The notes beneath the pieces are model-generated. The model worked only from the letters and a program-made list of their open reading frames with translations, was not told where the DNA came from and ran no database searches. A program made the position numbers and the translations under genes. 64,000 nucleotides of DNA from Candidatus Brocadiaceae bacterium (GTDB taxonomy: Bacteria > Planctomycetota > Brocadiia > SM23-32), in assembly GCA_012728835.1 (NCBI GenBank), contig JAAYEJ010000026.1:1-64000 (forward strand), given 5' to 3'. Shown in pieces: positions 1-64,000 of the stretch (positions are counted from its first letter, which is position 1; every line of letters begins with the position of its first letter).

Positions 1-602
1 TAGCGGGCCAGGTCGACCGGGCTGTCAAGCGGGCCGTATTCGTCCTTCAGGCTCCCGTGGCGGATCGCCCGGTTCAGTTCATCCACGTTCTCGAAGATGC
101 CCGGGTCGGCCGACGCTGGTGCGTCGGGTGCCGGCGGTGCGGCGGGCGCCGGTTCCTCGGTCGGTGGGGCGGCGGCCTCGGGGCCGGGCTTGCGGACCAG
201 CCCGAGCTTCCGGAGCAGCTCGCGCGAGCGGTCGTCGATGCCCTGCGACTCCTCCAGGTCCCGGATCGCGCGCGCACGGCGGCGCTTGGCGGCCTCCATG
301 ATGTCCTCGTAGGGCAAGAACTGCTCGGCGCCCAGCTTCTCCTTCCATCGAGGACAGATCTTCTCCCTGAACTCGACCAGGCGCTGGTCGGCCCGCCCCT
401 CTCGGTCGAAGATGCCGGCGGCCGCGCACATGCAGGCTGCCCGGAACGTCTCCCGCAGCTCGTCGCAGGGCTCCTTGGGCCGGAGTTCGCGGGGGTTCTC
501 CAGCAGGTCGTTGAAGACGTGCATGAACGTCAGATAGGGGATGGGGCGATCCTCGCGGTAGAGCTGCTGGATCTTGGCCATCATGTCGGCTTTGGACAGC
601 AT
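1..602 (-). CDS. Hypothetical protein, 3' end beyond the window
   Basis: An open frame starts with ATG at 602 and reads MLSKADMMAKIQQ, then stays open to the window edge, so about 200 residues are visible and the C-terminus is missing. A GGGAGA ribosome binding site lies about 8 bases upstream. Residues 1 to about 125 look like a compact, charged, largely helical domain. A Pro/Ala/Glu-rich linker of about 25 residues follows, and then a second segment beginning DPGIFENVDELNRA. No signal peptide or membrane segment is visible. It lies 47 bases downstream of the sugar isomerase gene on the same strand and could share its transcript. I do not recognise the family. The frame has G/C-biased third positions like its neighbours, which supports it as a real gene. 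Confidence 0.6.
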   Translation of the reverse strand, partial: MLSKADMMAKIQQLYREDRPIPYLTFMHVFNDLLENPRELRPKEPCDELRETFRAACMCAAAGIFDREGRADQRLVEFREKICPRWKEKLGAEQFLPYEDIMEAAKRRRARAIRDLEESQGIDDRSRELLRKLGLVRKPGPEAAAPPTEEPAPAAPPAPDAPASADPGIFENVDELNRAIRHGSLKDEYGPLDSPVDLAR

Positions 603-649
603 GCGCGGTCTCCCGTGTCATCCGGAGCCCGATGGGGCGGCCGGGCCCG

Positions 650-1495
650 TCAGCGGGCGGCCTTCACCCGGTCCACCAGGGCCATCAGCCGGCGGCCGTA
701 CTCGACGTACTTCTCGTAGGCGCCCTCGGCGTCCGAGGCCGCCTTGCCCACGTGCACGACGGCGGCCACGTGCGGCTCGATGGAGATCCCGTTGTCGTAC
801 CCCCTGTCCATCAGGTCGTTCAGGACGTCGGGGATGCGGGCCTGGCCCTCGCCCGGGTAAGTCCAGTCGACGCGGCCGTCAGCGTGCCGGACCCCTTCCT
901 TGATGTGCACGTAGACGACGTGGTCCTTGATGGCGCTGTAGTACTCCCACGGGTCCTGGCCGTGGCCGAGGGGATTGCCGGTGTCCCAGACGAGCTTCAT
1001 GGCGGGCGAGTCGACGCGTTCGAGCAGTTCGAGCGTCTGCCTGGGCCCAAGGCCGCCCCAGCCGTTGCAGTTCTCATGCACGATGGTCACGCCGCCGTCC
1101 TCGGCCATGCGGGCGAGCACCTTGAGCCGCGCGACGACCTCGTCGCGCCATTCGTCCTCGGGCCACCCGGCGTTGGGATAGCTCATGCTGCGGATGAAGG
1201 GGCATCCGAGCCGCTGCATGCGGGGGATGGCTCGCGCCAGTTCGTGGCGGTCGATATCGGGATGTTTGGTGATGGGACGCGACCAGTTGCAGAGCTGCGC
1301 GGCGAAGCAGGAGACGCCGATCCCGGCATCTCCGAGGGCGGCCACGGCTTCGTCGAAGGCACGGTCGCTCAGGTCGGCGACGCCGATCCCGCTGATGTTG
1401 CGCAGTTCGATGTGCTTCCAGCCCAGTTCCGTGTGGGCCTTGATCTGGGTGGCGAGGTCGTCGCCCGCCTCATCGGCAATACCGGAGAAGAACAT
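650..1495 (-). CDS. Sugar phosphate isomerase/epimerase (xylose isomerase-like TIM barrel)
   Basis: 281 residues, the usual size of the AP-endonuclease-2/xylose-isomerase-like TIM-barrel family. The expected metal-ligand strands are present in order: VHENCNG (Glu after about residue 138), LVWDTGNP (Asp), VYVHIKEG (His) and ISIEPH (final Glu). There is no signal peptide, so it is cytoplasmic. Family members isomerise or epimerise sugars, inositols or 3-keto-sugars and often work with Gfo/Idh/MocA dehydrogenases, three of which occur in this window but not next to this gene. The substrate cannot be read from the sequence. It has its own promoter (1555-1583), which separates it from the gap-pgk-rpe-accD unit upstream. 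Confidence 0.85.
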   Translation of the reverse strand: MFFSGIADEAGDDLATQIKAHTELGWKHIELRNISGIGVADLSDRAFDEAVAALGDAGIGVSCFAAQLCNWSRPITKHPDIDRHELARAIPRMQRLGCPFIRSMSYPNAGWPEDEWRDEVVARLKVLARMAEDGGVTIVHENCNGWGGLGPRQTLELLERVDSPAMKLVWDTGNPLGHGQDPWEYYSAIKDHVVYVHIKEGVRHADGRVDWTYPGEGQARIPDVLNDLMDRGYDNGISIEPHVAAVVHVGKAASDAEGAYEKYVEYGRRLMALVDRVKAAR

Positions 1496-1554
1496 TGCAG
1501 CCTCCCGTCTTGGGGGGATAGTGGATCGCCTGGAGTGAACTCCCTTGTTCGGCC

Positions 1555-1583
1555 AGCGTACGGGGACGGCCGCACGGTGTCAA
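1555..1583 (-). promoter_or_regulatory. Sigma-70 type promoter of the sugar isomerase gene
   Basis: On the minus strand there is a perfect -35 TTGACA (1583-1578), a 17-base spacer and a -10 TACGCT (1560-1555). The isomerase ATG at 1495 is about 60 bases downstream. It lies between the accD stop (1613) and the isomerase start. Confidence 0.5.
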
Positions 1584-1612
1584 GTAAACGGCGGACGGCC
1601 GGGGGACGGCGC

Positions 1613-2425
1613 TCAACTGAGGTATTCGAGCAGGCCGGCCACGGTGGGTTTGATCTGGCTGCGCTCGACGATCATGTCCAGGAAGCCGTGTTCGAGCAGG
1701 AACTCGGCGGTCTGAAAGTCGTCCGGAAGCTCCTGCTTGATCGTCTGCTCGATGACGCGCCGGCCGGCGAAGCCGATGAGCGCCCCGGGCTCGGCGATGA
1801 GCACGTCGCCCATGCTGGCCCAGCTGGCGGTGACGCCGCCGGTGGTCGGGTCGGTCAGGATGCTGATGAACGCCCCGCCCGCGCGGCTGAAGCGGTTCAG
1901 CGCCGCGCAGGTCTTGGCCATCTGCATCAGGGAGAAGGCGCTCTCCTGCATGCGGGCTCCGCCGGAGGCGGCCACGGTCACGAGCGGCAGGCGGCGCTCG
2001 CCGGCCAGCTCCACCGCGCGCGAGAGCTTCTCGCCGACGACGCTGCCCATGCTGGCGCCGGCGAAGCGGAAGTCCATGGCGGCGAAGACGCACGGCCGGC
2101 TCTCGATCGTGCACGTGCCGCAGACGATGGCTTCCTTGAGCCCGCAGCCGTCCACATACTTCTTGAGCTGGTCGCGATAGGCCTTGACCGCGACGAACTC
2201 CAGGGGGTCGCACGACTCCATGTCCTTGTCGCACTCCTGGAAACTGCCCTCGTCGGTGTGGAGGGCGATGCGGGACCAGGCGCCGATGCGGAAATGGTGG
2301 TTGCACTCCGGGCAGGTCTGCATGCGCTCTTCGACGTTCTTGCGATAGACGAGCGCCCCGCAGCCGTCGCACTTGACGAACAGGCCGTCGGGCACCGGCT
2401 TCTTCTTGCGTCGGAAGCGCAGCAT
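1613..2425 (-). CDS. accD: Acetyl-CoA carboxylase carboxyltransferase subunit beta
   Basis: 270 residues. AccD pairs with AccA to transfer the carboxyl group from carboxybiotin to acetyl-CoA, making malonyl-CoA for fatty-acid synthesis. The N-terminal four-Cys zinc ribbon typical of bacterial AccD is present (VKCDGCGAL near residue 18 and TCPECNHHF near residue 37). The crotonase-like core follows, with the glycine-rich oxyanion segments VAASGGARMQE and DPTTGGVTASWA. The length is close to normal for the family. The gene starts 13 bases after the rpe stop and belongs to the gap-pgk-rpe-accD run. No accA is visible in the window. Confidence 0.95.
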   Translation of the reverse strand: MLRFRRKKKPVPDGLFVKCDGCGALVYRKNVEERMQTCPECNHHFRIGAWSRIALHTDEGSFQECDKDMESCDPLEFVAVKAYRDQLKKYVDGCGLKEAIVCGTCTIESRPCVFAAMDFRFAGASMGSVVGEKLSRAVELAGERRLPLVTVAASGGARMQESAFSLMQMAKTCAALNRFSRAGGAFISILTDPTTGGVTASWASMGDVLIAEPGALIGFAGRRVIEQTIKQELPDDFQTAEFLLEHGFLDMIVERSQIKPTVAGLLEYLS

Positions 2426-2438
2426 CGGCAGGACCTCC

Positions 2439-3116
2439 CTATGAACGTTCCTGCGGGGCTCGTGGGGCCAGCGCGGCCTCCCGCAGGCGCTGCAGAGCCC
2501 GGGCCGGCGGCACGTCGGCCCGGAAGACCGCTGAGGCGGCCACCAGCACGTTGGCCCCGTAGCCGACCGCCACCCCGGCCGTTGCCGGCCCGATGCCGCC
2601 GTCGACGTAGATGTCGAGGTCCGGCCCGAACATGCGCCGCAGCGCCGGAATCTTGTGGCACCCCTCTTCCAGGAAGCCCTGCCCGCTGAAGCCCGGCTCG
2701 ACCGTCATCGCCATCAGGCAGTCGATCCGCCCGACGAGCGACTCCACGGCCTCCGCCGGCGTATGCACCTTGAGCGCGACGCCCACGGCGACGCCCAGCT
2801 CCCGGACGGCCGCCACGGCGGCCTCGAGGTCCGGGACCGCCTCGGCATGGAAGAAGATCGTGTCGCAGCCGGCTTCGGCGAACGGGGGGGCGTACCTGAC
2901 CGGATCGGTCACCATCAGGTGGGCGCCCACGGGCACGCGGGCACACCGGGCGACGGCGGCGGCGACGTAGGGCCCCAGCATGATGTTGGGGACGAAGTGC
3001 CCGTCGGCCACGTCGACATGCAGGCGGTCGGCGCCGCCGGCCTCCAGTTCGGTCACGGCGGCCCGCAGGTCGGTCAGGTCGGCGTCGACCATCGAGGGCG
3101 CAATCTTGATCGGCAT
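2439..3116 (-). CDS. rpe: Ribulose-phosphate 3-epimerase
   Basis: 225 residues. The enzyme interconverts ribulose 5-phosphate and xylulose 5-phosphate in the pentose phosphate pathway. Family hallmarks are IAPSMVDAD at the N-terminus (usually APSILSAD), the metal-binding LHVDVADGHFVPN, HLMV, MTVEPGFSGQ and the C-terminal DGGIGPAT phosphate loop. The start at 3116 (MPIKIAPSM) was chosen because the longer frame upstream runs through pgk in another frame. The spacing to the pgk stop is 23 bases. MVDAD in place of ILSAD is a modest variant. Confidence 0.93.
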   Translation of the reverse strand: MPIKIAPSMVDADLTDLRAAVTELEAGGADRLHVDVADGHFVPNIMLGPYVAAAVARCARVPVGAHLMVTDPVRYAPPFAEAGCDTIFFHAEAVPDLEAAVAAVRELGVAVGVALKVHTPAEAVESLVGRIDCLMAMTVEPGFSGQGFLEEGCHKIPALRRMFGPDLDIYVDGGIGPATAGVAVGYGANVLVAASAVFRADVPPARALQRLREAALAPRAPQERS

Positions 3117-3139
3117 CGGTGTTCCCTTCTGTGATCGGC

Positions 3140-4309
3140 TCATTCGAGCACGGCGATGCCGGGCAGGGTGTCGCCGGCCAGGAACTCCAGCGAGGCGCCG
3201 CCGCCGGTCGAGACGTGGCTGATCCTGTCCTGCAGACCCAGTTCCTCCACGGCCTCGGCGGTCTCGCCGCCGCCGACGATGCTCGTGGCGTTCGACTCGG
3301 CCATCGCTCGGGCGATCGCCTCGGTGCCTTTCGCGAACTGATCGATCTCGAAGTAGCCGACCGGCCCGTTCCAGGTGACCAGCGCGGCGTCGCGGATGCG
3401 TTCGGCATAGAGCGCCGCCGTCCTGGGGCCGATGTCCAGGCCGATCCACCCGTCCGGTATCTCGCCTTCGAAGACCTGCGCCTCGGCATCCGGGGCGATC
3501 TCGCGGGCACAGACGTGGTCGACCGGCAGCAGGATCTTCCCGCCGGCCTCGGCCAGCAGTTCGGCGGCGACCTCCAGCCGGTCCTCCTCCACGAGGCTCT
3601 TGCCGACGCCCTTGCCCTGCTGCTTCAGGAACGTGTAGGCCATCGCCCCGCCGATGAGCATGCCGTCCACCTTGCCGAGCAGGTTGCGGATGACCTTGAT
3701 CTTGTCGGACACCTTGGCGCCGCCCATGACGGCGACGTAGGGATGCTCGGGATTCTGCGTGGCCCGGGAGAGGTAGTTGACTTCCTTCTCGATCAGGAAC
3801 CCGGCGGCGGCGGGCAGGTGGTCGGCCACGCCGGCCGTGGACGCGTGCGCGCGGTGCGCCGTGCCGAAGGCATCGTTGATGAACAGGTCGCCCAGGGCGG
3901 CCAGCCGGCGGACGAGTTCGGGGTCGTTCTTCTCCTCGCCGGCGTGGAACCGCGTGTTCTCCAGCATCAGCACGTCGCCGTCCTTCATGGCCCGCACGGC
4001 CGCCTCGGCCTCAGGGCCGACGCAGTCGGGCGCGAAGGCGACGGGTGCGCCCAGCAGTTCTGCGAGCCGCTCGGCGACCTGCTTCATGCTGAAGTCGGGG
4101 TTGGGCTTGCCCTTGGGGCGGCCCAGGTGGCTCATCAGGATGACGCGCGCGCCCCGCTCGACGGCGAACCGGATCGTCGGCAGGGCCATGCGGATGCGCA
4201 GGTCATTGGTGATCCGGCCGGTGGCCTTGTCCATCGGCAGGTTGAAGTCCACGCGCATGAGCACGCGCGCGCCGGCCAGCCTGTCTTCGAAGTCGCGGAT
4301 CGTCTTCAT
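3140..4309 (-). CDS. pgk: Phosphoglycerate kinase
   Basis: 389 residues, normal for bacterial Pgk. It makes ATP from 1,3-bisphosphoglycerate. Visible signatures are RVDFNLPMD (substrate loop), SHLGRPKGK, ENTRFHAGE, NDAFGTAHRAHAST, GGAKVSDK (nucleotide domain) and the C-terminal GGGETAEA/STGGGASLEFL segment. The start MKTIRDFEDRL at 4309 aligns with Pgk N-termini. A longer frame to 4468 overlaps the gap gene and was rejected. A perfect 10-bp hairpin lies in the gap-pgk spacer. The expected glycolytic partner gap lies directly upstream. Confidence 0.96.
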   Translation of the reverse strand: MKTIRDFEDRLAGARVLMRVDFNLPMDKATGRITNDLRIRMALPTIRFAVERGARVILMSHLGRPKGKPNPDFSMKQVAERLAELLGAPVAFAPDCVGPEAEAAVRAMKDGDVLMLENTRFHAGEEKNDPELVRRLAALGDLFINDAFGTAHRAHASTAGVADHLPAAAGFLIEKEVNYLSRATQNPEHPYVAVMGGAKVSDKIKVIRNLLGKVDGMLIGGAMAYTFLKQQGKGVGKSLVEEDRLEVAAELLAEAGGKILLPVDHVCAREIAPDAEAQVFEGEIPDGWIGLDIGPRTAALYAERIRDAALVTWNGPVGYFEIDQFAKGTEAIARAMAESNATSIVGGGETAEAVEELGLQDRISHVSTGGGASLEFLAGDTLPGIAVLE

Positions 4310-4353
4310 GGTCGCCGTTCTCGTTCTGATGCCCATTGGACAGCCGGGGCGCC

Positions 4354-4385
4354 CCCTTGCGGGTCGGCGCCCCGGGTCCTCAACA
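4354..4385 (-). other. Inverted repeat in the gap-pgk spacer
   Basis: Two perfectly complementary 10-base arms, CCGGGGCGCC at 4354-4363 and GGCGCCCCGG at 4376-4385, flank a 12-base loop. It sits between the gap stop (4414) and the pgk start (4309). No T-run follows on the minus strand, so it is not a canonical intrinsic terminator. A role in mRNA processing or in setting the gap/pgk ratio is inference. Confidence 0.45.
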
Positions 4386-4413
4386 GTTGCAGAGCAGCCT
4401 CGGGCCTGAGGCG

Positions 4414-5427
<1,014 letters not shown>

Positions 5428-5553
5428 GCTCCACCGCTCCCTTCAGGTGTTTCGGATGCCCTGCTTCACCGCAGTTCTCTGGAGTGCACGCCGAACGCGA
5501 CCCCACGGATGGGGCCTGCACACAGACACACTTCACCCCTCGGCGAAGACCCA

Positions 5554-5582
5554 ACTATAGTGCAGCCGCCCGCCCGTGTCAA
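5554..5582 (-). promoter_or_regulatory. Strong sigma-70 type promoter of the gap-pgk-rpe-accD operon
   Basis: On the minus strand there is TTGACA (5582-5577), exactly 17 bases, then TATAGT (5559-5554). The leader to the gap ATG is about 120 bases. The remaining bases of the 310-base gap between gap and the DUF3795 gene show nothing else that I can support, apart from the GGGAGGGAG ribosome binding site of the plus-strand gene. Confidence 0.65.
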
Positions 5583-5737
5583 GTCCACCGGCGACGTCCG
5601 CCGCACGGGCGGACCGTCCCGCCGGAGCTTGCATTCCCGCCCCCTGCGTGGCACCCTGACTCCAGCGGCCGGCGCAGTCGGCGCGGCCGCCCCACCCTGA
5701 GAACGACGCGGAGGGATGAGGGGGGAGGGAGCGAACG

Positions 5738-6106
5738 ATGACGACGGTGCCGGTCGACAAGGAGTCGGTCGCGTACTGCGGCCTCTACTGCGCGGCCTGC
5801 GGCGCCCACGTGAAGGGCCGCTGCCCGGGCTGCCACGATAACCAGAAGGCCGCGTGGTGCAAGATCCGCTCCTGCTGCCGGGAAAACGGCTACGCCACCT
5901 GCGCCGACTGTGCGACGTACGCCGATCCGCGCGAATGCCGGAAGTTCCACAACGTCGTGAGCCGCCTCTTCGGCCTCATCTTCCGTTCCGACCGCCGGGC
6001 CTGCATCCGGCGCATACGGGAGATCGGCCGAGCGGCTTATGCCGAGGGGATGGCGGCCGACGGCCGGCACGCCATGCGCCGTGGAGGCCAGGGCATCATG
6101 CTGTAA
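5738..6106 (+). CDS. Cysteine-rich DUF3795 protein
   Basis: 122 residues. The N-terminal half carries eleven cysteines (about residues 14, 18, 21, 29, 32, 41, 46, 47, 55, 58 and 67), including CGLYCAAC and CPGC. This matches the DUF3795 pattern found in many anaerobes and is presumed to bind metal. The C-terminal part is basic and Arg-rich with no cysteines. A strong GGGAGGGAG ribosome binding site precedes the ATG. The function of the family is unknown. It stands alone on the plus strand, divergent from gap. Confidence 0.8.
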   Translation: MTTVPVDKESVAYCGLYCAACGAHVKGRCPGCHDNQKAAWCKIRSCCRENGYATCADCATYADPRECRKFHNVVSRLFGLIFRSDRRACIRRIREIGRAAYAEGMAADGRHAMRRGGQGIML

Positions 6107-6193
6107 ATGTGTCCACGGGGGAAAGGGCCAACGAATAGAGTGGCGGCTGGCGCCGTATACATGGCGGAAGCTGTTGTCCAAAGGAGGTAGGCG

Positions 6194-6409
6194 ATGTTCA
6201 CGTATATGCTCCGGCCGGTGCTTGGGTTCATCGAGTGGTGGTCGGGCCTGACTCCCTGGTTCCGGCTGGGCGTGCCAGTGGCCCTGCTTGCACTCTCCGG
6301 GATTCTGCTGGCGTTCGGCTACGTGTTTGTCGTCGGCTGGGGACTCGGGATTGTCTTGCTGCTGTTTTCCGGGCGATCCGACGCAGAGAAGAAGGGATAC
6401 CATTTCTGA
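6194..6409 (+). CDS. Small membrane protein of unknown function
   Basis: 71 residues. A near-perfect AAGGAGG ribosome binding site sits 6 bases before the ATG, which supports translation. The first 22 residues are amphipathic (FIEWWSGLTPWFR). Two hydrophobic stretches at about residues 24-43 and 45-59 form a probable helical hairpin, and a charged tail RSDAEKKGYHF follows. It lies between the DUF3795 gene and the convergent HD phosphohydrolase gene. No family was recognised. Confidence 0.6.
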   Translation: MFTYMLRPVLGFIEWWSGLTPWFRLGVPVALLALSGILLAFGYVFVVGWGLGIVLLLFSGRSDAEKKGYHF

Positions 6410-6516
6410 AAAGGGGGCGTCTCTGCACCGTCTGCCGGAGACCGAGGCCATAAGCTCTCTTGATGGCGGCGGTCGGCAGCCCGCAGAGGCTGATTCCTGC
6501 TGCTCAGCGGCCCCGG

Positions 6517-7869
6517 CTACAGCAGGTGTCCGCGCTTCTCGGCCGGGAGTTCGTTGGGGAAGCCGATGACCCGCTCACATGCGGCCCCCGCTTCGGCGGT
6601 GCGGTCCGCGAAGGCGGGGGAGAGGAAGACGTAGAGCTTCCAGAGCGCCTGGTGCTGTCGCTTGAGCACCTGCACCTCGTCGCTGTTCAGGTCCGAGAGG
6701 CGCGTCAGCGTCGCCTCGGGCACCAGGACGGGCACGTCGGCCTCCTTGAGCGCCATGCCGGCGGGCGCGCAGTAGATGGCCACGCGGTGCGGGGGCGCGC
6801 CGAGCGCGTCGGCGATGCGCCGCTCGGCCTGGTCCCGGGCGCCGTTCTCGTTGAGGTGGTGGCGGCGGACGGCATCCTCGACGGCGTCCTCTCCGATCTG
6901 GCGCGAGAGCATGTAGCAGCGCTTGAAGAGCCGCCGCATGCGGAAGCCGTCCAGAAGCTCGCGCAGTGCCTCATCGCCCCCGAACTCCCGCCCCAGGTGA
7001 TGGAGCAGCGCCTCGTCGGTCAGGGTGCACAGGTCCGCCTCGGTCAGCCCGCCGGCCAGCGCCCGCTCCACGGCCTTCGAGATCATGACGCCGGCGGCGA
7101 TCTTGGCGTGGTGGTAGTAGACGCGCTCGCTCAGGACGTAGCGGATGCGCAGCAGGTTGGTGACCTCGCTGAGGGCGTCGCGGCGGAAGAAGCCGTCGTG
7201 GCGCAGGTCGATCACCAGCCGGCCGTCGGCGATGCGGAAGTAATGGAAGACGCGCTCGTCGAAGTCGCGCGAGAGCCCGCAGAAGTAGTTGTCGCGCTTC
7301 AGGTAGTCGAGCAGGTCGGCGCAGATGGTGCCGCTGACGATCTGGCGCAGCCCCTCCAGCCTGGGCGGCACGGCCCGGCCGGGTTCGAGCAGTTGCAGCG
7401 CCAGGCGGCCTTCCTCGGTCGCCTCCAGGCGCTCGCGCAGCTCGCCGCCCCCCAGGAGAAGCCGAAACCGCGAACGGCTGTGGTCGTGGCGGTCCAGCAG
7501 CCGGCGCTCGTCCTCGAAGGTGTGGCCGAACGGGATGTGCGTGACGTCGTGCACGAGCGAGGCCAGGAAGACGGCGCGCTTGTGGACCTCAGGGAAGGCG
7601 AAGTCGCCCGAACGCTCGATCTGCTCCACGATGCGCTTGGCCATCCAGCAGGCGCCCAGGCAGTGCTCGAACCGCGTGTGCTGGGCGGAGGGGTAGACCT
7701 GGTAGGCGGCGCCGAGCTGGCGGATGCCCCGCAGGCGCTGCATCTGCGGGGTATCGAGCGCAGCCATCTCCCCCGGATCGAGGTAGATGTCCTTGTGGAC
7801 GGCGTCGCGGAGCTTGCGCGCGCGCATGCGATGCCCCGGGATGGGATTGAAGGCCTGGGATTCGGGCAT
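6517..7869 (-). CDS. HD-domain phosphohydrolase (dNTPase-like)
   Basis: 450 residues. HD-superfamily ligands are visible: HTRFEH (about residues 64-69), then LVHDVTHIPFGH with the HD pair at 107-108, and further acidic and His residues downstream. The VHKDIYLDPGEM N-terminus and the conserved QRLRGIRQLG segment match the YwfO/dGTPase-like HD proteins, which hydrolyse dNTPs or other phosphoesters. The extra C-terminal half is helical and charged. No signal peptide is present. The gene is divergent from the IclR gene. A TATAAT -10 element lies about 20 bases upstream. The substrate is unknown. Confidence 0.85.
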   Translation of the reverse strand: MPESQAFNPIPGHRMRARKLRDAVHKDIYLDPGEMAALDTPQMQRLRGIRQLGAAYQVYPSAQHTRFEHCLGACWMAKRIVEQIERSGDFAFPEVHKRAVFLASLVHDVTHIPFGHTFEDERRLLDRHDHSRSRFRLLLGGGELRERLEATEEGRLALQLLEPGRAVPPRLEGLRQIVSGTICADLLDYLKRDNYFCGLSRDFDERVFHYFRIADGRLVIDLRHDGFFRRDALSEVTNLLRIRYVLSERVYYHHAKIAAGVMISKAVERALAGGLTEADLCTLTDEALLHHLGREFGGDEALRELLDGFRMRRLFKRCYMLSRQIGEDAVEDAVRRHHLNENGARDQAERRIADALGAPPHRVAIYCAPAGMALKEADVPVLVPEATLTRLSDLNSDEVQVLKRQHQALWKLYVFLSPAFADRTAEAGAACERVIGFPNELPAEKRGHLL

Positions 7870-7888
7870 TCCCCGACGAATGCATGGG

Positions 7889-7894
7889 ATTATA
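7889..7894 (-). promoter_or_regulatory. Probable -10 element of the HD phosphohydrolase gene
   Basis: A perfect TATAAT on the minus strand lies 20 bases upstream of the ATG. The -35 region at 17-base spacing (GTGTAA) is weak. The short distance suggests a very short leader. Confidence 0.35.
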
Positions 7895-7928
7895 CGGCAC
7901 CGGGGCCGGCCTTACACGTGAAAGGGGC

Positions 7929-7958
7929 TTGACAACGGGGCGCGGGCGCCGGTAGAGT
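7929..7958 (+). promoter_or_regulatory. Promoter of the IclR gene
   Basis: TTGACA at 7929-7934, an 18-base spacer and TAGAGT at 7953-7958. The large dyad at 7960-7993 begins immediately downstream, so a protein bound there would cover the transcription start. Confidence 0.55.
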
Positions 7959-7959
7959 A

Positions 7960-7993
7960 TTCCATGAGAATGAATACATTCATTTATGTGGAA
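7960..7993 (+). promoter_or_regulatory. 34-bp dyad, probable IclR autoregulatory operator
   Basis: The core is AATGAAT-AC-ATTCATT (7969-7984), a perfect 7-base inverted repeat around a 2-base centre. An outer pair, TTCCA (7960-7964) and TGGAA (7989-7993), shares the same centre (7976.5). That gives 12 complementary positions of 17, with four unpaired positions between the inner and outer arms. It lies between the -10 element and the ATG at 7999, and its right end (GTGGAA) is the only plausible ribosome binding site. Binding by the IclR protein encoded just downstream is inference. Confidence 0.6.
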
Positions 7994-7998
7994 CATCC

Positions 7999-8733
7999 AT
8001 GATCCAGGTTCTGAGCCGGGCGCTGGGGATACTCGAGGAGCTGTCGGCGCGGGAATCCGGCTCCGTCAAGGAGCTTGCAGCGTCCAGCGGGCTCAAGAAG
8101 AGCACGCTCTGCAACATCCTGAAGACGCTCGCGCAGCTCGGCTACGTGACGAGGTCGGGGCGCGGCACCTATCGGCTGGGGCCGAGGCTCGGGCAGATCG
8201 CCCGGCCGCAGCTTCAGAAGGAGGCCCTCGCTCGGTTCGGGCGTGAGGCGGTCCTGGCGCTGGCGGACGCCACAGGCGAGTCGGCCCAGCTCGTCGTGCT
8301 TCGCGACGGGGAGCGCTACGTGCTGGCCGAGACCCGCAGCCGGCATGACCTCATTGTGAACACGGTTGTGCTCGGCATCACGGCGGCCGGGTCGGCAACG
8401 GGCCGCGCGATCCTCGCCCACCGGGGCGAGGAGGAAGTGAGAGACGCCCTGCAGCGGGCGGGCGGCGAGGCAGAGCCCCTCGGGGCGCTGAAGGCCGCCC
8501 TGCAGGAGGTCCGAGAGAACGGGCTCTCGGAGTACCACCCGCGCGGCCGGGACGTGGTGGCGCTGGGCGTGCCCGTCTTCTGCGGTGCGGAGGCCGTGGC
8601 CGCCCTGGGCGTCTACCTGCCGAGTGTGCGTTTCCGCGGCAAGCACCGTGCGGACGTGATCGAGTCGCTCAGAAGGGCCGGGAAGAACCTGTCCGTCAGG
8701 CTTTCGTCGGAGGCAGGCGGGCAGGCGGCGTAG
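7999..8733 (+). CDS. IclR family transcriptional regulator
   Basis: 244 residues. The N-terminal winged helix-turn-helix (residues 1-60, with SVKELAASSGLKKSTLCNILKTL) is followed by the IclR effector-binding domain (about 75-240: TAAGSATGRAILAH and VVALGVPVFCG). IclR proteins sense small carbon-source metabolites and usually repress an adjacent catabolic operon. The gene reads into the FAD oxidoreductase/PrpD genes 54 bases downstream, so these are its likely targets. The dyad overlapping its own start region suggests autoregulation. The effector is unknown. Confidence 0.92.
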   Translation: MIQVLSRALGILEELSARESGSVKELAASSGLKKSTLCNILKTLAQLGYVTRSGRGTYRLGPRLGQIARPQLQKEALARFGREAVLALADATGESAQLVVLRDGERYVLAETRSRHDLIVNTVVLGITAAGSATGRAILAHRGEEEVRDALQRAGGEAEPLGALKAALQEVRENGLSEYHPRGRDVVALGVPVFCGAEAVAALGVYLPSVRFRGKHRADVIESLRRAGKNLSVRLSSEAGGQAA

Positions 8734-8787
8734 GAGAGACGCCCCGGCGTTCTGCAGGATCAGCAACAGGAAGAAGGAATCAGACGG

Positions 8788-10212
8788 ATGGACAAGCAGA
8801 GGGTTCACGAGCCGGCACGGGATGTTGAGATCATCGAGTCAGCGGACGTGGTCGTGGTGGGTGGAGGTCCCGGCGGGATCCCCGCTGCGGTCGCCGCCGC
8901 TCGGGCGGGCGCGAAGACGGTGGTCATCGAGAGGTACGGCATCCTGGGCGGGCTGGCCACGACATGCCTCATGGGACCGCTCTTCGGCTACGCACCATTC
9001 GGGTACTTCGACTTCCATCAGGCGGGTTCGGAGAACCTCCTGGGCGGGATCCCGGTGGAGATCGTGCGGAGGCTCCAGCAGATCGGCGGCGCGCCGGATG
9101 ACAACGCCATCGACTGGCAAGCGGTGAAGTTCGATCCGGAACTCTTCAAGTTCGTCGCAGACGACATCGTCGAGGAGTCCGGGGCGATCATCCTGCTCCA
9201 CGCCTACACGGTGAACACGATCGTCGAGGACAGGAAGATCAAAGCGGTCGTCATCGAGAGCAAGTCGGGCCGGCAGGCGGTGACGGGCAAGGTGTTCATC
9301 GACGCCACGGGCGACGGCGACGTCGCGTTCTTCAGCGGTTGCTCCTATGCCAAGGGGCGGGAGGCGGACGGCGCCATGCTGGCATTCGGGTCCAGGTTCC
9401 GGATCGGCGGCCTCAGGCCCAGGACGCCTGAGGAGAAGCAGCAGTGCATCGATCTCTCGAAGGAAGTCATCGCCAGTGACGAGGTCCACATGCTGTCGGC
9501 CAGTGACTTCGAGGAGTGCGGCTCGTCGGTGCGCCCGAACGAGAGCACGCCCGACATCACCCGGCGTATGGGCGACGGCACCGACATGCGGGACCTCACG
9601 CGCGGCGAGCTGCAGATCCGCAAGGACACGATGGACATCCTGAACTTCCTGAAGGAGAAGGTGCCCGGCTTCGAGTCCTCGTATCTCATCGACACGCCCT
9701 TCGGGGTCGGCGTGCGGGAGACGCGGCAGATCGCGGGGAAGTACACCCTCACCACCGACGACGTGGCCAAGGTAAGGAAGTTCCCGGAGACGACCGTCGC
9801 CCGAGGCTGCTGGTTCTTCGACATGCACTGCCCGCTCGGACGCTGCTATCCGGGGAACGATTTCACCTCGGCGGTCTGCACCAAGCGCTGCAAGATGGCG
9901 CCCAACTGCATCATGAAGACCAGTTACGAGGACCATCTCCTCGACGACCCCTACCTGCCCAAAGGCGAGTATTACGACATCCCCTACGGGTGCCTCGTGG
10001 CGCAGGACATCGACAATCTCCTCATCTCGGGCCGCTGCGTTTCGGCCTCACACGAGGCCATGTCTTCGCTGCGCGTGATCGGCACCTGCTTCGCCATCGG
10101 CGAGGCGGCCGGCGTTGCGGCGGCGTGGAGCGCGGATCAGGACATCCGCCCCGAGGAGGTCAACGTAAGCGCATTGCAGAACCAGCTTCGCGACCAGGGG
10201 GTGCCGCTATGA
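8788..10212 (+). CDS. FAD-dependent oxidoreductase (FAD_oxidored family) with a Cys-rich insertion
   Basis: 474 residues. The N-terminal dinucleotide fold is VVVVGGGPGGIPAA, then ERYGILGGLAT as in the FAD_oxidored group. FIDATGDGDVA gives the second FAD motif and DIDNLLISGRCVSASHEA the C-terminal one. No signal peptide is present. Residues 348-374 hold five cysteines (348, 353, 364, 368, 374) in a segment that the paralogue at 58305-59618 lacks, which could bind a metal or Fe-S cluster. The stop overlaps the PrpD start (ATGA), so translation is coupled. The substrate is unknown; carbohydrate or hydroxy-acid oxidation is inferred from the GH4 neighbour. Confidence 0.88.
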   Translation: MDKQRVHEPARDVEIIESADVVVVGGGPGGIPAAVAAARAGAKTVVIERYGILGGLATTCLMGPLFGYAPFGYFDFHQAGSENLLGGIPVEIVRRLQQIGGAPDDNAIDWQAVKFDPELFKFVADDIVEESGAIILLHAYTVNTIVEDRKIKAVVIESKSGRQAVTGKVFIDATGDGDVAFFSGCSYAKGREADGAMLAFGSRFRIGGLRPRTPEEKQQCIDLSKEVIASDEVHMLSASDFEECGSSVRPNESTPDITRRMGDGTDMRDLTRGELQIRKDTMDILNFLKEKVPGFESSYLIDTPFGVGVRETRQIAGKYTLTTDDVAKVRKFPETTVARGCWFFDMHCPLGRCYPGNDFTSAVCTKRCKMAPNCIMKTSYEDHLLDDPYLPKGEYYDIPYGCLVAQDIDNLLISGRCVSASHEAMSSLRVIGTCFAIGEAAGVAAAWSADQDIRPEEVNVSALQNQLRDQGVPL

Positions 10213-11735
10213 CAACGGAGCCGGCCGGTGCGTGGGAACGGCTCAACCCGGGGATGTTCGATGAAACCCCGGGCACGGTCGGCCGCCACACAAGAGACGT
10301 CGCCGCCTTCGTGAGTCGGGTCGACTATGACGACCTGCCGGCTGGGGTGGTGACGGACACGAAGCACCTCATCCTCGACACCATCTCCTGCGCCCTGACC
10401 GGCCGGGACGTGGCCTCCGCACGCATCACCAGGGAGGTCAGCAACTACCTCGGCGGCGGTGCGCAGGCAAGCGTGATCGGCACGCGGGACCGGACGTCGC
10501 CGCCGCTCGCCGCGATGGTGAACGCCAAGATGGCCAACGCCATCGACCTGGACGACTGCTTCATGAACATTGCGCACTTCGCTCCGCAGGCCACGATGGC
10601 GCCGCTGGCACTCGGTGAATCGCTGCATCGCTCGGGCCGGGAGGTGATCGTCGCGGTGGCCGCCGGCTACGAGGTGGCGGCGCGGATCGCGCTGGCCGCC
10701 AACTTCTGGAAGGTCACCGGCCAACTGGTCTACGGCGGCGGCAGCGAGCGGCTCGTGTTCGGGGCGAACGTCTTCGGCGCAGCGGCGGCTGCCGTCAAAG
10801 CGCTCGGGCTGGACGAGCAGGCGGCCGCGACCGCGCTCGGCGTGTGCGGCTACTTCGCGCCTTCCCTCATCCGGAGCAGCGAATCGGCGCTGGAGCCGCC
10901 GACTTATGGCGATGCGGGCTACATGGCAAAATACTGCGACGCCGGATGGTCCACCTTTACCGGCGTCATGAGCGCCGTCTACGCCAAGACGGGCTTCGTC
11001 GCCAACCGGCACTCCCTGGACGGCCGGCACGGATACATGAGGATTATGGGCGGCGAGGGCGTCAACGAGGACATGCTCACGCACGGCCTCGCCCGAGACC
11101 AGGAGCATTGGTGCGTGTCCGACTCGGCCCTGAAGACCCACCCGTGCTGCAAGTACGTACACACGCCGCTGCACCTGTTCCTCGAACTCGTCGAGGAGAA
11201 CGGGCTCCGCGTCGAGGACATCGAGAGGGTGACCGTGCACCTGCGCCCGTCGCACGCGATGGGCTTTGCGGACCAGACCGTGCAGGTCATGCAAGGGATC
11301 CCCTGCACGCACAACATCCCCTACAACCTGGCCATGGCGGCGTTCGGGATGACGCCGACCCACGAATGGCATGCCGAGGGCAATGCGGACGACCCGAAGG
11401 TGCGGGCGTTCATGCGGAAGGTGTTCACGCAACCCTCGGGCGAGGCGCCCCGGACGGGCGTGGAGGACATTCGGGCCTGCGGCTTCCCCAAGAGGATCTT
11501 CTCCCAGGTGGATGTCCAGTGTGCCGGGAAGGCCTTCAGCAAGAGCGCGGACCGGGTCAAGGGAGACCCCTGGTGGGAGGAAACGAAGTTCACCGACCGG
11601 GACCGCTTCGACAAGCTCACGCGGTGCGCCGCCGGGACTCTGGGCAGGGAGCGGACCGAGGCCGTGTGGGAGTGTATCATGGGTCTCGAAGACACCGCCG
11701 ACGTCGCGGCGCTCGCCGAACTGCTCAGGCCGTGA
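10209..11735 (+). CDS. MmgE/PrpD family protein (2-methylcitrate dehydratase fold)
   Basis: 508 residues. The start at 10209 overlaps the FAD gene stop in ATGA. The all-helical PrpD N-domain carries HLILDTISCALTGR, NAKMANAIDLDD and HPCCKYVHTPLHLFLEL. The C-terminal small domain starts near residue 385. Family members include 2-methylcitrate dehydratase and itaconate or aconitate decarboxylases. Nothing here shows methylcitrate-cycle context, so it more likely dehydrates or decarboxylates a sugar-acid-like product of the neighbouring oxidoreductase (inference). The last 114 bases of this gene are duplicated at 13298-13411. Confidence 0.88.
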   Translation: MTTEPAGAWERLNPGMFDETPGTVGRHTRDVAAFVSRVDYDDLPAGVVTDTKHLILDTISCALTGRDVASARITREVSNYLGGGAQASVIGTRDRTSPPLAAMVNAKMANAIDLDDCFMNIAHFAPQATMAPLALGESLHRSGREVIVAVAAGYEVAARIALAANFWKVTGQLVYGGGSERLVFGANVFGAAAAAVKALGLDEQAAATALGVCGYFAPSLIRSSESALEPPTYGDAGYMAKYCDAGWSTFTGVMSAVYAKTGFVANRHSLDGRHGYMRIMGGEGVNEDMLTHGLARDQEHWCVSDSALKTHPCCKYVHTPLHLFLELVEENGLRVEDIERVTVHLRPSHAMGFADQTVQVMQGIPCTHNIPYNLAMAAFGMTPTHEWHAEGNADDPKVRAFMRKVFTQPSGEAPRTGVEDIRACGFPKRIFSQVDVQCAGKAFSKSADRVKGDPWWEETKFTDRDRFDKLTRCAAGTLGRERTEAVWECIMGLEDTADVAALAELLRP

Positions 11736-11817
11736 GCACGACGCAGCGCAGGGCGTCGTGGAAGAGGCCGCGCAATGCGCGGAGAGACGAGCGGTCCACA
11801 ACTACCGGAGGATCTCA

Positions 11818-11943
11818 ATGACTGCCGCCTCGCAGCTTCAGGTCGTCCCCCCGGACCCCAAGGTCCACCTGCCCTGCCATCTTGACGCGGCGTGTAGATG
11901 GGGCGTTCTGGGCTTTGCCGGGAGGTCGGGCCATGGCAGGTAA
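11818..11943 (+). pseudogene. 5' remnant of a duplicated acetyltransferase gene, now a 41-codon leader frame
   Basis: The first 19 codons (MTAASQLQVVPPDPKVHLP) match the start of the acetyltransferase gene at 13464 (MGAAPELQVVAPDPKVHLP). The similarity then stops abruptly after CACCTGCCC. The frame keeps an intact GGAGGA ribosome binding site and ATG, and runs to a TAA at 11941-11943, inside the start of the GH4 gene. It is therefore a truncated gene copy that may still be translated and couple to GH4. Confidence 0.7.
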
Positions 11944-13237
11944 GGTCGCTGTGATCGGTGCTGGGAGCGCGTTTGTCGCCGGCATCCTGAACACGCTCGC
12001 CGAGCGTGCCGATGAGATGGCCGGGTGGTCCGTCGTGCTGGAGGACGTGAAGCCCGAACGGCAGGAGACGATGCTGGCACTCGGGCGGAACCTGTTCCGC
12101 GCGCGCGGCGCGGACATCGAGATCAGCGCGACGCTCGACCTGGACGAGGCCCTGACGGACGCGGACTTCGTCATCACGTGCTTCCGCATCGGCGGGTTCG
12201 AGGCGCTGAACCTGGACGTGTCCATCCCGCTCAAGTACGGCATCTACGGCGACGAGACCTCCGGGCCCGGCGGCATCTTCTTCGCCTGCCGCACCATCCC
12301 CGTCGTCGTGGACATCGCCAAGCGCATGGAGCGGCTCTGCCCGGACGCCGTGCTGGTCAACTACGCGAACCCCACCTCGTTCGTCGCCGACGCCGTGCGC
12401 CGCCAGAGCACGATCGAGGAGATATCGATCTGCAGCGGCTTCATGGGCGTGGCCGGGCTGGTCGAGCAGTTCCTGGGAATCCCGCGCGAGAAGGTCGTGC
12501 CGATCACGGCGGGCGTCAACCACTACACCTGGCTCCTGCATGCCTACGTGGACGGCAAGGACGTGGCGCCTGAGCTGCGTGAGAAGCTCATCGTGTCCGA
12601 CACGAGCAAGTCCTCCTTTGGCTGGCAGCGCACGGTCGAGCTGGCCAGGATCTACGGCATCGTGCCCATCCCGGGCGGCCACATGGTGGACTACTTCTGG
12701 CGCCGCGAGTCGGTCGAGCACGCGCGCGAGAGCGGCCACTGGGGCCTGGCGAAGCCGGCCGGCGGCGGACGCAGCGTCGTGTGGGATCACTACGAGGCGC
12801 TCGCGAAGGCGGACGACCCGCGGTTCGACATGGACATCCCCGGCCTGCCGCACCTGGTAGGCACGGTGAGCGACCTGGCCGTCGACCTGGTCATCACGAT
12901 CGCGAACGACGACCGCAAGGTCTTCGCCGTGAACATGCCGAACAACGGGCAGATCACGAACATGCCGCGTGGCGAGATCGTCGAGTCATCGGCGCTGGTG
13001 GGCGCGTTCGGGGCGATCCCGTTCGCGGTCGGCGACCTGCCGGACTTCGTGCTGCCGATGACCGAGATGCTGGCGCGCAGCCGCAAGCTGGCGGTGGACG
13101 CGGCGTTCAGCGGCGACCGCGACAGGCTGCTCTACGCCCTGATGGCCGACCCGCTCGTGGACTCGCTGCCGCAGGCGCAGCCCATGATGGACGAGATGCT
13201 GGCCGCGCAGGCGCAGTGGCTCCCGCAGTTCGCGTGA
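11933..13237 (+). CDS. Glycoside hydrolase family 4 protein
   Basis: 434 residues. The N-terminal NAD-binding motif is KVAVIGAGSAFVAG. GDETSGPGG (about 107-114) and LVNYANPTSFV (about 141-151) are GH4 hallmarks, and the metal ligands are Cys167 (ISICSGF) and His197 (GVNHYTW). GH4 enzymes cleave alpha- or beta-glycosides through an NAD-dependent 3-keto intermediate and a divalent metal. The linkage and substrate cannot be assigned. The start at 11933 is chosen because a GGGAGG site lies 8 bases upstream. The gene sits between two scars of the FAD/PrpD/acetyltransferase genes, so it was probably inserted or retained during a duplication. It differs from the second GH4 at 56985. Confidence 0.9.
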   Translation: MAGKVAVIGAGSAFVAGILNTLAERADEMAGWSVVLEDVKPERQETMLALGRNLFRARGADIEISATLDLDEALTDADFVITCFRIGGFEALNLDVSIPLKYGIYGDETSGPGGIFFACRTIPVVVDIAKRMERLCPDAVLVNYANPTSFVADAVRRQSTIEEISICSGFMGVAGLVEQFLGIPREKVVPITAGVNHYTWLLHAYVDGKDVAPELREKLIVSDTSKSSFGWQRTVELARIYGIVPIPGGHMVDYFWRRESVEHARESGHWGLAKPAGGGRSVVWDHYEALAKADDPRFDMDIPGLPHLVGTVSDLAVDLVITIANDDRKVFAVNMPNNGQITNMPRGEIVESSALVGAFGAIPFAVGDLPDFVLPMTEMLARSRKLAVDAAFSGDRDRLLYALMADPLVDSLPQAQPMMDEMLAAQAQWLPQFA

Positions 13238-13256
13238 GGCAGCAACGGATCTACCA

Positions 13257-13411
13257 CGAAGGAAGTCATCGCCAGCGACGAGGTCCACAAGCTGTCGCGG
13301 TGCGCCGCCGGGACTCTGGACAGGGAGCGGACCGAGGCCGTGTGGGAGTGTATCATGGGCCTCGAAGACACCGCCGACGTCGCGGCGCTCGCCGAGCTGC
13401 TCAGGCCGTGA
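13257..13411 (+). pseudogene. Chimeric remnant: FAD oxidoreductase fragment fused to PrpD 3' end
   Basis: 13257-13297 matches 9458-9498 of the FAD gene at 39 of 41 bases by eye. 13298-13411 matches 11622-11735, the 3' end of the PrpD gene including its TGA, at 111 of 114. The join keeps the reading frame (KEVIASDEVHKLSRCAAG) and the frame is open to the original stop, but there is no start codon. It is in frame with, and just after, the GH4 stop codon. This is the deletion scar of a second FAD-PrpD copy upstream of the acetyltransferase gene. Confidence 0.85.
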
Positions 13412-13463
13412 GCGCCGAACGCCGCCGGCGGAAGCACGTTCACCACAGCAGAGAGGGAACCGC

Positions 13464-14678
13464 ATGGGCGCCGCCCCCGAACTCCAGGTCGTTGCGCCGG
13501 ATCCGAAGGTCCACCTGCCCGAGATGTACGAGATGTGCGCCAAGGTTTTCAGCAAGCCCGAGCGCCACGCAACCTTCCTCGAATGGTGCAGGAACGCCTA
13601 CATCGGGAACTCGCACTACGACTGGAACACGGCGACGATCGGCATCCTGGACGGGCGCATCGTCACGCACTACGGCATCTGGGGCTACGTGATGCGCATC
13701 GGCTCGGCGCGCATCCGCAAGACGGGCGTCGGGCTCGTGGCCACCCACCCCGACTACCGCAAGCGCGGGCTGATGACGCTGACGGCCAACCGCAGCATGG
13801 AGCTGATGCGCGAGAACGGCTACGACATGTCCACCGTCACCGGCATCGCCCACTACTACGACCGCTTCGGCTACGTGCCGGCCTGGAACGTCACGGACTA
13901 CAGCGTCGAGGCGCACCACCTGCCGGACGAGAAGCCCGGCGTCCGCATCCGCACGTTCGAGCCGGGCCATCACGCCGATCTGGCGAAGCTCTACAACCGC
14001 CGGAACGCGCGGCGCACGTGCACCGTCATGCGGCCCACGTTCCTGAAGAACCAGCGGCCCGGTCAGTGGTTCGGCTATCGCTGGAACGACACCGACGGCA
14101 AGCTCGCGGGCTACGTCATCGTCTCGAAGGAAAAAAGCACCCTCCGCGCCCTCGACTGGGCGGGCAACGACGCCGACACGTTCGCCGTGCTCTGCTCGCT
14201 CGTTCGGAAGCACGGCAGCGAAATCCTGGCCTTCAAAGGCATGCACTACGACGACCCGCTGCGTACGCGCGTGATCGGGCAGTTCTGCGCCACAGCCACC
14301 ACGCGCTACCGCAGCACCGGCGGCCCGATGATCACAACGATCAACCTGGCCTCCACGCTCACGAAGCTGGCCGGCGAGTTCTCGAGGCGCCTGAAGGACT
14401 CATCGGCCGCCGACTGGCAGGGAAGCCTGGTCATCGCCGACGCCAACGAGAAGGCCACGCTCCTGATCGACCGCTCGAAGGTTGAGGTGGGACCGCCGGC
14501 CCGCACGAAGCACTCCATCTCCGGCGGGAATCACATCGCGCGGCTCCTCATCGGCTCCGACGAGCCCGGCGAGGTCGTCAAGGACGCCGGCATGAGGCTG
14601 ATGGGCGACGCCCGGCGCCTGGTCGAGGTGCTCTTCCCCAACAACCATCCCACCCAGGGGCAGTGGGACCACGTCTGA
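13464..14678 (+). CDS. GNAT N-acetyltransferase, Eis-like
   Basis: 404 residues, the usual length of Eis-type proteins with two GNAT folds and a C-terminal SCP2-like domain. The acetyl-CoA loop region reads VGLVATHPDYRKRGLMTLT (about residues 92-110), with RKRG matching the Q/RxxGxG/A motif. YDRFGYVPAW follows, as in Eis. The C-terminal part (about 300-400) fits the sterol-carrier-like domain. Eis enzymes acetylate amines such as aminoglycosides or lysine side chains; the substrate here is unknown. It is the last gene of the IclR-headed run and converges on scpB. Its 5' end is duplicated at 11818. Confidence 0.82.
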   Translation: MGAAPELQVVAPDPKVHLPEMYEMCAKVFSKPERHATFLEWCRNAYIGNSHYDWNTATIGILDGRIVTHYGIWGYVMRIGSARIRKTGVGLVATHPDYRKRGLMTLTANRSMELMRENGYDMSTVTGIAHYYDRFGYVPAWNVTDYSVEAHHLPDEKPGVRIRTFEPGHHADLAKLYNRRNARRTCTVMRPTFLKNQRPGQWFGYRWNDTDGKLAGYVIVSKEKSTLRALDWAGNDADTFAVLCSLVRKHGSEILAFKGMHYDDPLRTRVIGQFCATATTRYRSTGGPMITTINLASTLTKLAGEFSRRLKDSSAADWQGSLVIADANEKATLLIDRSKVEVGPPARTKHSISGGNHIARLLIGSDEPGEVVKDAGMRLMGDARRLVEVLFPNNHPTQGQWDHV

Positions 14679-14703
14679 CGTCGGAAACGGGACGACGGGG
14701 GCG

Positions 14704-15507
14704 TCACGGGGCCGTCGCGTCGGGTTCGTCGTCCGCCCGGGGGGCCTCCTCGGCCGACGCCGTCGGCTCGGGAGCGGTCGGAGTGTCGACCCCGGCCTTG
14801 TCGACGGACGGCGCAGAGCCCGGCCGGTTCGCGGCGAGCCGGTCGAAGTCGGCCCGCTTGGGCAGGTCCTTGATCGAGCGGAGGCCGAAGACCTCCAGGA
14901 AGTGCTTCGTCGTGCCGTAGAGGAGGGGGCGGCCCAGCTCCTCGCTGCGGCCGACCACCTTGATGAGCCGCCGGCCGGCGAGGGCCCGCAGGATCGAACC
15001 GGCCTGCACGCCGCGGATATCGTCGACCTCGGCGCGCGTGATCGGCTGGCGGTAGGCGACGACGGCGAGCGTCTCCAGGGCGGCCTTGCTGAGGGTCTCC
15101 TGGCGCTGCTGGGTGTTCAGGCGGCCGATCCAGGGGGCGTATTCGGGGCGCGTGAGCATCTGGAAGCCGCCGGCGATCTCTTCCAGCGAGAAGGCGTGTC
15201 CGCCCTCGTCGTACTGGCGCTTGAGTTCCTTCAGGGCCGCGCGCACCTGCCGGCCGTCGGCCGTCCCGGCGGCCTCGCTCAGCCGCCGGACGCTCACGGG
15301 ACGGTCCGTGCTGAAGAGCAGCGCTTCAACGATCGCCTTCAGTTCGGACAGATCAGTCGAATCGGTCGAATCAGTCGGATCGAGCGGCTCCCCGTCCTCG
15401 TCCGCCTCGGGGCCTTGGGCCGGCTCGGCGGCTTCCGGCTCCTCGGGCTGGTCGTCCGCGGCGGGTTCCTGCACGGGATGTTCGGCCGGCACTTCCTGGT
15501 CGCTCAT
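14704..15507 (-). CDS. scpB: Segregation and condensation protein B
   Basis: 267 residues. ScpB dimers join Smc and ScpA in the chromosome condensation complex. The core at about residues 60-210 shows the two winged-helix domains: LKAIVEALLFSTDRPVS, LAVVAYRQPITRAEVDDIRG and the LLYGTTKHFLEVFGLRS signature. It is flanked by acidic, Pro-rich tails at both ends. The N-terminal tail includes DPTDSTDSTDLSE, encoded by a 31-base GATC-rich repeat. The ATG overlaps the rnfG stop (ATGA), so it is translationally coupled to the rnf operon. scpA is not in the window. Confidence 0.92.
   Translation of the reverse strand: MSDQEVPAEHPVQEPAADDQPEEPEAAEPAQGPEADEDGEPLDPTDSTDSTDLSELKAIVEALLFSTDRPVSVRRLSEAAGTADGRQVRAALKELKRQYDEGGHAFSLEEIAGGFQMLTRPEYAPWIGRLNTQQRQETLSKAALETLAVVAYRQPITRAEVDDIRGVQAGSILRALAGRRLIKVVGRSEELGRPLLYGTTKHFLEVFGLRSIKDLPKRADFDRLAANRPGSAPSVDKAGVDTPTAPEPTASAEEAPRADDEPDATAP
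15351..15381 (-). repeat. 31-base GATC-rich repeat inside scpB
   Basis: The element starts GATCAGTCGAATCGG and ends GATC after 31 bases. It is the same length and layout as three elements at 44561, 44967 and 45228. Read on the minus strand it encodes Asp-Pro-Thr-Asp-Ser-Thr-Asp-type residues in the ScpB linker. Confidence 0.5.
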
Positions 15508-16184
15508 CGGCCGTAGACCTCCGCCGTGCGTTCGATGATACGTCCCACGGCATTGCGGACGGCCAGCGTGGTCGCCTCGCTGGTCCTCGTGGCGCCCGTC
15601 ACGGCCGCGATCCGGTCGGTGTCCTTCCGCGTCTCCACGACCAGATCGCTGAGCCGCTTGCCGGAGAACTGGTCCTGGAACCATGGACGCCGCTCCGCCG
15701 GTCTCGCCCCGGCGAGCGCGCCCCAGACGGACACGTCCTTCTCGACGGCCCGGATGTTCTCGCCCAGGCCCGGAGTCTCACCACTCTCGAACACGGCCAT
15801 GGCGTGGATGACGGGGTCGGCGGCCAGCGCACCGTTCGGCGAGTCGGCACGCACGGACACGATGACCTCGACGGTACTCTGGTAGCCCTTGGCCTCGCCC
15901 CTAGCGGCGTAGAGGGTCCGCCCGTCGTCGCGGCAGACGTATACTTTGTCCTCGTCGGCGACGTCCTGCGCGTAGGCGCCCACCGTGCCGTACTCGTCCG
16001 CTTCGCCCAGAACGGCCTGCAGCGCCTGCCGGAACGCCCTGGCCATGTTCTCTTCGATGTCGGATTTCATGGCCTGGTAGAGCGCGGCGACGCCGAGCCC
16101 GCTGACCAGGCAGATAGCGGCGAGCACGATGACGGCGGTGGGCGGCCGGCGCGATCCGGGCCTCGCCTGCAGATCCTCAGTCAT
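15504..16184 (-). CDS. rnfG: Electron transport complex subunit RnfG
   Basis: 226 residues. It has an N-terminal membrane anchor (about residues 17-37: AVIVLAAICLVSGLGVAAL) and an extracytoplasmic FMN-binding domain. The covalent flavinylation motif is VTGATRTS near residues 195-202, with the acceptor Thr at about 199. ETPGLGENI is the conserved G-rich segment of the FMN_bind fold. It overlaps rnfD by 4 bases and scpB by 3. RnfG relays electrons within the ferredoxin:NAD oxidoreductase that pumps Na+ or H+. Confidence 0.93.
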   Translation of the reverse strand: MTEDLQARPGSRRPPTAVIVLAAICLVSGLGVAALYQAMKSDIEENMARAFRQALQAVLGEADEYGTVGAYAQDVADEDKVYVCRDDGRTLYAARGEAKGYQSTVEVIVSVRADSPNGALAADPVIHAMAVFESGETPGLGENIRAVEKDVSVWGALAGARPAERRPWFQDQFSGKRLSDLVVETRKDTDRIAAVTGATRTSEATTLAVRNAVGRIIERTAEVYGR

Positions 16185-17179
16185 GTTCCCCTCGGAGAGG
16201 CTTTCGGGGTCCGCGAGCCGTACACCCGCGGGCGGACCCAGCGGTCGATCAGCGGCGTCGCCGTGTTCATGAGCACGATCGAGTAGGCGACGCCTTCGGG
16301 ATAGCCGCCGTAGCGGCGGATCAGAGAGACAAGCAGCCCGCAGCCGACGGCGAAGATCGCCCGGCCGGCCGGAGTGACGGGCGTTGTGACCAGGTCGGTC
16401 GCCATGAAGAACGCCCCGAGGACGAGCCCGCCGCTCAACACATGATAGAGCGGGTCGCGGGCCCACGCGGGGGCGTCCTGCCCGGCCGGCAGCAGCCAGG
16501 TGAGGGCGAACACCGTGCCGATGTAGCAGACGGGGATGCGCCAGTCGATGATCCGGCGGGCGATCAGGAACAGGCCGCCGACGATCAGGGCCGCCTTGCA
16601 CGTCTCGCCGATGCAGCCGGGGACGCCGTTGCCGGCCAGGAGGTCGAGGTACGACCACGCCCGGCCGGCCGTCTCCCCGGCCAGCGGGGAGGCTGCCGTG
16701 ACCGCGTCGGCCGCCGCACGCCCCCACAGGGCGCGCGGGACCGGCCAGGAGGCCAGGCTGATCTGCGTGGGATACGCGAACTGCAGGAAGATGCGCCCGA
16801 CCAGGGCGGGGTTCCACACGTTGTTGCCGAGTCCGCCGAACGTGTGCTTGGCGATGGCGATCGCGAACGCTCCGCCGACCAGGGGCACGTACGCGCCCAC
16901 GCCGGCCGGCAGCACCATGGCCAGCAGCAGGCCCGTGATGAGCGCGCTGCCATCGGCCGCGTGCGAGAGCGGCCTGCCGCGGATGCGCAGGCAGGCCAGC
17001 TCGGCCACCTCGCAGGCGACGATGCTCAGGACGTAGACCTTCAGCGCGGCCGGCCCGAAGGCGTAGAGGCTCACGGCGACGGCCGGCAGAAGCGCGGCGA
17101 CCACCGTCCACATGATCCGCTCGACGGAGTCGGGGTGCCGCACGTGCGGGGACGAACTGACCACAAGCTGCGATTCCAT
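16181..17179 (-). CDS. rnfD: Electron transport complex subunit RnfD
   Basis: 332 residues with about nine membrane helices, typical of RnfD/NqrB. Conserved stretches include KHTFGGLGNNVWNPALVGR and FFMATDLVTTPVTPAGR. The covalent FMN site, usually SGATP or TSATP, reads DAVTAASPL here, with Ser in place of the acceptor Thr. The start at 17179 (MESQLVV) was chosen for its AAAGGA ribosome binding site 8 bases upstream, over the ATG at 17194. It ends in a 4-base overlap with rnfG. Confidence 0.93.
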   Translation of the reverse strand: MESQLVVSSSPHVRHPDSVERIMWTVVAALLPAVAVSLYAFGPAALKVYVLSIVACEVAELACLRIRGRPLSHAADGSALITGLLLAMVLPAGVGAYVPLVGGAFAIAIAKHTFGGLGNNVWNPALVGRIFLQFAYPTQISLASWPVPRALWGRAAADAVTAASPLAGETAGRAWSYLDLLAGNGVPGCIGETCKAALIVGGLFLIARRIIDWRIPVCYIGTVFALTWLLPAGQDAPAWARDPLYHVLSGGLVLGAFFMATDLVTTPVTPAGRAIFAVGCGLLVSLIRRYGGYPEGVAYSIVLMNTATPLIDRWVRPRVYGSRTPKASPRGT

Positions 17180-17212
17180 GGCTATCCTTTGCACATGCGG
17201 GGGCGCGTCCGC

Positions 17213-18559
17213 TCAGCTCTTCCTGGCCTGCTGCTGCTTGCGGCGGCGGAGTTCGGCCTTGCCGAACTTGACCATGTGGACGATCCGCCGCCCCGCCGGG
17301 CAGACGTAGGCGCAGCAGCCGCACTCCTTGCACTCGAGCATCCCGTACTCGACGGCGGCGTCCCAGTCGTGCCGCTCCATGGCGATGCTCATCTCGCCCG
17401 GCATCAGGCCCAGCGGACAGTGCTGCACGCAGCGCCCGCACCGGATGCAGTCGCGCTGCGGCGGCACGGAGACGGCGCGGCGCACCAGGATGCAGCCGTT
17501 GCCCTTGATCAGTGGCACGTCGAGCGTGCCCTGGGCGAGGCCCATCATGGGGCCGCCCAGGATGACCTGGTTGGCGTCCTCCCGCAGGCCCTGCCGGCAC
17601 ACGATGTCGCCGACGTTCGTGCCGATGCGCTCGATGAAGTTCCCGGCGTTCTCGACGCCGTCGCCCGTCACGGTCACCGGGCGTTCGATCAGGGGCCGCC
17701 GGAAGCGCACCGCGTCGCGGATGGCGATGGCCGTGGCAACGTTGTGCACGAGGCAGCCGACGTCGCCCGGCAGGCCGCCCTGGCTGGGCACTTCCCGGCC
17801 CGTGACGGCCGTGATGAGCTGCTGCTCGGCGCCCTGCGGGTATTTCACCCGGAGGGGGACGACGCGCAAGTCCGGGTCGCCCGCAAGAGCCCGTTCGAAC
17901 GCCTCGACGGCGTCCGGCTTGTTGAGTTCGATTCCCACGTAGCCGTTCGAAGCACCGACGATGCGCATGATCAGGCGCAGCCCGTCGATGATGTCCTCGG
18001 TGCGCTCGATCATCAGCCGGTGGTCGACGGTGACGAACGGCTCGCATTCGGTGCCGTTGATGAACACGTCCGTAACGGGCATGTCGGGCGGCGGGCTGAG
18101 CTTGACGTGCGCAGGGAACGTGGCGCCGCCCAGGCCCACGATGCCGCACTCCTGCACCAGTTCAACCATCCGCTTCGCGTCCATGGCCTCGACGTCCTGC
18201 GGCTCGTTCAGGCCGTCGGCCCACCGCTCCTCGCCGTCGCTCTCGATGATGACGGCCGGGACGCGGGCGCCCGTGACCGAGAAGATGCGGTTCTCAACCG
18301 CCCGAACGGTCCCGCTGACGGGCGCGTGGGCGTTGGCGCTGACAAAGCCCCGGGCCTGGCCGACGATCTGCCCCTTGCGCACCCTGTCCTTCTTGTCCAC
18401 CACGGGTGCGGCGGGCGCGCCGATGTGCTGGGCCATCAGGACGGCGACTTCGGCGGGGGGATCGGAGGCCGCCAAAGGCATTCCGCTTGTGCGGGCCTTG
18501 CCATCGGCGGGGTGCACCCCGCCCCGGGGGAACGTGCGTGTTTTGGTGTCTGTAGCCAT
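17213..18559 (-). CDS. rnfC: Electron transport complex subunit RnfC
   Basis: 448 residues. The order is an N-terminal RnfC domain (TFPRGGVHPADGKA), an NADH/FMN-binding Rossmann part (VGLGGATFPAHVKL, then INGTECEPF), an SLBB-like segment and two 4Fe-4S motifs near the C-terminus: CIRCGRCVQHCP (from about residue 371) and CKECGCCAYVCP (from about 410). It is a cytoplasmic, membrane-associated subunit that exchanges electrons with NADH. The start at 18559 is MATDTKTRTFPRGG. It follows alaC by 17 bases. rnfB, which usually precedes rnfC, is absent. Confidence 0.95.
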   Translation of the reverse strand: MATDTKTRTFPRGGVHPADGKARTSGMPLAASDPPAEVAVLMAQHIGAPAAPVVDKKDRVRKGQIVGQARGFVSANAHAPVSGTVRAVENRIFSVTGARVPAVIIESDGEERWADGLNEPQDVEAMDAKRMVELVQECGIVGLGGATFPAHVKLSPPPDMPVTDVFINGTECEPFVTVDHRLMIERTEDIIDGLRLIMRIVGASNGYVGIELNKPDAVEAFERALAGDPDLRVVPLRVKYPQGAEQQLITAVTGREVPSQGGLPGDVGCLVHNVATAIAIRDAVRFRRPLIERPVTVTGDGVENAGNFIERIGTNVGDIVCRQGLREDANQVILGGPMMGLAQGTLDVPLIKGNGCILVRRAVSVPPQRDCIRCGRCVQHCPLGLMPGEMSIAMERHDWDAAVEYGMLECKECGCCAYVCPAGRRIVHMVKFGKAELRRRKQQQARKS

Positions 18560-18576
18560 TGGGGACGCAGGGGTCT

Positions 18577-19773
18577 TCAGGGTGTCGGGCAATGGGCGCG
18601 GAGGGCGCGGCCGATCTGGCGCACGGCCTGCTGAAGGCGCTGCTTCTTCTCGACGATGGCCATGCGCACGAACCCGTCGCCGGCCGCGCCGAAGGCCGAT
18701 CCCGGGGCGATGGCCACGTTGGCCTCGTTCAGCAGCATCGTGCAGAACTCGACCGAGCCCATGGCGCGGAGCGGCTCGGGCAGCGGGGCCCAGACGAACA
18801 TGCTGCCGCGGGGGCTCGGCACGTCCCACCCGTACTGGGCCAGACCACGACAGAGCACGTCGCGCCGTTCCTGGTAGATGGCCGCCTGCCTCGCCACGTG
18901 GTCGGCGCAGTCGCGCAGCGCGATGATCGCCGCGATCTGCACGGGCATGAACAGGCCGTAGTCGTAGTAGCCCTTCACGCGCGCCAGGGCCTGGACGATG
19001 TCGCGGTTCCCCACGCAGAAGCCCACGCGCCAGCCCGCCATGTTGAAGCTCTTGGACAGGGTGGAGAACTCGACGCCCACGTCCTTCGCCCCGGGCGCCT
19101 GGAGCAGGCTGGGCGCGCGATAGCCGTCGAACGTGACGTGGCTGTAGGCGAAGTCGTGCATGATGACGATGTCGTGCCGGCGGCCGAACTCCACGGCGCG
19201 CTCGAAGTACGGCGGCTCCACGGTCAGCGCGGTGGGGTTGTGCGGAAAGTTCAGGATCAGCATCTTGGGCTTCGGCTCGATGGTCGGCACCAGGTCGTCC
19301 AGCCGGTCGAAGAACTCGGGCGTGTCGCCCACGGGGACGTTCACGAACCTGCCGCCGGCGAACGCCACGCTGTAGAGGTGCGGCGGGAAGGCGGGCACCG
19401 GCACGATCACGGTGTCGCCGTGGTCCACGAGCGCAAGGCTCAGGTGCGATATGCCTTCCTTGCTGCCGATGGTGCAGATGACCTCCGTCTCCGGGTCGAG
19501 TTCGACGCCGTACTCGCGGTCGTAGAAGGCGGCCACCGAGCGTTTCAGGTTGGCGATGCCGTCCGCACTGACGCTGTATCGGTGGTTCCGGGGCTGCCGG
19601 GCGACCTCGATCAGCTTCTCGACGATAGGTTCCGGGGTGGGGTCGCTCGGGTTGCCCATGCCCAGGTCGATGATGTCGATGCCCTCGCGACGACGCGCGA
19701 GCTTCGTCGCATTCAGCCTGCCGAACACGTATTCGGGCAGGTCCGCAATCCGCTTCGCCAGCTTCGCCTTCAT
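18577..19773 (-). CDS. alaC: Class I/II aminotransferase, AlaC-like (alanine/glutamate-pyruvate)
   Basis: 398 residues. Fold-type I PLP enzyme with the Schiff-base lysine in STLSKSFNMAGWRVGF (about residues 230-245). NFPHNPTA and IGSKEGISHL are conserved in AlaC and LL-diaminopimelate aminotransferases. The whole protein tracks E. coli AlaC closely (DLPEYVF, DIIDLGMGNP, MGSVEFCTMLLNEA), so transfer of the amino group from glutamate to pyruvate is the best reading. Methionine or diaminopimelate roles remain possible. It lies inside the split rnf gene run, 7 bases after the SurA-like stop, an unusual place for this enzyme. Confidence 0.85.
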   Translation of the reverse strand: MKAKLAKRIADLPEYVFGRLNATKLARRREGIDIIDLGMGNPSDPTPEPIVEKLIEVARQPRNHRYSVSADGIANLKRSVAAFYDREYGVELDPETEVICTIGSKEGISHLSLALVDHGDTVIVPVPAFPPHLYSVAFAGGRFVNVPVGDTPEFFDRLDDLVPTIEPKPKMLILNFPHNPTALTVEPPYFERAVEFGRRHDIVIMHDFAYSHVTFDGYRAPSLLQAPGAKDVGVEFSTLSKSFNMAGWRVGFCVGNRDIVQALARVKGYYDYGLFMPVQIAAIIALRDCADHVARQAAIYQERRDVLCRGLAQYGWDVPSPRGSMFVWAPLPEPLRAMGSVEFCTMLLNEANVAIAPGSAFGAAGDGFVRMAIVEKKQRLQQAVRQIGRALRAHCPTP

Positions 19774-19780
19774 GGCTGCC

Positions 19781-21517
19781 TCAATCCAGCGTGACTCTGA
19801 TCTCTGCCTCGGCCTTGAGCTTGATCAGCAGGGCGCGGCTGCGCGCACGCGCCTTGCGCAGCCGCAGTTCCCGTTCCAGAGACGAGCGCACGGACTCCAG
19901 GGGCGGCGCCTCGGCGGGGGAAGTACGATCAAGGAGTTGTATTATACGATACCGCCCCCCCTCTTTAAAGATACCGCTCACCTCGCCCCGCCCCAGCCCC
20001 TGCGCGTGCGGCCAGTACGGGTGTTCGGGCCTCACGACGACCTCCGGGGCCCCCTCCATCCAGAGCCCCGGGCCGACCATCTCGGTGCGCGCCACCAGGT
20101 CCGGCTCGATGCCCATCGCCAGCTTGCGATACATCTGCTCGGCCCGGATCGCGTTCTCCGCCGTCAGCTCCTTCACCACGATGCGCTCCCCGTGCAGTTC
20201 CCGGTGCGCGGCCAGGATCTCGGCCTCCGAGACGGCCGCCTCGCCGTCGACCATCATCTCCGCCAGCAGTGTGGCGCGCACGTCGGCGGGATCCACCAGG
20301 CGGTTCACGAGTTCGGCCCGGAACTCCTCCGGCGTCAGGCCCGAGCGCAGCAGCCGGCGCTCCAGCGCGTCGCCGTCCCCGCCGCCCTGTGCGGCCTGGT
20401 TCGCCTGGAGCTGCTCGGCGATCCGGTCCAGCCGCGTCCGGTAGACCTCGTCCGGCACGCTCAGTCCCCGCCGCTCCGCTTCCTGGAAGATCAGCGTCCG
20501 CTCCAGGTAGGGTTCGAGCATCGAGCGCCCGTACTCCTGGACGAGCACCTCGGCGAAGTCGTCGCGGGCGACCGCTCGCCCGTTGACGAACGCCGCGGCA
20601 TCCGTCCCCAGAGGGGCGGGCCGCGCCGGATCGGCCGACAGGTTGAGGATGATCACGGCCCGCGCGTGCAGATCGGCCAGGAGACGTTCATAGGCCCCGT
20701 CGGACTGCAGGACGACGGCCTCGGCCTGCAGGAGGTCCGCGACGTCCTCGAACGGCTCCGCCGCCGCCGAAACCATGCCGAGCGCCCTCACCACGTGCCA
20801 CTGGCCGGCCTCCTCGAACAGCGTCAGCCCGCCCTCGGGCACCTCCGCCAGCGCCCGGCCGAGCCGGGACGTGACGGGCACGGGCCGGATGCGCCCGTTG
20901 TGCGCGACGCCGGGCCGGTCCAGGCTGTAGCGGATGACGGCTTCGGTCCAGAACTCCGGCCTCTCCTGCAGGACGCGCAGCAGCTCCTCCGCCTGCCGCT
21001 GCGTCGACACGACGATGTGCGCGGCGCAGCGGCGCGCGCCCCGCGTCCACTCGTACCGCCGGCGAAGTGCGGCCTCGCTCAGGTCCAGGCCGGGCTCGAG
21101 GATCCTTTCGGCCAGATGCCGCGCACGCAGCGCGTTGGGAGAGATCGTGCGCGCCAGCTCGTCGCGCAGCGCGGCCGGCTCCCACCCGCGTCGCCGGGCC
21201 GACTCGCTGAACTCCTGCGGGCTCAGGCGGGCGTTATCGATCACGGCCTGCATGCGCAGGTGGACGTCGAGTTCGTGCCGCGCCGCCAGATCCTCCTCGG
21301 TCACCCGGATGCCCCGGCGCTCGGCCTCCTGCTCGATCAGCGTCCAGTCGAGGTAGGTCTCGATGGCGCTCGGGCCGAGGGAGCGCACGAGCGCAAGCCC
21401 GAACTCCCGCCGCGAGAGCGCCTGACCGTTGACGAGCGCCACGGTATCGGCACGGGCACGGGCGGGGAGCACGAAGGCGAGCAGAACGGCCGGCAGCAGC
21501 CAGACGCGGGACGGCAT
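19781..21517 (-). CDS. Exported SurA/PpiC-like chaperone with two tandem units
   Basis: 578 residues. A signal peptide (MPSRVWLLPAVLLAFVLPARARA) sends it out of the cytoplasm. Two similar units follow. Each starts with a SurA-type N-domain (AFVNGRAVARDDFAEVLV at about 300 echoes VALVNGQALSRREFGLALV at about 28) and contains a YLxxTLIxQEAERRG segment. Each then has a PPIase-like part; the first (ARRCAAHIVVSTQRQAEELL) resembles parvulin, the second is degenerate. It probably assists folding of exported proteins. It is encoded between rnfA and alaC. Confidence 0.78.
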   Translation of the reverse strand: MPSRVWLLPAVLLAFVLPARARADTVALVNGQALSRREFGLALVRSLGPSAIETYLDWTLIEQEAERRGIRVTEEDLAARHELDVHLRMQAVIDNARLSPQEFSESARRRGWEPAALRDELARTISPNALRARHLAERILEPGLDLSEAALRRRYEWTRGARRCAAHIVVSTQRQAEELLRVLQERPEFWTEAVIRYSLDRPGVAHNGRIRPVPVTSRLGRALAEVPEGGLTLFEEAGQWHVVRALGMVSAAAEPFEDVADLLQAEAVVLQSDGAYERLLADLHARAVIILNLSADPARPAPLGTDAAAFVNGRAVARDDFAEVLVQEYGRSMLEPYLERTLIFQEAERRGLSVPDEVYRTRLDRIAEQLQANQAAQGGGDGDALERRLLRSGLTPEEFRAELVNRLVDPADVRATLLAEMMVDGEAAVSEAEILAAHRELHGERIVVKELTAENAIRAEQMYRKLAMGIEPDLVARTEMVGPGLWMEGAPEVVVRPEHPYWPHAQGLGRGEVSGIFKEGGRYRIIQLLDRTSPAEAPPLESVRSSLERELRLRKARARSRALLIKLKAEAEIRVTLD

Positions 21518-21557
21518 CGGCAGGTCCCCAAAGAGCCGGGGCCGCGGCGGCCCCCAT

Positions 21558-22172
21558 TCACACCATTCCGGCGAACCCGAGGAACGCCATGGCCATCATG
21601 CCGGTGCAGATGAAGGCGATGGGCATGCCGCGCAGGGGCGCCGGCACGTCCACGCGCGCCAGGCGCTCCCGCACGCCGCTCATGAGCAGCATGGCGAGCG
21701 TGAACCCCAGGCCGGCACAGATGCCGCGCCAGGAGGCCGCCAGCAGGCCGGCGCCGACGGTCATCGCGGCGAACTCCTCCGGCGCGTCCGACGTGTTCAG
21801 CAGCGCCACGCCCATGACGGCGCAGTTCGTGGTAATCAGCGGCAGGTAGATGCCCAGCGCCTGGTAGAGCGACGGCAACCGCGCGCGCATAAACAGCTCC
21901 AGGAGCTGTACCAGCGCCGCGATGACGAGGATGAACATCGGTGTCTTGAGCGCCAGCGCCAGGCCGGACGGGAGCAGCAGGAGTCTGTAGAGCAGGAACG
22001 TGACGAAGCTGGCCAGGAACATCACGAACGTGACGGCCGCCCCCATGCCGACGGCGCTCTCCGTCTTCTGCGTCACGCCGATGAACGGACACAGCCCCAG
22101 GAAGCGCGCCAGCAAGAAGTTGCTGACGAAGATGGCCGAGAACGCGATGCTGAAGAACTGCCCGATGTCCAT
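21558..22172 (-). CDS. rnfA: Electron transport complex subunit RnfA
   Basis: 204 residues with six membrane helices. The N-terminus FVSNFLLARFLGLCPFIGVT carries the conserved Cys that, with its RnfE counterpart, holds the intramembrane Fe-S cluster in Rnf/Nqr. ITTNCAVMGVALL holds the second conserved Cys. It starts 10 bases after the rnfE stop. RnfA belongs to the membrane core that couples ferredoxin oxidation to ion transport. Confidence 0.95.
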   Translation of the reverse strand: MDIGQFFSIAFSAIFVSNFLLARFLGLCPFIGVTQKTESAVGMGAAVTFVMFLASFVTFLLYRLLLLPSGLALALKTPMFILVIAALVQLLELFMRARLPSLYQALGIYLPLITTNCAVMGVALLNTSDAPEEFAAMTVGAGLLAASWRGICAGLGFTLAMLLMSGVRERLARVDVPAPLRGMPIAFICTGMMAMAFLGFAGMV

Positions 22173-22182
22173 GTCGTCTGCC

Positions 22183-22806
22183 CTATGCGGAGGAACGCCT
22201 CATGCGCAGCCAGTTGAAGAACCCCAGCAGGAGCCCCAGCACCAGGAATGCGCCCGGCGCCTGGATCAGGATGCTGGCCGGCACGTAGCGCACGGCCCAC
22301 GAGGTCGGCAGCCAGGGGTAACCCCAGATCGTGCCGCTGCCGAGCACCTCGCGGATGCCCGCCACCAGGCACAGCGCCAGCGTGTACCCCAGCCCGATGC
22401 CCAGGCCGTCCAGCACCGAGCGCAGCACCCCGTTCTTGTAGGCAAAGGACTCCGCCCGGTAGAGGATGATGCAGTTGACGACGATCAGCGGGATGAAGAT
22501 GCCCAGGCTGGCGTTCAGCTCCGGAGGCAGCTTGCCCTTGAAGACGATCTCGACCATCGTCACGAACGAGCCGATGATGACGATGAAGCACGGGATCCGC
22601 ACCTCCGGCGGGATGACGTGCCGCAGCAGGGCCACCATCGCATTGGCGCAGACGAGCACGAAGATGACGGCCACGCCCATGGCGACGGCGTTCTGAAGCG
22701 ACGTCGTAACGGCCAGGGTGGGGCAGAGGCCGACGGCCAGAACGAAGACGGCGTTCTGCTCGAACACGCCCTTGGTGAACTCGCCGGGCAGGCTGCGTTC
22801 GGGCAT
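22183..22806 (-). CDS. rnfE: Electron transport complex subunit RnfE
   Basis: 207 residues with six membrane helices. VFEQNAVFVLAVGLCPTLAVT and PLIVVNCIILYRAESFA are the paired half-motifs with the Fe-S cluster cysteines. The start at 22806 (MPERSLPGEF) was chosen because GAGGAG lies about 9 bases upstream; an ATG at 22845 would leave a Pro-rich, unconserved extension. It is the first gene of the rnfE-rnfA-SurA-alaC-rnfC-rnfD-rnfG-scpB run, and its promoter lies 48 bases upstream. Confidence 0.95.
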   Translation of the reverse strand: MPERSLPGEFTKGVFEQNAVFVLAVGLCPTLAVTTSLQNAVAMGVAVIFVLVCANAMVALLRHVIPPEVRIPCFIVIIGSFVTMVEIVFKGKLPPELNASLGIFIPLIVVNCIILYRAESFAYKNGVLRSVLDGLGIGLGYTLALCLVAGIREVLGSGTIWGYPWLPTSWAVRYVPASILIQAPGAFLVLGLLLGFFNWLRMRRSSA

Positions 22807-22853
22807 CGCGGGGACTCCTCGGGGGGGCTCGGTCGACGCGCTCAAAGGGCGCC

Positions 22854-22883
22854 ACTATACCAGATCGCGACGCGGCGACTCAA
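22854..22883 (-). promoter_or_regulatory. Promoter of the rnf operon
   Basis: On the minus strand: TTGAGT (22883-22878), an 18-base spacer, TATAGT (22859-22854). The rnfE ATG is about 48 bases downstream of the -10 element. Confidence 0.5.
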
Positions 22884-22959
22884 GTCCGGCAGCGGCGACC
22901 CGCCTGCGCACCTTCCCCGCACGGGCGAAGGTCCGTCCGGCAACCGGGCGCGGCCGCGC

Positions 22960-23307
22960 TCAGGCCGGGAGGGGCGCAATCAGCAGGCCGGCAAAGTCGG
23001 CCGCGAGCAGCAGCGGCCAGAGCACCCAGCAGAGCATCGCCGCGTAGGTCATCTCCAGTGCGAACGGCGCCCAGACCAGGTCGATGAGGAACACCACCGC
23101 CATGGCAGCGGGAAGCGCCAGGAAGACGGCCAGCAGCGCCACGGCGACGGGGATGCTCAGCGCCCACCAGACGGCCAGCGTCGCCGCGGTCGCCACGGGC
23201 ACGAACAGCCCGCCGCAGATCGCCATCACGACGCGGCGCTGCCGGGTGAAGGCCACGGCCGCAGCCCCGAACAGGGCCAGCGCCAGCACGGTCAGTGACT
23301 GCTCCAT
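22960..23307 (-). CDS. Small integral membrane protein of unknown function
   Basis: 115 residues from the ATG at 23307 (MEQSLTVLALALFG); a start at 23322 would add five residues. Four hydrophobic segments cover nearly the whole chain, with one basic loop (FTRQRRVV) and two acidic residues in hydrophobic surroundings (FLIDLVW, LAADFAG). There are no conserved motifs I recognise. It lies between the Gfo/Idh gene and the rnf promoter, on the same strand. Confidence 0.5.
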   Translation of the reverse strand: MEQSLTVLALALFGAAAVAFTRQRRVVMAICGGLFVPVATAATLAVWWALSIPVAVALLAVFLALPAAMAVVFLIDLVWAPFALEMTYAAMLCWVLWPLLLAADFAGLLIAPLPA

Positions 23308-23356
23308 CGGCTCGTCCCGCATCTACCGGTTCATGCGGCCTTTGCCGGGCCGCACC

Positions 23357-24469
23357 TCACTCGTCGAGCGTCCCCGGCCGAAGGCCCGTCGGGAGCGGCG
23401 CGGGACGTTCGCACGTGCTCCCGAGTTCCACGTGGCGGCCCGTCTTCGCCGACTCCAGGAATGCCTGCATGGCGTCGAGCACGTGGAAGGCCATGTCGCC
23501 GTTGGCCCGGTGCGGGCGCCCCGACCGGATCGCGTTGGCCAGGTCGGCCACGCCGAGGCCGCGGCTGTTCTCGTCGTTGCTGTGCGTGTGCGGGATCTCT
23601 TCCCAGTCCCCGGCGTCCGGGCGCCAGAGGCTGACCGTGCCGCCGAAGGTGTTCGGGTCCGGCACGCTGAGCGTTCCCTCGGTGCCGAACACCTGGATGC
23701 GTGGCACGCGTGCCGCGTAGACGTCGAAGCTCGTGATGATCGTGCCCACGGCGCCGCACTCGAAGTCGATCGAGCCGGCGATGTGCGTCGGCGTGTTGAC
23801 CTTGATGATCTCGCCGCGGTGCGGTTCGCTGCCGATCACGCGCTCGGGGAAGGATATCTGCGCCATGCCCGTCACGCGCCGGATCGGGCCGACCAGGTTG
23901 ACCAGGGCGGTCAGGTAGTAGGGGCCCATGTCGAACATGGGGCCGGCGCCCGGCTGGTAGAAGAAGTTCGGGTCCGGGTGCCAGTTCTCCATCCCGCGGC
24001 CCATCATGAACGCGACGGCGGCAACCGGCCGGCCGATGCGCCCGTCCTCGATGACCTTGCGGCAGGTCTGGATGCCGGCGCCGAGGAACGTGTCCGGCGC
24101 GCAGCCCACGCGCACGCCGGCCTCCCGGGCGGCGGCCACCACGCGCGCGCCGTCCTCGCGCGAGGTCGCCAGAGGCTTCTCGGTGTGCACGTGCTTGGCG
24201 GCCGCCACGGCGGCCAGCTCGATCTCGGCGTGCACGGCCGGGGGCGTCAGGTTCACGACGATGTCCACGTCCGGATCGGCCATCAGATCCTCGGTCGTGC
24301 AGACGCGCGGCACGCCGAACTCCTCGGCCCTCGCCGCGGACCGCTCCGGGATGATGTCCGCGCACGCGACGACTTCGAGGTTCTCGAAGAGCTGCTGCGC
24401 GTTCTTCAGGTAGATGCCGCTGATGTTGCCGCACCCGACGATTCCCAGCCTCGTCTTCCGCCCTGCCAT
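23357..24469 (-). CDS. Gfo/Idh/MocA family oxidoreductase, copy 1 of a tandem pair
   Basis: 370 residues. N-terminal NAD(P) Rossmann motif [13 protein letters not shown] and the family lysine motif HTEKPLAT (EKP near residue 97). The C-terminal beta-sheet substrate domain has [16 protein letters not shown] with its conserved Asp and Tyr. AAGGAG precedes the ATG at 24469 by 6 bases. These enzymes oxidise or reduce sugars and cyclitols at one carbon. It aligns without gaps to the upstream neighbour (24750-25862) with roughly 62 differences in 370 positions by eye, so it is a tandem duplicate. The substrate is unknown. Confidence 0.88.
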   Translation of the reverse strand: MAGRKTRLGIVGCGNISGIYLKNAQQLFENLEVVACADIIPERSAARAEEFGVPRVCTTEDLMADPDVDIVVNLTPPAVHAEIELAAVAAAKHVHTEKPLATSREDGARVVAAAREAGVRVGCAPDTFLGAGIQTCRKVIEDGRIGRPVAAVAFMMGRGMENWHPDPNFFYQPGAGPMFDMGPYYLTALVNLVGPIRRVTGMAQISFPERVIGSEPHRGEIIKVNTPTHIAGSIDFECGAVGTIITSFDVYAARVPRIQVFGTEGTLSVPDPNTFGGTVSLWRPDAGDWEEIPHTHSNDENSRGLGVADLANAIRSGRPHRANGDMAFHVLDAMQAFLESAKTGRHVELGSTCERPAPLPTGLRPGTLDE

Positions 24470-24502
24470 AACGTCTCCTTCCGTGAGTCGCACACCGGAT
24501 TC

Positions 24503-24558
24503 GGCTTTGTCTGAGAATTCCTCTGGCTCCGGCCGACGACGAATTCTCAAACAGAGCC
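24503..24558 (-). repeat. Long imperfect hairpin between the tandem Gfo/Idh genes
   Basis: The 18-base arms are 24503-24520 and 24541-24558, complementary at 16 positions, with two G-T type mismatches that could still pair in RNA. The loop is 20 bases. It begins 34 bases upstream of the downstream gene start. There is no T-run, so it is not a standard terminator. It could be a regulatory mRNA hairpin or a minimal palindromic mobile element. The rest of the 280-base spacer is G+C-rich with no other supported feature. Confidence 0.5.
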
Positions 24559-24749
24559 CAGCGCAGAATCATAGCCGCGAGCCGCGGAGGATACAACGGC
24601 GGCCGGCGCTCCACAAGGGGCGCGTGCCGTCCCCGCCGGCGCCCGAGAGGCCGAACACCAGTCCCGGCCGGTTCGGTGCCATCGACCCGCGGGGCGAGAC
24701 GCCCCGGGACGCTAACGGCGCAGAACGGCGGGGCATGAGTGGGAGCCCC

Positions 24750-25862
24750 TCAATCGTCCAGCGTGCCCGGCCGAAGGCCTGTGGGCAGCGGCGCCGGGCG
24801 CTCGCACGTGCTCTCGATCTCGACGTGCCGGCCGGTCTCGGAGGCCTCCAGGAATGCCTGCATGACGTCCAGCACGTGGAAGGCCAGGTCACCGTTGGCC
24901 CGGTGGGCGCGGCCCGAACGGATAGCGGCGGCCATGTCGGCCACACCGAGGCCGCGGCTGTTCTCGTCGTAGGTGTGCGTGAGCGGCACGTCCTGCCAAT
25001 CCTCCGCGTCCGGACGCCAGAGGCCGACCGGGCCGCCGAACCCGTTGGGATCGGGCACCGTGAGCGTGCCCTCGGAGCCGAACACCTGGATGCGCGGCAC
25101 GCGTGCCGCGTAGACGTCGAAGCTCGTGATGATCGTGCCCACGGCGCCGCACTCGAAGTCGATCGAGCCGGCGATGTGCGTCGGCGTGTTGACCCTGATG
25201 ATCTCGCCGCGGTGCGGCTCGCTGCCGATCGTGCGCTCGGGGAAGGAGATCTGCGTCGAACTCGTCACCCGGCGGACCGGGCCGATCAGGTTGACGAGGG
25301 CGGTCAAGTAGTAGGGGCCCATGTCGAACATGGGACCGCCGCCGGGTTGGTAGTAGAAGTCCGGGTCGGGGTGCCAGCTCTCGTGCCCGTGGTTCATCAT
25401 GAAGGCGATGGCGGCGACGGGGCGGCCGATGCGGCCCTCGTCGATCAGCTTGCGGCACGTCTGGATGCCGGCGCCGAGGAACGTGTCCGGCGCGCAGCCC
25501 ACGCGCACGCCGGCCTCCCGCGCGGCGGCAACCACGCGCGCCCCGTCCTCACGGGTCGTCGCCTGGGGCTTCTCCGTGTAGACGTGCTTGCCCGCGTCGA
25601 TGGCGGCCATCTGGACCGGCACGTGCGTCGCGGGTGTCGTCAGGTTCACGACGATGTCCACGTCCGGGTCCGCCACCAGTTCCTCGGCCGTGCAGACGCG
25701 CGGCACGCCGAACTCCTCGGCCCTCGCCGCGGACCGCTCCGGGATGATGTCCGCGCACGCGACCACCTCGATGGCCTCGAAGAGCTGCTGCGCGTTCTGC
25801 ATGTAGATGCCGCTGATGTTGCCGCATCCGACGATGCCCAGCCTGGTCTTCCGCTCCGCCAT
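24750..25862 (-). CDS. Gfo/Idh/MocA family oxidoreductase, copy 2 of a tandem pair
   Basis: 370 residues, the same length as the copy at 23357-24469. [13 protein letters not shown] gives the NAD(P) fold and YTEKPQAT the catalytic Lys segment; the C-terminal domain has [23 protein letters not shown] precedes the ATG at 25862. Differences from copy 1 cluster at residues 75-102 ([14 protein letters not shown]) and around MMNHGHESW. These regions line the cofactor and substrate pocket in the family, so the two copies may have diverged in specificity (inference). No sugar-binding or transport gene is adjacent. Confidence 0.88.
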
Positions 25863-25944
25863 GTCGTCTCCTTCGCTCAATCGGGCTCCGAGCCGCCAGG
25901 GGATGATATCGGCCGGCCGGGGCGGCAGCAACGTCCGCCGCGGA

Positions 25945-26598
25945 TCAGACGCCCCGGTCGCGACCGGGCCAGAGCAGCTTGTGGAGTTGCACCTGCAGCC
26001 GCACCTCCAGGCCGGCTTTCAGGATCCACGCAGCCAGGTCGCGCGGCTCCAGCCGCCCCTGCACGGCCGAGAACAGGACCTGCGGGCCGTGCTCCAGTCC
26101 GTGCCCGCGCACGAAGTCCACGGCCCAGTCGAAGTCCGCCCGGTCCGCCAGCACGAACTTCGCCTCGTCCACCGCACGCAGGGCGGCCACGTTGTCGGCC
26201 CGCGTCGTGCCGCATTCGCCGCTGCCGGGGCACTTGACGTCCATGATGCGCACCACGCCGGCGGGCACGGCCGACATGTCCAGCGAACCGTTCGTCTCCA
26301 GCAGGACGGTCCGGCCGGCCGCCAGAAGCGCCGTCGAGAGCGCCCCGACCGCCTCCGCCTGCAGAAGCGGCTCGCCCCCCGTGATGCACACCAGCCGCGT
26401 GCCGAGGGCCAGCACGGCGTCCCGCACCCGGGCAAGGGGCGTCGGCTCGCCGGGGCCGGTGCGCGCATACTCCGTGTCGCACCACGCGCAGTGCAGGTTG
26501 CAGCCCGCCGTGCGGACGAAGGTGCAGGGCAGGCCGGCGCGCGTGGTCTCCCCCTGAATGCTCCGGAAGACCTCGCAGACGGCCAGTTCGCGTTCCAT
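25945..26598 (-). CDS. queE: 7-carboxy-7-deazaguanine synthase
   Basis: 217 residues. A radical-SAM enzyme of queuosine biosynthesis that contracts 6-carboxytetrahydropterin to CDG. The N-terminus [20 protein letters not shown] is the QueE signature, with the cluster motif CNLHCAWC at about residues 33-40. [10 protein letters not shown] is the GGEP SAM motif, and DVKCPGSGE is the conserved substrate-binding segment. It starts 3 bases after the stop of the AddB-like nuclease gene, so the two are probably cotranscribed. No other queuosine gene is in the window. Confidence 0.93.
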
Positions 26599-26601
26599 GG
26601 G

Positions 26602-29600
26602 TCAGTGGTCGGCTCGCAGGTCCTGCAGACGCTGAGCTGCCGGGTCGGCCGCCTTCATCTGCGCCAGGAAGCCCCGGGCGGCCCCGCAGACCGCGCGGAA
26701 CGAGCAGTACCGTTCGCAGTGGCTGCCGGCCGACTGCGCCGGCAGCGGGCAGAAGTCGCCCGCCGCGATCCCCTGCAGGATGCCGCCGACCACACGCCGG
26801 AAGTCCTCCAGCCGCTCCTCCAGTTCGCGCCGCGTGAACTGCGGCACGTCCTTCGGCACGTCCACCAGGAGATAGCGGGCGCTGCCGTCCGTCACATCCA
26901 TCATCCGGCAGGCCGCCAGAAGGTAGATGGGCAACTGCAGTTGCGTGCCGCCGGCCAGGTCGCGGCCCTTCAGGGCGGCCCCCTTCCCCGTCTTGTAGTC
27001 CACGATGGCGATGGCCCCGTCCGGCAGGGCGTCGATCCGGTCGATGCGCCCGCGGAAGGCGACGTCTCCACCGCCGCCCAGGCTCAGCGTGTAGCCCGGC
27101 TCGCCGCCCATGCCGAAGTCGCACTCGAACCGCACCGGGGTCGCCTCCGCGTGCGCACTGCGCTCATGCCGCAGCATCCGGCGAAGCCGCCGCACCGTCC
27201 GCGCCCGTTCCGCCTCCCAGGTCAGCGGGTGGTTCTCGGCGTGCACGCGGCCGCAGTCGTCCATCCGTTCCAGGGCGTGCTCGACGGCGGCGGCGACGTC
27301 GTCATCGCTCAGGCGTCCCAGGGCACGGCCCTGCAGCCGTTCCTGGTAGAGGCCCCGCAGCACCTCGTGCAGAAGCGAGCCGCGCTCCAGGGCGGGCAGC
27401 TCCAGTTCGTCCGGCGGCGCCTCCACCTCCTCAACGCCGAGCACGTAGCGGAGGAAGTACTCGAAGGGACACCGTGCGTACGTCTCAAACCGGCTGGGGC
27501 TGACGGCGCCGGCGAAACGACCGTGCGTCTCGCGCAGGCACGCCCGCACGTCCGGCGCCTCCAGGCGACCGTCGCAGGGCCCGAACAGCGGCCGCCCCCA
27601 GCGCCCGTGTTCCAGGGCCACGGCCCGCGCAAAGTGCCTGTTCACGGCCGCCAGGTAGCCGGTGCGCAGCCCGGCCCCGTCCGGAGCTTCGAAGACGGCG
27701 GCGTCATACTCCACTTCGTCCACGGCGTAGGCCGGCTCGGCTCCCCCGTGCAACCGCCGCTCCCGCGACACCCTGTGCACGAGCCCCGAGGGGCGCCCCT
27801 CCTGCACCTCGGATGCAGGCACGGCCGCCCCGACGACGGCCGAGCACGCCTCGAGCAGGAACCGCGACGGCATCCGCATGCGCCCCGCCCCCTGATCCAG
27901 CCGCGAGTGCGCCAGCACCAGCGCGCGCCGGGCGGACGCCGCCGCGATGCGGAAGAGGCAGCGCTCCTCGTCCGGACGGCGCCGCTGCCGGGGCAGTGCG
28001 CCGCAGCCGCAACGGCCCGCCACCTCGTTGAGCGCCTCCCGGTCCGATTCGGTCAGCAGGGGCTGGGGCGACGGGGAACGGGGGAAGTTGCCCTCGTCGA
28101 GCGCCGGGATGACCACCAGGTCGAATGACACGCCGCGTGCGTCCATGATGGGGGCCACCGCAACGGGGGTGTGCTGGAAGCGTCCGTGCCGCAGCCGCTG
28201 CCGGCCCAGCCGCCTCTGGAGCATGGCGCGGACCCGCCCCGGGTCGGCGGGCACGCCGGCCACGTCCAGGCCGGCCATGCCCCGGATCACCTCGCGCACG
28301 GGCCCGGTCCCCGCATCGTCCGACGGCGCATAGCGGCCTGTCAGGCCCTCCATGATGCCGGCGGCCTCCGCCCACGTGCGCACGGTCCGCAGGGGCTCGA
28401 TCGCCTGGAACAGCGCCTCCAGGAAGCCCGCCGCCGTGGTGCACAGCGTGGACTCGCGGCCCGACGCGTCCCCGCCCGCGTCGTCGCCGCCGGCGTCGTC
28501 GCCGCCGGCGCCCGCCCGGCCTGCCAGGTCGGCCGCCCGCGTGCGCAGCCGCTCCATCCAGTGCACCCGGCCGCGCACCACGCCGGCCTGGCGCGCCACG
28601 CGGTCCACCGCGCTGGGGGACAGCCCCGCCGGCCAGTCGACGTCCACCAGGCTCAGGAAGTCCACGACGTCCGCACGCTCCGCCTCGCCCATGGCCAGGT
28701 CCAGGAGGGCCGCGGCGATGCGGCCGGCCGGCGTCTCGTCCAGCGCGATGCCTTCGCGCTGGTAGTGGCGCACTCCCGCGCACGCGAACGCCTCGGTCAG
28801 CAGACGGCCGACGTCTTCGCCGCCGCGCAACAGGACGCCGACGCTCGGCGGCGGCCCCCCCTCGGCGTCGGCCGCGCGCAGCACCTCGCGCACCACCTCC
28901 GCCGCCTCGGCCTCGGCGCCCGGGCAGTTGAGCACGCGCACCGATCCGTCCGGCGCCGGCGGCTCCGGCCCGTCGGAGGCCGGGGGGTGCGCCTGGAAGA
29001 GGCCCTCGGTCAGCCGGCGCAGGTTGCCCTGCGGCCCGCGCGCCGGCAGGCAGTCGACGCGCTCCACGCCCAGCAGGTCGCACAGCCATGAGACCGTCGG
29101 CGCAGCGTACTCGTACCCCGGCGCCGGCTCACCCTCGCATTCGACCCAGAGCACGAACAGCCGGCGGACCTCCGCGACCTCCGCCAGCCGCCGCACGAGC
29201 AACCGTTGCGCGGGGTTCAGGTCGTAGAAGCCGTAGATGCACAGGACGCCCGGCCAGGCGGGCGGCGCGCCGGGCGCCCGCCCGGCCAGGGGCACCAGAT
29301 CGGCCTCTTCGAACAGGCCGGCGCCCTCCTTCCAGTCGCGAAGCGCACCCCAGATGCGCGCCAGCTCCTGCAGACGGCGCGGCGCCCCCGGGTCGTCGGC
29401 GTGGTTGCCCTCGGCCGCCGCCCGTGCAAGCGCCTCGGGGGCCCAGAGACACTCCTCCAGGGTCCGGATGGCGCTCTCGACGGCGGACGCGCCGTTGGGA
29501 AACCGGGACAACTCGTGAAAGTACGACCCGGCCGGCACGGCGTCCAGTTGGCGCTTGAGGAACAGCTCCGCGGCGCCCGCCGGCAACGGGCGTGCGCCCC

Positions 29601-29841
29601 GCCGGGCCAGCGCCGGCAGAGCCAGGCGCCGGGCGGCGTCCTGCAGCGTCAGGAACTCCACGCCGGCGAGGCCGCCCAGGCGGTGCGCGGCCAGCCGCCT
29701 CAGGTGCAGGCCCAGCAGGTTGGTGGGCACGAGCACCCAGACCGTCCCCGGCGGTCGGCCCGCCGTCTCCCCCAGGCATTGGACGAACGCCGCCTCCAGA
29801 TCGGCAAACGTCGCGGCTCCGATGGCCGTGGAATCCTTCAC
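26602..29841 (-). CDS. AddB-like PD-(D/E)XK nuclease with Fe-S cluster cysteines
   Basis: 1079 residues from a GTG at 29841 (GGGAGC site 6 bases upstream). The frame continues to an ATG at 29928 but through Arg/Pro-rich, unlikely sequence. The N-terminal half resembles the helicase fold of AddB/RexB but lacks a Walker A GxGKT. The C-terminal nuclease has RGRIDRIDALPD and IVDYKTGKG (catalytic Asp and Lys). ARCPFEYFLRY plus CERYCSFRAVC near the C-terminus supply the four cysteines of the AddB/Cas4-type 4Fe-4S cluster. A low-complexity GGDDAGGDDAGGDASG run sits mid-protein. It probably acts in double-strand break processing; no addA is in the window. Confidence 0.82.
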   Translation of the reverse strand: MKDSTAIGAATFADLEAAFVQCLGETAGRPPGTVWVLVPTNLLGLHLRRLAAHRLGGLAGVEFLTLQDAARRLALPALARRGARPLPAGAAELFLKRQLDAVPAGSYFHELSRFPNGASAVESAIRTLEECLWAPEALARAAAEGNHADDPGAPRRLQELARIWGALRDWKEGAGLFEEADLVPLAGRAPGAPPAWPGVLCIYGFYDLNPAQRLLVRRLAEVAEVRRLFVLWVECEGEPAPGYEYAAPTVSWLCDLLGVERVDCLPARGPQGNLRRLTEGLFQAHPPASDGPEPPAPDGSVRVLNCPGAEAEAAEVVREVLRAADAEGGPPPSVGVLLRGGEDVGRLLTEAFACAGVRHYQREGIALDETPAGRIAAALLDLAMGEAERADVVDFLSLVDVDWPAGLSPSAVDRVARQAGVVRGRVHWMERLRTRAADLAGRAGAGGDDAGGDDAGGDASGRESTLCTTAAGFLEALFQAIEPLRTVRTWAEAAGIMEGLTGRYAPSDDAGTGPVREVIRGMAGLDVAGVPADPGRVRAMLQRRLGRQRLRHGRFQHTPVAVAPIMDARGVSFDLVVIPALDEGNFPRSPSPQPLLTESDREALNEVAGRCGCGALPRQRRRPDEERCLFRIAAASARRALVLAHSRLDQGAGRMRMPSRFLLEACSAVVGAAVPASEVQEGRPSGLVHRVSRERRLHGGAEPAYAVDEVEYDAAVFEAPDGAGLRTGYLAAVNRHFARAVALEHGRWGRPLFGPCDGRLEAPDVRACLRETHGRFAGAVSPSRFETYARCPFEYFLRYVLGVEEVEAPPDELELPALERGSLLHEVLRGLYQERLQGRALGRLSDDDVAAAVEHALERMDDCGRVHAENHPLTWEAERARTVRRLRRMLRHERSAHAEATPVRFECDFGMGGEPGYTLSLGGGGDVAFRGRIDRIDALPDGAIAIVDYKTGKGAALKGRDLAGGTQLQLPIYLLAACRMMDVTDGSARYLLVDVPKDVPQFTRRELEERLEDFRRVVGGILQGIAAGDFCPLPAQSAGSHCERYCSFRAVCGAARGFLAQMKAADPAAQRLQDLRADH

Positions 29842-30033
29842 GCGCAGCTCCCGCTGAAGCGGCCGTATTGTCGCAGGTTCGGCGCCGCGCGTCCAAGGGA
29901 CGCCCCGCGGCGGTCCGGCTGCCGGCACGGCCGGGGGAATGGCCGGCGGGGCAGCGGTCTGCTAATATGGGGAGAGGCGGCGGCCGGGCCCGGGCCGCCG
30001 GGGTGACTCCGTGCGAGAGGTGGGGGAACCGAT

Positions 30034-31866
30034 ATGCCGCCCGTGCTGCGAACGCTGCTCTGCGTGCTGATCGCCTCTGCGCTGTCGGGGGCGTCCGTCT
30101 CCGCCGGCGGGGCCGGCTTCGGAATCGGCGTCGAGGGCCTTCCGGGCGGGCCCGTGCGTGCGGCCCCCCGGGATGCGGCGACCGTGACGGCCTCGGAGCC
30201 GGCGGCCGTGCGCCCCGGTTCGTGGACGTCGGTGCCCGTTCGCGTCGACTGCCCGCCGGACTACTACGCCTGGCACGACTCCTTCCGCGCGACTCTGGGC
30301 GATGGGCCGGACGGGTTGACGGTGACGGGCCTGGCCCTGCCGCCGGCGAAGGAGAAGTACGACGAGACGCTCGAGCGGACGGTGGCCTACCTGGACGGCG
30401 CGTTCGAGGTCGGCGTGGGGCTGCGCGTGCCGGATGGGGCGGCACCCGGCGAGTACCCCGTGAGGCTGACGCTCCGCTACACGCTGTGCGGGCCCGACCT
30501 GTGCCGCTTCGACCAGGCCGCCCTGCAGGTCACGCTCGTCGTGGATCCGGCCGCGGCGCCTGCGGCGGGTCCGGAGCCCCCCGGTTCGCCGCCGGAGGCG
30601 GCCGAGCTGGTTGCTGCGGCTGCGGGCGAGGATCCCTTTGCGGGGCACAGCCCGCTGGTCGTGGTCCTGCTGGCCTATCTGCTCGGCCTGGGGCTCACGC
30701 TGACGCCGTGCGTCTATCCCCTGATCCCGGTCACCATCGGGGTGGTGGGCGCCACGTCGGCCGGAGGCCGCGTGGGCGCACTCCTGCGGTCGCTCCTCTA
30801 CGTGCTGGGCATCAGCATAACCTACTCGGCAGTGGGGGTGGTGGCCGCGGCGGGCGGCGGCCTGTTCGGGCAGGTGGCGAACGGCCCGGCGGTCAGCATC
30901 GCGCTGGCCGTGGCGTTCGTGCTGCTGGCGGGGGGCATGTTCGACGTCTACACGATCGACCTGAGTTCGCAGCGCCTGCAGCGTCTGCAACTGGCGTTGC
31001 GCGGCAAGGCCGGGCTGGCCGGCGTGCTGGCCATCGGCATGCTCTCCGGGGCGGCCGCAACGGCGTGCATCGCGCCGGTCATCGTTGCGGCGCTGGGCTA
31101 CGTGGCGACCAGCGGCAGCCTGCTGCTGGGTTGGACGGTCTTCTTCGCGATGGCCTGGGGGATGGGCACGCCGCTGGTGCTGGTGGGCACGTTCGCGGGG
31201 CTGGCGCAGTCGCTGCCGAAGTCCGGGCAGTGGATGGTGACGGTGAAGCACGCGCTCGGCGGCCTGCTGCTGGCGTGCGCGGTGTGGTTCGTGATGAAGA
31301 GCCGGCTGCTGCCCGCTCTGTGGGCGCAGATGCTGCTCGGGGGGGGCCTGCTCGTCGGCAGCGTGTTCGTCGGCGCGTTCGACTCCCTGGCCCCCGATGC
31401 CGGCCGGCGCCTGCGTCTGCGGAAGGCGGTCGGCCTGCTTCTTCTGGCGGGCGCCGTCATGGCGTTCGTGCAGCCGGTGTGGACGCGCGCGCTTCCGGGC
31501 GCGGCGCCGGCGGGTCAGGAGCGGGGGGTGGACTGGCTGGAGTCCGAGGAGGAGGCCCTGGCCCTGGCCGCAGCGGAGGGCCGGCCGGTCCTGCTGGACT
31601 TCTGGTCCGAGACCTGCGCGCCCTGCCTGCGCATGTTCCGGACGACGTTCGTCGATCCGCGCGTCGTGGCCGAGTCGCGCCGCTTCGTCTGCGCGAAGAT
31701 CGACGTGGACGCCCTCAGTGAGGAGCAGACTCGGCGCATGCGGGAGGCGTACAACCTGCGGGGCGTCCCCACGATCGTCCTCATCGACACGGAGGGACAC
31801 GCGGACGTTGTGACGCGGGAGGTGAACGCCGACGACATGCTGGACCGGATGCGCGCCACGCGCTGA
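30034..31866 (+). CDS. dsbD: Thiol:disulfide interchange protein DsbD
   Basis: 610 residues. Signal peptide (about 1-24), then an extracytoplasmic DsbD-alpha-like domain (about 40-175, with CGPDLCRFDQAAL). Eight or so membrane helices follow (about 208-480), including LTLTPCVYPLIPVTIGVVG and the partner Cys in AATACIAPVI. A C-terminal thioredoxin domain carries the active site SETCAPCLRMF near residue 530. DsbD moves electrons from cytoplasmic thioredoxin to periplasmic thiol proteins. GGTGGGGGAA is the likely ribosome binding site. It converges on the ankyrin gene 18 bases downstream and has no Dsb partner nearby. Confidence 0.92.
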   Translation: MPPVLRTLLCVLIASALSGASVSAGGAGFGIGVEGLPGGPVRAAPRDAATVTASEPAAVRPGSWTSVPVRVDCPPDYYAWHDSFRATLGDGPDGLTVTGLALPPAKEKYDETLERTVAYLDGAFEVGVGLRVPDGAAPGEYPVRLTLRYTLCGPDLCRFDQAALQVTLVVDPAAAPAAGPEPPGSPPEAAELVAAAAGEDPFAGHSPLVVVLLAYLLGLGLTLTPCVYPLIPVTIGVVGATSAGGRVGALLRSLLYVLGISITYSAVGVVAAAGGGLFGQVANGPAVSIALAVAFVLLAGGMFDVYTIDLSSQRLQRLQLALRGKAGLAGVLAIGMLSGAAATACIAPVIVAALGYVATSGSLLLGWTVFFAMAWGMGTPLVLVGTFAGLAQSLPKSGQWMVTVKHALGGLLLACAVWFVMKSRLLPALWAQMLLGGGLLVGSVFVGAFDSLAPDAGRRLRLRKAVGLLLLAGAVMAFVQPVWTRALPGAAPAGQERGVDWLESEEEALALAAAEGRPVLLDFWSETCAPCLRMFRTTFVDPRVVAESRRFVCAKIDVDALSEEQTRRMREAYNLRGVPTIVLIDTEGHADVVTREVNADDMLDRMRATR

Positions 31867-31884
31867 GCCGGGCCGGGTGGCTGC

Positions 31885-32301
31885 TCAGACGGCGGCAGCG
31901 AGGGGGCATTCGGCATACTTCTGTACCAGGCGGGCGAGCGGGTCGCGGTGCAGCAAGCGTGCGACGTGGGCGGGGCTGGAACCGGCGGTGTCGCGCGCGC
32001 CGGGGTCGGCGCCGTGTTGCAGGAGCAGCCGGACGATCTTCTCGTGGCCGGCCGCGCACGCGCCGTGCAGCGGGGTCCATCCGCTGGCGGTGCGTGCGCT
32101 GGGATCGGCTCCGCGGGACAGCAGCCGCTCGACCACCCGAGCGTTGCCGCTCTCGGCGGCCAGGTGGATGGCGGCGATGCCCCCGTCGGCACAGGCGTTG
32201 ACCTGTGCGCCCTTGGCGAGGAGCGCCTCGACGAAGTCCGAATGGCCCTGGGCGGCGGCCAGGTGCAGTGCGGCGGTCATTTCCGTTGTGGTCTTGTTCA
32301 T
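31885..32301 (-). CDS. Ankyrin repeat protein
   Basis: 138 residues with four ankyrin repeats covering nearly the whole chain (TAALHLAAAQGHSDFVEALL, AAIHLAAESGNARVVERLL, TPLHGACAAGHEKIVRLLL, then a degenerate SPAHVARLLHRD). No signal peptide. The ATG at 32301 is preferred over 32307 because GAGG lies 7 bases before it but only 1 base before the upstream ATG. Ankyrin repeats bind proteins; the partner is unknown. It follows the M48 protease gene on the same strand. Confidence 0.85.
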   Translation of the reverse strand: MNKTTTEMTAALHLAAAQGHSDFVEALLAKGAQVNACADGGIAAIHLAAESGNARVVERLLSRGADPSARTASGWTPLHGACAAGHEKIVRLLLQHGADPGARDTAGSSPAHVARLLHRDPLARLVQKYAECPLAAAV

Positions 32302-32344
32302 GTTCATACCTCGAGCGTGTATCGGGTTCTGAGGGGTTAAACGG

Positions 32345-32378
32345 CCGGACGGGAGGTAACCTGCGGTGATCCGTCCGG
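32345..32378 (-). other. Inverted repeat between the M48 protease and ankyrin genes
   Basis: Perfect 8-base arms CCGGACGG (32345-32352) and CCGTCCGG (32371-32378) around an 18-base loop, 7 bases after the M48 stop. No T-run follows on the minus strand. Confidence 0.35.
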
Positions 32379-32384
32379 GAATCC

Positions 32385-33800
32385 TCACGCGCGGTCTACG
32401 CGGATGGACCTTCCGCAGGACGGGCAGTCGACGTGCGAGCCCTGGAAGCTGGGGCTGAGGTTGATCGTGCGGTCGCACGGGCAGCGGAACGACTGCCACC
32501 GGCCGGGCCGGTAGGTGACGGCGGCCTCGGGGGCCTCGGAGGGTTGCGGCTCCCCGGCCAGTTCGCGTCCCAGTTCGTCGCGGAGCCCGGCGGCTCCGGC
32601 CAGCGCGGCGGCCGCCACGGGCACGGGGAGGCTCCGGCCGCACCGTGGGCAGTCGACCTCCCGGCTCTTGAAGCCCGGCGGCAGCTTGATCTTCAGGCCG
32701 CAGGCGCAGGTGAGGAAGAGCATGCCGGCCGCCCGGTGGAGCAGGTCGCCCGTCTCGCGGGCGCGGTCCACTTCATCCGGTTCGTGCTCGGTCGAGGGCC
32801 CGCGCGCGGCGAGCTGGTGGGACTCTGCGACGGTGCGCTCGCCGAGGATGCGGCCACCGTTGACCTTCTCGTACGCCGCCTCGTAGTCCGCGTAGGCGGC
32901 CCCGGACCCCATGGCGCGCAGGATCCGCACGCGGCTCTCCGTCGGCGGATGGGTGCTGAACAGGCTGCGCGCGGCGGCGCCCCGCAGGGGGTTGACCGTG
33001 AGCATGGGGGCGACGGCCCGGTTGACCGGTGCGGTGGCACGGGCCGAACCGGCGATCTTCTCCAGCGCCCGGGCGAGCCCCTCGGGATACCGGGTGAAGC
33101 GCGCGGCGCTGGCATCGGCCAGGTACTCGCGCCGGCGGGAGCATGCGAAGTAGAGCAGCCGCGCCAGGATGGGCGACAGGATGATGAACACCAGCGCGAT
33201 GATCATGACGACGGCCTGGCCCTGTCCGCCGCCGCGGCCGCGCGAGCGCCGTCGGTCCCCGCCGTAGAACATGCTGCGCAGGGCAACGTCGGACAGGAGG
33301 AGGATCGCCCCCATCATGACGCCGGCCAGGACCATGAACCGCGTGTCGTGGTTCTTGACATGGCCGATCTCGTGCGCGATGACGCCCTGGAGTTCATCGC
33401 GGTTCAGCGTTCTGAGCAGCCCGGCCGTGACCGCAACGGTCGCCTTCTTCTCCGTCCCCACGGCGAAGGCGTTGGGGGCGTCCATGTCCACGATGTAGAC
33501 GTCCGGCACTCCGGGCAGGCCGGCGGCGACGCTCATCTCTTCAACGATGTTGAAGAGGATCGGGTAGTCGTCGTGTTCGATCCGGCGGGCCTTCATGCTG
33601 CCGAGCATGACGTCCTTGCCGGCGCTCACGGCGATCATCCAGAGGACCATCCAGATGACGACGGCCGCGACGATGCCCAGGGAAGCCGCCTCGGGCGCCC
33701 AGATGAGCCCCAGGGCATAGCCGGCTCCGGCCAGCATGAGGCCCATCGAGGCGATCAGGAGGACGGACCGCTGCTTGTTGGCGCGTATGGCTTCCCACAT
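32385..33800 (-). CDS. M48 family metalloprotease (HtpX-like) with two C-terminal zinc ribbons
   Basis: 471 residues. Two N-terminal membrane helices (about 13-62), then a zinc metalloprotease core with the HExxH site VIAHEIGHVKNHD (about 140-150), two more helices (about 158-175 and 197-215) and the downstream Glu ligand region CSRRREYLADASA. The STHPPTESRVRIL segment is typical of HtpX. The unusual part is the tail after residue 360: two similar cysteine modules, LTCACGLKIKLPPGF with DCPRCGRSL, and FRCPCDRTINLSPSF with DCPSCGRSI. HtpX degrades damaged membrane proteins. It follows lemA, a common partner. Confidence 0.9.
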   Translation of the reverse strand: MWEAIRANKQRSVLLIASMGLMLAGAGYALGLIWAPEAASLGIVAAVVIWMVLWMIAVSAGKDVMLGSMKARRIEHDDYPILFNIVEEMSVAAGLPGVPDVYIVDMDAPNAFAVGTEKKATVAVTAGLLRTLNRDELQGVIAHEIGHVKNHDTRFMVLAGVMMGAILLLSDVALRSMFYGGDRRRSRGRGGGQGQAVVMIIALVFIILSPILARLLYFACSRRREYLADASAARFTRYPEGLARALEKIAGSARATAPVNRAVAPMLTVNPLRGAAARSLFSTHPPTESRVRILRAMGSGAAYADYEAAYEKVNGGRILGERTVAESHQLAARGPSTEHEPDEVDRARETGDLLHRAAGMLFLTCACGLKIKLPPGFKSREVDCPRCGRSLPVPVAAAALAGAAGLRDELGRELAGEPQPSEAPEAAVTYRPGRWQSFRCPCDRTINLSPSFQGSHVDCPSCGRSIRVDRA

Positions 33801-33869
33801 AGGCCCGGCACGTGTTGCAGGCAGGGCGGGGGCCGCCGGGAGAGGCGGCCCCGGGCCGAGGATCGATCG

Positions 33870-34436
33870 TCAGAACTGGACCTTCGGCACGGCCCTCTCG
33901 GCCTCGGATTCCAGCTCGAACAGGTCCTTGCGGGCGAAGTTGAACATCCCGGCCAGGATGTTCGCCGGGAAGCTCTGGATCCGGATGTTGTACTGCATCG
34001 TCTGGTCGTTGTAGAACTGCCGGGCGAACCCGATCTTGTTTTCGGTCGAGGCCAGCTCCTCCTGCAGGGCCAGGAAGTTCTGGTTGGCCTTCAGGTCGGG
34101 GTAGCGCTCGACGACGACGAAGAACTGGCTCAGGGCGCCGTTGAGGCCCTGTTCGGCCTGGGACGCCTCGCCCGGCCCGGCGGCCTGGGCGGCCAGGTTC
34201 CGCGCCTTGACCACCGCCTCGAGCGTGCCGCGCTCGTGGGTCATGTAGCCCTTGGCGGTCTCGATCAGGTTCGGGATCAGGTCGTGGCGGCGCTTCAGTT
34301 GCACGTCGATCTGCGCCCAGGCATTCTCGACCTGGTTGCGCAGCCGGATCAACCCGTTGTAGGTGCCGATGGCCCAGAGCACAACGAGAACGAGCAGGCC
34401 GCCGACTACAATCAAAGCGATCACCCCTCCGGTCAT
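33870..34436 (-). CDS. lemA: LemA family protein
   Basis: 188 residues. An N-terminal membrane helix (about 4-24) is followed by the LemA motif TYNGLIRLRNQVENAWAQID. KRRHDLIPNLIETAKGYMTHE and PDLKANQNFLALQEELASTE are both diagnostic of the family. The remainder is a helical bundle. GGAGAG lies 8 bases before the ATG. LemA proteins are often encoded beside HtpX-type proteases, as here; their exact role is unclear. Confidence 0.94.
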   Translation of the reverse strand: MTGGVIALIVVGGLLVLVVLWAIGTYNGLIRLRNQVENAWAQIDVQLKRRHDLIPNLIETAKGYMTHERGTLEAVVKARNLAAQAAGPGEASQAEQGLNGALSQFFVVVERYPDLKANQNFLALQEELASTENKIGFARQFYNDQTMQYNIRIQSFPANILAGMFNFARKDLFELESEAERAVPKVQF

Positions 34437-34455
34437 CGTAAGCTCTCCTTCCCTC

Positions 34456-34866
34456 TCACGAGGCGCGTTGCGGGCCGCTCAGGTCGGCGAAGAACCGGGC
34501 CAGGACGTTGCCCTCCTCCGCCTCTGCGCGCGCCACGACGGCTTCCAGTTCACCACGGTCAAACCACAGGCCGTGCCCGCGGGGGCATCGGTCGACCACG
34601 ATGCCCGGCTCGCCCTGCGCGCGGACCTCGATGAGGCGCTTGCCGCAGACCGGACACCGGCGGGACGGCTCGGCCTTCGTCTGCCGTCCGGACCGCGTCT
34701 CGATCTCATCGAGGATGCCCATCCGCAGCGCGCCGGCCCGCCGGCCGACCAGCGCCAGCTCGCCGGAATCCAGCCACACGCCGCGGCAGCCCGGGCAGTA
34801 GTCGATCTCGACCTGCTCGAATTCGAGCGTGAACATCTCGACGTCTTCGCAAGCCGGACATAACAC
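34456..34866 (-). CDS. Zinc-finger protein with two zf-TFIIB motifs
   Basis: 136 residues. Two zf-TFIIB modules: MLCPACEDVEM with IDYCPGCRGVWLDSGELAL (residues 1-42), and RRCPVCGKRL with VDRCPRGHGLWFDRGELEAV (about 70-112). In the second module the fourth ligand is replaced by a CPRGH arrangement, with His as a possible ligand. Such proteins are common beside LemA/TPM-type membrane genes, and their function is not known. It ends 19 bases before lemA. Confidence 0.85.
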   Translation of the reverse strand: MLCPACEDVEMFTLEFEQVEIDYCPGCRGVWLDSGELALVGRRAGALRMGILDEIETRSGRQTKAEPSRRCPVCGKRLIEVRAQGEPGIVVDRCPRGHGLWFDRGELEAVVARAEAEEGNVLARFFADLSGPQRAS

Positions 34867-34965
34867 GATACGCTCCTCCCGCGCAGTTATTCAACCATGA
34901 TACAGGGCGCCGGGCCTGCAGGCAATGCCCGAGGGCACCAGAAAGGCGCCGGAACCGTGCGGCGG

Positions 34966-36114
34966 TCAGCGGCGTTGGAGCGCCGGCGCCTGCACCTGGC
35001 GTTCGAGTTCGCGGAGGCGTTCCTGCAGGCGCTGGTTCTCGCGGACGAGGTCGGCGAACTCCGGGGCGAGCGGCATGCCGTCCAGGGTCGGCCAGGGGCG
35101 GATGCGATCGGGCGGAGGCTGGCGCATGCCGCCGGAGACCAGCAGGGGGCGGGCCTCCAGCGCGACCGGGATGGTCAGGATGGCGTCTCCCCGGAGGACC
35201 TTCAGTTCGACCGTCCGGCCCGGGCCGGCCTCCACGACGTGCCGGGCGACGACGGCGGGGTCGTCGACGACGTGCGGGCCGATCTGCAGGATGATGTCGT
35301 CGGCGTGCAGGCGGGCCCTCTGGGCGGGCGAGTCCTTCAGTACGGAGCGGATGCGGGCACCTTCGCGGGCGCCCGGTTCGCCGGTGAGCGTGATGCCGAG
35401 CCATCCGAGGCGGCGCGTCTCGCCCTGCTTGAGGCGGGCGAGGATCGGGGCCAGGTCGCCCTCCGGCAGCACCAGGACTTCCGGCTCCCGGGCTGCCTCG
35501 TAGGTCACCGCCAGCACGACGCCCGCCAGGCGGCCCTCCATGTCGAGGACGGGGGCCCCGGCGCATCCGGACCAGACGTGGCCGGCCAGGCCGAGCATGC
35601 CGTCCCAGGCGACGCCGTGGATGCGGACGTCGGCGTTGTGCCGGGTGACGAGGCCGGGGGAGAGGACGGTCGAGAGGCCGTCGGCCCGTTGCCGCACAGA
35701 GGCCACCAGTGCCCAGGCGCCGGGGCTCGGCAGGGCGGGGGCGGGTGCGAAGGGGGCCGTGTCGCGCAGTTCCGTCCGCAGCAGGGCGAGCCCGCTGGCC
35801 TGGTCGAGGGCGGCGACGGTCGCCTCGGACTGGCGTCCGTCCGGGCAGAACACGCGGATTTCGCGGCATCCGGCCAGCCCGAGCAGGCTGGTGAGCATCT
35901 CGCCCTGGGTGCCGACGAAGAAGCCGGCGTTGGAGAAGTGCGCCTCGCCGGCCGGGGGGGATTCCTCGGGCAGCGAGAGGGTGGAACGGACACAGGCGAC
36001 CACGGGCGCGGCCCGTTCGAGAGCGGCCCGCGGGTCCTGTGCGGCCCCTCGGGCCGCCATGGCGGCCAGCAGGGCCGCGCACGCGGCAAGCGCCCGGGGA
36101 AGCCTTCGGCGCAT
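34966..36114 (-). CDS. Exported DegP-like protein with PDZ domain and no catalytic triad
   Basis: 382 residues from ATG 36114 (a GTG at 36123 is possible). A signal peptide ends near residue 25. The trypsin-like region (about 35-225) aligns with S1C proteases, but none of the triad residues remain. The His position (TNxH) reads LTSLLG (Leu78), the Asp position (DxxSDLALL) reads DQASGLALL (Gly108), and the Ser position (GNSGG) reads GCAGA (Ala185). A PDZ domain follows (about 235-320: GWLGITL, VLKDSPAQRARLHADDIIL). The C-terminus is a coiled coil (LVRENQRLQERLRELERQV). It is probably a sensor or scaffold. It follows the anti-sigma stop by 2 bases. Confidence 0.8.
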   Translation of the reverse strand: MRRRLPRALAACAALLAAMAARGAAQDPRAALERAAPVVACVRSTLSLPEESPPAGEAHFSNAGFFVGTQGEMLTSLLGLAGCREIRVFCPDGRQSEATVAALDQASGLALLRTELRDTAPFAPAPALPSPGAWALVASVRQRADGLSTVLSPGLVTRHNADVRIHGVAWDGMLGLAGHVWSGCAGAPVLDMEGRLAGVVLAVTYEAAREPEVLVLPEGDLAPILARLKQGETRRLGWLGITLTGEPGAREGARIRSVLKDSPAQRARLHADDIILQIGPHVVDDPAVVARHVVEAGPGRTVELKVLRGDAILTIPVALEARPLLVSGGMRQPPPDRIRPWPTLDGMPLAPEFADLVRENQRLQERLRELERQVQAPALQRR

Positions 36115-36116
36115 GG

Positions 36117-36710
36117 CTACCACCAGTAAGGAGACTCGGCCGGATCGTAGAAGGCGTGCTGGACGGGCACGACGACGCCGGGGGAGTCCATGCTCACCGG
36201 GCGTTCGCCCTGGGGCCTCCAGGCCCAGGAGGTGCGGGCCCCTTTGACCACGGCCATGTGGCCGAGCGCGTGGCCGGGGTCTTCGCGACCTGTGGCGGCC
36301 AGCACGATCGGGAGGTATTCGGCCGGAGCCACGCGTGCGATGGGCGTCTCGTCGGGCGGGGCGCTCCGCATGCTCGCCAGGCCTCCGGCGATGAAGGCGG
36401 CGGAGATCAGGATGGCGGCGGCTGCGGCGGCGGAGACGAACTGCCGGTATGAGAACAGCCGGAAGATCTTCGTCTCGCCGGAACGGGCCGCCAGTATCTG
36501 GTCCATTCGGGCGCGCGTCAGGTAGGTCTCACGGGGCGCCAGCAAGGGGATTGTCTCGCGCAGGATGCCGGCGCCCCGTTCCACCAGGTCGAAAGCGGTG
36601 CGACAGGATTCGCAGGAGGCCAGATGGCTGCGGAACGAAGCCGCGCGTTCCTCGGCGAGATCGCCTTCGGCGGCCTCGATCATCCAGGATTTGCACTCGG
36701 CGCAGTCCAC
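36117..36710 (-). CDS. Zinc-binding anti-sigma factor with one membrane helix
   Basis: 197 residues from a GTG at 36710, chosen because AAAGGAG lies 6 bases upstream; an ATG 48 bases further up lacks such a site. The N-terminal ZAS-type domain has CAECKSWM and the HLASCESC motif (His-x3-Cys-x2-Cys, about residues 29-36). A membrane helix at about 93-112 (VSAAAAAAILISAAFIAGG) separates it from an extracytoplasmic tail of about 85 residues. It should bind and hold the ECF sigma factor encoded 57 bases upstream. The tail is the likely site of signal input. Confidence 0.85.
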   Translation of the reverse strand: MDCAECKSWMIEAAEGDLAEERAASFRSHLASCESCRTAFDLVERGAGILRETIPLLAPRETYLTRARMDQILAARSGETKIFRLFSYRQFVSAAAAAAILISAAFIAGGLASMRSAPPDETPIARVAPAEYLPIVLAATGREDPGHALGHMAVVKGARTSWAWRPQGERPVSMDSPGVVVPVQHAFYDPAESPYWW

Positions 36711-36767
36711 GGCAACTCCTTTCGCAGTGTTAGTGTCGCCAGAGGCCGCAGGGTTCAAATGCGCTTC

Positions 36768-37313
36768 TCAGTCCTCGGGTGCGGACAGCCCTTCCTCGGT
36801 CAATCGCTCGCCGATCTTCCGCAGGGCGTAGTGGATGCGGGACTTGACGGTGCCGATCGGGCAGTCGATGGCTTCGGCGATCTCCTCATAGGACAGGCCC
36901 TCGATGAAGCGGAGGGTGACGACGCTTCGGTGGTCCTCGGACAGCTCGTCCAGCACGGCGCGGACCATGCGGGCGGCTTCGCTTCGCTCGGCCAGTTCCT
37001 CGGGGCCGGGCAGGGACGAGGGCAGGAAGTCCTCCGGTGCGGCGCCTTCCCCGTCCGGGTGCCCCATGTGCAGGGGGGCCGCGGCGGAGTCCTTGCGACG
37101 GAGCCACTGGCGGAACTTGTTCAGCAGGATGCCGTAGAGCCAGGTGTACGGCGAAGAGCGTCCCTCGAAGGTCTTCAGGGACTTGGCGGCGGCCAGGAAG
37201 GTGTCCTGCACCAGGTCTTCGGCGACGGACACATTGCCACACATGAACCGGGCGGCCCGGAAGAGCCGGTCATAGTGCAGGCGAACGAGTCTGCGCAGGC
37301 TCTGCTCAGTCAC
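36768..37313 (-). CDS. ECF (sigma-70 family) RNA polymerase sigma factor
   Basis: 181 residues with a GTG start. Region 2 spans about residues 10-75 (AEDLVQDTFLAAAKSLKTF and YTWLYGILLNKFRQWLRR). Region 4 spans about 115-170 (LSYEEIAEAIDCPIGTVKSRIHYALRKIG), a clear helix-turn-helix. The linker between is longer than usual (about 35 residues). The adjacent zinc-binding membrane anti-sigma factor and exported PDZ protein suggest that it answers an envelope signal. No matching -35/-10 pair repeated upstream of nearby genes was found by eye. Confidence 0.93.
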   Translation of the reverse strand: MTEQSLRRLVRLHYDRLFRAARFMCGNVSVAEDLVQDTFLAAAKSLKTFEGRSSPYTWLYGILLNKFRQWLRRKDSAAAPLHMGHPDGEGAAPEDFLPSSLPGPEELAERSEAARMVRAVLDELSEDHRSVVTLRFIEGLSYEEIAEAIDCPIGTVKSRIHYALRKIGERLTEEGLSAPED

Positions 37314-37412
37314 GGCCGGGCCTCGGAGTATGAGAACAAGGCCCCACGGCCGTTCGGGCCGCGCGGCCGCGGCGGGCGGGGCCGGGGAGGCGTCCCGCCC
37401 GCCGGCTCGCGT

Positions 37413-40400
37413 TCAGGCCGGCAGCGTCCTTTGCAGGGTCTTCAGGATGGCGGTGGAGACCGCGTTGCGCAGTTCGGGCGTGCCGGCCAGGCCGAACAGC
37501 TCGGTCAGGACGGCCAGCGCCTGCATCCGGTCCGGCAGGAAGACCATGCCCTCCAGGGCGGCCGTCTGGACGCCCGTCGAGTTGCGGTCGAACAGCGACC
37601 GGCCGGGTGCGTTCAGTGCGGCTCGGAGCAGATCGACGTGCCCCATGCTGCCCAGCGCCCGGGCTACGTAGACGATTCCTTCGTCGACCTCGCCGCCGCG
37701 CCGTGCGCCCGGGCGCCCGGGCTCGATGTCGGGGGGCGCGACCGGGTCGTCCCCGGGCAGCAGGGGGATCTCGATCCGTTCCGTGGGAGGGCCCACCAGC
37801 GCGTCATACAGGACCGCGGCGGCCTGGTCGTCGCCCAGCCTCCGCAGGACAAGGGTGGCACTCCGTCGGGCGGTCAGGGCGGCCTCTCTTCGCACCAGTT
37901 GTGCTGTGCGGCTCCGGGGGCCGGCGGGCACCACTTCGGTCTCGCCGATCAGGAGGTCCCGCATGTTCTGCAGGACGAAGCTCCGAGCGGCATTGGACAT
38001 GCGCGCGTAGCGGACGGCGATCTCGGGCCCGAAGTCGCGGTGGTTGAAGAGCTGCTCATCCTGGATGGCCACGGCCACGGCCGTGGGGCCGCATTCGAAG
38101 ATGTGCTCCACCAGGGCCCACTTGCGCCGCAGGATCCGGATGTCCTCGGCGGTGTCCTCCAGGGAGTACGCCCAGAGCCCCTGGCGTCGCGAGCCGAGCC
38201 GGCTGTACGCCTTCTGCTCGCGCTTCTCCTGGGTGCGGCGGCGCCCGGCCGGCACGCGATCCCTCACTCCGAGGGCGCCCATCCGCACCTCGTCCTCGAT
38301 CCTCTCCTGCTCCCGCATCATCTCGATGGCCTCGGGGGGCATTTCCATCAGCTCCTGGGCTTCCTCGGCGGACACCACCATGTCCACGGCGGCTTCGTCC
38401 TCGACCGTCCGGTCCTGGGTCGGGCGCCGGATCATCCCGGCCACGAAGAGGGCGTAGCCCCGGTCCGACTTGTCCACCCGGCTTCGCGCGGTCTCGAAGA
38501 CCCGCTGGCGGCTCTCGTCCGTCAGGGAGCCGGAGACCATGTTGACCAGTTCGAAGAACTGCGGCGACGGGGCCGCCGCCAGGTCGCAGAGCAGACGGCC
38601 CCATGCCTCGCTCGTCTGGCCTGCGGCGGGGAGAATGCCGCGGACTTCCTGCAGCACGTTCGGGCCGCCGCCGTGCAGGGCGACGCGGACGACCGCGTCG
38701 CGCAGTGCATAGTCCAGCGAGTCGTCGGTCATGTCGTCCCGTGCCTGGGTCCGCGTTCCCGAGGCCAGGCGCGAGGCGGGCGCACGGCTCGCGGGTGAGC
38801 CGGGCGCCGACAGGGCCAGGGCCACGTGCTTGAGCAGCAGAAGGGTGTTCCCATCATACGCGCTGGCGCACCGGGCGTAGGCCCTCAGCGCGCTGGCCTT
38901 GAGGCGGTCGCGTGCGTCGGCCAGGCTGGATCCGCCTCCGCCCGGATTCTCGATCAGCCTCTGGAGACGGTCCGTCAGGCGACGCTGCAGGTCGCCGTTG
39001 CCGGTCAGCTCGAACAACTGCTTCTCGGTGCACACGCCGACGATTGTGTCGCAGACCTCCTGGCGGAGGCGCGTCTGCCACCAGGCATTGAGCGTGTCGT
39101 AGTCGGCCACGTCGGTGATGGCGTCGTCGGCCGGCGGCGCTTCGTCCAGCATCTGGTCGAGGCGCGGCAGGAAGTCGGCGTCGCGGGCCCTGCCGAGTGC
39201 GGCCAGAGCCACGAGCCGGCCGTGCAGTTCCGCGGCCACGTCGGCGGTGTTGGCGTAGGTGTCGGCCCGCACGAGGGCCTGTTCCCGGAGGAACTCGATG
39301 TCCTGCGGGCCGCCGATGGCGGCGATGGTCAGGAACATGGCCCGGACGACTTCTTCGTCCGGACAGGAGTCGATGAGGGTGCGGAGTTCCTGCGCGATCG
39401 ACGCGTCACCGACCCGGGTCAGCAGGCCCAGTGCGTACAGGGCCGGCTTGTCGTCCATCTGCAGGTCGGACGGAATGCGCGGCCTGCCCGCCGGCTCGGT
39501 GAACCCCTCCGGGGCGTATTCGCCGGCCGGCCGACGTGTCTGCGTGCCCGCTGCGGACATCCCGCGCCCGGACCCGCCCCGGGTGCCCCGGGCGCTGCGT
39601 TCGGGGGCGTCGGCCTGCGTTCCTCTGGGCCGGCGCACTCCGGTCTCCGGCTCGGGCATCTCGACGAGGGTCAGCAGTTGCCGGGCATCCGGCGGCTCGC
39701 CGACCTGCATCATCATCCAGGCCGCACCGAGGCGGACCTTCGGGTCCTTGCTTTCTTCCAGCACGGTGCGCAGGTACCCCCCGGCCGCCGGGGAGTCGAT
39801 CCCGGAGTTCCACTGCCATCCGTCCGGCTTCTGGTCCGTGACCAGCCAGTGGCCCCGCACCTGCTTGAGGGTGTCGATCGTTGTGTGATGATAGGTGTCG
39901 AGGAGGGTTCGGATGGACTCGGTGTCGCCCAGTTCGATCAGGGCGGACAGGGCGGCCGGGCTGCCGTGGTTGACGGCCGCCGCTCGCAGGAACGCCCGTC
40001 CGGCCGGGCCGCCGTGCTCGAGCAGGAAGCTCACCGTCTCGGGCGTGCCCTCTCCCCGGGCGACCGCAGTGCCGATGGGCCGCACCAGGAGGAGCGCATC
40101 CTCCGGCGCGACGGACGGCAGCAGGGCGGGGTAGAGGTCCTGGGCGGACTCCATGAGGCGCGCCAGTTCGGCCATCGCGGCGTGTCCGCCGATCCGCACC
40201 AGTGCGGCGGCGATCCGGGCCCGGCTCTCGGCGTCGGTGCAGGCGTCGATGGCGGCCGACAGGGCCGGCAGAGTGGCGGGGGCGTCCGTGTCTGCCAGGA
40301 AGCTCAGGATCATCTTGCGGGCATCCTCGCCGGCGCTGCTCAGCGTGTGCGGCAGGTCGTCCAGGGCCTTCGGCCGGCCCGCGATGACGTGTGCCACCAC

Positions 40401-42686
40401 GGCGGCCCAGCGGATCTCCTGGTGCACGGTCGGGGTCTCGGTGTGCTGGAGGGCTTCGGGCGTCCCGATGCTGCCCAGCGACAGCAGGGCGGCGACGACG
40501 ACGTCCACGTCGCTCAGCTCCTGGGTGAGTTCGGCCAGGAAGGCGACCACCTGCGGCGAGGCCACCTGCTCCAGGGAGACCAGGGCCGTGACCTTGCCGT
40601 CGTAGTCCAGGCCGTTCCAGTAGTTGCGCGCGTGCCGGAGCGCCTGGTCGTCCGGGAGGACGGCCAGCATCTTCATCAGCCCGTAGCGGCGCGCCTCTTC
40701 GTCCAGCCTGGGGCTGTTCGGGGCCAGCGGCGACGTCGGCGTGGGGATGGTGATCGGCACGCCGCCGTGCACGCCGGGGGCTGATGAGTAGATCATCTCC
40801 CGTGCGGTCGGCACGTATGCGGTGACGCCCGCGTGGCCTGTCCTCCGCCGGGGCCCGCGCGGGCCCCGGGTTCCGGCGGCCGGCCCCTGATCCTCGATCG
40901 GTTCCGTCACCTGCTGTTGCGGTCCCGCGACCTCGATCAGGAGATCGGCGCAGTCTCCCGTCAGTGACGTCAGCGCGGGACGGAACCGTTCCCAGTTCAG
41001 GTACAGGTTCGCCGCGCGGTCGGACAGGCCCAGCGCGCGGGCGTTGTCGATCCCTGCGGGCCTGCGGGCCGCGTGGTCGATGCACTGCATCTGCCGGTCC
41101 ACCTCGGCCTTCAGGAGGGTCATCTCCTCCCAGTTGGCCTCCAGAGCCCGCCAGGGGGCTGCGAAGTCGCCGCGGGCCTCCTTCTCGACGTCAGCCCGGG
41201 CCTGCCTCCGCGCGCGGGCGGCCAGTTGCCGGTAAGCCCATGCGTCGGCGGCGTCTCCGTGGGCGGTTGCCAGCACGCCCATCAGGCCGTCGGCGAGGTC
41301 CCTGCGCACCACGCAGAAGGTGCCTTCGGTGAACGCGGCGCTCTTGGCCTCGGTGTTGATCCGGAACAGGATCGGGTCCTCCTGGCTGCCCCAGAAGACG
41401 GCCCCGTCCCCGCTCGCGCCGGCCTCCTGCGTGAGCAGGCCCGAGACGGCCAGGACTCCGGGCGCGACGAGCGCCATCGAGAGCGGGACGTCTGCGGTGC
41501 CCGTCAAGACCAGCCGGCCGGACCGGGCCAGCGTGACCTCGTTCTGCCAGTTGCGCTCGACGGACGTCCCTTCGGCGTCTCCCGTGCCCATCACTGCGGT
41601 GAACAGGTTCTCCAGCTCGGTGAACGAGAGGCCCGGGGCGGCGGCGGGATCGCGGAACGTGACCGTGTAGCCGAGGCCGTCCTGCACGGGCAGCGTGATC
41701 GCGTGCGTCCCCTCGGTGGAGTTGCCGGCCGGGGCGACGGCGATGCGAACGGAGCCGGCGTCGACCCGGACCACCGGCTGATCGCTCCACCCGAAGGCCT
41801 GCGCGGCGGCGTCGCCGACCTTCACCGTGTGGTCAGAGAGGGTGGCGGACTGGTTCTGCAGGCGGATGGTGGGGCGCAGTCCTTCGAGGAACTGCTTCTG
41901 CTCCGGCGTGACCGCGTGGCCCCGGAAGGTCTCGGTCCGTCCGAGCCTGTCGTTCACCGATGCGCTGCGCGGGGCCAGGCGGGCGGCCCGGATCCAGCAC
42001 AGGTCCGCCTCGGCCGGGAGGTTGTTCTCCCGGCAGAACGCGGCCAGGTCGGCCCAGAGCGTGGCGGCCTTCGTCGCGTCCGATTCGTGGATCTGCCCGA
42101 GCGCGTCACGGAGCCTCGTCCGGTAGGTGCGGACGCTCTCGGCGATCTGCTGTTCCTGCCGGCCCAGCGTGCCGAAGTCCGCCTCGGCCAGTTCGACGTG
42201 CGGGAGGACCTCCACCGGCTCGCCATCGACGGGCTGGGCGGTCTCGGGCTGCTGCTCGCGGGTGGCCAGTTCGGTCTGCTGCTTGCGCTCCTTCAGCAGG
42301 CCGGCCGCCACGACGATCAGGACGACGAGCACGACCAGGCTGACGGCGATGCCGCCGCCGATCAGGAAGGGCGTCCAGTCGCGGACCTTCCGTCGGGTCA
42401 CCTGGGTGACCGCACCCGTGCGGATGTCGGCACCGCACTGGGGGCAGATGGCGACCCGGACGCCGAGGGTGGCGCCGCAACTGGGGCATTGCTGGCGGGC
42501 CGGGTGCAGCACCTTTCCCTCCTGGCCGGCGGCCGCCTTGATGTCGCCGAAGTGGTCCTCCTCACCGCTCGGGACCTCCATACCCGCCCCGCATTCGGGG
42601 CACAGGACCGTCTCTCCGGCCTGGTCGTCCGACACTTCGAAGACGGCACCGCATCCCGGCGCGGAACACTTGACTCTCAGGGCCAT
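37413..42686 (-). CDS. Giant zinc-ribbon, membrane-anchored HEAT-repeat protein
   Basis: 1757 residues from ATG 42686 (GAGGTGGGGAAA just upstream); the frame extends further but only through promoter DNA. Two zinc ribbons lie at Cys7/12/29/32 and Cys67/70/81/84, and a single membrane helix at about 107-131. The long remainder is mostly helical with HEAT-like repeats from about residue 700 to the end (for example DVDVVVAALLSLGSIGTPEAL). An Arg/Gly-rich segment lies near 640-660 and another near 1060-1090. A predicted cytoplasmic zinc ribbon plus a large outside domain suggests a scaffold. The function is unknown. It is upstream of the ECF sigma gene on the same strand. Confidence 0.8.
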   Translation of the reverse strand: MALRVKCSAPGCGAVFEVSDDQAGETVLCPECGAGMEVPSGEEDHFGDIKAAAGQEGKVLHPARQQCPSCGATLGVRVAICPQCGADIRTGAVTQVTRRKVRDWTPFLIGGGIAVSLVVLVVLIVVAAGLLKERKQQTELATREQQPETAQPVDGEPVEVLPHVELAEADFGTLGRQEQQIAESVRTYRTRLRDALGQIHESDATKAATLWADLAAFCRENNLPAEADLCWIRAARLAPRSASVNDRLGRTETFRGHAVTPEQKQFLEGLRPTIRLQNQSATLSDHTVKVGDAAAQAFGWSDQPVVRVDAGSVRIAVAPAGNSTEGTHAITLPVQDGLGYTVTFRDPAAAPGLSFTELENLFTAVMGTGDAEGTSVERNWQNEVTLARSGRLVLTGTADVPLSMALVAPGVLAVSGLLTQEAGASGDGAVFWGSQEDPILFRINTEAKSAAFTEGTFCVVRRDLADGLMGVLATAHGDAADAWAYRQLAARARRQARADVEKEARGDFAAPWRALEANWEEMTLLKAEVDRQMQCIDHAARRPAGIDNARALGLSDRAANLYLNWERFRPALTSLTGDCADLLIEVAGPQQQVTEPIEDQGPAAGTRGPRGPRRRTGHAGVTAYVPTAREMIYSSAPGVHGGVPITIPTPTSPLAPNSPRLDEEARRYGLMKMLAVLPDDQALRHARNYWNGLDYDGKVTALVSLEQVASPQVVAFLAELTQELSDVDVVVAALLSLGSIGTPEALQHTETPTVHQEIRWAAVVAHVIAGRPKALDDLPHTLSSAGEDARKMILSFLADTDAPATLPALSAAIDACTDAESRARIAAALVRIGGHAAMAELARLMESAQDLYPALLPSVAPEDALLLVRPIGTAVARGEGTPETVSFLLEHGGPAGRAFLRAAAVNHGSPAALSALIELGDTESIRTLLDTYHHTTIDTLKQVRGHWLVTDQKPDGWQWNSGIDSPAAGGYLRTVLEESKDPKVRLGAAWMMMQVGEPPDARQLLTLVEMPEPETGVRRPRGTQADAPERSARGTRGGSGRGMSAAGTQTRRPAGEYAPEGFTEPAGRPRIPSDLQMDDKPALYALGLLTRVGDASIAQELRTLIDSCPDEEVVRAMFLTIAAIGGPQDIEFLREQALVRADTYANTADVAAELHGRLVALAALGRARDADFLPRLDQMLDEAPPADDAITDVADYDTLNAWWQTRLRQEVCDTIVGVCTEKQLFELTGNGDLQRRLTDRLQRLIENPGGGGSSLADARDRLKASALRAYARCASAYDGNTLLLLKHVALALSAPGSPASRAPASRLASGTRTQARDDMTDDSLDYALRDAVVRVALHGGGPNVLQEVRGILPAAGQTSEAWGRLLCDLAAAPSPQFFELVNMVSGSLTDESRQRVFETARSRVDKSDRGYALFVAGMIRRPTQDRTVEDEAAVDMVVSAEEAQELMEMPPEAIEMMREQERIEDEVRMGALGVRDRVPAGRRRTQEKREQKAYSRLGSRRQGLWAYSLEDTAEDIRILRRKWALVEHIFECGPTAVAVAIQDEQLFNHRDFGPEIAVRYARMSNAARSFVLQNMRDLLIGETEVVPAGPRSRTAQLVRREAALTARRSATLVLRRLGDDQAAAVLYDALVGPPTERIEIPLLPGDDPVAPPDIEPGRPGARRGGEVDEGIVYVARALGSMGHVDLLRAALNAPGRSLFDRNSTGVQTAALEGMVFLPDRMQALAVLTELFGLAGTPELRNAVSTAILKTLQRTLPA

Positions 42687-42723
42687 TTTCCCCACCTCGG
42701 AATAAGCATAAATACCCACGGTG

Positions 42724-42752
42724 TTTATAGGTGCAGGAACCCGCGCTGTCAA
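42724..42752 (-). promoter_or_regulatory. Consensus promoter of the HEAT-repeat protein gene
   Basis: On the minus strand: TTGACA (42752-42747), exactly 17 bases, TATAAA (42729-42724), with the ATG at 42686 about 38 bases downstream. This is one of the best promoter matches in the window. Confidence 0.7.
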
Positions 42753-42902
42753 GTGCGGGATTCGCCGAAATGCGGGATTCTCCCACTGAGGGGCCGCCCC
42801 GGCACCCGCCGGCGGTTGGCTGCGCCATGGAGGCCCGCCGCCTTGTGCCCCGGCGGGCCGGGCGTGACGGGGCCGTGATCGCGGCGGGGCCGTTTTTGCC
42901 CA

Positions 42903-42932
42903 TTGACCGGACCGGGGCAAATATGTTATAGT
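42903..42932 (+). promoter_or_regulatory. Promoter upstream of the DnaJ-domain gene
   Basis: TTGACC (42903-42908), an 18-base spacer and TATAGT (42927-42932) face the DnaJ gene. The leader to its ATG at 43165 would be about 225 bases. I see no open frame of note and no clear riboswitch in that leader. The gap between the two divergent genes is 478 bases in total. Confidence 0.5.
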
Positions 42933-43164
42933 ACCATGATCTGGGAAGCCCGGGGGTCGTCTCTGCACCTGCCGCTCCCTCGGAGGGGTTGCGTCGCGGT
43001 ATCCGAGCCCCTTCAGTCTGGGATTCCATGGGGGTGCATTCAGCGTTCCTGGTGAACTGAACACGCGCCTCCGGCACTAACTTCAGAGCGTGCGGGTCGG
43101 CACGGACGGCCTGCTCGGATTCGGGCGATTCAGGGTTTACCCGCAATAGAGAAACTTCGTAGCG

Positions 43165-43965
43165 ATGGCCACAACCCAGCAACAGACATACTACGACGTC
43201 CTGGCAGTGCAGCGGACCGCCACCCAACCCGAGATCAAGCGTGCGTTTCGCCGGCTGGCCAAGAAGTACCATCCCGACACGAATCGGGAAGATGACCGGG
43301 CCGCCAAGAAGCTCGAGCGCGTGATCACGGCCTACAGGGTGCTGAGCAACGAGCGCGAGCGCGCCCGGTACGACGTGCTGATGCAGGCGAGCCCCGCCAA
43401 TCAGCAGGAGGTCAGGCGCAGCGAGGCCCGCACCCTGCGGGAGTATGCCGAGGACGTGCTTCACAGCCTGCTGGCAGGGCGCGGGCGCCAGGCGCTGAAC
43501 GTATACGACCACCTGGCCGCCCGGGCGGACTTCAGCCTGAAGGAGCACCTGGAGCCGAAGGACTACCTCGATGCGGTGTTCCTCCTGGCCGAGCAGTGCG
43601 AGCGGGCCGGCCGCTTCAAGGAGGCGGCGCGGCTCTACGAGGAACTCTACGAGGCCGAGAAGGACCCGCCGCGCCAGCGTTACTTCTTCGAAGAGGTCAA
43701 GGCGCGCATCAAGAAGCTCTACAGCCGCAAGCTCCCGCGCGACGCCGCCAACGCAGACGAGGAGATCGCCTGCTACGAGCGCATCCTCAAGTTCGACCTC
43801 GACAAGAGCGAGAAGGCGTTCATCCTGAAGAAGATCGCGGAGGTCTACTGCCGGATCGGCGACGAAAAGCAGGCCAAGAGCATCTTCTCCCAGGCCCTCC
43901 GGCTCAAGCCGGGGCTGAAGGGCACCGCGACGATCCGCGAGAGCCTTGGCATGGAAGACGTCTGA
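43165..43965 (+). CDS. DnaJ-domain protein with helical repeat tail
   Basis: 266 residues. The J domain covers about residues 8-70 (YYDVLAVQRTATQPEIKRAF) with the HPD motif in KKYHPDTN. There is no Gly/Phe region or DnaJ zinc centre, so it is a type III co-chaperone. The C-terminal two thirds are helical with TPR-like spacing (FKEAARLYEELYEAE, IACYERILKFDLDKSEKAFI, DEKQAKSIFSQALRLKPG). It should stimulate a DnaK ATPase toward particular clients; no dnaK is in the window. It is divergent from the HEAT protein and precedes rsfS. Confidence 0.9.
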   Translation: MATTQQQTYYDVLAVQRTATQPEIKRAFRRLAKKYHPDTNREDDRAAKKLERVITAYRVLSNERERARYDVLMQASPANQQEVRRSEARTLREYAEDVLHSLLAGRGRQALNVYDHLAARADFSLKEHLEPKDYLDAVFLLAEQCERAGRFKEAARLYEELYEAEKDPPRQRYFFEEVKARIKKLYSRKLPRDAANADEEIACYERILKFDLDKSEKAFILKKIAEVYCRIGDEKQAKSIFSQALRLKPGLKGTATIRESLGMEDV

Positions 43966-44047
43966 CGCGCTCCCCGCAGTCGCGAACACGCACGGCCCGA
44001 CGGCTCCGCGCCGCCGGGCCGTCTCTTTGGCCGAACCGGTCCGCCGT

Positions 44048-44076
44048 TTGCCCCGCAGCCGGGCGCACCCTATAAT
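44048..44076 (+). promoter_or_regulatory. Promoter of rsfS
   Basis: TTGCCC (44048-44053), a 17-base spacer and a perfect TATAAT (44071-44076), about 27 bases before the first possible start codon. Confidence 0.55.
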
Positions 44077-44102
44077 CGGCGGGCGTCCGCACGCGCTCGA
44101 GA

Positions 44103-44495
44103 ATGATGGAGTCACCCGTGACGAACCAGGCCGAGGCCCTCGCCTGCACCTGTGCGCACGTGGCCGATGAACGCAAGGCCGAGCAGGTCGTCGTCCTCCA
44201 CGTCGAACCCCTGACGTTCGTGTCCGACTACTTCGTGATCGCCACCGGGCTGAACGAGCGGCAGATCGCCGCCATCGCGACGCAGGTCCGCCAGCGGGCC
44301 GCCCGGCTCGGCCACCGCGTCATCGGCGTGGAGGGGGAGGCCGACTGCGGCTGGGTCCTGATCGACCTCGGCGACGTCGTCGTCCACGTCTTCACGAAAG
44401 AGGCGCGGCGGCTCTACGACCTGGAACTGCTCTGGGGCGAGGCGGAACACGTGGACTGGCAGGGCGTCGCGCCGATAGAACCCGCCACGCCCTGA
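44103..44495 (+). CDS. rsfS: Ribosomal silencing factor RsfS
   Basis: 130 residues. RsfS binds ribosomal protein uL14 and blocks subunit joining when nutrients are short. The family core is clear: VVVLHVEPLTFVSDYFVIATGLNERQ, then EGEADCGWVLIDLGDVVVHVF and YDLELLWG. It may start at ATG 44103, ATG 44106 or, with a better-placed GGAG site (44108-44111), GTG 44118. It has its own promoter. A GATC-rich hairpin element lies 66 bases after its stop. Confidence 0.92.
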   Translation: MMESPVTNQAEALACTCAHVADERKAEQVVVLHVEPLTFVSDYFVIATGLNERQIAAIATQVRQRAARLGHRVIGVEGEADCGWVLIDLGDVVVHVFTKEARRLYDLELLWGEAEHVDWQGVAPIEPATP

Positions 44496-44560
44496 GTCTG
44501 CCCCCCCCGGGTACCTGAGATGGACAGGTTGGCGGCGGGGGCATGGCGGCGCTGACGGCC

Positions 44561-44591
44561 GATCAGACGGATCGGTCGGATCGGACTGATC
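44561..44591 (+). repeat. 31-base GATC-rich palindromic element, intergenic
   Basis: Starts GATCAGACGGATCGG and ends CGGACTGATC. The outer 13-base arms are complementary at 11 positions around a 5-base centre. It lies between rsfS and the four-helix-bundle gene, 18 bases upstream of that gene's ATG. Confidence 0.6.
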
Positions 44592-44609
44592 ATCGGGGAG
44601 GAGGCGGCG

Positions 44610-45386
44610 ATGGCGCGCAAGCTGCGGCCTGGCGGAGGGTACCGGAACACAGTCAGTTTCCAGGCGGCGACGGTCATCTATGATGCCACGTACTGGTTTT
44701 GCGAGCGGTTTGTCGATCAACGTTCGCGCACTGTAGACCAGATGGTGCAGGCCGCGCGGTCGGGCCGGCAGAACATCGCCGAAGGAAGCCGCGCAGCGGC
44801 GACCTCTTCGCAGACGGAGCTGCGCCTGCTGAACGTGGCGCGTTCCAGCCTGGAGGAACTGCTGCTCGACTACGAGGACTTCCTGCGGCACAGGCGCCTG
44901 GCGCAGTGGGCGCCGGATTCGGCCGAGGCGAAGGCGGTGCGGGATGTGCCGCGCAAGTTCAAGGAGGATCAGTCGGATCGGTCGGATCCGACTGATCTCA
45001 CGGCCCTAACGGACGCCCAGCGCTGGGCGCTCTATGCGCCGTGGCTGGAGCATGCGGAAGGAGCCATACGGGCCAATGCGCTCATCTGCCTGATCAACCA
45101 GGCGAACTACCTGCTCGACCGGCAGATCGCTGCGCTCGAGGAGCAGTTTGTGAAGGAAGGCGGCTACAGTGAGCAACTGGCCACCGCCCGGCTTGCGGAG
45201 CGCAGCCGGGAGCGGGCCGTTGAAGCCGATCAGTCTGATCCGTCGGATCCGCCCGATCCGATCCCGCCGTGCCCCCTCTGCGGCAAGCCCACGGTTCTGC
45301 GCACGGCGCGCACGGGCAAGAACGCCGGACGGCAGTTCTGGGGCTGTTCGGGGTATCCCGACTGCAAGGGCGTGGTGCGCGCGTGA
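44610..45386 (+). CDS. Four-helix-bundle (S23-like) protein with C-terminal topoisomerase-type zinc ribbon
   Basis: 258 residues. Residues about 15-115 resemble the S23/23S-rRNA-IVS four-helix bundle (QMVQAARSGRQNIAEGSRAA, ELRLLNVARSSLEELLLDYEDF). A second helical part, LTDAQRWALY to LLDRQIAALEEQFVKEGG, follows. The end is a zf-C4_Topoisom ribbon, CPLCGKPTVLRTARTG with QFWGCSGYPDCKGVV. The two linkers, DQSDRSDPTD and DQSDPSDPPD, are encoded by 31-base GATC-rich elements. This fits the four-helix-bundle suffix-domain group of unknown function. It converges on leuD with no gap. Confidence 0.82.
   Translation: MARKLRPGGGYRNTVSFQAATVIYDATYWFCERFVDQRSRTVDQMVQAARSGRQNIAEGSRAAATSSQTELRLLNVARSSLEELLLDYEDFLRHRRLAQWAPDSAEAKAVRDVPRKFKEDQSDRSDPTDLTALTDAQRWALYAPWLEHAEGAIRANALICLINQANYLLDRQIAALEEQFVKEGGYSEQLATARLAERSRERAVEADQSDPSDPPDPIPPCPLCGKPTVLRTARTGKNAGRQFWGCSGYPDCKGVVRA
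44967..44997 (+). repeat. 31-base palindromic GATC-rich element inside a coding sequence
   Basis: Perfect 13-base inverted arms, GATCAGTCGGATC (44967-44979) and GATCCGACTGATC (44985-44997), flank a 5-base centre. It is read in frame as a DQSDRSDPTD-type linker of the four-helix-bundle protein, so it could have been inserted without breaking the frame. Confidence 0.65.
45228..45258 (+). repeat. Degenerate 31-base GATC-rich element inside a coding sequence
   Basis: Starts GATCAGTCTGATCCG and ends GCCCGATC after 31 bases. It encodes the second Asp/Ser/Pro linker (DQSDPSDPPD) before the zinc ribbon of the four-helix-bundle protein. The right arm has decayed. Confidence 0.5.
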
Positions 45387-45875
45387 CTACCCGCCGGCTT
45401 CCTTCCTGGCGAAGGCCATGAGGCCGCCGGCGTCGACGATGGCCTGCAGTTCGGGCGAGAAGGGGGGGAAGGCGTAGTTCCTGCCCGTGGAGTGGTTGAC
45501 GATGCGGCCGAGGGCGAAGTTGGCCTCCATCGAGTGGCCGGTCTCCGCCTCGCGCGCCGCCTCGGGGCATTCGGCGATCAGCAGGCCGATGTTGACGGCG
45601 TTGCGGAAGAAGATGCGGGCAAAGGACTCGGCAACGACGCAGTGGATGCCGCATGCCTTGATGGCCAGGGGGGCGTGCTCTCGCGAGGAGCCGCATCCGA
45701 AGTTCCTGCCGGCCACGATGATGTCGCCGAGGTGGACCTTGCGGACGAACTGGGGGTCGACGCCCTCCATGCAGTGGGCGGCCAGCTCCTCCTGGTCGGT
45801 CACGTTCAGGTAACGGGCCGGGATGATCTCGTCGGTGTTGACGTCGTCGCCGAACTTCCAGCACTTGCCTTCCAC
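45387..45875 (-). CDS. leuD: 3-isopropylmalate dehydratase small subunit
   Basis: 162 residues, the short LeuD form found with HacA/LeuC2-type large subunits. Hallmarks are FGDDVNTDEIIPARYL near the N-terminus, FGCGSSREHAP (about residues 61-71) and ESFARIFFRNAVNIGL. With LeuC it isomerises 2-isopropylmalate to 3-isopropylmalate in leucine synthesis. It lies 38 bases after the giant activase gene, which separates it from leuC on the same strand. Confidence 0.94.
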   Translation of the reverse strand: MEGKCWKFGDDVNTDEIIPARYLNVTDQEELAAHCMEGVDPQFVRKVHLGDIIVAGRNFGCGSSREHAPLAIKACGIHCVVAESFARIFFRNAVNIGLLIAECPEAAREAETGHSMEANFALGRIVNHSTGRNYAFPPFSPELQAIVDAGGLMAFARKEAGG

Positions 45876-45913
45876 GGTAATGCTCCTCTCAAACGGCGCT
45901 TCAGCGCTCTGCG

Positions 45914-48900
45914 TCAGGGCCGGCCGTTCAGGCGCTGCCGGGCCTGGTGCACGAAGGCATCCAGAAGCATGTCCTCGCCGGGCTGGTCCACGCCGTCGAA
46001 GGCGAGGCGCAGGACCGGTATGGCGTCATGGTCGCGGCGGAACTCCTCCAGCAGGCCGTTGACGATGGCCCCGGGCATGCACCCGAACGGCGAGACGTTG
46101 ACGATGCCGTGCACCCCGTGGTGGGCGTACTCGGCCGCCCGGGCCATGCTGAGGATCGCCTCGCCCTTGACGGACGGATCGAGGTAGCGGCTGCCGATGC
46201 GCAGGACGTCCCGCATGGACGACTCGCGGGGCATGGGGCCGGCCAGTCCGTCGAAGACGGCGGCCACACGCCGTTCGTCCCGGCGGCAGACCCACTGGGC
46301 CAGGGCCTCCAGGGCGAGTTCTCCGAACGCCCCGCGCTGCCGGGAGGTCGCGCGCCGTTCGGCCGCGATGTAGTCGAGCCATTCCTGCAACGGCGGCAGC
46401 AGCACCTGCGCTCCCAGGCGCTCCAACTTGCGGACCAGGAACGAGTTGGCGAATGCGTGGCTGCGCACGTAGATCTCGCCGACGATGCCCACGATCGGCC
46501 GCGGCTCGGAGCGGTCGGTCGGGATGGACTCCAGGCGCCGGCGGATCTCGGCCGCCCTGGCCATGTGGTCTCCGTGTCCTTCCACGACCTCGGCCAGTTC
46601 CTGCAGACCCTCCTGGTAGACCCGGTCCGTCTCGCCCTCGTTGACCTCGTAGGGGCGGATCTCGTGCACGGCCTTGAGCAGGAAGTCGACGATCAGCGTG
46701 AGCTGCCAGCATGTGCGGTAGAACCCGGGGCCGAACCCGCGCACGTCCTTCCGGAAACCCCGGCCCTGGTCCAGCACGATCATGGGCACGTCCCGGAGGC
46801 CCAGTTCATCCAGCACCATTCTGTGGAAGTGATGGTACTGGCCGAACCGGCACGGCCCGCAGGCCTGCGGCATGAAGAACGCCGTAGTCTCGGGGTCGAA
46901 GTCGGGGCGGCGCGTCCTCTTGACCATGTCGCCGGTGGTCAGGATGCAGGGGTAGCATTCCTTGCCGGTGGTGAACTGGCGGCCCAGTTCCAGGCTCTCG
47001 CTGTCGGACATGGGCAGGGCCTCGGCTTCGAGTCCGTTGGCCCGGACACAGGCGGCCATGACGATGGAGTGGTCGCCCATGTGCGGGACGCAGACCGTGC
47101 GCAGCCGGTCGCGACGGGGGGGTGTGACGGCCGCGGCGGTGCGCATGGCCGGGCGGCCGCCCCGCGCGCGGCCGCCGCGGATGCTGTCCACGAACGCCTC
47201 GCAGCGCGTCAGCGCGCCCACGTCGGCGCTGTGCTGGTCGATCTCGATCGTCAGGTAGGGCTGCCCGAGCATCCGGTCGAAGAACTTCGTGACGAACGAA
47301 TCGGGCCCGCAGCGGAAGTTGGTGACGTAGATCGCGTGCAGATTCGGGTGTTCGGCGATGTAGCGGGCTCCCGCCAGGATGCTCTGGCCGTACTTCCAGT
47401 ACATGTGCGGGAAGTCCCGTCCGAGCGTCGGCAGGTCCAGGGGCAGCATGTCCAGCGGGATGGCCGTCATCCCCATGTCCCGCAGCTTGTCCGGCACGCC
47501 CAGGTTGGCGCCGGGATCGCAGCCGTTGTAGGGCCGGCTGACGATGACGACGGCGTGTTGGTCCTTCCCGAGTCCGTCGATCACTTCGCGTCCGCGATCG
47601 AGCAGGCGGCGGCGGAACGCCTCCTGGGCCTGCCAGGCGGCGTCCAGGGCGGTCTGCACGCGCCCGGCGGGCACTCCGAGGCCCCGGCCCAGGCGGTGCA
47701 ACTCTTTGTCGACGGTTGCCCGGCCGGACGCGAAGTGCAGGACGGGGGCCAGGAACTGCGGGCCGTCCGGTCCGGGGCGCAGGGCCGCCCTGAGCAGGTA
47801 GGGCAGGCTCTGGGCGAGGGGGCATGCGTAGGAGCGGACGGCGTCCTCGGCTTCGTGCTCCAGGTCCACGACGCTGGGCACGAACACGTAGTCCACCCCC
47901 TGGTCCATCAGGTCCAGCACGTGGCCGTGGGCCAGGCAGATGGGGAAGCAGGTCTCGGTGTGCATGGCCTCGCTGCCCAGGCGCACGATCCGTTTGTTGG
48001 TCGGGCTGCTGAGGACGACGCGGCAGCCGATCTCGGTGAAGAAGGCCTTCCAGAAGGGGTAGCGGTCGAAGAACGACAGGGCCCGGGGGATGCCGATGCT
48101 CAGGCCGATGGGCTCGCGCGGTTCGGCCTGCGGGTAGGCGTTCAGCAGGGCGTCATCGCGTTCGGCGAACAGCCGGGGCAGCCCGCGGCCCAGGTCGTGC
48201 CGGGCTTCGTCGTCGAAGCGGCCGCAGCGGCTGCCGTAATGCAGGGGCTTTCGGCCCTCGATGGCCACCTGGTGGATCTCGCACCGGTTCGCGCACCTGG
48301 TGCACTCGAAGGTCTTCAACTCGTAGCGCAGGTTGCTCAGGTCGAAGCCCCGGAAGGCCGACGTCGGCCCCGCGTGCTCGTGGGCGAGGATCGCCGCCCC
48401 GATGGCGCCCAGGATGTCGTGGTGGGGGGGCACGATGACGGGCCGGCCCAGCACGGCTTCGAAGGCGGCCTTCACGCCGCGATTGAAGGCGACGCCGCCC
48501 TGGAAGAAGATCACCTCGCCGACCTTGCGGCCCTCCACCACCCGGTTCAGGTAGTTGGAGACGATCGAGTAGCAGAGCCCGCCCACCAGGTCGCGGCGCC
48601 GCACGCCGCGCTGCTGGTGGTAGGTCAGGTCGCTTTCCATGAAGACGGTGCAGCGCTCGCCCAGCTTGCAGGGCTCGGTGCTGGAGAGCGCCTCGCGGCC
48701 GAACTCCTCCTCGATCTTCAGGCCCAGGCGCTCGGCCTGTTCTTCCAGGAACGAGCCCGTGCCGGCGGCGCAGACCTTGTTCATGGCGAAGTCCACGACC
48801 GCGCCGTCCTGGAGCGACATGTACTTGGCGTCCTGGCCTCCGATCTCGAAGACGGTGTCGACCCGCGGGTCGGCCTCGACGGCGGCCCGCGCGTGGGTGG

Positions 48901-50089
48901 TGATCTCGTTCTTGATCAGGTCGGCGCCGATCAGCTCGCCGATCAGGTAGCGGCCGCTGCCGGTCGTGGCGCATCCGCGCACGGTCACGCGGTCGCCCAG
49001 TTCCCGGCCGACCTCGGAGAGGCCCCTGCGGACGGCCTCGATGGGGCGTCCCTCGGTCATCAGGTAGCGGCGGGCGACCACGTTGTGTTCGGCGTCGATG
49101 ACGACGACGTTGGTGCTGATCGAGCCGATGTCCACGCCGACGTAGACGTCGACCGGGCCGTCTCGTTGCGGCAGGGGCCGGGGATCGACGTCCAGGGCGT
49201 AGTCGTCGCCCCGGAGGGCCGGCAGCCGAACGGCCTCCCGGTGCGGCTCGTTCACGTAGTTGCGCAGCGGGTCGAGCCCCTTCAGGGCGCAGTCGCGGCC
49301 CTCGTCGAGCGTCTGCAGAACGGCCCCGATCGCGCCGGTGCAGCCGCAGTGCGGGGGGATGATCAGCTCGCCGTCGTGGAGGCCCAGCACGTCCCGGAAG
49401 GCGCGGACCATGCCGGCGTTGGAGGCCACGCCGCCCTGGAAGGCGATGGGCCGGTCGAAGGCCTTGCCCAGCCCGACCGTGCCCTTGAAGTTGTGGGCCA
49501 TGGCGTAGCAGAGCCCGGCGATGATGTCGTAGTCCGGCGTGCCGAGCTGCTGCAGGTGGATCATGTCGCTCTTGGCGAACACCGAGCAGCGGCCGGCGAC
49601 TCGCGGCGGGGTCTCGCTGCGCAGGGCCAGCCGGCTGAACTCCTCGATGTCGACCTTCATGCGCGAGGCCTGCTGGTCCAGGAACGAGCCCGTGCCGGCG
49701 GCGCAGAGCGAGTTCATGGCGAAGTCCTCGACTCGCACCTTGCCGTCGGCAGAGCGCCCGAGCACGATGAGCTTTGACTCGGTGCCGCCGATCTCGATGA
49801 CCGTCCGCACGCCGGGCGCCAGCACGGCGGCGGCACGGGCCTGGGCCATCACTTCGTTGACGAAGGGGACGCCCAGCAGGTCGGCGATGACACAGGCCCC
49901 GCTGCCGGTCAGGCAGAGGCCCTCGACCGGGCCGTGGTCGGCCAGGACCGACTCGAGGACCTCCAGGGCCGCCGGGAGCGGACGCCCCAGGTGCCGGACG
50001 TACCGGGCCTCGAGGATCTCGGCCCCGTCGGTGACGACGACGGCGTCGACGCTGATCGAACCGACATCCAGTCCTACGTAGTGCGACAT
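45914..50089 (-). CDS. Giant BadF-type acyl-CoA dehydratase activase/reductase fusion
   Basis: 1391 residues. Two BadF/HgdC ATPase domains lie in tandem (about 1-265 and 310-580). Each has an ASKHA phosphate motif (VGLDVGSISVDAVV and VGVDIGSISTNVVV), a CAAGTGSFL cluster-binding loop and a second Cys in RCSVF or RCTVF. Next come a Cys-rich linker (FECTRCANRCEI), a DUF2229-like domain (SIGIPRALSFFDRYPFWKAF, TETCFPICLAHGHV) and a C-terminal HgdB-like dehydratase portion (GKECYPCILTTGDM, QACGPCRFGQYHH). Proteins of this layout are predicted to couple ATP hydrolysis to low-potential electron transfer. It is wedged between leuC and leuD. The substrate is unknown. Confidence 0.88.
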   Translation of the reverse strand: MSHYVGLDVGSISVDAVVVTDGAEILEARYVRHLGRPLPAALEVLESVLADHGPVEGLCLTGSGACVIADLLGVPFVNEVMAQARAAAVLAPGVRTVIEIGGTESKLIVLGRSADGKVRVEDFAMNSLCAAGTGSFLDQQASRMKVDIEEFSRLALRSETPPRVAGRCSVFAKSDMIHLQQLGTPDYDIIAGLCYAMAHNFKGTVGLGKAFDRPIAFQGGVASNAGMVRAFRDVLGLHDGELIIPPHCGCTGAIGAVLQTLDEGRDCALKGLDPLRNYVNEPHREAVRLPALRGDDYALDVDPRPLPQRDGPVDVYVGVDIGSISTNVVVIDAEHNVVARRYLMTEGRPIEAVRRGLSEVGRELGDRVTVRGCATTGSGRYLIGELIGADLIKNEITTHARAAVEADPRVDTVFEIGGQDAKYMSLQDGAVVDFAMNKVCAAGTGSFLEEQAERLGLKIEEEFGREALSSTEPCKLGERCTVFMESDLTYHQQRGVRRRDLVGGLCYSIVSNYLNRVVEGRKVGEVIFFQGGVAFNRGVKAAFEAVLGRPVIVPPHHDILGAIGAAILAHEHAGPTSAFRGFDLSNLRYELKTFECTRCANRCEIHQVAIEGRKPLHYGSRCGRFDDEARHDLGRGLPRLFAERDDALLNAYPQAEPREPIGLSIGIPRALSFFDRYPFWKAFFTEIGCRVVLSSPTNKRIVRLGSEAMHTETCFPICLAHGHVLDLMDQGVDYVFVPSVVDLEHEAEDAVRSYACPLAQSLPYLLRAALRPGPDGPQFLAPVLHFASGRATVDKELHRLGRGLGVPAGRVQTALDAAWQAQEAFRRRLLDRGREVIDGLGKDQHAVVIVSRPYNGCDPGANLGVPDKLRDMGMTAIPLDMLPLDLPTLGRDFPHMYWKYGQSILAGARYIAEHPNLHAIYVTNFRCGPDSFVTKFFDRMLGQPYLTIEIDQHSADVGALTRCEAFVDSIRGGRARGGRPAMRTAAAVTPPRRDRLRTVCVPHMGDHSIVMAACVRANGLEAEALPMSDSESLELGRQFTTGKECYPCILTTGDMVKRTRRPDFDPETTAFFMPQACGPCRFGQYHHFHRMVLDELGLRDVPMIVLDQGRGFRKDVRGFGPGFYRTCWQLTLIVDFLLKAVHEIRPYEVNEGETDRVYQEGLQELAEVVEGHGDHMARAAEIRRRLESIPTDRSEPRPIVGIVGEIYVRSHAFANSFLVRKLERLGAQVLLPPLQEWLDYIAAERRATSRQRGAFGELALEALAQWVCRRDERRVAAVFDGLAGPMPRESSMRDVLRIGSRYLDPSVKGEAILSMARAAEYAHHGVHGIVNVSPFGCMPGAIVNGLLEEFRRDHDAIPVLRLAFDGVDQPGEDMLLDAFVHQARQRLNGRP

Positions 50090-50166
50090 GATCCCTGTCC
50101 CACGTTTGTTCGCTCTCAGCAGCAGTCCCGCCCGACCCCGCCGGACGGGACCTCCCTGGCGGGCCC

Positions 50167-51429
50167 TCAGGCCACGTCGTCCGGATGGGTGATACGGCCC
50201 GTGACGGCGCTGGCGGCTGCAACGGCCGGGTTGCACAGGTACACCTCGCTGTCGAAGTGCCCCATGCGCGTGCGGAAGTTGCGGTTCGTCGTGGCCAGTG
50301 CGCGTTCGCCCGCTGCCAGCACGCCCATGTGGCCGCCCAGGCAGGGGCCGCAGGTCGGCGTCGAAACGGCCGCCTGGGCGTCGATGAACACGTCGATCAG
50401 CCCCTCGTCCAGTGCCTGGCGGTAGATCGCCTGGGTGGCGGGGAAGACGATCAGGCGGGTCCTGGCCGCCACCTTCTTGCCTCGCAGGACCTCGGCCGCC
50501 AGCCGCAGGTCGCTGATGCGCCCGTTCGTGCACGAACCGATGACCACCTGGTCGACCGACACGTCGGCAAACTCCTCGACCGGGCGCACGTTCGACGGCA
50601 GGAACGGCGCGGCCACCTGCGGGCTCAGGCCGCTGACGTCCCACTGGCGGGTCTCGACGTACCGGGCGTCCTCGTCGCTGGCGTAGTGCACGGCCTTGCC
50701 CTTCAGGCGGCCTTTGCAGTACTCCTTCGTCGCGGTGTCCGGGGCGATGATGCCGTTCTTGCCGCCCGCCTCGATGGCCATGTTGCACATCGTGAAGCGG
50801 TCGTCCATCGGCAGCGCCTCGATGGCCGGGCCGCAGAACTCCATGGCGCGGTAGAGCGCGCCGTCGACCCCGATCTGGCCGATCGTGTGCAGGATCAGGT
50901 CCTTGCCGCCGACCCAGCGGGGGCGCTCGCCCGTGAAGACGAACCGCATGGACTCCGGCACGCGCAGCCAGACCTTGCCGGTTGCGAAGCATGCCCCCAG
51001 GTCCGTGCTGCCCACGCCCGTGCTGAAGGCGCCCACGGCGCCGTAGGTGCACGTGTGCGAATCGGCGCCGATGACCAGATGGCCGGGCCCCACCAGGCCC
51101 TGCTCGGGCAGGAGGGCGTGCTCGATGCCGACGCGCCCCACCTCCCAGTAGTTCCGTATCTTGTGCTTCTCGGCAAACTTGCGCAGAGCCAGGCCCAGCG
51201 TGGCGGCCTTGATGTCCTTGTTCGGCGTGAAGTGGTCGGGCACCAGTGCGATCCTCTTCGCGTCGAACACGCGCTCGAAGCCCGCCTTCTCGAACTCCTC
51301 GATGGCGATCGGCGCGGTCACGTCGTTGCCGAGGCACAGGTCCACGCTCGCCATCACGTACTGGCCCGGCGCCACGGCCTCTTCGCCGCTGTGCGCCGCC
51401 AGGATCTTCTCGGTGATCGTCATGCCCAT
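50167..51429 (-). CDS. leuC: 3-isopropylmalate dehydratase large subunit
   Basis: 420 residues, the size of the HacA/LeuC2 type. Aconitase-fold enzyme with 4Fe-4S ligands in IGADSHTCTYGA, IGSCTNGRISD and TPTCGPCLGGHMG. The start could be ATG 51429, ATG 51423 or TTG 51435. The GGGAGG site is 6 bases from the TTG and 12 from the first ATG, so the TTG cannot be dismissed. It is first in the leuC-activase-leuD run, with a TATAAT promoter about 145 bases upstream. It isomerises isopropylmalate together with LeuD. Confidence 0.93.
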   Translation of the reverse strand: MGMTITEKILAAHSGEEAVAPGQYVMASVDLCLGNDVTAPIAIEEFEKAGFERVFDAKRIALVPDHFTPNKDIKAATLGLALRKFAEKHKIRNYWEVGRVGIEHALLPEQGLVGPGHLVIGADSHTCTYGAVGAFSTGVGSTDLGACFATGKVWLRVPESMRFVFTGERPRWVGGKDLILHTIGQIGVDGALYRAMEFCGPAIEALPMDDRFTMCNMAIEAGGKNGIIAPDTATKEYCKGRLKGKAVHYASDEDARYVETRQWDVSGLSPQVAAPFLPSNVRPVEEFADVSVDQVVIGSCTNGRISDLRLAAEVLRGKKVAARTRLIVFPATQAIYRQALDEGLIDVFIDAQAAVSTPTCGPCLGGHMGVLAAGERALATTNRNFRTRMGHFDSEVYLCNPAVAAASAVTGRITHPDDVA

Positions 51430-51573
51430 GGCCAAGCTGATCCTCCCGTATCGGCCCCGTCAGTCCGTGTTCGGCCACCCGGCCGCCACCCCGGACGGGG
51501 GGGCGATGGCCCCGCCGACGCCTCACGAGCGAGTCGGACAGGATCCGCACTGCGTCTCGGGGTGGAAATGGCC

Positions 51574-51601
51574 ATTATAGCCGCGCGCGATGCCAATGCA
51601 A
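51574..51601 (-). promoter_or_regulatory. Promoter of the leuC-activase-leuD run
   Basis: On the minus strand: TTGCAT (51601-51596), a 16-base spacer and a perfect TATAAT (51579-51574). The leader is about 140 bases to leuC, enough for attenuation control, but I could not identify a Leu-rich leader peptide or T-box. Nothing else is supported in the 327-base gap between the TetR gene and leuC. Confidence 0.5.
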
Positions 51602-51756
51602 CGCCGAGCGCCCGCGTCGCCCACCGAAGTACCGTCAGCCCCGGCATCCTCCACCCTCCAGCCCCGAGAAGAAGTCCGCGATCCACAGACTGGACCTCAT
51701 TCGCCCACCGGCACAGACACGCGCGTCCTGGCGTCCCGCCCCGACCGCCCCGCGGC

Positions 51757-52380
51757 CTAACCCGGTTCGAACGCCGCATCCAGCAGCAGCCTCTTGGCGC
51801 GGGCCGCCACGCGGGCGAACGTCTCCTCCCCCGTCTTGCGGAAGTAGAACACCAGGCCGACCAGCATGCTCCAGACCGCGTCGACGGTGGCTGCGGGGTC
51901 CTCCAGGGCGTGCAGCCTGGCGGCGCGCTCCAGCGCGCGGGCAGCCAGCGCTTTGCAGGCGTCTTCCTTTGCACGCAGCCGCTTCAACTGGTCCTCGTCG
52001 AGCGCCGATTCCCGCGTGTACGGCTTCTCGCGCTGCATGACGAAGAAGATGATGTCGAAGTACTCCGGGTAATCGCGGGCGAACCCGATGAACGCGTCGA
52101 TGAGCCTTGAGGCCTGTACGCGGGGATCGTCGGAGGGGCTGCCGGCGCCGCCGAGGCGTTCGATCAGGCGGTCGAAGCCCTCCATGAGCAGTTCGGCGTA
52201 GAGGGCGCCCTTGCCGGGGAAGTAGAGGTAGAGCGTGCCGGGCGCCAGTTCGGCGGCGCGCGCGATTCGGGGCACGGTCGTGGCGGCGTATCCGTGCCTC
52301 CAGAACAGCGTGCGGGCGGCCGCCAGGATGGCCTGGCGCCGTTCCTGCCGTTCCCGTTCCCGCCGTTCCCCGGTGCTCAA
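51757..52380 (-). CDS. TetR/AcrR family transcriptional regulator
   Basis: 207 residues. The N-terminal helix-turn-helix spans about 15-60 (RQAILAAARTLFWRHGYAATTVPRIARAAELAPGT read as helices 1-3, then LYLYFPGKGALY). The C-terminal ligand-binding part is helical, with aromatic residues in the middle (FARDYPEYFDIIFFVMQ) that suggest a hydrophobic effector. A promoter and a small dyad lie immediately upstream, consistent with autoregulation. The neighbours are leuC downstream on the same strand and glmS divergently; the real targets are unknown. Confidence 0.93.
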   Translation of the reverse strand: MSTGERRERERQERRQAILAAARTLFWRHGYAATTVPRIARAAELAPGTLYLYFPGKGALYAELLMEGFDRLIERLGGAGSPSDDPRVQASRLIDAFIGFARDYPEYFDIIFFVMQREKPYTRESALDEDQLKRLRAKEDACKALAARALERAARLHALEDPAATVDAVWSMLVGLVFYFRKTGEETFARVAARAKRLLLDAAFEPG

Positions 52381-52410
52381 TCGCGCCCTCTCTGAACTGG
52401 ACTCAGGAAA

Positions 52411-52423
52411 TGAATGTCGTTCA
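52411..52423 (-). promoter_or_regulatory. Small dyad at the TetR promoter, possible operator
   Basis: TGAATGTCGTTCA is a 13-base inverted repeat with 5 of 6 arm positions complementary. It starts at the end of the -10 element and extends over the expected transcription start, where a TetR repressor would act. Binding is inferred only from position and symmetry. Confidence 0.4.
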
Positions 52424-52450
52424 GTATACCACGCGGCGGCCGCGTGTCAA
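52423..52450 (-). promoter_or_regulatory. Promoter of the TetR regulator gene
   Basis: On the minus strand: TTGACA (52450-52445), a 16-base spacer rich in CGG, then TATACT (52428-52423). The ATG at 52380 is about 43 bases downstream. Confidence 0.6.
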
Positions 52451-52490
52451 CGGAAATCGCTCCGTCCCGGCGGGCTCGTCGCCTCAGGGG

Positions 52491-52672
52491 TGGCGCCGGG
52501 CGCGCACGGGGGCGGCGGCGGGCAGGGGCGCGTGCACGGGCGCACGCACGGGCGCACGCGCCAGCCGTTCCTCCTGTGTTGGGGTTGGCGCCGGGCACGT
52601 GCGGGGGCAGCGGCGGGCGCCCTCGCCCGGCGGGGGGGCGGCGCGGGCAGGGGCGCGTGCACGGGCGCACGC
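52491..52672. repeat. G+C-rich imperfect tandem repeat between tetR and glmS
   Basis: A 29-base block beginning CGGGCAGGGGCGCGTGCACG is present identically at 52519-52547 and 52644-52672. A related head, TGGCGCCGGGC, occurs at 52491 and 52586. Inside each block the unit CACGGGCGCACG is itself repeated. It fills most of the 391-base gap between the divergent tetR and glmS genes. No gene or intrinsic terminator is evident in it. A weak glmS promoter (TTGACG at 52702-52707, TAATGT at 52726-52731, 18-base spacer) follows. Confidence 0.6.
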
Positions 52673-52771
52673 GCCCCCACGCACGGTGGCGCAGGCGCTC
52701 GTTGACGCGGGCTGCCAGTCTGCGGTAATGTGGTGCCTCCAAGGGGGCATCGGCCAGAGGGGACAGAGGGC

Positions 52772-54595
52772 ATGTGCGGCATCTTCGGCTGCGTCGGACC
52801 ACGCGCGGGCGTGCGCGTGCTGATGGAGGGCCTGAAGCGGCTGGAGTACCGGGGCTACGATTCGTGGGGATTCGCCCTCGGGCACGCCGGCGGGCTGCTG
52901 ATCCACCGTCGGGCGGGGGAGATATCGGCTGCTCCGCCGCCGGCCGCCGACCCCGCCGGATGCTGGGGCGTGATCGGCCACACGCGCTGGGCCACGCACG
53001 GGCCCGCCACGGAGCGGAACGCCCATCCGCACACGGACTGCGCGGGTCGGCTGGCGCTGGTGCACAACGGCATTGTCGAGAACCACGCGGAACTGCGGGC
53101 CGGCCTCGAGGCGCGGGGGCACGTCTTCCGCAGCGAGACCGATACGGAGGTCATCGCCCACCTCATGGAGGAGTGCCTGAAGGACGGCGAGGACTTCCGC
53201 TCGGCCTTCCTGAGCGCGCTCAAGGTGCTGGAGGGCCCCTACGCGGTCGCCGCGCTCTCGTTGACGGCGCCGGGCGTCGTCCTGGCGGCGCGGCGCGGCA
53301 GCCCCATGGTGCTGGGCGTGGGACAGGGCGAGATGCTGCTGGCCAGTGACGTGGCGGCGCTGATCGACCACACGCGCGATGCCGTCTACCTGGACGACGG
53401 CGAGGCGGCGGCGGTGACGGGCGAGGGCTTCAAGACGTTCGACCTGGACTCGGCGCCGCTGACGAAGAAGGTCCGGCAGATCGCGTGCGACCTGCCGGAG
53501 ATCCAGCGGGGCGGCTACGCGCACTTCATGCTCAAGGAGATATTCGAGCAGCCGGACACGGTGCGCAACGCGCTGCGCGGACGCATCGTGCGCGCGGCGG
53601 GCATGGCGAAGCTGGGGGGCATCGACGAGCGCCTCCTGCGGGCCGCGCGCCGGTGCCACATCGTGGCGTGCGGCACGTCGTGGCACGCGGGGCTCGTGGG
53701 CAAGTACCTGCTGGAGAACCTGGCGCGCGTGCCCACGCAGGTGAGCTACGCGGCCGAGTTCCGCTATGCGCGCCCGGTCATCGAGCCCGGCACGCTGGTG
53801 ATCGCCGTCAGCCAGTCGGGCGAGACGGCCGACACCCTGGCCGCCGTGCGCGAGGTGCGGCGGCAGGGCACCCCGGCGATCGGCGTCTGCAACGTGGTGG
53901 GCTCCAGCATTGCGCGCGAATGCGGGCAGGGCGTCTACCTGCACGCCGGCCCGGAGATCGGGGTGGCGAGCACGAAGGCATTCACCTCGCAGGTGGCCGT
54001 TCTGGCGCTGCTGGCCATGCACATGGGCCGGATGCGGGACATGCCGCTGCGCGACGCGCTGCGGTATCTGGACGCGCTGGAGCGGCTGCCGGAGCAGGTC
54101 GAGGAGGCCCTGGGCTGCGAGGGCGGTGTCCGGGAGATCGCCGACGAGTTTTTCCGCTCGGCCAATGCGCTCTACGTCGGGCGGCTCTACGAGTTCCCGG
54201 TGGCCCTGGAGGGGGCGCTGAAGCTCAAGGAGACCTCGTATGTGCATGCCGAGGGCATTCCGGCCGCCGAGCTGAAGCACGGGCCGATCGCGCTGGTGGA
54301 CCGGGAGATGCCGGTCGTCGTGCTGGCGGCGCAGTCGGGCGTCCTGGGCAAGGTCATGAACAACGTGGAGGAGATTCGTGCGCGCGGCGGGCGCATCATC
54401 GCCGTGGCCCGTGCGGGCGACGACCGGCTGCCCCGCCTGGCGGAGCGCACCGTCTTCGTGCCGGCCACGCTGGACCCGCTGGTGCCCATGCTGGCCGTCG
54501 TCCCCCTGCAACTGCTGGCCTACCACGTGGCCGTGCGGCGGGGCTGCAACGTGGACCGGCCGCGCAACCTGGCCAAGAGCGTTACCGTGGAGTGA
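52772..54595 (+). CDS. glmS: Glutamine--fructose-6-phosphate aminotransferase (isomerizing)
   Basis: 607 residues, normal for GlmS. It makes glucosamine 6-phosphate, the first step to UDP-GlcNAc. After Met removal the nucleophile is Cys2 (MCGIFGCVG). The glutaminase domain (1-230) has YRGYDSWGFA, HTRWATHG and HNGIVENH. Two SIS domains follow, with VACGTSWHAG, ISVSQSGETADTL-like AVSQSGETADTL, EIGVASTKAFTSQV and the C-terminal DRPRNLAKSVTVE. The start was fixed by the need for Cys2, with GAGGG just upstream. The alternative glmU starts 5 bases after the stop, so the two form a unit. Confidence 0.97.
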   Translation: MCGIFGCVGPRAGVRVLMEGLKRLEYRGYDSWGFALGHAGGLLIHRRAGEISAAPPPAADPAGCWGVIGHTRWATHGPATERNAHPHTDCAGRLALVHNGIVENHAELRAGLEARGHVFRSETDTEVIAHLMEECLKDGEDFRSAFLSALKVLEGPYAVAALSLTAPGVVLAARRGSPMVLGVGQGEMLLASDVAALIDHTRDAVYLDDGEAAAVTGEGFKTFDLDSAPLTKKVRQIACDLPEIQRGGYAHFMLKEIFEQPDTVRNALRGRIVRAAGMAKLGGIDERLLRAARRCHIVACGTSWHAGLVGKYLLENLARVPTQVSYAAEFRYARPVIEPGTLVIAVSQSGETADTLAAVREVRRQGTPAIGVCNVVGSSIARECGQGVYLHAGPEIGVASTKAFTSQVAVLALLAMHMGRMRDMPLRDALRYLDALERLPEQVEEALGCEGGVREIADEFFRSANALYVGRLYEFPVALEGALKLKETSYVHAEGIPAAELKHGPIALVDREMPVVVLAAQSGVLGKVMNNVEEIRARGGRIIAVARAGDDRLPRLAERTVFVPATLDPLVPMLAVVPLQLLAYHVAVRRGCNVDRPRNLAKSVTVE

Positions 54596-54600
54596 GACCG

Positions 54601-55836
54601 ATGCCCGAAGGCAGCGTCGTTCTGTTCGAAGACGAGTTCGTGAGCGACATGTACCCCATCACGCTGACGCGGCCCGCGTTCGCCGTGACCTGCGGCGCGC
54701 TGAACCTCTACGACGTGGCCCGCATGGTCGGCGAGCGCGTCGGCTACGTCGTGCGCGACTACCTGGCGGACACGACGGCGTGCCTGTATGCGGACGAGCG
54801 GCCGGCGGCCGGCCCGACGCTGATGTTGAACGCCGCCCTGGCGCCGGACGCCCGGCACGTGGCGCGCCTGCGCGCCCTGCTGGCGGCGGGCGAGCCGTTC
54901 CTGTGCACGACCGGCCGGCGAGTGGCGGCCGCCCTGGTGCCGGCCGGGGTGCCGCTGCCGGACGACCTGTCGCCCGCCACGGCCATGCCCTGGCTGCTGG
55001 AGCGCGGCCTGCCTCTGCGCGAGGAGGAGGGGCTGCGGACGTTCGACTACCCGTTTCACCTGATCGGCGTGCTCGAGGAGCTGTTCCCGGCCAACCTGCA
55101 GGCGCGCATCGCCGCCGGCGGCCTTCGCGAGGTCCGGCCGGGGGTGTTCGTGGGCACGGACGTCGATCTGGCCGAGACGGCCGTCGTCCGTGCCGACAAG
55201 GGCCCCGTCGTGCTGGACGACGGCGTGCAGGTGATGGAGTTCGCATACCTGGTCGGCCCGCTCTACGTGGGCCCCCATTCGCGCATCATCGAGCGCGCGT
55301 CGGTCAAGGAGTCCGTCTCCATCGGCCGCCTGTGCAAGATCGGCGGCGAGGTGGAGGCTTCGGTGATCGAATCGCACACAAACAAACAGCATCACGGTTT
55401 CCTGGGGCACGCCTACGTCGGCTCGTGGGTGAACCTGGGTGCCGGCACGAGCAACAGCGACCTGAAGAACACCTACGGCACGGTGCGCGTGGAGCACCAG
55501 GGGCGCAAGCTGGACACGGGCCTGCAGTTCCTCGGCTGCGTGATCGGCGACTTCTCCAAGAGCGCCATCAACACGAGCATCTTCACGGGCAAGATCATCG
55601 GCGTCTCCAGCATGCTGTACGGCTTCGTGGGGCAGAACGTGCCGAGCTTCTGCAACTACGCGCGTTCGTTCGGCCAGATGACCGAGTGCACGATCGACCA
55701 GGCCGTGACCACCCAGCGGCGCATGTTCGCCCGCCGCAGCATCGAGCAGACGGTCCAGGACGTGGCCCTGCTGCGCGCCGTCCACGAGCGGACCCGCTCG
55801 GAGCGGTGCTGGAGCACCCTCCCGCCCGTCCTGTAG
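54601..55836 (+). CDS. GlmU-like sugar-1-phosphate uridylyltransferase/acetyltransferase (alternative GlmU family)
   Basis: 411 residues. The N-terminal half starts VVLFEDEFVSDMYPITLTRPAF, a degenerate nucleotidyltransferase-like domain. The C-terminal half is a left-handed beta helix of hexapeptide repeats (VVRADKGPVVLDDGVQV, LYVGPHSRIIERASV, GTSNSDLKNTYGTV). This is the pattern of the GlmU-family proteins of Bacteroidota and Planctomycetota, which stand in for GlmU. The 5-base spacing after glmS supports a role in making UDP-GlcNAc from glucosamine phosphate. The exact reaction is inferred from family and context. Confidence 0.85.
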   Translation: MPEGSVVLFEDEFVSDMYPITLTRPAFAVTCGALNLYDVARMVGERVGYVVRDYLADTTACLYADERPAAGPTLMLNAALAPDARHVARLRALLAAGEPFLCTTGRRVAAALVPAGVPLPDDLSPATAMPWLLERGLPLREEEGLRTFDYPFHLIGVLEELFPANLQARIAAGGLREVRPGVFVGTDVDLAETAVVRADKGPVVLDDGVQVMEFAYLVGPLYVGPHSRIIERASVKESVSIGRLCKIGGEVEASVIESHTNKQHHGFLGHAYVGSWVNLGAGTSNSDLKNTYGTVRVEHQGRKLDTGLQFLGCVIGDFSKSAINTSIFTGKIIGVSSMLYGFVGQNVPSFCNYARSFGQMTECTIDQAVTTQRRMFARRSIEQTVQDVALLRAVHERTRSERCWSTLPPVL

Positions 55837-55927
55837 CGTGCCCCGGGCGGCTTGCCGGTGCGACGGCCGGGCGGTAGAATGCCGGGACGCGTATGGGACG
55901 GTCCCCCACACGGCCTGCGGAGGCGTC

Positions 55928-56896
55928 ATGTTTCTGGGTATCGATGGCGGAGGAACGAAGACGGCCGGCGTCCTGGTCGACCAGGGGGGCCGCCTGCTCG
56001 CGCGCGAGTTGGCCGGGCGCTCGGCGTTCGTCGGCCGCCCGTCGGACGAGGCGTGCGCGGTCCTGAAGGGACTGGTGGACGCCGTCTGCGGGCAGGCCGG
56101 GATCGGCGCCGGCGACATCGCGTTCGCCGGGCTGGCGCTGAACGGAGTGGACTTCCCCGCGGACCTGCCCCTGCAGCGCGGCGTCGTTGCCGACGCGATC
56201 GGCGTGCCGGTCGAGCGCAGCTTCATGGCCAACGACGGCATCGGCGCGCTCTGGGGCGCGACGGCCGCCGAGCGGGCGGTGCTGTTGCAGCACGGCTCCG
56301 GGTTCACGTCGGCCTATCGGAACGGGTACGGCACCGAGCGGCTCTTCGACCATCTGAACGTCGGCCGGCAGTTCGATCTGCGGGCCGAGGTCGTGCGCCA
56401 GGTCGGGCGCATGCTGGACGGCCGCACGCAGGTGACGCCGCTGAAGGACGCCCTGCTCGATTACATGGGTGTGACGGAGGAGCAGTTCCCCGAAGGAGTC
56501 TACAAGGGCCGCGTGCCGCTCGGCTCGCGCTCGCGCAGCGCGCCGCTGGTGTTCGCGGCCTGGCAGCAGGGCGATCCGGTCGCGACCGAGATCGTCGCCC
56601 AGGCCGCCGCAGACTACGCCGTCACCGCCTGCGCCATGATCCGGCGCGTCGGCGGCGGCGCGGCCGAGGCCATCTTCGGCGGGGGCGTCATCCGGCAGGC
56701 GCCCCCGGAGTTCTGGAGCATGCTGACGGCGCGGGTGAAGGCGGAGTGCCCCGATGCCGTCGTGCGGCCGCCCGAACTGCCGCCGGACCTGGGGGCGGCC
56801 ATCATGGGCTGTTTCTACGCCGGCGGAGACCCGGCGGCGTTGTTCGAGTCCCTCAGGACGGACTGGAGCCGGCGGCCGTCCGTAGTGAGGACGTGA
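55928..56896 (+). CDS. BadF/BadG family sugar kinase (N-acetylglucosamine kinase-like)
   Basis: 322 residues. ASKHA fold with the phosphate-1 motif FLGIDGGGTKTAGVLVD, phosphate-2-like LLQHGSGFTSAY and the adenosine motif EAIFGGGVIRQ. GlcNAc kinases of this family are about 300-330 residues and lack the Fe-S cysteines of the dehydratase activases, as here. Salvage of amino sugars would fit the glmS/glmU genes upstream, and phosphorylated substrates would also suit the GH4 enzyme downstream. The start at 55928 is chosen by the GxDGGGTKT alignment. The substrate is not certain. Confidence 0.85.
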   Translation: MFLGIDGGGTKTAGVLVDQGGRLLARELAGRSAFVGRPSDEACAVLKGLVDAVCGQAGIGAGDIAFAGLALNGVDFPADLPLQRGVVADAIGVPVERSFMANDGIGALWGATAAERAVLLQHGSGFTSAYRNGYGTERLFDHLNVGRQFDLRAEVVRQVGRMLDGRTQVTPLKDALLDYMGVTEEQFPEGVYKGRVPLGSRSRSAPLVFAAWQQGDPVATEIVAQAAADYAVTACAMIRRVGGGAAEAIFGGGVIRQAPPEFWSMLTARVKAECPDAVVRPPELPPDLGAAIMGCFYAGGDPAALFESLRTDWSRRPSVVRT

Positions 56897-56984
56897 CGGC
56901 CGGCTTGCAGGCCAGGACGCACAGGCGAGGCCGCCTGTGCCACACAGGAAGGCTTCTTCAACGGGTTGTCAGGGGAACGCGGCA

Positions 56985-58268
56985 ATGACCGATAGGTTGA
57001 CCATCTGCCTCGTGGGGGCCGGGAGTTCCTACACGCCCGAGATCGTGCACGGCCTGCTGGGACTCTCGCCCGAGCGTCTGCCCATCGGCGCCGTGCACAT
57101 GACCGACATCGACGAGCGCCGCCTCTCCATCATGGCCGGCCTGTCGCGCCGCATGGTGGCCGCAGCGGGCAGCGACGTCGAGGTCCGCGACGACGTCTCG
57201 CTGGACGCCATGCTTCAGGGAGCGGACTTCGTCGTCACCGAGGTCCGCGTCGGCGGCATGGAGGCGCGCTACCTGGACGAGAGCATCCCGCTGAAATACG
57301 GCATCATCGGCCAGGAGACCACCGGCCCGGGCGGCATGATGAAGGCCCTGCGCACGATCCCGCCCATGATCGAGATCGCCCGGGCGGTCGAGCGCGTCTG
57401 CCCCGACGCCTTCATCCTGAACTACACGAACCCGAGCGGCATCGTCACCGAGGCCGTGACCAAACACACGGGCGCGCGCTTCGTGGGGCTCTGTTCCGGC
57501 CTCCCGGGCATCACCCAGCGCATCCGCGAGAAGCTCGCCGACGTCTACCCCGACCTGCACGTCTACTGCGTCGGCCTGAACCACCTCGGGTTCGTCCATC
57601 GCATGGTCTCGGACGGGCGCGACGTGACGGCCGACGCCATTGCGCGGCTCTACTCGCAGGACGAACGGGCGGGGGTGGACAACGCCCAGATGGCCGTGGC
57701 CCGGCTGGTCAACACGATCGATGCCGTGCCGATCAGCTACGTGAACTACTTCTACCGGCGCCGCCAGCGCGTGGAGCAGGCCCAGGCGGCACCCGAGACG
57801 CGCGCGCAGGCGATCATGAAGATCCAGAAGGACGTCTTCGAGGAGGCCGCCCGCCAGGACGTGCACACCAAGCCCCAGGCGCTCGCGAAGCGCGGGGGCG
57901 GCGGCTACTCGAACGTCACCTTCTCCGTCATGGACGCCATCCGGAACGACACGGGCGCCGAGATCGCGTGCAGTGTGCCCAATCGGGGGACGGTCGAGCA
58001 GATCGACGACGACGCGTCGGTCGAGGTCGTCTGCCGGTTCGGCCGCCGGGGGCCCGTCCCGGTGCCCGTCGGCCCGATCCCGCCGGCGTTCCGGGGCCTG
58101 GTGCTGGCCGTCAAGGCGTACGAGACGCTCACGGTCCAGGCGGCGGTCACGCGCAGCCGGAAGACGGCCCTCCAGGCGCTGCTGAACCACCCGCTGGTCG
58201 GCGACCTGGACGTCGCGGCGCCGCTGCTGGACGAGATGCTCGAGGCCCACGGGCTGGACTTCCGTTGA
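56985..58268 (+). CDS. Glycoside hydrolase family 4, 6-phospho-glycosidase-like
   Basis: 427 residues. The NAD-binding motif is ICLVGAGSSYTPEIVHGLL, close to LicH/CelF-type 6-phospho-beta-glucosidases. GQETTGPGGMMKALRTIP and LNYTNPSG are GH4 hallmarks, and the metal ligands are Cys170 (VGLCSGLP) and His200 (GLNHLGF). It uses NAD and a divalent metal through a 3-keto intermediate. It follows the sugar kinase by 88 bases and precedes a FAD oxidoreductase by 36, so it probably acts on a phosphorylated disaccharide or oligosaccharide (inference). An AGGGGAAC site precedes the ATG. Confidence 0.92.
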   Translation: MTDRLTICLVGAGSSYTPEIVHGLLGLSPERLPIGAVHMTDIDERRLSIMAGLSRRMVAAAGSDVEVRDDVSLDAMLQGADFVVTEVRVGGMEARYLDESIPLKYGIIGQETTGPGGMMKALRTIPPMIEIARAVERVCPDAFILNYTNPSGIVTEAVTKHTGARFVGLCSGLPGITQRIREKLADVYPDLHVYCVGLNHLGFVHRMVSDGRDVTADAIARLYSQDERAGVDNAQMAVARLVNTIDAVPISYVNYFYRRRQRVEQAQAAPETRAQAIMKIQKDVFEEAARQDVHTKPQALAKRGGGGYSNVTFSVMDAIRNDTGAEIACSVPNRGTVEQIDDDASVEVVCRFGRRGPVPVPVGPIPPAFRGLVLAVKAYETLTVQAAVTRSRKTALQALLNHPLVGDLDVAAPLLDEMLEAHGLDFR

Positions 58269-58304
58269 GGCCGGTCGGACTCCTCGTTCCGGGAGGGCTT
58301 CCCC

Positions 58305-59618
58305 ATGACCGACACAGTCGTGCGAACGGAGGAACGCGGCATCCGCGTTCTTCATGACGTGGACGTGATCGTCGTCGGCGGCGGACCGGGCGGCATCGGC
58401 GCCGCCGTGGCGGCCGCCCGCCTGGGCGCCCGGACGCTGCTGTGCGAGCAGTACGGCTTCCTGGGCGGCATGGCCACGGCCGGGCTCGTCGAGCCGTTCA
58501 TGTGGAGCGGCCTGGAGGGGCAGCGGTTCGATACGGGCATCTTCCGCGAGTGGTGCGCCGCGATGGAGCGCATGGGGGGCCTGGCGCCCAACGGCAGCAC
58601 GTTCTGCTCCGAAGTCGCCAAGCTGGCCGCCGAACACCTCTGCCTGGACGCGGGCGTGCAGCTCCTCTACCACGTGCAACTGGACCGGCCCGTGATGGCG
58701 GGGCGCGACATCGACTGCGTCCTGATGCTGGGCAAGAGCGGCCTGACGGCCCATCGCGCCCGCGTCTTCGTCGACGCCACGGGCGATGCCGACCTGGCCG
58801 CGCGCGCCGGCTGCCGCATCGAGTACGGCCGGCCCGAAGACGGGCAGGTGCAGCCCATGACGCTCTGCTTCGACATGGCCGGCGTCGACCTCGCCGCCAT
58901 GCCCGGGCAACACGTCATCAACGAGCTGTACCAGAAGGCGCGGGCGGAAGGGCGGGTGCACTGCCCGCGCGAAAACGTGCTCTGGTTCCGCACGCTGGAA
59001 CCCGACCGCATCCACTTCAACACCACGCGCATCGTCGGGTACAGGGCCACGGACACGCTCTCCTATTCCGAAGCCGAGGTCGAGGGGCGCCGCCAGGTCG
59101 TGGAGTACGTGGAGTTCCTGCGGCGCGACGTGCCGGGGTTCGAGCGGGCGCGGCTGCACGCGCTGGCCGTGACGATGGGCGTGCGCGAGAGCCGCCGCGT
59201 GCGCGGGCGCGCCTACCTGACGCGCCGCGACTACGAGAGCGCCGCGAAGTTCCCCGACGGCATATGCCGTGTGAACTACGTGATCGACATCCACAGCCCC
59301 ACGGGAGAGGGCACCGAGATCGTGTCCATGCCGCCGGGGGAGTGGTACGAGATACCCTACGGCTGCATCGTGCCGCGCGGCTGCGAGAACCTGCTGGTGG
59401 CCGGCCGCCCCATCAGCGTCGACCATGCCGTGCACTCGTCCATGCGCGTCATGCCGCCGGCCTGCACCATCGGGCAGGCGGCCGGCACGGCGGCGGCCCT
59501 GGCCGTGCGCGAGCAGGCGTCGCCGGCGGAAGTGGACGGCGTGCAGGTGCGCCGCTCGCTCATCGAGCAGGGGGTCTGGCTGGAAGGTCCGCCTCCGGAG
59601 AGGGAGGAGGCATCGTGA
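58305..59618 (+). CDS. FAD-dependent oxidoreductase (FAD_oxidored family), second copy
   Basis: 437 residues. VDVIVVGGGPGGIGAAVAAAR and EQYGFLGGMATAGL give the FAD fold, VFVDATGDADLAA the second FAD motif and CENLLVAGRPISVDHAVHSS the C-terminal one. It is related to the protein at 8788-10212 along its length but lacks that protein's five-cysteine insertion; the equivalent segment reads IHSPTGEGTEIV. The stop overlaps the GTG start of the sulfatase-like gene. It probably oxidises a sugar or sugar acid. Both copies in this window lie next to a GH4 gene. Confidence 0.88.
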   Translation: MTDTVVRTEERGIRVLHDVDVIVVGGGPGGIGAAVAAARLGARTLLCEQYGFLGGMATAGLVEPFMWSGLEGQRFDTGIFREWCAAMERMGGLAPNGSTFCSEVAKLAAEHLCLDAGVQLLYHVQLDRPVMAGRDIDCVLMLGKSGLTAHRARVFVDATGDADLAARAGCRIEYGRPEDGQVQPMTLCFDMAGVDLAAMPGQHVINELYQKARAEGRVHCPRENVLWFRTLEPDRIHFNTTRIVGYRATDTLSYSEAEVEGRRQVVEYVEFLRRDVPGFERARLHALAVTMGVRESRRVRGRAYLTRRDYESAAKFPDGICRVNYVIDIHSPTGEGTEIVSMPPGEWYEIPYGCIVPRGCENLLVAGRPISVDHAVHSSMRVMPPACTIGQAAGTAAALAVREQASPAEVDGVQVRRSLIEQGVWLEGPPPEREEAS

Positions 59619-61063
59619 ACCTCGTCATCATCGTCAGCGACACGTTTCGTTGGGACTACATGGGTGCGTACGGAAACGACCGCATCCATACGCCCAACCT
59701 GGACAGGCTGGCCGCCGAGGGCACCGTGTTCCTGGACGCGTTCGCCGAGGGCCTGCCGACGATCAACGCCCGGCGCGTGATCTACACCGGGCGGCACATC
59801 TTCCCGTTCCAGTACCGCCCCCAAAGGTCCGACCCCATCCAGCAGCACGGCTGGCACCCGCTGTATGACGAGGACGTAACGCTGGCCGAGCACCTGCGCG
59901 ACCGCGGGTACTTCACGGCCCTCTTCAACGACGTCTACCACCTGATGAAGCCCGGCAAGAACTTCCACCGGGGATTCCGCCAGTGGGAGTGGGTCCGCGG
60001 CCAGGAAGGCGACCCGGACATCCTGCCCGACCGGGCGAAGGTCGCCGACCTGCTGGAGCGGGCCGCCCCGGGGCGGGAGATCGCCGACGACGCCTGGATC
60101 ATCCAGCATCTGCTGCGGCGCCGGCAGTGGAAGAGCGACGCCGACACCATCGTCGGCCGCACCATGACGCGCGCGGCCGACTGGGTGCGCGGCTACAGCC
60201 TCGACAAGCCCTTCTACCTCCACGTGGAGGTCTTCGACCCGCACGAGCCCTGGGACCCGCCCGCCGAGTACGCCCGGCGCTATGAACGCGACTACGGCGA
60301 CAGCCTGGACGGCTGCCTGGCACCCTCCACCATGGACGGCGTGCGCGACGACCAGCACTTCCGCAACATCCGTGCCGCCTACGCCGGCGAGGTGACGCTG
60401 GTGGACCGCTGGACCGGCCACCTGCTGGACGCCCTGCGCGAGACCGGCCGCATGGACGAGACCCTGGTCATCTTCACCAGCGATCACGGCTGCATGATGG
60501 GCGAGCAGGGCCTGATCCACAAGGGCACCGACCGCCTGCACAACCAGGTGACGAAGCTGCCGCTGATCGTCCGCCACCCGGCCGGACGGGCGGCGGGGGC
60601 GCGTGTGCCCGGCTTCTGCCAGCATCAGGACATCATGCCCACGGCCCTGGACATCCTGGGCGAGCCCGTGCCGGACCGCGTGCTGGGCCGCAGCCTCTGG
60701 CCGCAGGCCCTCGGCCAGGGCGGCGCGCCCGACCACGTCGTGAGCGCCTTCTGCTTCCATGCCTGCTGCCGCACCGCGAAGTGGAACTACGTGCGGCCGT
60801 GGTTCAAGGCCGCCACGACGCAGGTCCGCGAGGGCCGGCTGTTCGGATCGCTGAACATGGAAGAGAAGCTCTACGACCTGGAAGCGGACCCGCAGGAACT
60901 GACAAACGTGGCCGCGCAGCACCCCGACGTCACGGCCGACCTGTCCAGGCGGCTCAACGCGCACATCGAGCGCATGCGGCCGCTGACGAACGGCACGCTC
61001 CAGGGCGTGGCCGAGATCGGCGCGCAGATGACCTTCGACGGACTGCCGCGCCTGGACGCGTGA
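59615..61063 (+). CDS. Sulfatase-superfamily hydrolase with Thr at the nucleophile position
   Basis: 482 residues from a GTG at 59615 (GGGAGGAGG just upstream; GTGA overlap with the FAD gene). Alkaline-phosphatase-like fold: NLVIIVSDTFRWDYMG and TPNLDRLAAEGTVFLDAF at the start, and FTSDHGCMMGEQGLIHKG near residue 290. The C/SxPxR formylglycine motif is absent: the aligned stretch GLPTINARRVIYTGRH has Thr49 for Cys, Asn51 for Pro and retains Arg53. There is no signal peptide. It is more likely a cytoplasmic phospho- or sulfo-ester hydrolase with a Thr nucleophile than a formylglycine sulfatase. Confidence 0.85.
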   Translation: MNLVIIVSDTFRWDYMGAYGNDRIHTPNLDRLAAEGTVFLDAFAEGLPTINARRVIYTGRHIFPFQYRPQRSDPIQQHGWHPLYDEDVTLAEHLRDRGYFTALFNDVYHLMKPGKNFHRGFRQWEWVRGQEGDPDILPDRAKVADLLERAAPGREIADDAWIIQHLLRRRQWKSDADTIVGRTMTRAADWVRGYSLDKPFYLHVEVFDPHEPWDPPAEYARRYERDYGDSLDGCLAPSTMDGVRDDQHFRNIRAAYAGEVTLVDRWTGHLLDALRETGRMDETLVIFTSDHGCMMGEQGLIHKGTDRLHNQVTKLPLIVRHPAGRAAGARVPGFCQHQDIMPTALDILGEPVPDRVLGRSLWPQALGQGGAPDHVVSAFCFHACCRTAKWNYVRPWFKAATTQVREGRLFGSLNMEEKLYDLEADPQELTNVAAQHPDVTADLSRRLNAHIERMRPLTNGTLQGVAEIGAQMTFDGLPRLDA

Positions 61064-61101
61064 CGTGCACGGAGGAAGAGTCTTCTACTGATGGAGGCTG
61101 C

Positions 61102-62037
61102 ATGGAATCCCCGCGGAAATGGTATCCGTCGGCGACGGAAGTGGATGGGTGGTGCCGTGCCGTGTTCCGGCGCGCGGAAGGCGCCGACGTGGGCGGCGAA
61201 CTGCTGGACCCGCTGCCCTGGTCGGCCGTCGGCGGCATCCGGCACGCGCGCATGCGCTATGTGGCGTTCCACTCCGTAGCCCTGGGCACGTGGTACGGCA
61301 TCTGGCAGCCGTGCCCGTCCGGCCGCGGCCCCCTGCTCGTCCACGTGCCGGGCTACGCGGCCGAGATGAGCGCGCATCCGGAACTGACGGCCGACGGCTA
61401 CAACGTGCTGCACGTCAACCCGCTCGGCTACGTCACCCCCGAGGGGCCGGACCTCTCGAAGCGTGTCGATGACGCCTGGCCGGTGCTGCCGGACACGGTG
61501 CGCACGCTCGGCGAGGGCGGCTACTTCGACTGGCTCACCCAGGCGGCGGCGGCCACCCTCTGGGCGCTCCGGCAGGACGGCGTCAGGGGAGACGGCCCGG
61601 CGTTCTTCGGCACCAGTCAGGGCGGCGGCGGCGCGCTGCTGCTCGGCAGCATCCTGGCCGACGAGGGCGTGCGGGCCGTTGCGGCGGACGTGCCGTACCT
61701 GACGGACTTCGCGTGGGTCTACGAGCACAAGTCCGGCGCGGCCTACGCCCGGATCACCGGGCCGCTCCAAGCCCTGGCCGAGGACGGGCCGCAGCGGCTC
61801 GCGGCCGGGTGGAAGGCGCTCGGCTTCGTCGACACGCTCAGCCATGCCCACCGGCTGTCCATGCCGGTGCTGCTGACGGCGGGCTCGGTCGACACCACCT
61901 GCCCGCCGGAGACCATCCGCGCGCTGTTCGAGCGCCTGCCCGGCACGCGCGCCTACGTGGAACTCGGCGGCCAGTCGCACGGCTACACCGTGCCGTTCAT
62001 GACGCTCACCCGCGCCTGGATGCGCCTGCACGTGTAA
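61102..62037 (+). CDS. AXE1-type alpha/beta hydrolase (acetyl esterase-like)
   Basis: 311 residues. The nucleophile elbow is FFGTSQGGGGALLLG (Ser near residue 175), the acid lies in TAGSVDTTCPPETI and the His in GGQSHGYTVPF. These are the three AXE1/cephalosporin-C deacetylase motifs. There is no signal peptide. It presumably removes acetyl or other acyl groups from short saccharides inside the cell. ATG 61102 has a GGAGG site 6 bases upstream; an overlapping ATG 11 bases earlier is in another frame. It is last in the kinase-GH4-FAD-hydrolase run. Confidence 0.88.
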   Translation: MESPRKWYPSATEVDGWCRAVFRRAEGADVGGELLDPLPWSAVGGIRHARMRYVAFHSVALGTWYGIWQPCPSGRGPLLVHVPGYAAEMSAHPELTADGYNVLHVNPLGYVTPEGPDLSKRVDDAWPVLPDTVRTLGEGGYFDWLTQAAAATLWALRQDGVRGDGPAFFGTSQGGGGALLLGSILADEGVRAVAADVPYLTDFAWVYEHKSGAAYARITGPLQALAEDGPQRLAAGWKALGFVDTLSHAHRLSMPVLLTAGSVDTTCPPETIRALFERLPGTRAYVELGGQSHGYTVPFMTLTRAWMRLHV

Positions 62038-62119
62038 CCGGCCGCGGCCTCGACAGGCGGCGGCACCGCCGTCGCTACGGGGACGACGACGGCGGGCGGG
62101 TGGACCGCCCGGGGCGCCG

Positions 62120-63115
62120 TCAGTCGGCCGTGTACTCGTCCCGGCGCGCGCTCATGCACTGCGCGATCTTGAGAGACTGCCGCGCGCTGCGCAGGTCGCC
62201 CACCGGGCGGCGCCCGGCGCGGATGTCGTCGAAGAACGACGCGTTCTCGCCGAAGAAGCCGTCCAGGACGAACGCCTCGTCCGTCCCGGCCAGCTTCGTG
62301 GCGGTCACGTCGTGCACGGGCTCGCGGGTGCGGAAGTGCACCAGCCGGCCCTCCACGTCGGAGCCGCTGACGGGGTGGTGCAGGACGATCGTGTGATCGA
62401 GCGCGTGAAGCTGTGCGCGTTCGACCGTCATGCCCGCCACGGGGCAGAAGCTCAGGTGGCCGGTCGCGCCGGATTTGAACGTGCAGTCCATGAAGATGTT
62501 GGCGACGCCGGGCCCCAGCTCGGGCATCTCCCGGTAGTGGAAGCGCACGTGCGCGTAGTCGCTGCCGATCAGGAAGCGAGTGGCGTCGATGCCGTGGATG
62601 GCCGTCGTCGAGAAGTCCGTGTCCTTCCGCTGCACGCGCACCATCTCGTAGCGGATGTGCTGGACGGCTTCGGGGGGGATCTCCTCGGTGAGGATGCGGC
62701 GGAACTCGCGATTCAGCGGGGCGTAACGCCGGTTGAACGCCACCTGCTGGGCCACGCCGGCCGCCTCGGCCGCCGCGATCATCTGCTCCAGCTCCTCGGG
62801 CGTGCGGCCGGGCGGCTTCTCCATCATCAGGGGGTAGCCCATCGACATGACCCGGCAGGACAACTCGCACGTGACCGGCACCGGGGAGACCAGGCAGACG
62901 GCGTCCGGCCGCTCGGTCTCGAGCATCCGGTCCAGGTCGGTGTAGCAGCGGGCGAAGCCGAACTTGTCGCGGAATCGCTCCGCGCGGTCGGCGATCAGGT
63001 CGCAGCAGGCGGCCAACTCGGTGTCCGGCCGCGCGGCCGCATAGGCGGCATAGGACGGGCCGTGTCGCCCGGTGGCGATGCCGCCGCAGCCGATGGTGCA
63101 GATTCGGAAGGCCAT
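62120..63115 (-). CDS. Gfo/Idh/MocA family oxidoreductase
   Basis: 331 residues. NAD(P) motif ICTIGCGGIATGRHGPSY and the EKP motif MMEKPPGRT near residue 95. The C-terminal domain has TTAIHGIDATRFLIG, with the family His. It is only distantly related to the tandem pair at 23-26 kb. It ends facing the AXE1-type esterase gene and has its own promoter. Nearby GH4, FAD oxidoreductase and esterase genes suggest a carbohydrate role. The substrate is unknown. Confidence 0.87.
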   Translation of the reverse strand: MAFRICTIGCGGIATGRHGPSYAAYAAARPDTELAACCDLIADRAERFRDKFGFARCYTDLDRMLETERPDAVCLVSPVPVTCELSCRVMSMGYPLMMEKPPGRTPEELEQMIAAAEAAGVAQQVAFNRRYAPLNREFRRILTEEIPPEAVQHIRYEMVRVQRKDTDFSTTAIHGIDATRFLIGSDYAHVRFHYREMPELGPGVANIFMDCTFKSGATGHLSFCPVAGMTVERAQLHALDHTIVLHHPVSGSDVEGRLVHFRTREPVHDVTATKLAGTDEAFVLDGFFGENASFFDDIRAGRRPVGDLRSARQSLKIAQCMSARRDEYTAD

Positions 63116-63177
63116 GCTCTCCTCCTGCCCCGGCAGGGCGGGGCGCCCCTCGAGCCAGAGTGTCGAAACGGTCGGGC

Positions 63178-63206
63178 AGTATACGTCGCTGCGTGCGGCC
63201 TGTCAC
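63178..63206 (-). promoter_or_regulatory. Promoter of the Gfo/Idh/MocA gene beside mfd
   Basis: On the minus strand: GTGACA (63206-63201), a 17-base spacer, TATACT (63183-63178). The ATG at 63115 is about 63 bases downstream. Confidence 0.5.
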
Positions 63207-63249
63207 GCGCCGAGGGCGGGGGGCGGTTCCACACTCCATCGACGGGCGG

Positions 63250-64000
63250 TCAGGGCACGCGGGCCGGCGCGCGGCCCAGCAGCTTGCGCAGGAACGCGGC
63301 CGTGGCTTCCGGGCTGTCGGCCGGGAAGCCGTGGTCGATCACGGCCAGGTCTTCGGCGATCCTGCGGGGACGGGCCGGCGCCGTGGCGAACCAGCGTTCC
63401 ATGGCCGCCTCGTCCCGTACGCTCAGGTGGATGCGGCCGTCGCGGACGTGGACGGCGGCGAGCCCGGCGCGCGCGGCGAGCACGCGCAGCTCGGCCTGCA
63501 GGAGCAGGTTCTCCGCCGGGCGGGGCGGCGGTCCGAAGCGATCCCGCAGCGCCGCCCGGACTTCCTGGATGCCGGCCAGCCCGGTGGCGCGATGGAGCCG
63601 GCGGTAGATCTCCATCTTCTGGCGCGGCGTGGGCACGTAATCGTCCGGCAGGTAGGCGTCCAGACCCAGTTCCACGGTCACGTCGGGCGGCTCCTCGGGC
63701 GGGCGGCCCTTGAGTCCGCGCACGGCCTGGGCGAGCAGGCGGCAGTAGAGGTTGTAGCCGACGGCGGCGATGTGGCCCGACTGGGCGGGCCCCAGGATGT
63801 TGCCTGCGCCGCGCATCTCCAGGTCGCGCAGGGCGATGTCGAACCCCGCGCCCAGGTGCGAGTAGCGGCGGATGGCGTCCAGCCGGCTCTGGGCTTCGGG
63901 GGTGACGGGGCGGCTCTCCGGCACGAAGAAGTAGGCATAGGCCTTGTGGATGTAGCGGCCCACGCGGCCGCGCAACTGGTGCATCTCCGCCAGGCCCAGC
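63250..64000 (-). CDS. mfd: Transcription-repair coupling factor, C-terminal part
   Basis: About 250 C-terminal residues are visible; the start lies beyond the window. The end of the helicase domain is diagnostic: LGLAEMHQLRGRVGR, then GAGFDIALRDLEMRGAGNILGPAQSG and GYNLYCRLLAQAV. The TRCF D7 domain follows (VELGLDAYLPDDYVP, RQKMEIYRRLHRA, LRDRFGPPP). Mfd releases RNA polymerase stalled at DNA damage and recruits UvrA. The visible part has no interruptions and ends at a TGA 44 bases beyond the Gfo/Idh promoter. Confidence 0.95.
   Translation of the reverse strand, partial: LGLAEMHQLRGRVGRYIHKAYAYFFVPESRPVTPEAQSRLDAIRRYSHLGAGFDIALRDLEMRGAGNILGPAQSGHIAAVGYNLYCRLLAQAVRGLKGRPPEEPPDVTVELGLDAYLPDDYVPTPRQKMEIYRRLHRATGLAGIQEVRAALRDRFGPPPRPAENLLLQAELRVLAARAGLAAVHVRDGRIHLSVRDEAAMERWFATAPARPRRIAEDLAVIDHGFPADSPEATAAFLRKLLGRAPARVP

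Follow-up and report, generated by a model that had tools for sequence, protein, structure and literature searches.

The GH4 glycosidase gene lies between fragments copied from its own neighbour genes, as the preliminary description of this locus had claimed (E = 1e-5, 5e-11 and 6e-54 when the window, i.e. the whole 64 kb stretch of DNA that was analysed, is compared with itself). These fragments are genuine leftovers of past copying and deletion. The best explanation overall, which we hold as somewhat probable, is an acquired block in which an FAD oxidoreductase gene, a PrpD gene and an acetyltransferase (AT) gene passed through a tandem state with GH4 at the joint, followed by a later deletion.

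An additional block between scpB and the HD gene

The GH4 gene belongs to a set of genes on the plus strand that separates two genes of the minus strand:

6517-7869, minus strand: HD-domain gene, one flank of the block
7870-14703, no strand assigned: inserted block from IclR to AT, about 6.8 kb; its flanking genes lie side by side in four sister genera
7999-8733, plus strand: IclR-family regulator, first gene of the block (Pfam IclR_C, HTH_IclR)
8788-10212, plus strand: FAD-dependent oxidoreductase (FAD_oxidored, PF12831, 2e-104), intact; source of the FAD' fragment at 9458-9498
10209-11735, plus strand: MmgE/PrpD-family gene (PF03972, PF19305), intact; source of the PrpD' fragment at 11608-11737
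11933-13237, plus strand: GH4 glycosidase, alpha-galactosidase-like (PF02056, PF11975; best NCBIfam model PRK15076, under its cut-off)
13464-14678, plus strand: GNAT acetyltransferase (AT), intact; Acetyltransf_9, weakly Eis-like
14704-15684, minus strand: scpB, the other flank of the block

Both Glyco_hydro_4 domains of the GH4 gene exceed the Pfam cut-off. The genomes G001 (contig C375), G003 (C78), G004 (C3) and G006 (C421), which represent four further genera of the family, carry scpB directly next to the HD gene on one strand. Since the pair is unbroken there, the present genome has about 6.8 kb of additional sequence at this point, running from IclR to AT. The same four are sister genomes with neither scars nor GH4 at the locus, which the preliminary description had named as support for its model. 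No transposase or integrase is found among the block genes, nor a target-site repeat at the block ends, where the longest shared word is 6. In codon-position G+C the block genes resemble their neighbours, and thus composition does not mark the block as foreign; its acquisition is suggested by its absence from relatives.

Fragments on either side of the GH4 gene

The region between the intact PrpD and AT genes contains, apart from GH4 itself, the following features:

11738-11817, plus strand: spacer 1, 80 nt, with an 8-bp and a 6-bp hairpin
11818-11874, plus strand: AT' scar, the first 19 codons of AT from the ATG at 11818; direct repeat of 13464-13520
11875-11932, plus strand: 58 nt of no clear source, with GGGAGG ahead of the GH4 start
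13257-13297, plus strand: FAD' scar, 39/41 against 9458-9498 (E = 5e-11, self-comparison)
13298-13413, plus strand: PrpD' scar, the last 38 codons and the stop, plus 2 bases beyond
13414-13463, plus strand: spacer 2, 50 nt

The alignments that had been proposed as a check, of 9458-9498, 11622-11735 and 13464-13520 against the scars, all match beyond shuffled sequence. The core of the AT' repeat (11824-11874 against 13470-13520) extends over 51 nt at 80% identity, with E = 1.3e-5 in the 64 kb self-comparison and a score reached by 0/100 dinucleotide shuffles. PrpD' matches its source at 111/114 bases (13298-13411 against 11622-11735), and the similarity in full covers 130 nt at 95.4% (13284-13413 against 11608-11737, E = 6e-54 in the self-comparison), breaking off 2 bases after the PrpD stop codon. 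A gapped alignment of FAD' may begin a few bases before 13257. The scores of all three local direct repeats are not reached by shuffled controls. Thus, the fragments are copies of the adjacent intact genes with order and orientation kept, and the direct-repeat pairs keep one register, with spacings of 1646 and 1676 nt.

The join between FAD' and PrpD'

At the join, FAD reads ACATGCTGTCG, PrpD reads ACAAGCTCACG and the scar reads ACAAGCTGTCG. The two endpoints have 8 of 11 bases in common (ACA-GCT--CG), yet exact common runs are only 2-3 bases long. Within the scar, one site has the base of PrpD and another the bases of FAD, and the crossover therefore probably fell inside this partial homology. 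It should be noted that a point mutation following a join at 2-base homology would give an identical picture.

The join is in frame, with FAD ending past codon 237 and PrpD entering at codon 472, and the frame is that of the preceding GH4 gene when read beyond its TGA. No ATG, GTG or TTG is found in frame upstream of the join, and translation of the fusion is thus unlikely. An in-frame join had been considered unexpected for pure decay; since it occurs in 1 of 3 cases by chance and no start codon precedes it, it is uninformative and needs no special cause. Folding around the joins, that of FAD'/PrpD' included, gives nothing notable.

Unequal divergence and unrelated spacers

The two scars differ from their sources to very different degrees. 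Between AT' and intact AT, 13/54 bases differ (24%; 4 fall at first, 1 at second and 8 at third codon positions), whereas for FAD'/PrpD' the count is 5/153 (3%), these short alignments of 54 and 153 bases allowing only coarse age estimates. At third positions, 8/18 and 3/51 sites differ, respectively (Fisher p = 2e-5 over the full alignments and 5e-4 at third positions alone). FAD'/PrpD' would be recent or would have been subject to conversion restricted to FAD/PrpD. The differences within the AT pair are biased to third positions (p = 0.02), which indicates that at least one of the two copies was constrained as coding sequence while much of the AT divergence arose.

Spacer 1 and spacer 2, each lying between a PrpD end and an AT start, show no relationship to one another, 984/1000 shuffles reaching their alignment score. 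Directly after the PrpD stop, at 11737-11760, there is a perfect 8-bp hairpin (CACGACGC/GCGTCGTG) followed by the 6-bp hairpin; the former occurs once in the window and is not present in spacer 2. From the unequal divergence and the unrelated spacers, it follows that there were at least two events of differing age, or conversion of FAD/PrpD only, or two divergent alleles.

Relatives of the block genes

Own genome apart, no PrpD match was obtained among 75 genomes of the class (E <= 1e-40) or among 392 genomes of the phylum (E <= 1e-60), and no relative was found that carries FAD, PrpD and AT together. The best relative of AT, at 38% identity, is unlinked in G010, and among the AT homologues in six genomes none adjoins FAD, PrpD or GH4. 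Searches for a named donor gave one weak match via AT in genome contigs, with the donor not found, no match via PrpD in viral contigs and, among the matches listed, plasmid PrpD homologues of at most 29%, with no donor found. None of the genomes searched, a set with no second genome of the genus, represents an intermediate stage.

GH4 has a single close relative, in G001, with 80% amino acid identity at a different locus. That locus is without FAD, PrpD and AT, has no recognisable scars and shows no AT similarity in the upstream flank of the gene. A candidate shared scar downstream of the G001 gene, a 20-nt PrpD match (19/20), was rejected: 4/300 shuffles score equally high, and the match sits in the apparent C-terminus of another gene. 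In the own genome, the site beside the orthologue of the neighbour of the G001 gene (C57) holds a sulfatase-like gene and no GH4, which does not establish that GH4 moved. Elsewhere in the window, at 57003-59585, there is another GH4 (32% identity) with another FAD oxidoreductase (32%) after it, which repeats the family pairing of 8788-13237.

Expression signals at the GH4 gene

AT' retains GGAGG, a ribosome-binding site, before its ATG, and its frame is open for 41 codons to 11943, just inside GH4, so that it overlaps the GH4 start. The sole sigma-70-like site in the block lies before IclR, at 7929-7958; 0.6 such sites are expected by chance. These signals suggest that GH4 may be transcribed with the operon and translated in a coupled manner, and the placement of the AT' leader on GH4 is a possible expression-capture effect. 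Between the promoter-like site and the IclR start there is also a palindrome, AATGAAT-AC-ATTCATT (7969-7984), which is a candidate operator.

Proposed history and its alternatives

In the explanation that we favour, the IclR-led block of 6.8 kb (IclR, FAD oxidoreductase, PrpD and AT) would have entered between scpB and the HD gene. Within it, FAD-PrpD-AT would once have been present twice, head-to-tail, and GH4 would have stood where a truncated AT' met a truncated FAD'. About 2.1 kb, from the FAD' interior to near the PrpD' end, would later have been lost in a deletion at the 11-bp partially homologous site, which produced the present scar. The AT' part would be old or from a different allele, and the FAD'/PrpD' part would be recent or have been held similar by conversion prior to the deletion. 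As an outcome, GH4 would have gained a place within the operon, with an existing translation start ahead of it. It speaks against this explanation that the spacers and AT' do not look like copies of the same age as PrpD', so that the tandem state itself is inferred. The sequences directly show the fragments, their identities, the unequal divergence, the unrelated spacers and the empty site, whereas the order of events, the conversion or alleles and the effect on expression are deduced.

The preliminary description had proposed a tandem duplication followed by two internal deletions. The copies do stand in the order of their neighbours; two deletions are not needed, as a duplication ending inside FAD and AT truncates AT and FAD' in one step and leaves one later deletion, inside FAD'-PrpD'. 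This reduction has a price, since conversion, another allele or a further event must then be assumed. Without conversion, a single FAD-PrpD-AT duplication with two deletions suits the gene order of the fragments as a head-to-tail copy. It predicts, however, that every fragment has diverged to the same degree and that the PrpD-AT spacers resemble each other, and in this simple form it is contradicted by the divergence of 24% against 3% (p = 2e-5) and by the unrelated spacers; we consider it improbable. The unrelated spacers, together with the near-identical PrpD ends (130 nt, 95%) and the 80% AT', are jointly accounted for if the segment from the PrpD' 3' end through spacer 1 and AT' to GH4 came from a related block of another strain. 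Recombination via the PrpD 3' end into a resident FAD-PrpD-spacer 2-AT arrangement would then have left GH4 between PrpD 3' direct repeats. Such a mosaic of two alleles deserves consideration but is rather doubtful: a crossover in PrpD alone leaves the FAD' piece unexplained, and a donor with the unusual FAD'/PrpD' fusion is required, a locus not found in the searches made.

The fragments could instead be functional: AT' could act as a translation-coupled leader of GH4, and FAD'/PrpD' could form a small ORF or an RNA element. The GGAGG before the ATG, an ORF that stops just within GH4 and a frame that is still intact despite the divergence would all fit AT', but FAD'/PrpD' has neither a start codon upstream of its join nor a notable fold, and neither fragment was found in any relative; we regard this as very unlikely. 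Equally little credence is given to the narrower idea that the diverged AT' was retained as a coupled leader placing GH4 under the IclR operon, a scar turned regulatory part. An assembly artefact might be suspected in a draft genome of 82 contigs. However, several to many base differences separate the copies and the GH4 borders are without a long exact repeat; an error from long identical repeats is unlikely, because exact words shared by the copies reach 39 nt at most, and we give an artefact almost no weight.

The favoured duplication is supported by a second tandem pair in the window, of Gfo/Idh-like genes at 23352-24481 and 24745-25874 (87% over 1130 nt). A tandem arrangement of two similar dipeptidase-like genes also occurs on a different contig of this genome (L066, 7292-9861), and the two pairs hint at frequent tandem duplication here. 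The window also has short local repeats of 31-76 nt with 78-97% identity at 52487-52675 and 44561-44997, and the copy at 44967-44997 forms a near-palindrome.

Relation to known systems

The SNAP hypothesis describes tandem duplication followed by loss of parts, and its authors suggest a search for remnants, i.e. pseudogenes with matching active copies (PMC7055797). The present fragments do have matching intact copies; unlike SNAP, which concerns a large chromosomal segment with essential genes, they involve a few kilobases in one operon, and the full second copy is not seen (PMC7055797). Tandem duplications that put a transferred gene behind an existing promoter have been selected in the laboratory (PMC11111574). 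As in such promoter capture by spontaneous duplication, a new joint here would supply a gene that is foreign or has been moved with the expression signals already present ahead of it (PMC11111574), whereas in our case the joint is deduced, the effect on expression is predicted and the duplicate has since been mostly deleted. The present case thus matches both systems in part, with ages that disagree.

Taken together, the fragments are real, the earlier reading of them was partly wrong, and the case is one of ordinary genome plasticity, in which no view of mechanism is altered by the GH4 scars. What they offer is a compact and legible record of a gene drawn into an acquired operon through copying and deletion, and their unequal ages warn that adjacent scars should not be taken as one event.
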